DNA from: an uncultured Bacteroidaceae bacterium | GTDB lineage: Bacteria; Bacteroidota; Bacteroidia; Bacteroidales; Bacteroidaceae | Length of the DNA: 36,656 bases | Direction of reading: 5' to 3' | Assembly: GCA_905233285.1 (NCBI GenBank) | Contig: CAJODY010000039.1 | Span: 1 to 36,656 of the forward strand | In this document: positions 1 to 36,656 of the stretch, in pieces | Position numbering within the stretch: the stretch's first letter is position 1 | Layout: each line of letters begins with the position of its first letter | Translations under genes and position numbers: made by a program | Notes under the pieces: model-generated | Seen by the model: the letters and a program-made list of their open reading frames with translations, nothing else | Databases searched by the model: none | What the model was told of the DNA's origin: nothing

Positions 1-40
1 CCTTGAACTGTTGACCCTGAATTTCTACGATTACGTACAT
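1..40 (-). CDS. rplU: 50S ribosomal protein L21, N-terminal fragment
   Basis: Only the first 13 codons are inside the window, reading MYVIVEIQGQQFK from an ATG whose first base is at 40. This matches the highly conserved start of bacterial ribosomal protein L21, a 23S rRNA-binding protein of the large subunit. The gene continues off the left edge. A good phylum-type promoter lies at 127-158, giving a leader of roughly 80 bases. The identification rests on a very short stretch but the motif is characteristic. Confidence 0.8.
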   Translation of the reverse strand, partial: MYVIVEIQGQQFK

Positions 41-126
41 TTTTTATTATTATTTAGGGTTGGGACCGCAGGGCGAAGCTACTCTCTTAGCTTACTTGTA
101 CGAGCCACTACGGCATAAATCGGCTG

Positions 127-158
127 CAAAGGTACGACTAAGTGAGCGGAAAAACAAA
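127..158 (-). promoter_or_regulatory. Bacteroidota-type promoter of rplU
   Basis: On the minus strand TTTG (158-155) is followed after exactly 20 bases by TACCTTTG (134-127). This is a full match to the phylum's -33 TTTG / -7 TAnnTTTG consensus. Transcription would start near 120 and leave a leader of about 80 bases before the rplU start at 40. That leader can form a small hairpin, AAGCTA/TAGCTT, at 93-76. Confidence 0.75.
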
Positions 159-198
159 AGATTGTGACAGAATTTTTATTATTATGCATTTTTATTTT

Positions 199-234
199 AA
201 AAAAATAGCGCACAACCTTTCGGCTATGCGCTAT
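199..234 (-). terminator. Rho-independent terminator of dnaK
   Basis: On the minus strand a 13-bp stem (arms 234-222 and 217-205, with two G-U pairs) is capped by a GAAA tetraloop and followed by a run of seven T. It lies 27 bases past the dnaK stop codon and upstream of the rplU promoter, so it separates the two transcripts. Confidence 0.85.
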
Positions 235-261
235 CATTATAGATTATAGTTTTAGAGGCTA

Positions 262-2193
262 TTATTTCACCTCCTCGAAGTCGGCATCCTGAACGTTGTC
301 GCCGTTGTTCTGGCTTGACGAACCTGACTGCTGCTGACCGCCCTGGAATCCTGCATCTGCACCTGCTCCTGCACCTGGCTGAGCACCACCTGCTGCGTAC
401 ATCTTCTGGCTTGCTGCCTGCATCTTGGCGTTGAGGTCGTTGATGGCTGCATCAATCTGTGCCACGTCGCCGCTGTCCTTTGCCTTCTTCAGTGCCTCGA
501 TTGCTGCCTCGATGCCTGGTTTGTCGTCAGCTGGAACCTTGTCGCCATTCTCCTTGAGGAAGTTCTCAGTCTGGAATGCCATTGAGTCAGCCTGGTTAAT
601 CTTGTCAATACGTTCGCGCTCCTTGTTGTCGGCTTCTGCATTTGCTTCTGCCTCCGCCTTCATGCGGTCGATTTCCTCTTTTGAAAGACCTGAAGATGCT
701 TCGATACGTATTTCCTGTTCCTTACCTGTAGCCTTATCCTTTGCAGATACCTTGAGGATACCGTTGGCATCGATGTCGAACGATACTTCAATCTGTGGAA
801 CTCCACGACGTGCTGGTGCGATACCTGTGAGGTTGAAGTTACCTATTGACTTGTTCTGAGCTGCCATTGGACGTTCGCCCTGAAGTACGTGGATAGTCAC
901 TTCGGTCTGGTTGTCGGCTGCAGTTGAGAATGTCTCTGTCTTCTTGCAAGGTATGGTTGTGTTGGCCTCAATCATCTTTGTCATGACACCACCAAGGGTT
1001 TCGATACCCATTGACAGCGGAGTTACGTCGAGCAGTACGATGTCGCCTACGCCTTCTTCCTTGTTGAGGATTGCTCCCTGGATTGAAGCTCCTACGGCTA
1101 CCACCTCGTCTGGGTTAACACCCTTTGAAGGTACTTTGCCGAAGTAGTCCTGTACGAGCTGCTGAACAGCAGGGATACGGCTTGAACCACCTACGAGGAT
1201 TACTTCATCGATGTCGCTTGTAGAGATGCCTGCATCGCGGATAGCTGCCTTACATGGTTCGAGACATGCCTGGATGAGATTGTGTGCAAGACTTTCGAAC
1301 TTAGCACGTGTCAGTGTGGTTACGAGGTGCTTTGGCACACCGCCTACAGCTGTGATGTACGGCAGGTTGATTTCAGTAGAAGAACCGCTTGAGAGTTCAA
1401 TCTTAGCTTTTTCAGCTGCCTCCTTAAGACGCTGCATTGCCATTGGGTCCTGTGTGAGGTCAATACCTTCCTGAGCCTTGAAGTCGCTTGCCAACCAGTC
1501 AATGATTACCTGGTCGAAGTCGTCACCTCCGAGGTGTGTATTACCGTTTGTTGAGAGTACTTCGAACACGCCGCCACCGAATTCGAGGATTGAGATATCG
1601 AATGTACCACCACCAAGGTCGAACACCGCAATCTTCATATCCTTGTTTGCCTTGTCGATACCGTATGCAAGTGCTGCTGCAGTAGGCTCATTTACGATAC
1701 GCTTAACCTCGAGTCCGGCAATCTGTCCAGCTTCCTTAGTAGCCTGACGCTGTGAGTCGGAGAAGTATGCAGGAACGGTGATGACTGCTTCCTTAACTTC
1801 CTGTCCGAGGTAGTCCTCAGCTGTCTTCTTCATCTTCTGAAGAATCATTGCAGAGATTTCTTGCGGAGTATAGAGCTTGCCTTCGATGTCAACACGTGGA
1901 GTGTTGTTGTCGCCACGTTTTACAGTATAAGGAACGCGTGCTATCTCCTGCTGTACCTGATCGTAGGTTTCACCCATGAAACGCTTGATTGAGAATACTG
2001 TGTTCTTTGGGTTTGTGATAGCCTGACGCTTTGCAGGGTCACCTACTTTGCGCTCACCATCCTTTACGAAACCTACAACGGAAGGGGTGGTGCGCTTGCC
2101 TTCGCTGTTTGTGATAACTACAGGCTCGTTGCCTTCAAAAACGCTGACACATGAGTTTGTTGTGCCAAGGTCAATACCAATAATCTTTCCCAT
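262..2193 (-). CDS. dnaK: Molecular chaperone DnaK (Hsp70)
   Basis: A 643-residue Hsp70 chaperone that binds and releases unfolded polypeptides in an ATP-dependent cycle with DnaJ and GrpE in the cytoplasm. The N-terminal ATPase domain begins with the phosphate-1 motif [12 protein letters not shown] (about residues 4-15). [10 protein letters not shown] (about 190-200) and [11 protein letters not shown] (about 340) follow. The interdomain linker reads [17 protein letters not shown], then comes the substrate-binding domain and a Gly/Gln-rich tail ending DADFEEVK. The start is the ATG at 2193. An in-frame extension to 2268 adds 25 unrelated residues before MGKIIGID and is rejected. Neither dnaJ nor grpE is adjacent, so the gene appears monocistronic with its own terminator. 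The upstream region lacks a clear TAnnTTTG and instead holds TGAC repeats, suggesting special regulation (inference). Confidence 0.98.
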
Positions 2194-2296
2194 AATATTT
2201 AATTGTTTTTGTGTTAATACTCTGATTTGTCTATAGCCGATATGTGATTTTTTCGGCACGACAGCCAATCAGACAATAATCGTGCCATGTGTGGGT

Positions 2297-2335
2297 TGAC
2301 TGACACTCGCACTGACACGATATGACATTTTGACG
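2297..2335. promoter_or_regulatory. TGAC repeat cluster upstream of dnaK
   Basis: Five TGAC units start at 2297, 2301, 2313, 2323 and 2331. They include two identical octamers ACTGACAC (2299-2306 and 2311-2318) 12 bases apart. The cluster lies about 100-140 bases upstream of the dnaK start in the only gap that can hold its promoter. An inverted pair GGCACG/CGTGCC (2255-2260, 2281-2286) lies between it and the gene. A regulator-binding role is inferred. Confidence 0.4.
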
Positions 2336-2370
2336 CAAAAACGCCACAAAAACAAATGGGAAATGGTGGA

Positions 2371-3030
2371 TTACAACTTGTCGCCGTACATCAAATCACC
2401 TGCATCGCCTAATCCTGGCACTATATATTTCTGATCGTTGAGGATTGGGTCTATGGCTCCGCAGAAGAGTGTGATATCATCGCTTGCAAAGACTTTCTGC
2501 AGGCGCTCTATGCCATATTTGCTGGCTATAACGCATGCCAAAATCAGTCTTGATGGTGAGCCTTTTGTCTTCAGAGCCTGATATGCCAGTTCCATACTGT
2601 CACCGGTAGCAAGCATCGGGTCAACGATTATCAATGTCTTACCATCGAGGGCAGGAGAGGCTATGTATTCTATCTTAACACCAACTTTCGTACATTCCTT
2701 GTCGAGGTAATATCTGTATGCCGACACGAAGGCATTGCCTGCTTTGTCAAAGATATTGAGAAATCCTGTGTGGAATGGAAGTCCAGCCCTGAATACGGTA
2801 CCAAGGACGATGTTATCCTTCAATACTCTCACATCGGTAGTAGTGAGCGGGGTTTCGATTGTTTGTCTTTTGTAATTGAGCATCTTACTGATATCGTATG
2901 CCATCAGCATTCCGATACGCTCGATGTTATGTCGAAACCTCATTCTGTCGTTCTGCACGTTTTTGTCGCGCAATTCTGCCATAAACTGACTTACTACGCT
3001 GTCCCTTTCCGAATAATTAATAACTTTCAT
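2371..3030 (-). CDS. upp: Uracil phosphoribosyltransferase
   Basis: A 219-residue enzyme of pyrimidine salvage that converts uracil and PRPP to UMP in the cytoplasm. The PRPP-binding loop reads LIIVDPMLATGDSM (about residues 130-143). The uracil-binding C-terminus reads YIVPGLGDAGDLMYG. Length and architecture match the family. The gene starts at the ATG at 3030 and has its own promoter (TTTG, 21 bases, TATCTTCG at 3080-3048). It is divergent from the DUF1460 gene and lies upstream of dnaK in the same direction, with 177 bases between them, so it is probably a separate unit. Confidence 0.95.
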   Translation of the reverse strand: MKVINYSERDSVVSQFMAELRDKNVQNDRMRFRHNIERIGMLMAYDISKMLNYKRQTIETPLTTTDVRVLKDNIVLGTVFRAGLPFHTGFLNIFDKAGNAFVSAYRYYLDKECTKVGVKIEYIASPALDGKTLIIVDPMLATGDSMELAYQALKTKGSPSRLILACVIASKYGIERLQKVFASDDITLFCGAIDPILNDQKYIVPGLGDAGDLMYGDKL

Positions 3031-3047
3031 GGTTGTTAAATTTTATG

Positions 3048-3080
3048 CGAAGATAGTTCAAAAACATCAGAAAATGCAAA
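3048..3080 (-). promoter_or_regulatory. Promoter of upp
   Basis: On the minus strand TTTG (3080-3077) and TATCTTCG (3055-3048) are separated by 21 bases. This is a near-consensus phylum promoter about 18 bases upstream of the upp start codon. Confidence 0.55.
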
Positions 3081-3177
3081 CATTTCTGTACTTTAATCAT
3101 CAACCATACAAATTATTTGCTGGTTGATGTTTCTTAATAGTATAAAATGTTGTATTTTCGCAGCAAATAAACAAGGA

Positions 3178-4035
3178 ATGATAAAGAAGTTATTTACAAC
3201 ATTTCTCCTGCTCTTTATATTAAATAATGTGTGGGCGCAGGTTGAAGTTACCCGTGACGACTCTTTGCTCGTTATTAAATTGCTAGAGAAAGCTAAAACG
3301 GAAAGGGCAGGGGAGAATCGTATGATTTATTTCGGAAAGCAGTTCTTGGGGCTGCCTTATGTGGCTCATACTCTTGAGAATGGCGACAGCGAACATCTCA
3401 TTGTGAATCTGCACGGACTTGATTGTACTACATTCGTGGAAACGGTGACGGCTTTGTCACTTTGTGATGCACACGATCAGCGTACTTTTGCAGACTATTG
3501 TCATTGGCTTACCACAATACGATATCGTTATGGCAAGATGACGGATTATACCAGCCGACTGCATTATTTTACGTGGTGGGGTGAGGATAATGAACAGCTA
3601 GGTATCGTTAAGTCGATGTATGACCCGGATGTGTTTGTCGATACTCAGACAATTGACATCTACTACATGACAAAATACCCGAACTACTACAAACAACTGA
3701 CAAACCATCCGCAGTTCATCAGCAAGATACGTGAGTATGAGAAAGTATCGAAAGGGGAGAAATATAAATTTATTCCGAAACGTCTGCTAAATCTGCCTCA
3801 ATCATCAGCTCTTGGAGTGGTTCACGATGGTGATATCGTCTCTATGCTCACTTCAAAACCAGGACTCGACACTCAGCACATCGGCATAGCCTTTTGGCGT
3901 GACGGACGTCTGCACCTCATGCATGCATCCAGCCTTTACAAGAAAGTGGTAATGGACACTATGACGTTCTACGATTACGAGCAGAAACAACCATCCCACA
4001 CGGGAATACGTGTATATCGGGGTGTGAAATTCTAA
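3178..4035 (+). CDS. DUF1460 N-acetylmuramoyl-L-alanine amidase-like secreted protein
   Basis: A 285-residue exported protein of the DUF1460 family, an NlpC/P60-like cysteine hydrolase fold thought to act on peptidoglycan in the periplasm. The signal peptide covers about residues 1-20 (MIKKLFTTFLLLFILNNVWA). The likely nucleophile is Cys83 in HGLDCTTFVETV. The likely catalytic His lies in DTQHIGIAFWRDGRLHLMHASS near residue 230. The start is the ATG at 3178, which gives a normal signal peptide. An upstream in-frame ATG at 3124 would add 18 residues lying over the promoter region (a TATTTTCG -7-like box is at 3153-3160). A cyclophilin gene follows after 23 bases, so the two are probably cotranscribed. 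The exact substrate is not visible from sequence. Confidence 0.85.
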   Translation: MIKKLFTTFLLLFILNNVWAQVEVTRDDSLLVIKLLEKAKTERAGENRMIYFGKQFLGLPYVAHTLENGDSEHLIVNLHGLDCTTFVETVTALSLCDAHDQRTFADYCHWLTTIRYRYGKMTDYTSRLHYFTWWGEDNEQLGIVKSMYDPDVFVDTQTIDIYYMTKYPNYYKQLTNHPQFISKIREYEKVSKGEKYKFIPKRLLNLPQSSALGVVHDGDIVSMLTSKPGLDTQHIGIAFWRDGRLHLMHASSLYKKVVMDTMTFYDYEQKQPSHTGIRVYRGVKF

Positions 4036-4058
4036 TATCAGAAAATTATCAATACATA

Positions 4059-4874
4059 ATGAAGAAACTGTTTTTTTTCCTACTGTCACTTATCCTCTTT
4101 GTCAGTTGTAATGGTCAGAAACGCGAAGGGGCAAGTACGGAAATTGTACTTGAGACAACTCTTGGCGACATACACATAGCTTTGTTTGACGATACTCCCG
4201 GACATCGCGACAATATAGTACAGAATATTCGCGATGGGAAATACGATGGTGTCACGTTTCATCGTGTTATACGTAATTTTATGATTCAGACAGGTGACCC
4301 TGCCACCCGTCCGGGTGCAGAACCGGTTGATACTACCTTACAACCAGAACGCATACCAGCTGAGATAGTATATCCGAAATATTTCCATCAGCGTGGTTTC
4401 GTGGGTGCAGCACGCGATGGTGAAGAAGAGAATCCTAAACGTATGTCTGACAAATACCAATTCTATATCATTACAGGGAAGATTTGTTCCGATGCAGACT
4501 TGGATGGTTATGAGTCGGCTAGGGAAGAAAGGGAAGCTCAAGCTTTGTTTGACCGACTATGTGATGATAATAAAGCAGAAATTGATGCAATCCGTGCTGC
4601 TCGTCAGCCACGAAAACTGAGCGACCGTCTTGAAAAGTTGCTCGATGAGGCTCGTATGAAAGTATCAGAGAATCCGCCATTGACATTCACAAGGGCTCAA
4701 CGTGGTTCATATCGCAGTAGGGGTGGTGCTCCCTGGCTCGATGGTGAATATACAGTTTTTGGAGAGGTTGTGGAAGGAATGGCAATAGTTGAGAAAATTC
4801 AAAAAATCAAAACCAACGACAAGGATGTTCCTCTGGCAGAAGTCAGAGTTAAACGTGCTTATGTTAAGGAATAA
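4059..4874 (+). CDS. Cyclophilin-type peptidyl-prolyl isomerase, lipoprotein
   Basis: A 271-residue lipoprotein with a cyclophilin domain, which catalyses cis-trans isomerisation of X-Pro bonds during protein folding in the envelope. The lipobox LFVSC places the lipidated Cys at residue 17. The cyclophilin core runs from ETTLGDIHIALF through VTFHRVIRNFMIQTGDP (catalytic Arg in FHR) to YTVFGEVVEGMAIVEKI. An insert of about 85 mostly charged and helical residues splits the core after YQFYIITGK; such inserts occur in other Bacteroidota cyclophilins. It lies 23 bases after the DUF1460 gene and 46 bases before the GH2 gene on the same strand, so an operon is likely but unproven. Confidence 0.93.
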   Translation: MKKLFFFLLSLILFVSCNGQKREGASTEIVLETTLGDIHIALFDDTPGHRDNIVQNIRDGKYDGVTFHRVIRNFMIQTGDPATRPGAEPVDTTLQPERIPAEIVYPKYFHQRGFVGAARDGEEENPKRMSDKYQFYIITGKICSDADLDGYESAREEREAQALFDRLCDDNKAEIDAIRAARQPRKLSDRLEKLLDEARMKVSENPPLTFTRAQRGSYRSRGGAPWLDGEYTVFGEVVEGMAIVEKIQKIKTNDKDVPLAEVRVKRAYVKE

Positions 4875-4920
4875 AATCAATCGTATATTTTATAATACTC
4901 CAATATAATAATATTCAAAA

Positions 4921-7419
4921 ATGGAAAGCATAAAGTCTTTATTCAGAGCCACTACATTAATAGTTTTATTTCTCCTTGGTTTACAAGTTGCTGACGCACA
5001 GCGCAAGGAAACCCTTTTGAAAGATGGATGGCGATTTATCAGAGCTGATAAGATGTCTGGTGATGAGGCTGCCAAGCCTAAATATAATGATTCAAAGTGG
5101 CAGGAAGTGAGTATTCCGCACGATTGGGCTATAGCTGGTCCGTTTGATAAGGAAATTGACAAACAAGTAGTTGCCATTGAACAGAATGGAGAGAAAGAAG
5201 CAACTGAAAAGACAGGACGAAGCGGTTCGCTGCCTTGGATAGGAAGTGGATGGTATCGCACCCATTTCAAAGTGGACAAAGGCTATGGTCGCTTTCTTCT
5301 TAATTTTGATGGTGCAATGGCGGAACCTGTTGTTTATGTAAATGGTAAGAAGGTTGGAGAATGGAAGTATGGATATAGTGCTTTCAATATTGATATAACT
5401 CCATACGTAAACAAGGACGGAAAGGATAATACTTTGGCAGTTCATTTGCAGAATGTGGAAGAGAGTAGCCGTTGGTATCCTGGTGCCGGACTGTATCGTC
5501 CTGTGACATTGATTCAGACTGGTCGTAGTGCAATAGCAGAATGGAGTATAACAGCCAATACCATTAGTGTAAGTCCCGACGATGGAATAGCAGTTGAACA
5601 GTTCGGAGCCCAGGCAATTGGCTTTGGTGGGCAGTTTCTTGGTTTCAATTTCATTGTGCGTATCGGAAATAGGGAAATATCACGTCTGGTACGTCTCGAC
5701 CGCGATGGTATCGCATCAACCACTGCTACATATTATGGAGTTGAAATGTGGTCGCCTGAAAATCCGAAGTTGTATGACTTAACGGTAGAGCTTTGTGTGG
5801 TTAATAATGATGGTACCAAAGGCGAAGTGCTCGACAGCCAGACCAAGAGAATAGGTTTCCGCACAGTGGAATGTAACAGAGAAGTTGGTTTTGCGTTGAA
5901 TGGTCAGAGCCGAAAGATAAAAGGTGTTTGTTTGCATCATGATTTAGGCATGATAGGAGCGGCTGTAAATAAAGCTGCTATTGTTCGCCAGATTGAACTG
6001 CTAAAAACAATGGGTTGTGATGCCATTCGTACGGCACATAATATGCCGTCGCAGATTCAGATGGATGTATGTGATTCGCTTGGTATGATGGTCATGGCAG
6101 AGAGTTTCGATATGTGGGTATATGCAAAATGTAAGAATGGTTATGCCCGATTCTTCAAGGAATGGAGCGACCGCGACATAGAGAATCTTGTACGTGCCAA
6201 CCGCCTGCACCCATCCATCATCATGTGGAGTGTGGGTAATGAAATACCAGAACAGGGTATGAAAGAAGGACCAAAGATGTTGCGCCACTTGCAGGAAACA
6301 GTTCATTTGTACGATAAGTCACGTCCTATAACCAACGGTATGGATCGTATAGATAATGCTCTCAACACAGGATTTGCTCAGATTTCAGAAGTACCTGGAA
6401 TGAACTATCGTGTACATAAATATGAGATGGCTTACGAGAAACTTGGACAGGGTTATCTGCTTGGTAGCGAAACAGCATCAACAGTCTCGTCGCGTGGTGT
6501 TTATAAGTTCCCGCTTACAGAGGAGAAGGGTGTGACATATCCTGATGGTCAGTGTTCAAGTTATGACCTTACGGCTTGTTCGTGGAGTAACCTGCCCGAT
6601 GATGATTGGCAGATGCAGGATGACAAATATTGGGTAATTGGAGAATTCGTTTGGACTGGTTTTGATTATCTTGGCGAACCGACTCCATATGACAATTATT
6701 GGCCAAGCCGTTCGTCTTATTTCGGTATATTCGACCTTGCCGGCCTGCCCAAAGACCGCTATTGGCTCTATCGTTCACATTGGAATCAGGAAGAGACTAC
6801 AATACACCTCTTACCACATTGGAACTGGGAAGGCAGAGAAGGGGAAGTGACACCTGTCTATTGTTACACGAACCATCCGACGGCAGAACTCTTCATCAAC
6901 GGTGTGAGCCAAGGCAAAAAGACTAAGAATTCCAAGTCTCGTCTAGACCGTTATCGTCTGCGTTGGAACGATGTGATATACAAACCGGGCGAACTGAAAG
7001 TTGTTGTATATGACAAAGATGGTAATGAAGCGGGAACAGAAATTGTAAAGACAGCAGGCAAGCCGAGTCGTGTCAGAATTACTGCGGACAAGGCGTTATA
7101 TAGAGCGGAGGAGTATCCTGTGCTGAAAGCCGATGGCGACGATATGGCGTTTTTTACAGTTGATATTACCGACAAACACGGCAACCTATGTCCGAATGCT
7201 GACAACGAAGTTCATGTCGAGGTTACAGGAAGTGCCTTGTTTAAAGGTATGTGTAATGGAGATGCTACTAGTCTTGAACCGTTCACATCTCCATTTATGA
7301 AAGTTTTCCACGGACAACTTGTATTCGCTATACAAACAGTAAAACAGCAGGGTTTCATTACCATCAAAGTGAGTGGCAAGGGACTGAAACCTGCTGTTCT
7401 AGAGATTTTTGCAGAATAG
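4921..7419 (+). CDS. Secreted glycoside hydrolase family 2 (beta-galactosidase-like)
   Basis: An 832-residue GH2 enzyme that cleaves terminal beta-linked sugars by a retaining mechanism. The signal peptide ends near residue 27 (VADAQ). Order of parts: sugar-binding jelly roll (about 30-200, with IPHDWAIAGPFD and SGWYRTHF), immunoglobulin-like domain, TIM barrel (about 320-620), then a DUF4982-like module (HWNWEGREGEVTPVYCYTNH, about 650-720) and a last beta domain. The acid/base is Glu441 in WSVGNEIPEQ and the nucleophile is probably Glu575 in GEFVWTGFDYLGEP. beta-Galactosidase is the commonest activity for this arrangement, but beta-glucuronidase or other GH2 specificities cannot be excluded. 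It ends 14 bases from the convergent xylA. Confidence 0.92.
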   Translation: MESIKSLFRATTLIVLFLLGLQVADAQRKETLLKDGWRFIRADKMSGDEAAKPKYNDSKWQEVSIPHDWAIAGPFDKEIDKQVVAIEQNGEKEATEKTGRSGSLPWIGSGWYRTHFKVDKGYGRFLLNFDGAMAEPVVYVNGKKVGEWKYGYSAFNIDITPYVNKDGKDNTLAVHLQNVEESSRWYPGAGLYRPVTLIQTGRSAIAEWSITANTISVSPDDGIAVEQFGAQAIGFGGQFLGFNFIVRIGNREISRLVRLDRDGIASTTATYYGVEMWSPENPKLYDLTVELCVVNNDGTKGEVLDSQTKRIGFRTVECNREVGFALNGQSRKIKGVCLHHDLGMIGAAVNKAAIVRQIELLKTMGCDAIRTAHNMPSQIQMDVCDSLGMMVMAESFDMWVYAKCKNGYARFFKEWSDRDIENLVRANRLHPSIIMWSVGNEIPEQGMKEGPKMLRHLQETVHLYDKSRPITNGMDRIDNALNTGFAQISEVPGMNYRVHKYEMAYEKLGQGYLLGSETASTVSSRGVYKFPLTEEKGVTYPDGQCSSYDLTACSWSNLPDDDWQMQDDKYWVIGEFVWTGFDYLGEPTPYDNYWPSRSSYFGIFDLAGLPKDRYWLYRSHWNQEETTIHLLPHWNWEGREGEVTPVYCYTNHPTAELFINGVSQGKKTKNSKSRLDRYRLRWNDVIYKPGELKVVVYDKDGNEAGTEIVKTAGKPSRVRITADKALYRAEEYPVLKADGDDMAFFTVDITDKHGNLCPNADNEVHVEVTGSALFKGMCNGDATSLEPFTSPFMKVFHGQLVFAIQTVKQQGFITIKVSGKGLKPAVLEIFAE

Positions 7420-7433
7420 AAAAAGTGCGAGGC

Positions 7434-8750
7434 TTATTTGGTATATAATGCTACGATAGCCTCGTATTTCTCCTGCTTGCCGGAAGTTTGTTTCGGTTCG
7501 CCGATTTTCTTTCCGTATTCGTAAACCTGCTCGAAGGTGAGCTTGCCGTCTTCGAAGTCTTTGCCAATACCGCTATCGAATGAAGCATATCTCTGTTTCT
7601 TCATAGCTGGCAATTCGCTGTTTTCCAGAATGTCGGCAGCGTTGAGTAAAGCACGAGCCAATGTGTCCATACCGCTTATGTGAGCGATGAAAAGGTCTTC
7701 CAAGTCAGTCGAACTACGTGTAATCTTAGCATCGAAGTTACTACCACCGTTGCCAAAGCCGCCATTGCGTATAATTTGCAACATGGCTTGTGTCAGTTCG
7801 AAGTTGTTTATTGGGAACTGATCAGTATCCCAACCATTCTGAGCATCACCTCTGTTGGCATCGATTGAGCCCAGCAGTCCAGCATCGACTGCACATGCTA
7901 GTTCGTGTTCGAAAGTATGACCAGCAAGTGTAGCATGGTTTACTTCAATGTTCAGTTTGAAATCCTTGTCTAATCCGTTAGCACGAAGGAATCCAATAAC
8001 AGTTTCTGCATCAACGTCGTACTGATGTTTGGTCGGTTCCATAGGTTTCGGTTCTATGAGGAATGTACCCTTGAAACCTTTCGAACGTCCATAATCCCTT
8101 GCCATACGAAGCATTATTGCCAAGTGTTCCTTCTCGCGTTTCTGGTCTGTGTTAAGCAGAGTCATATATCCTTCGCGTCCACCCCAGAATACATAGTTCT
8201 GACCACCTAACTTGATAGTCGCATCTATAGCAGTTTTAATCTGGACTATTGCACGTGCCACTGCATCAAAGTCAGGATTGGTTGATGCACCGTTGGCATA
8301 ACGCTTATGACTGAATACATTGGCTGTTCCCCAAAGATTCTTGATGTTAGGGAATTGCTTCATCTTCTCGAGTGCATAATCGGTGATGACTTTCATGCGT
8401 GCCTCATATTCTTCTACTGTATCTCCTTCTTCAACTAAATCGACATCGTGGAAGCAGAAATATTCGATACCCAGTTTGTCCATAAATTCAAAACCGGCAT
8501 CCATCTTGTCCTTTGCACGCTGAATTGGGTCAGCCGCTTTTGTCCACTCGTATATACGGGTCTGTCCACCAAACTGGTCTGCACTTGCCGGACCTAGTGT
8601 ATGCCACCAGCACATTGCAAATTTCAGCCAGTCTTTCATTTTCTTACCCATTACTACACGTTCTGGCTCATAGTAATGAAATGCCATCACGTTCTTGCTG
8701 TCTTTTCCCTCGAAGGGGATTTTACCTGTAAAATCGAAATACTCTTTCAT
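7434..8750 (-). CDS. xylA: Xylose isomerase
   Basis: A 438-residue cytoplasmic enzyme that converts D-xylose to D-xylulose with two divalent metals. Recognisable motifs are FCFHDVDLVEEGDT (catalytic His), KGTFLIEPKPMEPTKHQYD (metal-binding Glu), LNIEVNHATLAGHTFEHELA and SIDANRGD. Length fits the long class II xylose isomerases. The start is the ATG at 8750 (MKEYFDFTGKIPFEGKDS). The 12 extra upstream codons to 8786 overlap the end of xylB and are unlikely. xylB lies upstream with 19 bases between stop and start, so xylB-xylA form one operon. No xylose transporter or repressor gene is present here. Confidence 0.97.
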   Translation of the reverse strand: MKEYFDFTGKIPFEGKDSKNVMAFHYYEPERVVMGKKMKDWLKFAMCWWHTLGPASADQFGGQTRIYEWTKAADPIQRAKDKMDAGFEFMDKLGIEYFCFHDVDLVEEGDTVEEYEARMKVITDYALEKMKQFPNIKNLWGTANVFSHKRYANGASTNPDFDAVARAIVQIKTAIDATIKLGGQNYVFWGGREGYMTLLNTDQKREKEHLAIMLRMARDYGRSKGFKGTFLIEPKPMEPTKHQYDVDAETVIGFLRANGLDKDFKLNIEVNHATLAGHTFEHELACAVDAGLLGSIDANRGDAQNGWDTDQFPINNFELTQAMLQIIRNGGFGNGGSNFDAKITRSSTDLEDLFIAHISGMDTLARALLNAADILENSELPAMKKQRYASFDSGIGKDFEDGKLTFEQVYEYGKKIGEPKQTSGKQEKYEAIVALYTK

Positions 8751-8769
8751 AATTATAGATTTGTGGTTA

Positions 8770-10260
8770 TTAAAGAATGTTTTCAAGTGTTTTTTTCCAA
8801 CGGTTATATGCCATCAGATAGTTTTCCTTATGAACAGTGTCTGGTTCGATAACTGCCAGTTTCTCTAACGATGCAAAAGCTTCGTCGCAGTTCTTGTATA
8901 TTCCCGCACCTATTCCAGCTCCTTTGGCTGCACCTACGCTGCCGTCAGTGTCGTAAAGCTCAATCGTAGCTCCACATACGCTTGACAGTGTGGTACGGAA
9001 CAAGGGACTCAGGAACATATTTGCTTTTCCTGCATGAATGTTTCGGATATTCATACCCATCTCCTTCATGATTTCGATTCCGTAGCAGAAAGAGAAAGCT
9101 ATGCCTTCCTGAGCTGCCCTGACAATATGAGCTTTCTGATGCTTGTTGAAGTTCAGGCCGTTGAATGAGCAACCTGTCTCTCTGTTTTCAAGTACACGTT
9201 CTGCACCGTTGCCGAATGGAATAATTGTCAGTCCTTCGCTTCCGATGGGGGCTGTATCTGCGAGTTCGTTCATTTCCGCATAACCTAGTTCGGGGGTTAT
9301 ATTCCGGTGAGTCCATGCATTCAGAATACCAGTGCCGTTTATGCAAAGTAAAACTCCGAGACGTGTAAGCTCATCGCTATGATTGACGTGAGCAAAGGTG
9401 TTGACACGTGATAGAGGATCATAGTTGACTTCACCCAACACCCCATATACTACACCTGAGGTGCCGGCGGTAGCTGCTATCTCGCCAGGATTCATGACGT
9501 TCAGCGACAAGGCATTGTTCGGTTGGTCACCGCCACGATAAGAGATAGGAATGCCTGCCTTCAGCCCCAGTTCGTCGGCTGCCTCCTTGCATACCTCGCT
9601 TTGTATTCCGAAAGTTGGAACGATGTCTGCCAATACGGACTTGTCAAAGCCATAGTAATCAAGCAGAGTCTCTGACACATGGTTTTCCTTGAAATCCCAA
9701 AACATACCTTCACTAAGTCCGCTGACAGTAGTGCCGACCTGTCCTGACAAGCGCATTGCTAGATAGTCTCCCGGCAACATAATCTTATGAATTTTCTCGA
9801 ACAACTCCGGCTCATTCTCTTTCACCCATGCCAACTTTGTAGCTGTAAAGTTACCTGGAGAATTCAGCAGATGCGACAGACACCACTTTTCACCTAAGTC
9901 TTTGAATCCTTTTTCGCCATAGGGAACTCCACGTGAGTCGCACCATATAATAGATGGACGGAGCGCTTGGAGATTTCTGTCTACACATACCAATCCGTGC
10001 ATCTGATAGGAAATACCGATGGCAGCAATCTCGTCACCTTTTACATTGGTCTTCGACATTATTTCCTGTAATGCCAGTCGGGCATAATCCCACCATGTCT
10101 GTGGATTCTGTTCTGCCCATCCCGTCTTGACAGCTATGATTTCTGCCTCATGTTTCGGATGGAATGCCGAGGCTACGCACCTTCCGCTGTCGGTATTGAC
10201 AAGCGATGCCTTGACCGATGAACTGCCGACATCGAACCCTAGAAGATACTTGCTTGCCAT
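8770..10260 (-). CDS. xylB: Xylulokinase (FGGY family)
   Basis: A 496-residue FGGY sugar kinase that phosphorylates D-xylulose to D-xylulose 5-phosphate, feeding the pentose phosphate pathway. The N-terminal motif YLLGFDVGSSSVKASL (phosphate 1) and GISYQMHGLVCVD, SLSEGMFWDF, YRGGDQPNNALSLNVMNPGEIAATAGTS (shown in part by family comparison), and the C-terminal AGKANMFLSPLF and GSVGAAKGAGIGAG support the family. Specificity for xylulose is inferred mainly from the adjacent xylA. It starts at the ATG at 10260 and shares the 10261-10343 spacer with the divergent leucine operon. I found no convincing TAnnTTTG box for this gene there. Confidence 0.95.
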   Translation of the reverse strand: MASKYLLGFDVGSSSVKASLVNTDSGRCVASAFHPKHEAEIIAVKTGWAEQNPQTWWDYARLALQEIMSKTNVKGDEIAAIGISYQMHGLVCVDRNLQALRPSIIWCDSRGVPYGEKGFKDLGEKWCLSHLLNSPGNFTATKLAWVKENEPELFEKIHKIMLPGDYLAMRLSGQVGTTVSGLSEGMFWDFKENHVSETLLDYYGFDKSVLADIVPTFGIQSEVCKEAADELGLKAGIPISYRGGDQPNNALSLNVMNPGEIAATAGTSGVVYGVLGEVNYDPLSRVNTFAHVNHSDELTRLGVLLCINGTGILNAWTHRNITPELGYAEMNELADTAPIGSEGLTIIPFGNGAERVLENRETGCSFNGLNFNKHQKAHIVRAAQEGIAFSFCYGIEIMKEMGMNIRNIHAGKANMFLSPLFRTTLSSVCGATIELYDTDGSVGAAKGAGIGAGIYKNCDEAFASLEKLAVIEPDTVHKENYLMAYNRWKKTLENIL

Positions 10261-10343
10261 AATTCTTTGTATTTTATTGGTATTACATTTTGTTTACAAA
10301 TATCTTAAATGCATTTCTTACTGCCAACTTTTTCTTCGTTTTT

Positions 10344-10374
10344 TTTGTATTTTATTGATAAATGCGTACCTTCG
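10344..10374 (+). promoter_or_regulatory. Promoter of the leucine operon leader
   Basis: TTTG (10344-10347), a 19-base spacer and TACCTTCG (10367-10374) form a near-consensus phylum promoter. Transcription would begin near 10381, about 13 bases before the leader peptide start, so the leader peptide has a very short untranslated region. Confidence 0.65.
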
Positions 10375-10393
10375 CGGCGCAAAACGATGAAAC

Positions 10394-10453
10394 ATGATGA
10401 CATATACAGCTATTATAAACCTATTGGCACTACGACTTACACGGTTGTGGTGA
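10394..10453 (+). CDS. leuL: Leucine leader peptide (attenuation control of leuACD)
   Basis: A 19-codon reading frame, MMTYTAIINLLALRLTRLW, ending in TGA at 10451-10453. Five of 19 codons are Leu (CTA, TTG, CTA, CTT, TTG at 10421, 10424, 10430, 10436, 10445), two are Ile, and two of the Leu codons are CTA. Its stop codon lies inside the first arm of the antiterminator at 10450-10460. This is the geometry expected for a leader peptide whose translation rate senses charged leucyl-tRNA. The peptide itself would have no function beyond being translated. It is not related by sequence to the enterobacterial leuL as far as I can see; the symbol is used by role. An overlapping frame from 10387 shows no Leu bias. 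Confidence 0.75.
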   Translation: MMTYTAIINLLALRLTRLW

Positions 10454-10513
10454 GAAAGGTATGTAACAGTATGTGTATGGGATGAAATCATAACGAACTA
10501 TAACCTTTCTCAC
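10450..10513 (+). promoter_or_regulatory. Antiterminator hairpin of the leu attenuator
   Basis: GTGAGAAAGGT (10450-10460) and ACCTTTCTCAC (10503-10513) are perfectly complementary over 11 bp with a 42-base loop. The second arm is the same segment that forms the left arm of the terminator at 10504-10540, so the two structures exclude each other. A ribosome at the leader stop codon would mask the first arm and favour termination. A ribosome stalled at the early Leu codons leaves it free and favours readthrough. Confidence 0.75.
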
Positions 10514-10540
10514 AGTGCCGTGAGGAGGGTTTTGTTTTTA
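10504..10540 (+). terminator. Attenuator terminator upstream of leuA
   Basis: A 10-bp stem (10504-10513 with 10520-10529; eight Watson-Crick and two G-U pairs), a 6-base loop AGTGCC and a T-rich tail at 10530-10539 form an intrinsic terminator 49 bases before leuA. Ending transcription inside the leader, before the first structural gene, marks it as an attenuator. Confidence 0.8.
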
Positions 10541-10588
10541 TCCGATGTTCATAGACACTGTGAGGACTATTAATTAAACAAACATATT

Positions 10589-12088
10589 ATGGCAGACAGA
10601 TTATTTATTTTTGACACTACGCTGCGCGACGGAGAACAAGTGCCGGGATGTCAGTTGAACACAGTGGAGAAGATTCAGGTTGCAAAGCAGCTTGAGGCTC
10701 TGGGTGTTGACGTTATCGAAGCCGGTTTCCCTATCAGCAGTCCTGGCGACTTCAACAGTGTGGTAGAGATTTCCAAGGCTGTGACATGGCCTACTATTTG
10801 TGCACTTACACGTGCCGTAGAGAAGGATATCGACGTGGCAGCTGATGCATTGAAATATGCAAAGCATAAGCGTATTCATACTGGTATCGGTACAAGTCCA
10901 TATCACATCAAGTACAAGTTCAATTCTACTCCCGAAGAGATAATCGAGCGTGCCGTAGCAGCCGTTAAGTATGCAAAACGTTATGTCGAGGATGTAGAGT
11001 TCTATGCTGAGGATGCCGGTCGTACCGACAATGAATACCTCGCACGTGTTATCGACGCTGTCACCAAGGCTGGTGCTACCGTATGTAACATTCCCGACAC
11101 CACAGGTTTCCGTGTGCCCAACGAATACCACGAGAAGATAAAGTATTTGTACGATCATGTTGATGCTTTTGCAGCAGGCAAGTCAATATTGTCAACCCAC
11201 TGTCACAACGACCTCGGTATGGCAACAGCCAACACCGTTGCAGGTGTGCTGGGTGGAGCTCGTCAGGTTGAGGTTACCATCAACGGTATCGGAGAACGTG
11301 CTGGAAATACATCGCTCGAAGAGGTAGCAATGATTTTTAAGACTCACCCCGACCTCGGCATCGAGACAAACATCAACACTACCAAGATTTATCCGACAAG
11401 CCGTATGGTGTCGTCATTGATGAATATGCCTGTTCAGCCCAACAAGGCAATCGTTGGTCGCAACGCATTCGCTCACTCTTCCGGCATACATCAGGACGGC
11501 GTACTGAAGAATGCCTCTACCTATGAGATTATGGACCCGAAGGATGTGGGTATTGACGACAACGCAATCGTATTGACTGCACGAAGCGGTCGTGCCGCAT
11601 TGAAACACCGTCTCCATGTCAACGGAGTCGATGTCGATGGTGAACGTCTAGATAAGATTTACGAGGAATTCCTTAAACTGGCTGACAAGAAGAAGGAAGT
11701 GACCGACGACGACGTACTCGTTCTTGCTGGTTCCGACCGTAGCGCTTCTCACAACGTGAAACTTGATTACCTTCAGGTTACTACAGGTAAGGGCGTACGT
11801 AGCGTAGCAAGCATTGGACTTCAGGTTGCCAACGAACACTTTGAGGCAGCAGCTTCAGGTAATGGTCCTGTCGATGCAGCCATCAATGCTCTTAAGAATA
11901 TCATAAAGCGTAAGATGGTGCTGAAGGAATTCACTATTCAGGCTATCTCTAAGGGAAGCGACGACCTCGGAAAGGTACACATGCAGGTAGAGCACGACGG
12001 ACATGTATATTATGGTTTTGGTGCCAATACCGACATCGTCACAGCTTCCGTTGAGGCATACATCGATTGTATAAACAAGTTTAGATAA
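10589..12088 (+). CDS. leuA: 2-isopropylmalate synthase
   Basis: A 499-residue enzyme that condenses acetyl-CoA with 2-oxoisovalerate, the first committed step of leucine synthesis. The catalytic barrel begins [18 protein letters not shown] (metal-binding Asp and catalytic Arg). It contains the metal-binding [18 protein letters not shown] and [29 protein letters not shown] and [11 protein letters not shown] lie in the linker region. The C-terminal part (about 390-499) is the LeuA allosteric domain that binds leucine, so feedback inhibition is expected. It is the first structural gene after the leucine attenuator; leuC follows after 15 bases. Close relatives such as citramalate and homocitrate synthases are less likely given the leuC-leuD context. 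Confidence 0.96.
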
Positions 12089-12103
12089 AGTAAAGACAAA
12101 GAA

Positions 12104-13495
12104 ATGGGAAAAACATTATTTGATAAGATTTGGGATGCCCACGTGGTTCAGAACGTGGAAGACGGCCCCACACAATTATATATAGACCGTCTATACGCGC
12201 ACGAAGTGACCAGTCCGCAGGCATTCGACACATTGAGAGACAAAGGTGTGAAGGTATTCCGTCCCGACCACGTCGTGGCTATGCCTGACCACAACACACC
12301 ATCCGACCAGCAGGAGGTTATCAATGACCCTGTAGGTCGCAAGCAGGTAGAGACACTTGCCAACAACTGTAAGGAGTTTGGTATCAAACATTTTGCAATG
12401 GGTACAAAGGACAATGGTATTATCCATGTTGTAGGTCCTGAGAAAGCACTCTCCCTGCCTGGTATGACTATCGTTTGTGGCGACTCCCACACAAGTACTC
12501 ACGGAGCAGTTGGTGCCATTGCAATGGGTATAGGTACGAGCGAAGTGGCACAGGTACTCGCATCACAGTGTATCCTGCAGTCAAAACCCAAGACCATGCG
12601 TATTAACGTCGAAGGTACACTGCCAAAGGGTACTACAGCCAAGGACGTAGCTCTTTACATCATGGCTCAGATGACTACCAGCGGTGCTACAGGCTATGCT
12701 GTTGAATATGCTGGAAGTGCAATAAAAAATATGTCGATGGAAGGTCGTCTCACACTCTCTAACCTTTCAATCGAGATGGGTAGCCGTGCCGGACTGATTG
12801 CTCCCGATGAGACTACATTCGAATATCTTAAAGGACGTGAATACGCCCCTAAGGGCGCTGAATGGGATAAGGCAGTAGCAGAGTGGCGTAAACTCTATTC
12901 CGACTCTGATGCAGTATTTGATAAGGAAGTGACATACCGTGCTGAAGACATTGCTCCACGCATCACTTACGGAACCAATCCTGGTGCCGGTATAGCCATC
13001 GACGAATGCATACCTACACTCGAAAGCATACCTGAAACCGACAAGGCTCAGTTCCTTGGCATGCTCGACTATATGCAGTTCAAACCCGGACAGAAACTTG
13101 AGGGTACTCCTGTCGATTATTGTTTCCTTGGTGCCTGCACCAACGGACGTATCGAAGACTTCCGTGCTTTCGCCAGCATCGTGAAGGGAAAGAAGAAGGC
13201 AGACAGTGTCGTTGCATGGCTCGTACCTGGTTCGTGGCTCGTTCGTCAGCAGATTATCGACGAAGGAATTGATAAGATTCTCGAGGAAGCAGGATTCGAA
13301 CTACGTCTGCCGTCATGCTCCAGCTGTCTGGCTATGAATCCTGATAAGGTGCCAGCTGGCAAACTGTCCATCTCTACGAGCAACCGTAACTTCGTAGGTC
13401 GTCAGGGACCGGGTGCACGCACCATTCTTGCTTCTCCACTTGTAGTTGCAGCTTCAGCTATTACAGGTGTTATTACTGATCCTCGTAAACTTTAA
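12104..13495 (+). CDS. leuC: 3-isopropylmalate dehydratase, large subunit
   Basis: A 463-residue aconitase-family subunit that with LeuD isomerises 2- to 3-isopropylmalate. The start [15 protein letters not shown] is characteristic. [30 protein letters not shown] carries substrate and active-site residues. The [4Fe-4S] cluster cysteines lie in [16 protein letters not shown] and in [35 protein letters not shown] is the conserved C-terminal motif. The reading frame is intact. It sits 15 bases after leuA and 6 bases before leuD, so the three genes are cotranscribed. Its activity depends on LeuD, which is damaged here as read. Confidence 0.96.
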
Positions 13496-13501
13496 ACGAC
13501 T

Positions 13502-14051
13502 ATGGCAAAAGAGAAATTCGACATCATACAGTCAACTTGTATTCCTATCGAGATTGACAACTGTAATACCGACCTGATTATTGCGATGCCTTCATGCACG
13601 ACCTACGTTTCGATGCCGATGGCAAACCGGTAGCCGACTTCGTGATGAACCTTCCGCAATACAACGAGGCTCCACATAAGGGTGTTCACGAAATCATCGT
13701 TGGTGGTCAGAACTGGGGTAGTGGTTCTAGTCGCGAACATGCAGCATGGGCAATTGCCGGCTACGGCATCCGTGTCGTCATATCCAGTTCGTTTGCCGAC
13801 ATCCATCGCAACAACCTCCTCAACTGCTTCGTACTTTCCAGCAGGAACTCTTTGCAAGCATCGACGCAGACAGCAAGACAGAGGTAAAGGTTGATGTACC
13901 TAATCAGACAGTTACAAACCTTGCTACGGGTCATTCTGAGCACTTCGAAATCAACTCATACAAGAAGTACTGTCTCATGAATGCTTACGATGACATCGAT
14001 TTCCTGCTCAGTAATACTGACAAAATCGAAGCCTTTGAGCAGAAGCGCTAA
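13502..14051 (+). pseudogene. leuD: 3-isopropylmalate dehydratase small subunit, broken by two frame-shifting deletions
   Basis: Three reading frames together spell a LeuD protein. Frame one starts at the ATG at 13502 ([27 protein letters not shown]) and runs into a stop at 13631 after 43 codons. Near 13583 the homology jumps to a second frame ([24 protein letters not shown] ... [41 protein letters not shown], shown in parts). Near 13836 it jumps to a third frame ([14 protein letters not shown] ... LLSNTDKIEAFEQKR, stop at 14049). The first gap falls where the conserved PARFLK segment should be; the second falls after LNCFVL. From family alignment I estimate about 46 and about 22 missing bases, each of the form 3n+1. 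It is either a real pseudogene or an assembly error. No leuB follows. Confidence 0.85.
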
Positions 14052-14060
14052 ACAAAACTG

Positions 14061-14729
14061 CTAATTCAGAAAACTATTCCATAAATTGTCGTTGGGGACT
14101 GGCGCCTCGACGACAATTTCTTTTTTGCTTATAGGATGCACAAACTCCATACGGCGTGAATGCAGACAGATACTTCCGTCAGCATTACTGCGCTTGGCTC
14201 CGTACTTCAAGTCACCTTTTATCGGACATCCCATCTTTGCCAACTGACAACGTATCTGATGGTGCCGTCCGGTCTTCAGAACAACCTCTACCAGACAGTA
14301 GCGGTCACTCCGTCCGATGACTTTGTAGTCGAGTTCAGCCCTCTTAGAGTTTGGTACCTCATGGTCGTAAGCATACGACTTATTCTGTTTTTCATTTCTT
14401 ACTAACCAATGCGCTAGCGTACCTTCAGGTTGGGGTGGGGTATTGGCAACTATAGCCCAATACGTTTTGTGAATATCGCCCTCGGCAAACATCTTGTTCA
14501 GTCGTGGTAGAGCCTTGCTTGTGCGGGCAAAGAGTACCAGACCGCTCACTGGACGGTCCAGTCTATGAACAACACCAAGGAAGACGTTGCCTGGTTTGGC
14601 ATACGCTTCCTTGATGTATTGTTTTACTGTTTCCGAAAGTGGGGTGTCGCCGGTCTTGTCGCCCTGCACTATCTCTCCACTCTCCTTCGAAACTATTATG
14701 ACGTGATTATCTTCGTAAACAACAGTCAT
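14061..14729 (-). CDS. RluA-family pseudouridine synthase
   Basis: A 222-residue enzyme that converts uridine to pseudouridine in structured RNA. The catalytic motif VHRLDRPVSGLVLFA puts the nucleophile Asp at residue 58. KTGRHHQIRCQLAKMGCPIKGDLKYG (seen in parts) is the second conserved RluA block. There is no S4 domain, so it is the short RluA type whose target (rRNA or tRNA) cannot be named from sequence. It lies 42 bases after fabG in the same direction, separated by the AGTTTAC heptamer repeats. Its stop is 9 bases from the end of the convergent leuD. Confidence 0.92.
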   Translation of the reverse strand: MTVVYEDNHVIIVSKESGEIVQGDKTGDTPLSETVKQYIKEAYAKPGNVFLGVVHRLDRPVSGLVLFARTSKALPRLNKMFAEGDIHKTYWAIVANTPPQPEGTLAHWLVRNEKQNKSYAYDHEVPNSKRAELDYKVIGRSDRYCLVEVVLKTGRHHQIRCQLAKMGCPIKGDLKYGAKRSNADGSICLHSRRMEFVHPISKKEIVVEAPVPNDNLWNSFLN

Positions 14730-14746
14730 ATTTTAGTTTTAAAACC

Positions 14747-14767
14747 GTAAACAGTAAACTGTAAACT
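14747..14767 (-). repeat. AGTTTAC heptamer tandem repeat after fabG
   Basis: On the minus strand, four bases past the fabG stop codon, the sequence reads AGTTTAC, AGTTTAC, TGTTTAC. The same heptamer in the same orientation and nearly the same position follows mtnN at 26266-26300. Confidence 0.85.
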
Positions 14768-14771
14768 AATT

Positions 14772-15530
14772 TTACATATTCATTCCGCCGTCAATCTGAA
14801 TTACCTGTCCGCTTACGTAGCTTGACATGTCAGATGCGAGGAACAGACATACGTTTGCAATATCCTCTACCTGTCCACCGCGACGCAATGGAATCTTCTT
14901 CATCCAGTCGTTGCGAATCTCCTCAGGCAGCTGAGCAGTCATTGCAGTCTCAATAAATCCAGGTGCTACTGCATTTGCACGTACACCCTTTGGTCCCAGT
15001 TCCTGAGCAATTGACTTTGCCAGACCAATCATACCAGCCTTTGAAGCAGAGTAGTTACACTGACCTGCATTTCCGTGTACACCTACAACCGATGACATGT
15101 TGATGATTGAACCGCCACGCTGACGCAGCATGATTGGAGCCACTGCATGGATGAAGTTGAAAGCTGATTTCAGGTTCACGTTCAATACAGCATTCCACTG
15201 CTGCTCACTCATACGGAGCATCAGTCCGTCCTTTGTGATACCAGCGTTGTTCACCAGTACGTCGATGCTGCCGAAGTCAGCATGTATCTGCTTTACTACA
15301 GCTTCAGTCTCTGCAAAGTCAGCAGCATTGCCGGCATAAGCACGACAAGTGACACCTATAGCTTCGATTTCCTTGCGGGTAGCTTCGAGTCCTGCTGCCA
15401 TGTCGTCGTTGAGTACGAGGTCTGTGAACGCAATATTTGCACCTTCCTGTGCAAATTTGATGGCAACGGCCTTTCCGATGCCACGTGCAGCTCCAGTGAT
15501 GAGAGCTGTCTTACCTGTTAAAAGTCCCAT
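14772..15530 (-). CDS. fabG: 3-oxoacyl-[acyl-carrier-protein] reductase
   Basis: A 252-residue short-chain dehydrogenase that reduces beta-ketoacyl-ACP with NADPH in each round of fatty acid elongation. The cofactor motif is TGAARGIG (residues 12-19), with NNAG at 94-97. The catalytic set is Ser147, Tyr160 and Lys164 (NMSSVVG ... YSASKAG). The C-terminus DMSSYVSGQVIQIDGGMNM is typical of FabG. The TetR-family regulator gene ends 16 bases upstream, so fabG is probably the second gene of a regulator-fabG-RluA operon. A specialised short-chain reductase is possible but the match to housekeeping FabG is strong. Confidence 0.92.
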   Translation of the reverse strand: MGLLTGKTALITGAARGIGKAVAIKFAQEGANIAFTDLVLNDDMAAGLEATRKEIEAIGVTCRAYAGNAADFAETEAVVKQIHADFGSIDVLVNNAGITKDGLMLRMSEQQWNAVLNVNLKSAFNFIHAVAPIMLRQRGGSIINMSSVVGVHGNAGQCNYSASKAGMIGLAKSIAQELGPKGVRANAVAPGFIETAMTAQLPEEIRNDWMKKIPLRRGGQVEDIANVCLFLASDMSSYVSGQVIQIDGGMNM

Positions 15531-15546
15531 AATATAAAATATGTGT

Positions 15547-16125
15547 TTATTTTTTCAGTTGTTTCATAATCATGTTTCTAACGTAAGGATACAGCTCCTC
15601 CACGTTTTGTGCTGCATATCGTCCGTAAATGAACGGAACCTCACAACCCTTCAGGCAGAAATGGAAAATCTCAGCCATCAGTCTCACGTTTCTTATCTCA
15701 AACTTACCCTGGTCGTTTCCTTCGTTCATTATGCGGCGAATAAGATTTATTTCGTTCTTGTCGAAATTCTTGCGCACTGCTTCCACCTTCCATACGTCGC
15801 GGAAGAACTCAGCACGCAGGTTTCCGTTTCTATATACAGCTTCCTTAATTACTCCCAGATGTGCAAACACCAATTGTACGAGTTTCTCCTCTGGAGCAAT
15901 AGGTTTGTTGGCTACTTCTTCCATACGCTCCGACAAACGCTCCAACTCAGTCTGGATTACGGCATAATACACCTCCTCCTTACTCTTGAAGTAAGTGTAT
16001 AACGTGCGTCGTCCTTTGCTCGACAACGTAGCAATGTCGTTCATCGTAGTGCTCTCAAAACCTTGCTTTGCAAACAATTGCCTTGCTACATCTACCAATA
16101 GTTTTCGTGTTTTTGACACCGCCAT
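15547..16125 (-). CDS. TetR/AcrR-family transcriptional regulator
   Basis: A 192-residue DNA-binding regulator. The N-terminal helix-turn-helix domain reads TRKLLVDVARQLFAKQGFES then TTMNDIATLSSKGRRTLYTYFKSKEEVYYAVI (about residues 5-55). The rest is a helical ligand-binding domain with no recognised specificity. The ATG at 16125 is chosen as start. The 17 extra codons up to 16176 would run over its own -7 box and are rejected. It is followed by fabG after 16 bases, which suggests a link with lipid metabolism (inference). A perfect 12-bp-arm palindrome at 16165-16204 covers its promoter, so it very probably represses itself and fabG. Confidence 0.92.
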   Translation of the reverse strand: MAVSKTRKLLVDVARQLFAKQGFESTTMNDIATLSSKGRRTLYTYFKSKEEVYYAVIQTELERLSERMEEVANKPIAPEEKLVQLVFAHLGVIKEAVYRNGNLRAEFFRDVWKVEAVRKNFDKNEINLIRRIMNEGNDQGKFEIRNVRLMAEIFHFCLKGCEVPFIYGRYAAQNVEELYPYVRNMIMKQLKK

Positions 16126-16153
16126 AATATATACTTTATTGAGAAAATTTCTG

Positions 16154-16185
16154 CAAAGATAGTAAAAGTTGTGCATTTCGACAAG
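16154..16185 (-). promoter_or_regulatory. Promoter of the TetR-fabG-RluA operon
   Basis: On the minus strand CTTG (16185-16182), about 20 bases, then TATCTTTG (16161-16154). The -7 box is a full match to TAnnTTTG. The two arms of the palindrome at 16165-16204 lie on either side of the -33 element. Confidence 0.7.
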
Positions 16186-16204
16186 GAATTATATGCACAA
16201 CTTT
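16165..16204. promoter_or_regulatory. Candidate TetR operator (perfect inverted repeat)
   Basis: AAAGTTGTGCAT (16165-16176) and its exact reverse complement ATGCACAACTTT (16193-16204) are separated by 16 bases. They overlap the regulator's own promoter. The core octamer GTTGTGCA is found a third time, inverted, at 16248-16255. A repressor bound here would block polymerase. Confidence 0.6.
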
Positions 16205-16210
16205 ATTATT

Positions 16211-16251
16211 AAAAATGCAACCTCCTGACAATCACATTAGTTCTGGTTGCA
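16211..16251 (-). terminator. Possible terminator of the radA operon
   Basis: On the minus strand TGCAACC (16251-16245) pairs with GGTTGCA (16222-16216) and is followed by five T. The stem is only 7 bp and the loop is 22 bases, so it is a weak candidate. Its position, 20 bases past the radA stop and before the TetR promoter, is right. Confidence 0.45.
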
Positions 16252-16270
16252 CAACATTGTTATTTATTTT

Positions 16271-17650
16271 CTATCCAAATAACTCGCGAAGTGCCTCTTC
16301 TACTTTCCTCACGGGACGTATCTGTATCTTGAATTTCGACGTGTCTATGCCTTGCATATTGGCATTGGGTACGATGATAGTTGCAAATCCCAGTTTCTCT
16401 GCCTCTGCTATTCGTTGCAGTATTCTACTTACCGGACGAATTTCCCCCGACAGTCCTACCTCACCTGTCATACATACATCCTTGTCTATTCCTGTATCTA
16501 CGTTGCTCGACAGTACGGCTGCAATCACGCTTAGGTCAATAGCCGTATCTGTAACTCTTATACCTCCTGCTATATTCAGAAACACGTCCTTCTGCATCAG
16601 TTTGAAACCGACACGTTTTTCCAGTACAGCCAGCAGCATATTCAGTCGTCGCAGGTCGAAGCCCGTGGCAGAGCGTTGCGGATTGCCGTATGCCGCACTG
16701 CTTACCAGAGCTTGAGTCTCGATGAGCAGGGGTCTCACACCCTCAATCGCACTTGCGATGGCAACTCCCGATAGTCCTTCGCTGTTGCTGACGTCGCTCA
16801 GCAGCAGTTCCGACGGATTAGTCACCGGTCGCAGTCCGTCCTGCCTCATTTCGTATATTCCCAGTTCGGCAGTCGAACCGAAGCGGTTCTTTATGGCTCT
16901 CACTATTCGATACATATAATGCTGGTCGCCTTCAAACTGCAACACCGTATCTACCATATGTTCCAGAATCTTAGGTCCTGCAATCGTACCCTCCTTCGTT
17001 ATGTGTCCGATGATGATGACTGGGATGTTCGTCTCCTTTGCAAACTTCAGCAGCATTGCAGCACATTCGCGTATCTGACTGATACTGCCCGGAGCTGCTT
17101 CGATGTCCTGGGTCGCCATAGTCTGGATGGAGTCTATGACCACGATGTCTGGATTGCACGATTCTATATGCTTGAATACATTTTCAATCATTGCTTCGCA
17201 AACTACCAGCACACCGCTCTCCTCCTTCGTTATGCGGTCAGCCCTCAGTTTTATCTGGCGTGCACTTTCCTCTCCGCTTACGTATAGCACAGTCTTATCC
17301 TTCAGTCCCAAAGCCGTCTGCAGAATCAGCGTCGATTTTCCGATGCCCGGTTCTCCGCCCAACAGTACGAGCGAGCCGGGCACCAGTCCGCCACCCAGCA
17401 CACGGTTCAGTTCGTCGTCGTGCATATTGATACGCGGTTCCTCTGTCGTCTTTATTGTACGCATCTGTATCGGACTCGTCTTCGGTTCGTCAGTAGTGCT
17501 GAACTGCAGTCGTTTGTCGTACGTCTTCTTGCCTCCCACTCTCTGCTCCACGAACGTGTTCCACTCTCCGCACGACGGACACTTGCCAATCCATTTCGGA
17601 CTGTCATATCCGCACGCTGTGCATACATATTGTATCTTTTCCTTAGCCAT
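16271..17650 (-). CDS. radA: DNA repair protein RadA
   Basis: A 459-residue RecA-related ATPase that promotes branch migration of recombination intermediates. The N-terminal zinc finger has Cys10, Cys13, Cys24 and Cys27 (CTACGYDSPKWIGKCPSC). The Walker A motif GGEPGIGKSTL lies near residue 100 and VVIDSIQT is the Walker B region. The RadA-specific motif KNRFGSTAELG follows, and a Lon-protease-like domain forms the C-terminus. The start ATG overlaps the stop codon of the DUF4353 gene (TAATG), so the two are translationally coupled. That is an odd partner for a repair gene. Confidence 0.97.
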   Translation of the reverse strand: MAKEKIQYVCTACGYDSPKWIGKCPSCGEWNTFVEQRVGGKKTYDKRLQFSTTDEPKTSPIQMRTIKTTEEPRINMHDDELNRVLGGGLVPGSLVLLGGEPGIGKSTLILQTALGLKDKTVLYVSGEESARQIKLRADRITKEESGVLVVCEAMIENVFKHIESCNPDIVVIDSIQTMATQDIEAAPGSISQIRECAAMLLKFAKETNIPVIIIGHITKEGTIAGPKILEHMVDTVLQFEGDQHYMYRIVRAIKNRFGSTAELGIYEMRQDGLRPVTNPSELLLSDVSNSEGLSGVAIASAIEGVRPLLIETQALVSSAAYGNPQRSATGFDLRRLNMLLAVLEKRVGFKLMQKDVFLNIAGGIRVTDTAIDLSVIAAVLSSNVDTGIDKDVCMTGEVGLSGEIRPVSRILQRIAEAEKLGFATIIVPNANMQGIDTSKFKIQIRPVRKVEEALRELFG

Positions 17651-19182
17651 TATCTTACTGTCGTAAACTGTTTGTTCAATTCAAAATTCTTTGTTTCCTT
17701 GCCGCTCGTCAGCGAGTATGAGTTGCCCACCTTGAATGCAGGACACGATACCAGACTCGAGCTCCTTTGGAAATCGAACGGAGCCTTGAAGTCGATAAGT
17801 GTCTTACCAGCCTTATCCGTCACTTTCACCTGCTCTCCCTTGCTGAAATTCACACCAATGAATAGTGCAGTAGCCTGTTTGGCAGTCTCTTCAGTCGGCA
17901 CCGATGGCATCTCACCCATGCCTGCACCTATAGTAAACAACGTACCTCCCGACACCTCTATTGGAGCGAAGTCGCAGTCCAGTCCCTCCTCGGGTGCTCC
18001 TCGTTTACTCCATGCCATAACGGTTCCGCCTGAAACTATAATCGCAGGTTCTTTTTCCTTCCCTTGCTCCATAAATCCGTTGTCACCTGGTTCTGTAAAT
18101 CCGTCCTTTCCAAAAGGTGGCATCATACCGCCGAAATTCGAATCTACGGCATCATTTGTTAAGCTGATTACGGTTGTATTTCCATCTGCAAACACAATCT
18201 TTCCACCAGAATTTATTCCGTCGTCCGTAGCATTTACGGTCACGTTTCCACCGTTTATCGTTACGCCCTTCTTTCCTTCGATACCCTCAGCACCATTGCT
18301 GTTTGTTTCTACGCTTACCATTCCTGAACCAATGGTTACAGTACCTGCAGACTTTATACCCTTGCATGTCGAGATGTATTTCTGTTTCCCTCCGGGCATT
18401 CCTCCCATCGGCGGCATTCCTGGCATTCCTTGCACACTATCTCTTGGCGGAAACATACCTCCTCCCATCATCCCTGACTGTCCTTCAAACTTCTTGCGCA
18501 TCTCCTCAAACTTTTTCTTTACATCTTCTGGAATATCATCTGGATTAAATCCTCCTGGAGGGAAATTTCCTCCTCCCGGTGGTGGCCCCATCATCTTTGT
18601 CGTATCTACACCCAGATTATCGCCTTTGGTAACGACAGAGAGAGTCAGTTCGTCTATCTGCAGATCGTCCTTACAGTTTATTCCCTTGCATCCGTTGCCT
18701 AGCGCTTCTACTTGCAGAGTTCCCTTACCTGTCAGCGTCAGCTTATCCTTTGCCCAAATAGCAGCCTGTTTGTTCTTAGCAGTATCGCTACATGCAGCTA
18801 TTACGATTCGGTTCCTACTGCCTTGGGCACATTCCATCGTGACCATCTTCTTATTCTTCAGATGTATCGGTGCTCCTTCCTGACAGGTCAGGTCTAAGCC
18901 GTCGAGCAGAATCCGAGCTTTCACGTACGTATTCAGCTTCAGTTGTCCGTCGCTCGTCTTTCCTTTCAGCACATAAGTCAGTGTATTCAGATTCTTCTCA
19001 TAGTCGCGCAAATCCTTAATGCTCACTCGGTTCCCCTTCACTGCAATCTTCACGTCCTCCACCTGGTCGCCTCCGACCGTAGCCGCCTGTCCCTCGTTAT
19101 ATGTTATCGTGATAGTTTCAGCCGTGCATACCTGCCAGGCTGCCACTATTAACATCATAAAAAACAGAAATTTTTTCATCAT
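17650..19182 (-). CDS. DUF4353 (Cthe_2159-like) secreted carbohydrate-binding protein
   Basis: A 510-residue exported protein. The signal peptide is MMKKFLFFMMLIVAAWQVCTA. The rest resembles the DUF4353 / Cthe_2159 family of right-handed beta-helix proteins, some of which bind acidic plant polysaccharides such as polygalacturonate. Repeating helix rungs are visible: NRNRIVIAACSD-like, KGTLQVEALGNGCKGINCKDDLQI, GVTINGGNVTVNATDDGINSGG, and EGLDCDFAPIEVSGGTLFTIGAG (seen in parts). Between about residues 198 and 268 it carries an insert rich in Gly, Pro and Met (MMGPPPGGGNFPPGGF ... MPGMPPMGGMPGGK) around a charged helical segment. It follows the 170-residue secreted protein after 28 bases and overlaps radA by one base. 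Binding, rather than catalysis, is the likely role. Confidence 0.8.
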   Translation of the reverse strand: MMKKFLFFMMLIVAAWQVCTAETITITYNEGQAATVGGDQVEDVKIAVKGNRVSIKDLRDYEKNLNTLTYVLKGKTSDGQLKLNTYVKARILLDGLDLTCQEGAPIHLKNKKMVTMECAQGSRNRIVIAACSDTAKNKQAAIWAKDKLTLTGKGTLQVEALGNGCKGINCKDDLQIDELTLSVVTKGDNLGVDTTKMMGPPPGGGNFPPGGFNPDDIPEDVKKKFEEMRKKFEGQSGMMGGGMFPPRDSVQGMPGMPPMGGMPGGKQKYISTCKGIKSAGTVTIGSGMVSVETNSNGAEGIEGKKGVTINGGNVTVNATDDGINSGGKIVFADGNTTVISLTNDAVDSNFGGMMPPFGKDGFTEPGDNGFMEQGKEKEPAIIVSGGTVMAWSKRGAPEEGLDCDFAPIEVSGGTLFTIGAGMGEMPSVPTEETAKQATALFIGVNFSKGEQVKVTDKAGKTLIDFKAPFDFQRSSSLVSCPAFKVGNSYSLTSGKETKNFELNKQFTTVR

Positions 19183-19210
19183 ATTCGTTTTTGTTTATTG
19201 ATGCATAATC

Positions 19211-19723
19211 CTAACGGATGTCGCCATCGTATAATTCGTCGTCGTCTTCGCCGTCGGGATGTGCATCCTGGAAGGCGAGGTAGTTGCCATAGGGAACAAT
19301 CATGTCGCCCTTGGAGTGGGCAAACTGTATGCGGTGCAGCGGCTGCCAGCCGGTGCATACATTATTGGCTACCAAGGCGTTGTGCATATCTTCGTATGCA
19401 TCGCCTGTCATGGCGGGAGTACTGAGGAAGTTGTCGGGGTTCTTCATATAGTTGTAGAAGCCTGGGGTAAAGATTTTGTTGAGCATAGCCCATGCCATTG
19501 TCGTCGTACCCCATATCATTCCCGGAACCTCTTGCTCGAAAAACATCTCGTTCATATTAGCCGGTGCGGGATAGGTCTTATCTCCGATGGTGACAGAGCC
19601 GTTGTCAGCTATCGCTGCGCGCAGTCCAGCATCATCTTTTACGCTATAGTCCGTCGCCCACGCTCCCTGCACCATCGTGCACATCAGGACGATTGAAAGT
19701 AAAAATGTTTTTCGCATAGTCAT
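19211..19723 (-). CDS. Short secreted protein, possible remnant of an alpha/beta hydrolase
   Basis: A 170-residue exported protein with signal peptide MTMRKTFLLSIVLMCTMVQGAWA (the Met at 19717 is an alternative start). The second half, from TYPAPANMNEMF to HRIQFAHSKGDMIVPYGNYLAFQDAHP, resembles the C-terminal part of secreted alpha/beta hydrolases, with a plausible catalytic Asp in SKGDMIVP. There is no GxSxG nucleophile elbow and no clear catalytic His after the Asp. The protein ends in an acidic tail soon after the motif. This suggests an internally deleted and shortened remnant, though it could be a real small secreted protein. It has a strong promoter at 19751-19781 and heads the operon with the DUF4353 gene and radA. 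The family call is tentative. Confidence 0.6.
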   Translation of the reverse strand: MTMRKTFLLSIVLMCTMVQGAWATDYSVKDDAGLRAAIADNGSVTIGDKTYPAPANMNEMFFEQEVPGMIWGTTTMAWAMLNKIFTPGFYNYMKNPDNFLSTPAMTGDAYEDMHNALVANNVCTGWQPLHRIQFAHSKGDMIVPYGNYLAFQDAHPDGEDDDELYDGDIR

Positions 19724-19750
19724 ATTAGAAGGTCATTGATATTTTCACTG

Positions 19751-19781
19751 CAAACTTACGAATAAGCGAGTATTACACAAA
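19751..19781 (-). promoter_or_regulatory. Promoter of the hydrolase remnant-DUF4353-radA operon
   Basis: On the minus strand TTTG (19781-19778), 19 bases, TAAGTTTG (19758-19751). This is a full consensus match 28 bases upstream of the first start codon. Confidence 0.75.
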
Positions 19782-19810
19782 ATAAATTCATTTATTTTTA
19801 CACTCAAATT

Positions 19811-19834
19811 GTTTCAAAGTTTCAAAGTTTCAGC
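19811..19834. repeat. GTTTCAAA octamer repeat, left arm
   Basis: GTTTCAAA, GTTTCAAA, GTTTCAGC in tandem. Its reverse complement matches the repeat at 20075-20108 with one difference over 22 bases, so the two form inverted arms around a 240-base AT-rich core. Confidence 0.85.
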
Positions 19835-19900
19835 AGTAATTTTTACTCTCTATAGAGCTGTCGGAGAATGACGTCTCAGCCATTATCTCGGCACGCGCCT

Positions 19901-19937
19901 GCGATTTCAGTTTCTTGCGGGCGCGATTTCAGTTTCT
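19901..19937. repeat. 15-base direct repeat
   Basis: GCGATTTCAGTTTCT occurs at 19901-19915 and again at 19923-19937, separated by seven bases. No function is apparent. Confidence 0.85.
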
Positions 19938-20074
19938 GTTCAGCACCGCTTCGTGAAAAGTGCAGCGCCTTTATATTATATAATATTATATATATATTAA
20001 ATAGTTATCCAAAAAACCAGTTAAACAATAAGATTTATAATATATAATAAACGCGCAAGAGGAGGAAATCGAGG

Positions 20075-20108
20075 TGAAACTTTGAAACATTGAAACATTG
20101 AAACTTTG
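20075..20108. repeat. TGAAACAT octamer repeat, right arm
   Basis: TGAAACTT, TGAAACAT, TGAAACAT, TGAAACTT in tandem, then TG. It is inverted relative to the repeat at 19811-19834. Confidence 0.85.
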
Positions 20109-20162
20109 TGGTGTCTTTTCCTGATTTTGGTTGACAGTTTTTTATTCTTTTCATAACGTTTA

Positions 20163-20495
20163 ACACATTTATTAAGTTACTAAATGTGTCAACCTATTTC
20201 AGTATAAGACAATTCGCTCCGAACGACTATTAAGAGGCTTGAATTGTTAACGAATATTAAATTGTACCCAAAATTTAATGGTACAATTATATAGTCGTAA
20301 ATTTGTAGTGTGAAAGAAAAAGAGCAAAACAATCCCGGGAAAACACAGCTCTTTTCACTTCCACTTAAGCAAATTTTACCAATCCCAGACTGACTTCGTA
20401 ATACCATTAGTGCGAAGAAGGTCTTTAGAAAGGAGAACTAAATGGCAAAGACAATTTTCAAGTTACAAGGTTACAAAGTTACAACGCAAGAATGA
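20163..20495 (+). mobile_element. Possible 5' end of a lost insertion sequence or mobile gene
   Basis: ACACATTT (20163-20170) pairs with AAATGTGT (20182-20189), and TGTCAACC (20187-20194) is the inverted copy of GGTTGACA at 20129-20136. Downstream come the palindrome ATTGTACC/GGTACAAT (20261-20268, 20280-20287), a -7-like TAAATTTG (20298-20305), and a hairpin with GCTCTTT. The perfect Shine-Dalgarno AAAGGAG (20429-20435) follows, six bases before ATG at 20442. The frame reads MAKTIFKLQGYKVTTQE and stops at 20493. Its second half is just the GTTACAA repeat. This looks like the regulatory front of a gene whose body has been lost. Strong Shine-Dalgarno sites are uncommon in this phylum, which hints at foreign origin. 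Identity as an insertion sequence is a guess. Confidence 0.3.
20462..20485 (-). repeat. GTTACAA octamer-spaced repeat after susD
   Basis: Three units GTTACAAG, GTTACAAA, GTTACAAC in tandem on the plus strand. On the minus strand they follow the susD stop codon by 43 bases. Confidence 0.8.
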
Positions 20496-20528
20496 AGATG
20501 TATGACGGCTGAAGGATGAAGGACGAGT

Positions 20529-22658
20529 TCAGAATGTGCTGGTGAAGCCGTAGCCGTTGGTGAGACCACCAATGAGTCCGTTTTGAGAGATGGGGACAAG
20601 GTAGATAGGGGCACTTTTGCAGTCCCAGCCTTCGAAGAGGTCGTTGTAGTAGAATCCGTTTGCGGCTTCCTGGTCGACAATGGCCTTACCCCAATCTTTC
20701 TGATAGTAGCCGTCGGGGGTGGTGGTGATGTTGGTGAAGAGTCCTTTGATGGCTATGTTGCTGTTGGGATATGCTCCGTCTTTGTAGGTGGTATATTGTT
20801 CCCAGTCGTGCTGACCGCGCCAACCTGGGAACTGGGTGGCTTCCAGGTCGGTGGTGGGTTCGTAGCCGGCAACGAGCATGTGGGCAGGTGTAGGTGGTGT
20901 CAGACGTGATGCCAGTCCGAGTGCGGTGGGATCTACTCCTTTGTAATAGATGTAGTTGCCGATGGTGTTACCATTGGAGAAGGTGTAGTAGCCGTTGGCT
21001 GCAAGACCGTCGATCATGGCTTTTGTCAGTTCTTTGATTTCCTTCACTTTCTTGCCGATGAGACCTGTGCGGATTAGTGTCCAACGACGGTCGCCCTCAC
21101 CGGCATACTCGAAACCGCGTTCGTCAACGACTTCCTCTAATGTGACGTTGCTCTTGCCGGCAAGTCCGGCACGCGTATGTGTGAGGTTATAGTATGCGTC
21201 GGCTACAGGTTGGTCGGGAGTTGTCTTCAGCAGAGCTGATTCGGCAAGAGCCAGATAAATCTCGGAGAGACGCATGTAGGGTGCATTGATACCTGACTTA
21301 CGCTGAATGATGATGTATGGGTGTACTTGACGGTTCTCGTCAAACTTACCACAAGAAATACCTCCACCGTCGCCGGCAGTCTTCATGTTGAAGCCCAGCA
21401 GAACCTCGTAGCAGCATCCCTTGCCGTCGTAACCGCTCAGGTCCTTACGTACGAGGGCTGCATTGAGATAGGAACCTGTAACTACGCAGGAGATGTCGCG
21501 GCGCTTGTCTTTAGGGTCGAATTTGCCATAGTAGAAGGCGGGGTTGATACGTGCCTGACCGTATGACTTACAGACACCGTATTTATTGGAACTGGTGGCT
21601 GGACGTCCGATGGCATAAGGACGCTCGCAGTAGCCTGTTGCAGAGGAACCTTGGATGTTCTCGTCCTCAAAGACAGATTCGTCAGCTACTAAACCGTCGA
21701 CATCGTGAAGCTGGGTGAAGAAGGTGCTGAAGTCATTAGCGTCGAATGATGCGGCACCTGAATTCTCAGCTACCCACTTGAATGCGTCGTAGGCGATGTC
21801 GTAGTATGATTTGTAGTTTACAGGACGTGCGTAGGTGGCATTATAGATGTCGGTATAGTCGGGATGTTTCTCAAGACGCGAAGCAGGGGTGACATCGAGA
21901 CGGTAGGTCTGGTAGCTGCCTGCTTCAGAAGCAATACGTCCGAGCAGGGCATAGGCATACTGACGGGTAAACGTGGTCTTGTTGTCTTTTGTCAGTTCGG
22001 GACACAGGTCTTTGGCTTTGCTGAGTTCGTCAATCATCCTGTCGTAGATGTCGAGACGTGAGGTGAACTGCCGAGGGGTATCGTCATCAGGGGAGAATAT
22101 GCCGAGGACATCACCATAGTATTTGATGAGTTCACGGTAACAGGTGGCTTTCATGCAGACAGCCTGTCCGTAAATCTCCCGATATGTCTGACCGGTTTTC
22201 TTGTCATTCATCTCTTCCTCTCTGATACAGTATGTGAGGTTGTTCATCTTTTGGATGATGGCATAGAGCAAGGCAAAGGCAGTCTTGCTGTCGGGAGTGC
22301 CTAAGTCGTTAAGAACGGTAAACGTAGAGACGACGTCCGGATTTCCACCATTGTAGAAGGTCTCTGCCTTCAGACGACCGGAGTTCTGCTCGCCACCATG
22401 GCGCTCGATGTCTGAACCGGCAGCATCGAGGGCATAGAACAGCCCGTTGCCGAATATCTGGTCGCGCAACACGCCATGGAATTGAGTGTAGGCTCCAGAC
22501 ATGGTTGACTGACAACCGTCAACAGAGGATGTCGCCAATGATGCTGTAACAGTTGACGGAGAACTTGTTTCAAGATAGTCGTTACAGGAGCTCATGGCAA
22601 AGAGAAGGGCTGAGCAAATGACGATACCTGTTGTTATATTTCTCATTTCTGCTTGCAT
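20529..22658 (-). CDS. susD: SusD/RagB-family outer-membrane nutrient-binding lipoprotein
   Basis: A 709-residue surface lipoprotein that captures oligosaccharide or other nutrient for import by its SusC partner. The signal and lipobox read ITTGIVICSALLFAMSSC, lipid on Cys25 (Cys21 if translation starts at the second Met, 22646). SusD features include CNDYLETSSPSTVT after the lipid, TYREIYGQAVCMKATCYRELIKYYG (the tetratricopeptide-like helices, seen in parts), and PYMRLSEIYLALAESALL and VDERGFEYAGEGDRRWTLIRTG in the C-terminal part. It is longer than most SusD proteins. It lies 13 bases after susC. No glycoside hydrolase or regulator is adjacent, so the substrate cannot be inferred. The gene symbol is by family, not by proven starch use. 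Confidence 0.93.
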   Translation of the reverse strand: MQAEMRNITTGIVICSALLFAMSSCNDYLETSSPSTVTASLATSSVDGCQSTMSGAYTQFHGVLRDQIFGNGLFYALDAAGSDIERHGGEQNSGRLKAETFYNGGNPDVVSTFTVLNDLGTPDSKTAFALLYAIIQKMNNLTYCIREEEMNDKKTGQTYREIYGQAVCMKATCYRELIKYYGDVLGIFSPDDDTPRQFTSRLDIYDRMIDELSKAKDLCPELTKDNKTTFTRQYAYALLGRIASEAGSYQTYRLDVTPASRLEKHPDYTDIYNATYARPVNYKSYYDIAYDAFKWVAENSGAASFDANDFSTFFTQLHDVDGLVADESVFEDENIQGSSATGYCERPYAIGRPATSSNKYGVCKSYGQARINPAFYYGKFDPKDKRRDISCVVTGSYLNAALVRKDLSGYDGKGCCYEVLLGFNMKTAGDGGGISCGKFDENRQVHPYIIIQRKSGINAPYMRLSEIYLALAESALLKTTPDQPVADAYYNLTHTRAGLAGKSNVTLEEVVDERGFEYAGEGDRRWTLIRTGLIGKKVKEIKELTKAMIDGLAANGYYTFSNGNTIGNYIYYKGVDPTALGLASRLTPPTPAHMLVAGYEPTTDLEATQFPGWRGQHDWEQYTTYKDGAYPNSNIAIKGLFTNITTTPDGYYQKDWGKAIVDQEAANGFYYNDLFEGWDCKSAPIYLVPISQNGLIGGLTNGYGFTSTF

Positions 22659-22671
22659 TTTCAGTTTTGTC

Positions 22672-25600
22672 TTAGAATGTCACATTCAGACCGAAGGTGA
22701 ATGTACGGCTACGTGGATAAGAGTTGTAATCGAAACCCGGAGTGGGGAAGCCTGAGTAGTTGGGGTCCATCGTAGGGTTGGTGTTTACATCGGGGTCGAG
22801 TCCGTCATAACCCGTAATGCAGAAGAGGTTGCCGGCTGTGAAGTAAACACGTGCATTGCTGATACCAACCTTTGTAGTCAGAGTTTTCGGCAGGGTGTAA
22901 CCGACGGTGAGCGATTGCAGACGAAGGTAAGCGGCACTCTCTATGTAGTTGTCGCTGACGACTGGTGCGTCGAGAGACGAGTAGCCTAAAAGACCGTACT
23001 TGGCATTGGCATTGAGTGCTGCAAGTTCGGAGGGGTCGGTGACGACGTAGAGGTCGCCGTTGGCATCGGTGTTGTACATGTGCCAATGGTTATCGAACTT
23101 AGTGTTGAGACGACTCATTGAGGACCATTTGGTATTGTTGCCGCTGTGTACCGAGCGTGCATAGTTGGCATTGAATATCTTGCCGTCGAGCTGGTAAACG
23201 AAGTTGACAGCGAAGTCGAAACTTTTGTAGCGACCTGAGAAGTTGAAACCACCGGTGTGCTTAGGAAGCATGCGACCTATGACGGTGGCATCGTCGGCAT
23301 CAACCTTGCCGTCACCATTGGTATCTTCGTACTTGGGTATACCCGGGAAGGCATTCTGTCCGTCGGGTTTGCCGTAGTTTCCACTGCCGTGATAGGTCGT
23401 GAGACTGCAATCCTTCACACCGTCTTTCAGTGTCCAGATCTGTTTGCCGTTGGCATCGGTGGTGACGTTGAAGTCGTCGACACCATAGAAGCCGGCTGCC
23501 TTATAACCGATAATCAGTCCGACGGGTTCACCCTCGCGGATGACATAAGGTTTGGAGGGGTTCATGTAGGTAGAAGCGAAACGCATCTGAGCATCCATAT
23601 TGGCATCTGCCGGAATGCTTTCCACTCTCTTGATATTGTAGCTGTAAATTAAACCGCAGTTGAGGTCGAAGTCTTTCCTTTTGATGATATTGAAATTGAA
23701 TGAAAACTCAATACCCCTGTTGGATGTCTTGGCTGCGTTCTGGAACTGGTAGGAGAAACCTGAGGCAGAATTGATAGGAACGCGCATCAGACAGTCGCGG
23801 GTGGTATGCCAGTAGAACTCGAGTGTTCCGTTGAACTTGCCATTCAGGAAACTGTAGTCGATACCGAGGTTGCGGGAGATGGTCTTCTCCCATGTCAGAT
23901 TTGGATTTCCCTTCAGGTCGCCAGTGGAATAACTAAAGCTGCCGTCGCTGTTCTGCGAAATCAGCCATTGGTCGATGAAAGCACTGGGGTCGATACGGTC
24001 GTTACCCGACAGACCTAAGGACAGACGGAGTTTCAGGTTGTCGAGCCACGTCTGAGCACCCGTCATGAAGGATTCGTCGGAGATGCGCCATGCGACAGCG
24101 CCTGCGGGGAAGTAGCCCCAGCGTTTGCCCTTGGCGAACTTAGAAGAACCGTCGACGCGGGTGGTGAATGTCAGCATATAACGACTCAGCAGACTGTAGT
24201 TGACACGACCGAACCAGGAGATGGTGTGGAGAGGAATACCGATGGTGTTGGTGAAGTAGCTCTGGTTGCGGTTCAGAGCCATATGAATCTGACCGAACGC
24301 CTGGTCTTTGTCCCATGTATCAGGATATTGATATCCGAAGATGGTAGAGGAGTTGGAACGGTCAGCCAATACTTCGTTACCAGCCAATATGCTCAGGGAG
24401 TGATCTGTATTCTTCAGAAGGTCTGCAAAGTCGTAGTTCAGTGTTGTGGTCCATGATGTGTTGTAACCGTCACCCTGTGATAGGGTGGCAGAAGAAATGA
24501 GGTCGCGACCTGTATTCGGACCAATCCATGTCTCGGTCTTTGTCCAGTCGCGCGACAGACTGAGTTCGGTCTTTGCCGTAAGACGATTGATGATGTTCCA
24601 TGTCAGCGAGGTGTTCAGACGGACATACTGCCGCTTCCTGATATAGTCGTTGTCGTTGATGATATTTACCGGATTGTATTGCTGCTCTGCATAGATATTC
24701 CCTTCGCCGAAGTTGGTGGTACCTCCTTCGCCAAGTGTATGGTCAATCATGTTGAACATCCAGGGATAAACAATTGTTTCGTCGATGTTGGCAGAAGAAC
24801 TGTTGAAGTATCTGTTCTGCCTGGTTCTGTTCTCGTTGTAACGGGTATCTATGTTCAGCTTCAGTTTTCTAGTGATGGCCTGCTGCAATTTCATGTTGAT
24901 GCTCCAACGGCGATAACCGGAGTTCTTCATGGTAGCTGCATCGTCGGTATAGTTGACTGATACCATATATTTGGTCTTTTCGTTACCACCGCTTATTGAG
25001 AGGTTGTGATTCCACATGTGACCGGTTCCGAAGACGTCGTCCATATAGTTATGACTGCTCATGTTACGGTATTCCTCCAGGTGGTTGCCTTTGGCAGACC
25101 CCAGACCGTAGTATGCAGCCATATTGTCGCCGTAACCTACGGCAGTCATGTATTCCCAAGAGTTACGAACGTATGTGTGGGCGTCTTGCAGTTTCAGGAG
25201 TTTGGGTTGAGCCTTGAGCTGATAGTACATACCATAGTTAAAGGTGACCTTACCTTCCTTTGGCGATTTGGTGGTAACAATGATGATACCGTTGGCACCA
25301 CGGGCACCGTAGATGGCTGTGGATGAAGCATCTTTAAGTACGTCGATAGACTCAATCTGGTCAACGGGAATGTCGTCGATAGAACTGACTGCAATGCCGT
25401 CTACGATGAAAAGGGGAGAGTTGGACTGGGTGATGGAACCACCGCCGCGAACACGGATGGACATCTCACTGTCGGGACGACCGTCTTGAGAGATAACAGT
25501 CACACCGGACAGTTTGCCCTGGAGGGCTTCGGAAACATTGGGTACAGGCACTTTCGTCAGACTCTCGCCCGTAACTGATGCTACAGAACCCGTCACGTCC

Positions 25601-25935
25601 TTACGCTTCATCGTACCGTAACCGATGGCAACAACTTCCTGAAGTATTGTGGCATCATCTTCCAGAACGACGGAAACGGCTGATTTCCCCTGAGCATCGA
25701 TGGTTTTTGTCTTCATACCGATGAAGGAGATAACGATGGGCTTACCTGCCTTGAGGTTGATGGTGAAATTTCCGTCGAGGTCTGTCACACCACCGTTATG
25801 TGTGCCTTGCTCGATAACGTTGGCTCCGATGAGTGCCTCTCCTTTTGAGTCTTTGGCCGTAACTTTGACGGTCTGTGCACTAATGCTACCCGCAAGAAGG
25901 AGTAATGCCAGCAGTAGCACACTTATATTTTTCAT
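22672..25935 (-). CDS. susC: SusC/RagA-family TonB-dependent outer-membrane transporter
   Basis: A 1087-residue outer-membrane importer energised by TonB. After a signal peptide (MKNISVLLLALLLLAGSISAQ) comes a carboxypeptidase-regulatory-like domain (about 22-100: VTAKDSKGEALIGANVIEQG, seen in parts). The plug follows with LQEVVAIGYGTMKRKDVTGSV, then SPLFIVDGI and DVLKDASSTAIYGARGANGIIIVTTK typical of SusC. A beta-barrel ends in YPRSRTFTFGLNVTF. The start is the ATG at 25935. A GTG four codons upstream (25947) is possible but gives no better signal peptide. It has a good promoter at 25986-26016 and is paired with susD 13 bases downstream. Confidence 0.95.
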   Translation of the reverse strand: MKNISVLLLALLLLAGSISAQTVKVTAKDSKGEALIGANVIEQGTHNGGVTDLDGNFTINLKAGKPIVISFIGMKTKTIDAQGKSAVSVVLEDDATILQEVVAIGYGTMKRKDVTGSVASVTGESLTKVPVPNVSEALQGKLSGVTVISQDGRPDSEMSIRVRGGGSITQSNSPLFIVDGIAVSSIDDIPVDQIESIDVLKDASSTAIYGARGANGIIIVTTKSPKEGKVTFNYGMYYQLKAQPKLLKLQDAHTYVRNSWEYMTAVGYGDNMAAYYGLGSAKGNHLEEYRNMSSHNYMDDVFGTGHMWNHNLSISGGNEKTKYMVSVNYTDDAATMKNSGYRRWSINMKLQQAITRKLKLNIDTRYNENRTRQNRYFNSSSANIDETIVYPWMFNMIDHTLGEGGTTNFGEGNIYAEQQYNPVNIINDNDYIRKRQYVRLNTSLTWNIINRLTAKTELSLSRDWTKTETWIGPNTGRDLISSATLSQGDGYNTSWTTTLNYDFADLLKNTDHSLSILAGNEVLADRSNSSTIFGYQYPDTWDKDQAFGQIHMALNRNQSYFTNTIGIPLHTISWFGRVNYSLLSRYMLTFTTRVDGSSKFAKGKRWGYFPAGAVAWRISDESFMTGAQTWLDNLKLRLSLGLSGNDRIDPSAFIDQWLISQNSDGSFSYSTGDLKGNPNLTWEKTISRNLGIDYSFLNGKFNGTLEFYWHTTRDCLMRVPINSASGFSYQFQNAAKTSNRGIEFSFNFNIIKRKDFDLNCGLIYSYNIKRVESIPADANMDAQMRFASTYMNPSKPYVIREGEPVGLIIGYKAAGFYGVDDFNVTTDANGKQIWTLKDGVKDCSLTTYHGSGNYGKPDGQNAFPGIPKYEDTNGDGKVDADDATVIGRMLPKHTGGFNFSGRYKSFDFAVNFVYQLDGKIFNANYARSVHSGNNTKWSSMSRLNTKFDNHWHMYNTDANGDLYVVTDPSELAALNANAKYGLLGYSSLDAPVVSDNYIESAAYLRLQSLTVGYTLPKTLTTKVGISNARVYFTAGNLFCITGYDGLDPDVNTNPTMDPNYSGFPTPGFDYNSYPRSRTFTFGLNVTF

Positions 25936-25985
25936 TTTATTAGACACAAATTAGCGGTTCTAGTTGATTTTATAATATGATGTTG

Positions 25986-26016
25986 CAAATGTAATAAGAA
26001 TTCTTAATATGACAAT
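25986..26016 (-). promoter_or_regulatory. Promoter of susC-susD
   Basis: On the minus strand ATTG (26016-26013), 19 bases, TACATTTG (25993-25986). The -7 is a full consensus match. The susC start codon is about 50 bases downstream. Confidence 0.65.
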
Positions 26017-26030
26017 GTATATATAAAACG

Positions 26031-26060
26031 AAAAAGAGCTGGTCTCACGACTGGCTCTTT
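26031..26060 (-). terminator. Terminator hairpin between mtnN and susC
   Basis: On the minus strand AAAGAGC (26060-26054) pairs with GCTCTTT (26039-26033), then a 2x2 internal loop, GTC/GAC and a GTGA loop, followed by a T-rich tail. It would end transcripts arriving from mtnN, or from the -7 box at 26117-26124, just before the susC promoter. Confidence 0.6.
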
Positions 26061-26116
26061 CTATTCTCAATAAGTATTAATTTTTTTAAGGTAAAAAGAT
26101 TGTTTTTAGGATGTCG

Positions 26117-26124
26117 CAAAGGTA
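26117..26124 (-). promoter_or_regulatory. Isolated -7 box, possible small RNA promoter
   Basis: TACCTTTG on the minus strand, flanked by GCG, is the most common form of the phylum's -7 element. No TTTG sits at the right distance upstream. A transcript from here would run about 80 bases to the hairpin at 26060-26031. Confidence 0.35.
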
Positions 26125-26265
26125 TGGAGTTCTGTGCTAAGCGGCATGAATAAAAGCATGTTGTGTAACATAGGTGCTCGCGCACAATCCCAATTTAGCG
26201 ATTTTTCCTCTGCTTTTTACCTTTTATTTCGGTCTTTTTCGCTCGATTTTTAACGTTTAAGAGCT

Positions 26266-26300
26266 TAAACTGTAAACTGTAAACTGTAAACTGTAAACTA
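26266..26300 (-). repeat. AGTTTAC heptamer tandem array after mtnN
   Basis: On the minus strand, beginning five bases past the mtnN stop, there are four exact AGTTTAC units plus a fifth lacking its last base. It is the same unit and orientation as the array behind fabG. Confidence 0.9.
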
Positions 26301-26304
26301 AGGT

Positions 26305-27000
26305 TTAATCGAGGTTGTTGAGGTAGGCGAGGGTGATGGCGAAGGAGCGCTGTGCCATTTCTCCCCAGAAGTCGGTCCACTGGTCGGCATGGTTGTCGGC
26401 TCCGGGTGTGTCGCTAATGATGCGGAAGCTGACGAAGGGTTTCTGGAAGAGGTAGCAGGTCTGGGCTATGGCTGCCGACTCCATGTCGCATGCAAGCCCC
26501 TCGGGGAAGTGGTCTTTGATTTTGCGCAGCTCTGCCTGGTCGGAGATGAACTGGTCGCCTGTGCAGATGAGTCCGGCATGGATTTTGGTGGTCTGCTGCA
26601 GGTCGTTGAGCTGGAGTGCTTTCTCGATGAGGCGCGGGTTGCCGTTGAAGAAGGTGGGCATGCCCTGTATCTGTCCGTATTCGCAGCCCATGCCGCACCA
26701 GACGTCGTGGTAGCATATCTGACGGCTGACGACTACGTCCATGATGGAGAGGGAGGTATCGATGCCGCCGGCTACTCCTGTGGATATGATGCACTGGGGC
26801 GAGAAGGTCTTGATGAGTTCGGCTGTGCCGATGGCTGCGTTCACTTTCCCGATGCCGCACTGGAGGAGTATGATGTCGTTGCCGGCGATGTTGCCCAGGG
26901 TGTAGGTGTAGATGCCGGAACGGACTTCTGCTTTGTTTTCCATGAGGCATACGAGCTCTTTATACTCGACGTTCATGGCTGTGAGGATTCCGATTTTCAT
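26305..27000 (-). CDS. mtnN: 5'-methylthioadenosine/S-adenosylhomocysteine nucleosidase
   Basis: A 231-residue enzyme that hydrolyses methylthioadenosine and S-adenosylhomocysteine to adenine and the thioribosyl products, recycling by-products of SAM use. The start MKIGILTAMNVEYKELV, LLQCGIGKVNAAIGT, IISTGVAGGID and CDMESAAIAQTCYL (ribose- and substrate-binding Met-Glu) are typical. The catalytic Asp lies in FRIISDTPGADNH. It is the last gene of the run starting at tolC, 24 bases after the acid phosphatase gene, and is followed by the heptamer array and a hairpin. Confidence 0.95.
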   Translation of the reverse strand: MKIGILTAMNVEYKELVCLMENKAEVRSGIYTYTLGNIAGNDIILLQCGIGKVNAAIGTAELIKTFSPQCIISTGVAGGIDTSLSIMDVVVSRQICYHDVWCGMGCEYGQIQGMPTFFNGNPRLIEKALQLNDLQQTTKIHAGLICTGDQFISDQAELRKIKDHFPEGLACDMESAAIAQTCYLFQKPFVSFRIISDTPGADNHADQWTDFWGEMAQRSFAITLAYLNNLD

Positions 27001-27024
27001 ATTTTATATAATATGTGTGGGAGG

Positions 27025-28326
27025 TTATTGTCCGAAGGCATCGAGTTTCTGCAGGTAGTAGCGGCGCAGGTCGGTCCAACGGTAGTAGGGGTACTGGTCG
27101 GTAGAGATGGGCAGACGTGCTTCTTTCTCATTGAGCAGCACTTTGACTAGGATGTCTTCAGTGCGGAGCTGTCCCGCCTTGGTTTTCTTCGGACGGTAGA
27201 ATACCATCTGGACGTTGCATGCCATGGGGTAGATGCGGAAGTTGACCCAGTAGTTCTCGAGGTTGTCGAGGTCGTATGTCTGTACGCCGCAGGAGTCGAG
27301 TTCCATGAGGCAGGCAAGCGGCATGACACATACTTCGTGTCCAAAGCGGAGGGATGCTCCGTTGGTGTAGGTCTTGCTCTGGAATACGGTGTCGGCTGTC
27401 TCAATCATGTTGCGCAGGAGGTAGCGCTGGTTGAATGGCATGTTGCCGTCGGTCTGGGGTGCAGGTCCGTAGCGCAGGTACCACTGTATGTTGCACAGAC
27501 GCCAGAGGTCGTAGGCTTCTTCCTCGGTGAAGATGGGGTAGAGGTCTTCGCCGAAGCTGTGGCTCTGCATGTTGTTTACGACGTTGAAGAGTGAGCGCAT
27601 GAAGGATGCTGCACGGAATTCGGGGTGCTGCCAGTAGGAGTCGTCGGTGAAGAGTGAGGAGCAGAGGCGTTCGGGGTGGGTGAGGCGCTCGCGGTATTTA
27701 TCGATTATGGGCGATGCCTTCTTGCCTGATTCTTTCACTTTGCCGTCCCAGTCGTGGTTGAGGTAGTACTGGAATGATTCGCTCACGTCGTTGTGTATCT
27801 TGAGGTTGGGATTGAAGGCTGTGAGTTCCTCGCATTCTGCCTCCATGGAGAGTATGCAACGGATGACGACGGTGCTGCGTGCATCGACTTCGGCTGTCTT
27901 GCCTGAGAATATCTCGGGGAAGTTCTTTGTCATACGCTTGCCGATGCCGTGGTGCTGCTGCTCACCTATGTCGGAGAGCTCGCCAAGGCGGTTGACGGTA
28001 GTGGGGTAGAAGCGTTCGAGTTTCTGCAGCACTTCTTCGCCCAGCGGTGTGAGTTTGCCTGCTTTGTGGGCTGTACGCAGTTTTTCGAGCGGGGTGGTGT
28101 ATTCGTCCTTGTTGATGAGCCAGCGTGAGCCGTGACGGCCGTAGTGGTCCATATAGAAGGGCTCGTATCCCTTTGGAGCCGGTGTGAGAGGCTTGTCGGG
28201 AGCGATGTATGCCATGTGGTTACTACCTGTGAGCAGGATGTTCTGGTGAATCTCTTCGCGTGCTGTCTGGGCACCTGCCATGAGTGATATGGCGAGAAGG
28301 AGGATGGGGAGAAATGTATGTTTCAT
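27025..28326 (-). CDS. Histidine acid phosphatase (clade 2, MINPP/phytase-like)
   Basis: A 433-residue exported phosphatase. The signal peptide is MKHTFLPILLLAISLMAGA. The catalytic motif DHYGRHGSRW (near residue 55 of the precursor) supplies the phosphohistidine and Arg of the histidine phosphatase superfamily. The second conserved motif, RFGHEVCVMPLACLMELD, supplies the His-Glu general acid of clade 2. Bacteroidota members include inositol polyphosphate phosphatases acting on dietary phytate, so an organic phosphate ester is the likely substrate; the exact one is unknown. The ATG at 28326 gives a normal signal peptide; an upstream extension to 28365 overlaps the PII-like gene. It sits 14 bases after that gene. 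Confidence 0.88.
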   Translation of the reverse strand: MKHTFLPILLLAISLMAGAQTAREEIHQNILLTGSNHMAYIAPDKPLTPAPKGYEPFYMDHYGRHGSRWLINKDEYTTPLEKLRTAHKAGKLTPLGEEVLQKLERFYPTTVNRLGELSDIGEQQHHGIGKRMTKNFPEIFSGKTAEVDARSTVVIRCILSMEAECEELTAFNPNLKIHNDVSESFQYYLNHDWDGKVKESGKKASPIIDKYRERLTHPERLCSSLFTDDSYWQHPEFRAASFMRSLFNVVNNMQSHSFGEDLYPIFTEEEAYDLWRLCNIQWYLRYGPAPQTDGNMPFNQRYLLRNMIETADTVFQSKTYTNGASLRFGHEVCVMPLACLMELDSCGVQTYDLDNLENYWVNFRIYPMACNVQMVFYRPKKTKAGQLRTEDILVKVLLNEKEARLPISTDQYPYYRWTDLRRYYLQKLDAFGQ

Positions 28327-28340
28327 AATGGTTATAGGGT

Positions 28341-28634
28341 TCAGATGCTCTGTTCTACGTTCCAAACGAAGGCACGCAGTCCGAGCAGTGGGTTATCGAT
28401 GTCGAGTTGGCGAAGACGCTTGAGCAGCGGGGCTACCTGTGTGTCTTCGACTATGGTGAAGAGGGCGTTGTTGAGTGTAGGCCATGCGTGGCTGCCAAGG
28501 TGTGGGTTGCCGGTCTTTGTGCCTCGTCCGCTTACGTCGCTGAGCAGTGTGTAGCCTCGTGCGTTGGATGCGTCGAGTGCTTCGATGACAAGGTCGTGGA
28601 GTGCACGATCGTATGTGATGAATATTGTTTTCAT
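28341..28634 (-). CDS. PII-like small protein linked to the RND pump
   Basis: A 97-residue protein, MKTIFITYDRALHDLVIEAL ... LLKRLRQLDIDNPLLGLRAFVWNVEQSI (in parts). The alternation of short strands and helices, the TIVEDTQVAPLL segment and the length suggest a PII/CutA-type ferredoxin-like fold. Similar small proteins accompany RND efflux genes in this phylum. It starts 12 bases after the restored end of the RND gene (28647) and is followed by the acid phosphatase gene, so it is in the same transcript. A role in sensing a ligand or regulating the pump is inferred. It lacks the canonical nitrogen-regulatory PII T-loop Tyr motif as far as I can judge. Confidence 0.75.
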   Translation of the reverse strand: MKTIFITYDRALHDLVIEALDASNARGYTLLSDVSGRGTKTGNPHLGSHAWPTLNNALFTIVEDTQVAPLLKRLRQLDIDNPLLGLRAFVWNVEQSI

Positions 28635-28668
28635 TCTTGCGCAGTTTTATTTGAACTGTTCTTCGTCC

Positions 28669-31600
28669 TTATGTTCTTTCCAGTAGGCATCGAGTTCGCG
28701 CTTTGCCTTGAGTTTGCGACGCTGACGCTTGATGCCGATGGCTCCGAAGATGCAGAACATGGAGGGCACGTAAACGAGGGTTAATATGGTTGACACGAGC
28801 AGACCACCGATGATGGACCCATGTCTCAGCTCCTACACCGTGGCTCATGGCCATCGGGAGCATACCGAGGATGGTGGTGAGCGATGTCATGAGGATAGGA
28901 CGCAGACGGCTGCGGGCTGCCATGACTGCGGAGCGGATGAGTCCGATGCCACGTTCGCGCAGCAACTGTGTGTAGTCGATGAGCACGATACCGTTCTTCA
29001 CCACGATACCGATAAGCATGATGCCTCCGAGCATCGACATGATGTTGAGGTTGGTCTTGGTGGTGACGAGTGCGAGGATGATGCCTGAAAGTGCAAACGG
29101 CACGGAGAGCATGATGATGAAGGGGTAGGTGAGCGATTCGAACTGTGCTGCCATGACGATGAACACGAGCAGGATGATGAGGACTGCCAGTGTGCCGAGG
29201 TCGCGGTTCGAATCCTGCTGGTCTTCGTAGTTTCCGGCTACCTGAATGGTGATGCCTGCAGGTATTTCGAGTTTGTCGTAGAAGGAACGTCCGAGTTCGA
29301 CACCGTCGGAGAGGGCGTAGCCTGCTGCCAGTACGGCACTTACGGTGATGATACGCTGACGGTCTTTACGCTCGATGGTAGGAGGAATGGCACTCTCAGA
29401 GACGGTTGCCACGTTTTTAACACGTACCTGACGCCCCGTTGCAGTAGGAATAATCATGTTCTCGATGTCTTCGACGCTGCGGCGTGCTGTGGGTTCGTAT
29501 CGTACTTTGATGTCGTATTCTTCTCCGTCTTCACGGTAGTATGACATGACGGAACCATAGATGAGGTTGCGCACGTAGGCACCGGCTGTAGCAAGCGACA
29601 GTCCTTCCTTAGCCAGTTTGTCGCGGTCGAAGTTGACAACGATTTCAGGCTGGAAGTCGGAACGTGAGATGTTGACCTGTGAAATCATAGGACTTTCGCG
29701 GAACATTTCTGCCATCTGGTCGGCAAGATGACGGGTTGCGTCGAGGTCGTAACCATAGATTTCGAACTGTGCTGTAGCCTGTCCACCCATGGCTGCTGCC
29801 TGCTGACCACCGAGGTTTACCTGGAATTTTGCCAGTTCGGGTATCTGTTTCAGGTCGGCACGCATCTCGTCGCATATCTCGGCCAAACCCATCGGACGTT
29901 TGTTCGACGGTACCATCATGATGTTGAACGAGATGATGTGCGAACCACTTGTCTGGAGCGAAGCAAATGTGTTGTTGTCGCCTGCCTGTCCGACGGTAAA
30001 GTTACAAGACTGGAGGTAGTCGCCGTAGCGTTCCATCCAAGTCCTTGTGAGGTCTTTTGCAAGGTCTTCTGCTATCTCGACACGTGTACCGATAGGGAGT
30101 TCGAGTGTGATACCGATACGTCCGGAGTCGTTGGCTGGGAAGAATTCCGACTTCACTCCGAATATCTTCATACAAGCGATGGAGGCTGCGAAGAGGCAGA
30201 CACAACCGGCTACGACTGTCCAGCGATGGCGCACAGCCCAGTTGATGCGGCGTTCGTACCAGTCGTCGAGGTGGTCGAGAGTATGAGCAATGGGTGAGTA
30301 GAACCGCTTGAACAGTTTGCCTTGTTTCTTTTGCAGACGCAACATCTGTGAACAGAGCATAGGAGTGAAGGAGAGGGCAGAGGTGGTGGAGATGGTCATG
30401 ATGATACACATCATCCAACCCAGCTGCTTGAAGAGCACTCCGGCGATACCCGTCACCATGGTGAGCGGGAAGAATACGGCAATCATCGTGAGGGTGGAAG
30501 CGATAACGGATATTGCCACCTCGTTGGTTGCGTTGATGGCTGCCTGTTTCGGGTCGCTGCCTCGTTCGATATGTGTCGTTACGTTCTCCAAGACCACTAT
30601 GGCGTCATCGACCACGTTACCGATGGCTATGGTGAGACAGGAGAGTGAAATCATGTTGATGGAGCCGTCGGTCGCATACAGATAGATGAAGGATGCGATG
30701 AGCGACATAGGGATGGTGATGACGATGATGAGTGTGGCACGCCAGCGTCCGAGGAATATGAATACGACGAGTGCGACGAATATCATGGCATACATGATGG
30801 TCTCTTCGAGCGAACTGATGGTATTCAGGATGTTGTCGGAGGTGTTGACGATGATACCCAGTTTGACGTCGGTCGGCAGGTTCTTCTGCAATGTAGGCAG
30901 GGCTTCCAGCACTTTCTTTGATATGGCTACGGAGTTGGCTCCCGACTGTTTCTGAACGACAATCATAGCTCCCTGCACACCTTTCGTGTAGGTTTTCTGA
31001 GCACGCTCCTCCAGGTTGTCTTCTATCCGGGCTACTTCGCGAAGATATACGTTTACTCCGTTGTGGGTGCCGACGATGACGTTCAGCATCTCGCTCGGGT
31101 CGTTGAACTCACCTTCGACACGTACGGTGTAGGTCTGGGTACCCACATCGATAGTACCGTTTGTCATGTTCTGGTTCTCGGCAGATATGGCAGATGCTAC
31201 CTGAGCCGGACTCAGGTTGTATGCCTCCATCTTCTGTGGGTCGAGATATACGTTGATTTCTCGTTCGGGGGCACCTGCGATACTTACCGTTCCGACGCCC
31301 TCGATGCGGGCAAGCGGATTGGCTACGTTGTCGTCGAGTATCTTGTAGAGTGCCTGCCTGGATTCCTCTGCCTGTACTGAAATCAGCAGGATAGGAATCA
31401 TGTCGGTAGAGAACTTGAAGATGATTGGTGTCTGTGCGTTGTCGGGCAACGAGTTGCTCACCATGTCCAACTTGTCTCGGACGTCGTTGGTGAGTGCGTC
31501 GATGTCGTAGCCGTATTCAAACTGGAGGGTGACAACGCTGACGTTCTCACGCGAACTACTGGTGAGGTGTTTCAGGTGCTCAACCGCATTGAGTGAGTTC

Positions 31601-31803
31601 TCAAGCGGACGGGTCACGTTGTTTTCTATATCTTCGGCACTGGCACCCGTATAGTATGTCATAACCATAATGGTGTTGGTGTCGATATCTGGATAGAGGT
31701 CGATTGGCAGCTTCCACAATGAGAAGATACCAAACACCATGACAGCCATGAAGCAGAGGCTGGTCATAATCGGTCGTTTGACCGCTCCTTCGTATAAACT
31801 CAT
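28669..31803 (-). CDS. RND efflux pump inner-membrane transporter, frame-shifted near the C-terminus
   Basis: A proton-driven RND transporter of the AcrB/HAE1 type, 1044 residues as read. MSLYEGAVKRPIMTSLCFMAVMVFGI is the first membrane segment, followed by LPIDLYPDID. TM4 carries the proton-relay pair in AIGNVVDDAIVVLENV. The second half repeats the layout (GGIMLIGIVVKNGIVLIDY). Near 28817 the frame breaks: after SHGVGAETW the protein reads an unrelated tail VHHRWSARVNHINPRL to a stop at 28669. The other frame continues with SIIGGLLVSTILTLVYVPS ... HKDEEQFK and stops at 28647-28649. About 14 bases coding APMGT-like residues appear lost, which would delete the last membrane helix. It forms a tripartite pump with the flanking TolC and fusion-protein genes. 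Substrate unknown. Confidence 0.93.
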   Translation of the reverse strand: MSLYEGAVKRPIMTSLCFMAVMVFGIFSLWKLPIDLYPDIDTNTIMVMTYYTGASAEDIENNVTRPLENSLNAVEHLKHLTSSSRENVSVVTLQFEYGYDIDALTNDVRDKLDMVSNSLPDNAQTPIIFKFSTDMIPILLISVQAEESRQALYKILDDNVANPLARIEGVGTVSIAGAPEREINVYLDPQKMEAYNLSPAQVASAISAENQNMTNGTIDVGTQTYTVRVEGEFNDPSEMLNVIVGTHNGVNVYLREVARIEDNLEERAQKTYTKGVQGAMIVVQKQSGANSVAISKKVLEALPTLQKNLPTDVKLGIIVNTSDNILNTISSLEETIMYAMIFVALVVFIFLGRWRATLIIVITIPMSLIASFIYLYATDGSINMISLSCLTIAIGNVVDDAIVVLENVTTHIERGSDPKQAAINATNEVAISVIASTLTMIAVFFPLTMVTGIAGVLFKQLGWMMCIIMTISTTSALSFTPMLCSQMLRLQKKQGKLFKRFYSPIAHTLDHLDDWYERRINWAVRHRWTVVAGCVCLFAASIACMKIFGVKSEFFPANDSGRIGITLELPIGTRVEIAEDLAKDLTRTWMERYGDYLQSCNFTVGQAGDNNTFASLQTSGSHIISFNIMMVPSNKRPMGLAEICDEMRADLKQIPELAKFQVNLGGQQAAAMGGQATAQFEIYGYDLDATRHLADQMAEMFRESPMISQVNISRSDFQPEIVVNFDRDKLAKEGLSLATAGAYVRNLIYGSVMSYYREDGEEYDIKVRYEPTARRSVEDIENMIIPTATGRQVRVKNVATVSESAIPPTIERKDRQRIITVSAVLAAGYALSDGVELGRSFYDKLEIPAGITIQVAGNYEDQQDSNRDLGTLAVLIILLVFIVMAAQFESLTYPFIIMLSVPFALSGIILALVTTKTNLNIMSMLGGIMLIGIVVKNGIVLIDYTQLLRERGIGLIRSAVMAARSRLRPILMTSLTTILGMLPMAMSHGVGAETWVHHRWSARVNHINPRLRALHVLHLRSHRHQASASQTQGKARTRCLLERT

Positions 31804-31818
31804 AAATTTATTTACTAT

Positions 31819-32856
31819 TTATTCTATAACTTCTACTTCACGTCCGTTGGCCAGACGGCTCTGACCAGCAACGACTACCATGTCGCCTGGTTCCACACCG
31901 CTGAAAATCTCGTATTGGGTATTTATGTGCTTACCCAGCTGAACCTTGTTGTAGCTTACCTTGCCGTCCTTATATACATAGACGTAGCGGTCGCCGGCTC
32001 CAATCTGCTTTACGAGTGCCAGGTCGGGAACGAGTACGTGATGGGCACTGCCGAAGTTGACTGTGGCACGTGCAAACATACCTGGACGTACTTTCTGGCT
32101 GCTGTTGTTGATGGTGATTTCAACAGGGAACGTATGTGTTGAAACGTCGATAGTAGGGTAGATGATGCTGATGTTGCCTACGAAGTGCTCTCCCTCGTAA
32201 GCATCGAGAGTTACATCTACTGCCTGACCCTTCTTCACCAGTTTGTAGTAGTTTTCCGAGATGTTGATGATAAGTTTTACAGGGTTGGTCTGCTCGATTG
32301 TAAGTATCGGGTTGCCGCTGTACATATCGCCGTTGTCGTAGTTGCGTGCAGTAACCACTCCGCTGATAGGAGCTGTGAGCTGGGTGTTCTGTACCCACTG
32401 ACGGTACTGGGTTGAGAGTACGTCGAGCTGCATCTTGGCATTGTCATATTCAGCTTTGCTGGCACCGCCTACTTCGTAGAGCTGGGCTGTACGGTTGAAC
32501 TCAATCTGCAGGTTCTCAATCTGGAGCTTTACCTGTTGCAGATTGCTGGCATCGAGTTGTACGAGTACCTGTCCCTTGCGCACCATGTCACCTACCTCCA
32601 CATATATCTTCTCGATGCGGAGTGGGGTGTTCGGAGCGATATTGTTCTTTATGTCGCTCTCAACAGTTGCTGTGTAAGTCTCGGTCTGGGGAATATCCTC
32701 TGCCGACACTTTTGCAATCTTTACTTGTGGCTTTGCTGACGTGATGGCTTCTCCAGCCTTGTTGCTACCCTCAGCCGACTTGCTGCCGCAAGATGCAAGC
32801 ATCGCTATCGTCATAAACGAGAGTATGTAAAACTTTAATCCTTTAATAGTTTTCAT
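31819..32856 (-). CDS. RND efflux periplasmic membrane fusion protein, lipoprotein
   Basis: A 345-residue HlyD/AcrA-type adaptor that bridges the inner-membrane pump and the TolC channel. The lipobox MTIAMLASC puts the lipidated Cys at residue 23. The barrel-sandwich halves read VYVEVGDMVRKGQVLVQLDASNLQQ-like and APISGVVTARNYDNGDMYSGN-like (seen in parts), separated by a helical hairpin (about 100-140). Then come a beta-barrel and a C-terminal domain ending VVVAGQSRLANGREVEVIE. It starts 32 bases after tolC and ends 15 bases before the pump gene. Confidence 0.94.
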   Translation of the reverse strand: MKTIKGLKFYILSFMTIAMLASCGSKSAEGSNKAGEAITSAKPQVKIAKVSAEDIPQTETYTATVESDIKNNIAPNTPLRIEKIYVEVGDMVRKGQVLVQLDASNLQQVKLQIENLQIEFNRTAQLYEVGGASKAEYDNAKMQLDVLSTQYRQWVQNTQLTAPISGVVTARNYDNGDMYSGNPILTIEQTNPVKLIINISENYYKLVKKGQAVDVTLDAYEGEHFVGNISIIYPTIDVSTHTFPVEITINNSSQKVRPGMFARATVNFGSAHHVLVPDLALVKQIGAGDRYVYVYKDGKVSYNKVQLGKHINTQYEIFSGVEPGDMVVVAGQSRLANGREVEVIE

Positions 32857-32873
32857 TTGTCTGTATATTATTT

Positions 32874-32891
32874 TCGTTATCGTTATCGTTA
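32874..32891 (-). repeat. TAACGA hexamer repeat spanning the tolC stop codon
   Basis: On the minus strand three exact TAACGA units begin with the tolC stop codon itself. They fill much of the short spacer before the fusion-protein gene. Confidence 0.85.
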
Positions 32892-34241
32892 CTTCAAATA
32901 ACTCTCTCTGCCCAAGGTGTAATCCAAGTCGGCTTTATTAATCAGATAGTCATATATCGACTGCACGTAGGTCAGTTCGGCCTGGGTCTCTGATACTTCG
33001 CTCTGGTTCAGTTCCAGAATGGTTCCGCGTCCCACCTCATAGCGTTTGCTGCTGATGGCAACGGCTTTTTCAGCCTGACGCACAGCTTCTGCGTTAGAGA
33101 CTATCTGGGCAATGGTGCTTGCCATGTTCTGTTTGTAGGTCTCTATCGACATCACCAGTTGTCGGCGAGTATTCTCGCGGTTGTCCTGCAGTTGTGCTAT
33201 CTGTATCTTGTTGGTTTTTAGCTTAGTCCAGTTGCTTGCCTGATAGATAGGTATGGTCAGAGTGAAGAGCAGCGAACTGCTGGGTGAATACTTGTATCCG
33301 AATACGTTCCAGTCGGTATTGTACAGACTCTGGTACTGTCCTGTCAACTGCATCGAGAGGGTAGGCATGAAGTTGGTATAGAGTGTTTTTCTAGCCTTCT
33401 GCAGGAGTGAAATGTTCAAGTCCATCTGTCGCAGGGCAGAGTTGTTTGCAAGGGCTGCATCGTTAGCTTCTGCATCGGACAGGACGAGGCTGTTCTCGTA
33501 GTTCTTCAGACTGTCGTTGATTACGAGGTCGATATTCTCTGTGATACCCATCAGTACTCTGAGACGCAGTGCTGCCAGCGTGAGTCCTGTCTCACTTGTT
33601 ACCATAGCTGAGTTCATGCCACGCATCTGTACCTCCGCACTTATCTTGTCGTATTCACTCACCTTTCCTACTTCAAATTTCGAGGCAACGACTTCGTAGT
33701 TCTGTTTTGCGGTATTGTAACTGTGTGTCATCACTTTGTAGCTGTCCTGTGCCAGCATCAGGGCATAGTAGGCTTTTGTTACCTGATTGACGAGGTCGAG
33801 TTTGCTGTTGCGCGACTTCTCCTGTGCCAGTTTGATGTCCTCTTTCGTCAGACTCATATTCTTATACACGGCGGGAGCAAACAGCGGCAGACTGAGTGTA
33901 GCCGTACCGGTTGCGGTGTTCGAGTTGTCGATACCCATCTTAAATGTGTTTCCACCCAGGTTCATCGTAGCAGCTTTGATGGTGTGCTGCAATGTAGCAT
34001 TTACACCTACAGTAGGCAACAGGGCCTGCCATGCTTCCTTGTGTGCCACCTGTTTCAGCTGAATCTCCTTCTCTGCCACTCTGATAGTGGGATTTTCGGC
34101 AAGTGCAATCTCTATTGCCTTGTCGAGTGTCAAGTCCAGGCTGCCTATCGCAGTCTCACTTGCCGGCTGTGCATAGCCTGGTAGCATATTCATCATTGCT
34201 ACTCCCATGCACAACATGATGCTTTTAATTCTTGCGTTCAC
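32889..34241 (-). CDS. TolC-family outer-membrane efflux protein
   Basis: About 450 residues forming the outer-membrane channel of the RND tripartite efflux system. Two TolC repeats are visible: LTLDKAIEIALAENPTIRVAEKEIQLKQ with long coiled helices, and a second half with NNSALRQMDLNISLLQKAR and YEVGRGTILELNQSEVSETQAELTYVQSIYDYLINKADLDYTLG (in parts). The start is uncertain. I prefer the GTG at 34241 (VNARIKSIMLCMGVAMMNMLPGYAQ), which gives a good signal peptide; the ATG at 34217 is an alternative. A TTG further upstream (34283) lies inside the -7 box and is rejected. It is the first gene of the six-gene run ending with mtnN. Confidence 0.92.
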   Translation of the reverse strand: MNARIKSIMLCMGVAMMNMLPGYAQPASETAIGSLDLTLDKAIEIALAENPTIRVAEKEIQLKQVAHKEAWQALLPTVGVNATLQHTIKAATMNLGGNTFKMGIDNSNTATGTATLSLPLFAPAVYKNMSLTKEDIKLAQEKSRNSKLDLVNQVTKAYYALMLAQDSYKVMTHSYNTAKQNYEVVASKFEVGKVSEYDKISAEVQMRGMNSAMVTSETGLTLAALRLRVLMGITENIDLVINDSLKNYENSLVLSDAEANDAALANNSALRQMDLNISLLQKARKTLYTNFMPTLSMQLTGQYQSLYNTDWNVFGYKYSPSSSLLFTLTIPIYQASNWTKLKTNKIQIAQLQDNRENTRRQLVMSIETYKQNMASTIAQIVSNAEAVRQAEKAVAISSKRYEVGRGTILELNQSEVSETQAELTYVQSIYDYLINKADLDYTLGRESYLK

Positions 34242-34280
34242 TTTTTTATTCTTTTTCTGATTATCCTTAAAAAACGATTG

Positions 34281-34288
34281 CAAATGTA
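34281..34288 (-). promoter_or_regulatory. -7 box of the tolC-RND operon promoter
   Basis: TACATTTG on the minus strand, a full TAnnTTTG match, 40 bases upstream of the preferred tolC start. The usual -33 position falls inside the terminator hairpin just upstream and shows no TTTG. Confidence 0.5.
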
Positions 34289-34292
34289 CTGC

Positions 34293-34330
34293 AAAAAAAC
34301 GAGACAGTTGCTTTGCAACTATCCCGTCTT
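34293..34330 (-). terminator. Strong rho-independent terminator after the DUF4833 gene
   Basis: On the minus strand a 16-bp uninterrupted stem (34330-34315 with 34311-34296, three G-U pairs), an AAA loop, and a run of seven T that overlaps the end of the stem. The G-U pairs become A-C mismatches on the other strand, so it works in the minus direction. It separates the DUF4833 transcript from the tolC operon. Confidence 0.85.
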
Positions 34331-34400
34331 ACGCTTTTTCTACATTATTTATAATAATTTATGGAAAAATCTGCCAATTCATTAGCTGATAATGACTAAT

Positions 34401-34460
34401 GGGGCGCCGTGTCGTTATACCGTTATGTCGATATGTCGTCATGTCGAAATAGGGCGCCCT
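34401..34460 (-). repeat. Octamer repeats flanked by GGCGCC palindromes after the DUF4833 gene
   Basis: On the minus strand, directly after the stop codon, comes the 10-base palindrome AGGGCGCCCT (34460-34451). GACATGAC, GACATATC, GACATAAC and GGTATAAC follow in tandem (34445-34414). A second GGCGCC lies at 34403-34408. Confidence 0.8.
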
Positions 34461-34940
34461 TTATTTTACTACTTCCTCTTCCGCTTTTCCGTCCTTCAGC
34501 GACTTTCCCTTCAGTATCATGTAATCACACGAGGTGCGGCTGGGGCAGTGGGCATATATCTCCGTCAGGATACATTCCTTATTGTTTATCGTTGTCAATC
34601 CCACCCATTTACCTTGTCTCTTGCAAATCTTTAGCAGACGTTTCTTATATGCTTTCAGCTTTACGATGGCTTCGTTCTCGTGCTCTTCCTCTACAGAATA
34701 CCCGTATGCCAGTTTCCTTTGAATAAAGGTCAATTCTCCCGTTGAAATCGGGTTTTCTTCCAGTCTGTACCAGTATGGATGAAGTGGTTTGTCGGTATCC
34801 AGTTTGCCGTCTTTCAGACATACGTCGTACACAATAATATTCTTGTTCAGATTTCTCGAAACGAAGAAAATCCTTTCTGCAGCCAACGATTGTATGCATT
34901 GGCAGGCAGCAAGTGCGATTATAAAGAGTGTTTTTTTCAT
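34461..34940 (-). CDS. DUF4833 secreted protein
   Basis: A 159-residue exported protein of unknown function. The signal peptide is MKKTLFIIALAACQCIQSLAA. FFVSRNLNKNIIVYDVCLKDGKLDTDKPLHPYWYRLEE (in parts) and LTFIQRKLAYGYSVEEE match my memory of the DUF4833 family: an N-terminal SRNxNxNxVxYD block followed by a conserved YW and RKLAYG. The C-terminal half is rich in Lys and forms a small beta domain with three Cys. It is monocistronic, with its own -7 box upstream and a strong terminator downstream, and is divergent from the GH115 gene. No role can be assigned. Confidence 0.8.
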   Translation of the reverse strand: MKKTLFIIALAACQCIQSLAAERIFFVSRNLNKNIIVYDVCLKDGKLDTDKPLHPYWYRLEENPISTGELTFIQRKLAYGYSVEEEHENEAIVKLKAYKKRLLKICKRQGKWVGLTTINNKECILTEIYAHCPSRTSCDYMILKGKSLKDGKAEEEVVK

Positions 34941-34961
34941 AAATGTTCGTCAATTACGCCG

Positions 34962-34969
34962 CAAAGGTA
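34962..34969 (-). promoter_or_regulatory. -7 box of the DUF4833 gene
   Basis: TACCTTTG on the minus strand followed by CGGCG, 21 bases before the start codon at 34940. No TTTG lies at the -33 position; the heptamer repeat occupies it. Confidence 0.5.
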
Positions 34970-34978
34970 AAAAAAATA

Positions 34979-35013
34979 GTTGAAAGTTGATAGTTGAGAG
35001 TTTGTAGTTTGTG
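34979..35013 (+). repeat. Heptamer-phased repeat between divergent promoters
   Basis: Five units in phase: GTTGAAA, GTTGATA, GTTGAGA, GTTTGTA, GTTTGTG. The array lies between the two divergent -7 boxes of DUF4833 and GH115, and its last two units supply the TTTG for the GH115 promoter. Confidence 0.8.
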
Positions 35014-35030
35014 AAAAAACTTTACCTTTG
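35001..35030 (+). promoter_or_regulatory. Promoter of the GH115 gene
   Basis: TTTG (35001-35004), 18 bases, TACCTTTG (35023-35030). The -7 is a full consensus match, 24 bases before the start codon; the spacer is one base shorter than usual. Confidence 0.6.
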
Positions 35031-35054
35031 CCCCTTAGATTAACCTTGTCACTT

Positions 35055-36656
35055 ATGAAAAAGCTATTTACCCTATTTGTCATTCTGACATCTTTCGTTT
35101 CTTCTATCAGCGCAGAAGTGCGTTGGTTCGACGGTACTCATCCAGTCACATATTGTGTAGAAGGTAAGAGTGCTCCCGTACTCTCTATTGCCCTCGATAT
35201 GTTTGCTTCCGATATGGAACAGGTGACGGGTCTGCGTGCCGTAGCTGGTAAGAAGGCAACTATTGAGATTTTCCAGCTCGACCAGAACCGTTCCGCAGTT
35301 TCCCGTCTGCGTCGTCAGGGAATTCCTGCCGACGAGGTACGGGACAGTCTCGATGCTTTCTGGCTTGGGGTACGGAATGGCAAGATACTCGTTGTCGGAA
35401 ACAACGGACGTGGTTGTGCTTATGGAGTTCTCGAACTCAGTCGCATGGCAGGAGTATCACCCTGGGTGTGGTGGGGCGATGTAGTGCCTCAGCGTAAGTC
35501 CGTACTAACTCTTTCCGATGATTTCTCTACGTTCCAGAGCCCGTCGGTTGCTTATCGTGGTATATTCATCAACGACGAGGACTGGAGCCTGCGCAACTGG
35601 GCATGGAAACACTATGAGAGGACCGACCAGTTTGGAGCTATGGGTCCTAAGACCTACAAAGCCATATTCCAACTTCTTTTGCGTCTGCGTGCTAATGCCA
35701 TCTGGCCGGGTATGCATCCCGGTACTCCGGGCTTCTTCACCATCAAGGGTAATAAGGAAATGGCTGATTCCTGTGGCATACTTATTGGTACTAGCCATTG
35801 TGAACCCCTGCTGCGCAACAATGTTGCAGAATGGGATGCCAAACAGCGTGGAGCATACAACTATATAACTAATCGCGAACAGGTGCGCGACTACTGGATT
35901 GAACGTGTGAAAGAGGTGAAAGGCTCCGAGGAATTCTTTACTATCGGTATGCGTGGCATTCACGACGGTTCGATGGAGGGAGTGAAGACAAAGGAAGAGA
36001 AACTTCGTAGACTGCAACAGGTCATCGACGACCAGCGCGAGATACTTGCAAAATACTATGATAAGAACGTTGAGCGGGTGCCTCAGGTATTCATCCCTTA
36101 TAAGGAAGTGTTGGAGATATACGAGAACGGACTCCGTGTGCCCGACGACGTCACACTTATGTGGTGCGACGACAACTATGGTTACATGACCCGTCTGTCC
36201 GACACTGAACAGCAGCGCCGTAGCGGTGGTGGCGGTGTCTATTACCACCTCAGCTATTGGGGACGTCCCCACGACTATATGTGGCTCACCACCACCCAAC
36301 CCGGACTCATCTACAGCGAGATGAAGGCAGCTTACGACCATAACTGCCGTAAGCTTTGGATAGTCAATGTACACGACCCCAAGGTGGCAGCCTACGACCT
36401 CGAGTTCTTCCTCGATATGGCTTGGAACATCAACTCCATACAGCCTAACACCATCAACCAGCATCTCGAGCGTTGGCTCTGTACTCAGTTCGGCGACCAG
36501 GCTGGCAAGCGTCTGGCTCCTGCTATGCGTGAGTTCTATCGTCTCTGTGGCATTCGCCGTCCTGAATTCATGGGTTGGACACAAGTGGAACTCAGCGACC
36601 GCAAAGCCTATCCGCGTGGGCGTTCTCATGTAATCGATACCGACTTCCAGCTCGAT
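35055..36656 (+). CDS. Glycoside hydrolase family 115 (alpha-glucuronidase), 5' part
   Basis: An open frame of 534 codons running off the right edge. The signal peptide is MKKLFTLFVILTSFVSSISA. GH115 hallmarks follow: GRGCAYGVLELSRMAGVSPWVWWGDV (in parts), PSVAYRGIFINDEDWSLRNW, LLRLRANAIWPGMHPG, FTIGMRGIHDGSMEG, VTLMWCDDNYGYMTRL and YYHLSYWGRPHDYMWL. GH115 enzymes remove (methyl)glucuronic acid from xylan side chains. Full family members are about 800-1000 residues, so the C-terminal part lies outside. With xylA-xylB elsewhere in the window it fits xylan use. It is divergent from the DUF4833 gene. Confidence 0.93.
   Translation, partial: MKKLFTLFVILTSFVSSISAEVRWFDGTHPVTYCVEGKSAPVLSIALDMFASDMEQVTGLRAVAGKKATIEIFQLDQNRSAVSRLRRQGIPADEVRDSLDAFWLGVRNGKILVVGNNGRGCAYGVLELSRMAGVSPWVWWGDVVPQRKSVLTLSDDFSTFQSPSVAYRGIFINDEDWSLRNWAWKHYERTDQFGAMGPKTYKAIFQLLLRLRANAIWPGMHPGTPGFFTIKGNKEMADSCGILIGTSHCEPLLRNNVAEWDAKQRGAYNYITNREQVRDYWIERVKEVKGSEEFFTIGMRGIHDGSMEGVKTKEEKLRRLQQVIDDQREILAKYYDKNVERVPQVFIPYKEVLEIYENGLRVPDDVTLMWCDDNYGYMTRLSDTEQQRRSGGGGVYYHLSYWGRPHDYMWLTTTQPGLIYSEMKAAYDHNCRKLWIVNVHDPKVAAYDLEFFLDMAWNINSIQPNTINQHLERWLCTQFGDQAGKRLAPAMREFYRLCGIRRPEFMGWTQVELSDRKAYPRGRSHVIDTDFQLD

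Follow-up and report, generated by a model that had tools for sequence, protein, structure and literature searches.

A probable leader-peptide attenuator for leucine ahead of leuA in an uncultured Bacteroidaceae bacterium and its relatives

What controls leuA in this uncultured, gut-type member of the Bacteroidaceae? The control of amino-acid synthesis in Bacteroidota is thinly documented in the literature that we searched, and the element described here bears on that gap. The window, by which we mean the whole stretch of 36,656 nucleotides that was analysed, is contig C39 of a 2.55-Mb genome in 110 contigs with a completeness of 89.89%, and its closest named relatives by LeuA (at most 96% identity) are uncultured Prevotellaceae, Bacteroidaceae and Bacteroidales genomes, several of them titled after ruminant samples. 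A sequence-only reading had proposed that a ribosome-mediated leucine attenuator stands before leuA, and the anatomy, its conservation in relatives and the folding under an assumed ribosome footprint back that proposal. We consider it very probable that the element is a ribosome-mediated transcription attenuator which senses charged leucyl-tRNA and controls leuA-leuC(-leuD). Its parts, and the genes behind it, are the following.

10344-10374, + strand: sigma-ABfr-type promoter, with TTTG at 10344-10347, a spacer of 19 nt and TACCTTCG at 10367-10374 (from the sequence and a published consensus)
10394-10453, + strand: leader peptide frame, MMTYTAIINLLALRLTRLW and a stop, with five Leu codons of which two are the rare CTA, the stop lying in segment 2 (from the sequence; conserved in relatives)
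10413-10437, + strand: segment 1, the 5' arm of the protector hairpin, within the Leu codons of the leader (folding)
10443-10466, + strand: segment 2, the 3' arm of the protector, which contains the first antiterminator arm at 10450-10460 (folding)
10502-10513, + strand: segment 3, the second antiterminator arm (10503-10513) and first terminator arm (folding, pair counts)
10520-10539, + strand: segment 4 (10520-10531) and a T-rich tail (10532-10539), the 3' side of the terminator (sequence, folding)
10589-12088, + strand: leuA, 2-isopropylmalate synthase, the gene under control (NCBIfam TIGR00973, 650 bits against a cut-off of 598.7)
12104-13495, + strand: leuC, 3-isopropylmalate dehydratase large subunit (TIGR00170, 611.8 bits against a cut-off of 560.25)
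13502-14051, + strand: leuD region, split into three frames in the assembly (tblastn with the intact 204-aa LeuD of the relative L002)

The predicted promoter, first read as TTTG, 19 nt and a second box, is found where proposed and matches the sigma-ABfr consensus TTTG / TAnnTTTG, as given in an excerpt of a published study (PMC7366714), save for one mismatch in the -7 box. The frame of 19 residues and a stop codon agrees with the earlier description and carries its five Leu codons in the order CTA TTG CTA CTT TTG, directly preceded by two Ile codons (ATT ATA). The lack of a Shine-Dalgarno site and the tiny untranslated region had been taken as an oddity; the site is indeed lacking, but this is normal for the phylum, and a region of about 13 nt, as estimated by the sequence-only reading from the predicted start, is short without being peculiar, since in B. 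thetaiotaomicron a 5' UTR of 23 nt is the most frequent, according to the same excerpt (PMC7366714).

The stems behind the leader are mutually exclusive in their use of one arm. The antiterminator consists of 11 Watson-Crick pairs (10450-10460 with 10503-10513), as perfect as had been claimed and with the leader stop, TGA at 10451-10453, inside its first arm, and the terminator draws on the same 10503-10513. The terminator, its tail and the shared arm had been correctly recognised, but the length of 10 bp had not: it comprises 12 bp including two G-U pairs (10502-10513 with 10520-10531), followed by TTGTTTTT at 10532-10539. Its predicted energy over 10500-10545 is -16.8 kcal/mol (z = -4.0), the fold of 10412-10545 has z = -4.2, and in either case none of 200 shuffles was equally stable. 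When the window's last 450 upstream bases were dinucleotide-shuffled, 3 of 1000 shuffles passed the full rule, that is, terminator, antiterminator and Leu/Ile-rich leader together. Over 10412-10545, the fold of minimum energy (-43.1 kcal/mol, against -40.0 kcal/mol with the antiterminator forced) pairs 10413-10437 with 10443-10466; this pairing, overlooked earlier, is the protector (1:2) of a classical four-segment attenuator, and because it conceals the antiterminator arm, the terminator is left free to form. The 46-nt stretch 10430-10475, within which the inner part of the protector lies, is not exceptionally stable given its composition (z = -0.2).

From this anatomy we infer where the transcript starts, that the leader is translated, that transcription terminates in the cell and that leucine governs the outcome. 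RNA polymerase would start just past TACCTTCG and a ribosome would begin the leader immediately. With ample leucine, the ribosome would reach the stop codon in segment 2 and cover that segment, so that segments 3 and 4 could pair and transcription would stop before leuA. With scarce leucine, it would stall at the Leu codons in segment 1 and leave segment 2 exposed, which would then pair with segment 3 as the antiterminator, and leuA would be transcribed. If the leader were not translated at all, the protector would form and transcription would end. Folding of only the RNA downstream of a stalled ribosome, whose leading edge was placed by assumption 13 nt beyond the A-site codon's first base, and with energies that leave out kinetics, conforms in this model to the textbook scheme at three of the five Leu codons. 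With the A site at CTA10421, TTG10424 or CTT10436, the antiterminator is the minimum-energy fold up to 10545; at CTA10430 it is favoured only before segment 4 is made, after which the terminator is the minimum; and a ribosome at TTG10445 or on the stop codon covers segment 2, which lets the terminator form. Under this footprint antitermination fails at two of the five Leu codons, CTA10430, where the terminator prevails in the end, and TTG10445, which lies too near the arm.

This arrangement resembles known systems. The enterobacterial leu attenuator (Rfam Leu_leader) has a short Leu-rich leader with CTA control codons, a protector, an antiterminator and a terminator before leuA, all of which recur here; in the window, however, the leader is shorter, lacks a Shine-Dalgarno site and has its Leu codons spread rather than in one run, and the leaders of many of the window's relatives mix Leu with Ile codons. 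The Rfam Leu_leader model itself gave no match, either at its gathering score anywhere in the window or over 10340-10600 with E <= 5 allowed. The E. coli trp attenuator has four segments and a stop codon set so that the terminating ribosome covers segment 2; the four-segment logic and the stop placement are the same here, whereas the amino acid, the sequence and the host phylum differ. For Flavobacterium psychrophilum, a 2021 study described strong clues that leader peptides attenuate amino-acid operons, according to an excerpt (PMC9723704); it concerns the same phylum and likewise amino-acid biosynthesis operons, the family there being Flavobacteriaceae. In S. aureus, one of the Firmicutes, a comparably Leu-rich attenuator peptide acts on branched-chain amino-acid synthesis beside CodY (excerpt of PMC5794164), and short frames in long 5' UTRs of B. 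thetaiotaomicron recall leader peptides, the example given in the excerpt being another gene (PMC7366714). The sequence-only reading knew of no description of this exact leader in the phylum, and within titles and abstract openings of the open-licence literature we likewise found none of a leuA leader in Bacteroidota, the F. psychrophilum clues for amino-acid operons aside (PMC9723704). The leuA attenuator is a known mechanism, thinly documented in this phylum within the literature searched, and is well supported by sequence comparison.

For this comparison, leuA upstreams were taken from 80 named contigs and from 60 of the 126 family-sample genomes in which LeuA had a strong match; the final set comprised 126 distinct upstreams, none shorter than 120 nt, locus L056, with 73 upstream bases, being excluded before the count. 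A first calling rule found the element in 43 of the 126 (5 of 1512 shuffles) and missed a close clade with long leaders; it was relaxed after that result, giving 65 of 126, and the null was repeated (8 of 1512 shuffles). Two of the 65 calls (L042 and L126) were removed by eye, while at least three loci that the rule left uncalled (L059, L074 and L130) appear genuine by eye. A Leu/Ile-rich leader with competing stems therefore stands in 63 of 126 distinct upstreams, against the shuffle null of 8 in 1512. By genome, the attenuator is present in 41 of the 60 sampled, in 15 of 18 genera and in all eight genomes of the window's own genus, and it is uncalled in genera g11, g15 and g20, which hold ten genomes of the 60-genome sample. 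Among named loci 33 of 79 were called and 46 were not, some of the latter with scant upstream sequence; of these others, 32 were viewed by eye, and many of the 32 have a promoter-like box close before leuA. From these counts of genomes, genera and named loci, the leuA attenuator is widespread in the family yet often absent. From a phylum-wide sample, 29 of the 123 LeuA matches outside the window's own genome were read, and directly before leuA these 29 showed no leader save for one weak candidate (L150), which is not evidence of absence, since leuA there may sit inside a longer operon. In the 63 called upstreams, a relaxed -7 pattern lies at most 75 nt upstream of the leader in 58 (window counted), and in 47 of those 58 it lies 16-30 nt before the leader ATG; both are raw counts, uncorrected for chance. 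Locus L005 differs from its close relatives in that a long additional stretch follows the attenuator, leaving about 270 nt between the attenuator's end and leuA.

The leader frame is biased towards synonymous change. Over nine codons in 17 close-clade sequences (window included, L020 and L086 left out), single-base differences in the leader frame were 322 synonymous and 92 non-synonymous, while the other two frames of the same codons gave 94 and 356, and 42 and 374, respectively; these counts are pairwise and hence not independent. The sequence-only reading had named a lack of conserved Leu codons or competing stems in relatives as evidence against itself, and what we observed, stems and Leu/Ile-rich leaders in half of the upstreams and a synonymous bias within the leader, goes the other way. 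Moreover, CTA makes up 96 of the 318 Leu codons (30%) in the 63 leaders, whereas the leuA genes at named loci with a call have 10 in 1060 (0.9%), and ten of the window's frames have 18 in 462. Rare codons in the role of control codons may be expected of an attenuator.

Within the close clade, the window is unusual in one respect. Its segment 2, like that of L006, is one base shorter than in the 17 remaining sequences, and consequently its leader is shorter and the stop falls in arm 1, whereas the other 17 leaders run through arm 1 to a later stop. The stop embedded in the arm, a point emphasised in the earlier description, hence holds for the window and L006 and is not the rule, being absent in 17 of the 18 other close-clade sequences. 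With the longer leaders, arm 1 might stay uncovered when a ribosome sits at the stop, and termination might then come about through a protector re-formed behind the ribosome. The protector was reproduced in 18 of the 19 close-clade sequences (window included), each folded separately, with at least five of eight arm-1 bases sequestered upstream, and its 5' arm is supplied in most of these leaders by Asn-Leu codons, AACCTN. The sole miss is L086, whose leader is longer, with an internal insert (ALRTFGSTESLTGSEV) that separates the Leu codons from arm 1; its segment 1 may have fallen outside the fixed stretch chosen for folding.

The pairing of both stems was scored in 19 close-clade sequences (18 of them distinct) and in 31 more distant relatives, with percentages that lean high because the rows were picked by a rule demanding both stems. 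In the close clade 98.5% of antiterminator cells are paired, with no double change, and 100% of terminator cells, with one double change (60 of 500 shuffles had as many); these stems are conserved with virtually no covariation, and segment 3, which has two partners, is nearly frozen. In the distant relatives the antiterminator is GGAAGTGAG/CTCACTTCC in a different register, 93.5% paired, a level that 0 of 500 shuffles reached, and double changes occur at three of its pairs; 30 of 500 shuffles had as many, one slid control also reached three pairs with more cells, and slid controls were equal on some covariation measures. The distant terminator is 92.1% paired with double changes at five pairs, a number matched by 0 of 500 shuffles and by no slid control (at most three). 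Between the two clades, the sequence of the arms differs and complementarity is kept. Of the compensatory changes that had been looked to for support in both stems, those in the distant terminator are clear, those in the distant antiterminator are weak, and in the close clade they are absent or nearly so.

The mixture of Leu and Ile codons in many leaders raises the possibility that the leader in the window answers isoleucine as well as leucine, a variant of the attenuator reading and no alternative to it. Citramalate synthase feeds isoleucine synthesis through LeuCD. In 27 of 39 compared genomes (window included) its gene follows the leuA start at a distance of 3.5-4.5 kb on the same strand, behind leuC and leuD in those linked genomes that were mapped. 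Because citramalate synthase supplies the isoleucine route via LeuCD, mixed Leu/Ile leaders fit such mixed operons. At least three Ile codons occur in the leader of 23 of the 27 genomes with the linked gene and of none of the 12 unlinked ones, the window's among them, in which at least 6.4 kb downstream of leuA was seen without the gene at the 3.5-4.5 kb position. Four genomes (G011, G069, G087 and G146) have the linked gene yet an Ile-poor leader. Three of the unlinked ones (G014, G063 and G113) carry the gene on the leuA strand 8.2-8.4 kb downstream and may transcribe it together with leuA; in one of the 12 it is on the other strand. On the leuA tree the linkage changed only twice; on average the codons followed it in 1.7 of 2 pairs, and they never went against it, but a sign test of Ile codons against operon content was not significant. 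Counted by genome the link is strong, yet two independent changes are too few for a test. For the window itself an isoleucine response appears unlikely: relatives with the gene close behind leuA mostly have three or more Ile codons and the window has two, but these lie upstream of the Leu codons, and no citramalate synthase-like gene was found in the 26 kb downstream. Such a gene sits on another contig (C16), where for the genome's own LeuA paralogue the nearest model is citramalate synthase, with a score under its cut-off for a query that was the matched stretch only.

Could the attenuator have worked in an ancestor and now be drifting here, in a decaying operon whose leuD is broken and whose leader has lost a base? 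By tblastn, leuD falls into frames 13502-13582, 13585-13836 and 13815-14045 and is about 16 residues short of the intact LeuD of L002, owing to the one-base difference the leader is shorter than in 17 of the 18 other close-clade sequences, and many relatives are without the element. However, all four segments are intact in the window and the protector's inner helix is free of bulges, the same short leader in L006 speaks against a private error, and the split of leuD is either an assembly fault, in keeping with the 110 contigs and 89.89% completeness, or a real loss. We regard such decay as very unlikely.

Leaders of this kind also precede other biosynthetic genes. Loci before trpB, hisG and ilvD were searched for a leader with fitting codons and a terminator, an antiterminator not being required. 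Of 26 trpB loci, 24, the own genome's among them, have a leader with Trp pairs and a terminator (0 of 260 shuffles), a count that omits four of 30 loci (L285-L288) as partial or under the family cut-off. In the own genome, the leader before trpB (L272, G000:C4) is MKKIYNTYWWWQNLRLKKS, followed by a terminator, and a trp attenuator is likely there. His-rich leaders (for example MTVLALHHHHHCTF) with a terminator precede hisG in 19 of 30 family loci (L202-L231; 0 of 300 shuffles) and in 16 of 27 further class-wide loci (L232-L258; 0 of 270 shuffles); no His leader precedes hisG in the own genome. Before ilvD, Val/Ile/Leu-rich leaders with a terminator were found in 15 of 30 loci (L172-L201; 0 of 300 shuffles), the own genome's ilvD, at a contig end, being counted as a miss. 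The arm GCCTTTCTCAC recurs in several of these ilvD terminators and in leuA attenuators, for which a common origin may account. An effect in trans between leu and ilv leaders through the common CCTTTCTCAC arm was considered and discarded: the leu arm of distant relatives differs (GGAAGTGAG) and only a short match is left. At one ilvD locus (L187, G014), a terminator-like hairpin follows right after a promoter-like box, with no leader frame, and is perhaps a decayed attenuator. Upstreams of aspartokinase (30 loci) include some Thr-rich short frames, few of them with a terminator.

Competing hairpins by themselves leave the sensor unnamed, and the switch could in principle be driven by a T-box, a riboswitch or a protein instead of leader translation, but this is extremely improbable given that no Rfam family, T-box and other riboswitch models included, matched at its gathering score in the window, that a search at E <= 5 over 10340-10600 gave two chance-level matches to unrelated families (E 0.86 and 4), that the Leu codons are conserved, enriched in CTA and biased towards synonymous change, and that leaders with Trp, His and Val codons and a terminator precede the matching genes. 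Ribosome-mediated leader control of leu, trp, his and ilv genes appears common in this bacterial group.

A broader proposal follows the same lines, and we hold it tentatively, with doubt slightly ahead of belief: that the Bacteroidia, or at least this family, run much of leu, ilv, trp and his biosynthesis via classical leader-peptide attenuators, and that the leuA leader is a two-amino-acid sensor which tracks operon content, with Leu and Ile where citramalate synthase is the fourth gene and leucine only where that gene has moved away, as in this lineage. If true, the shift of Leu and Ile codons with operon content would record a sensor retuned as its operon changed. The element further implies that transcription and translation are coupled on messages that lack Shine-Dalgarno sites. 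Taken with the leaders before trp, his and ilv genes, the leuA leader suggests a simple scheme for the control of amino-acid synthesis in Bacteroidota, one that is testable in Bacteroides.
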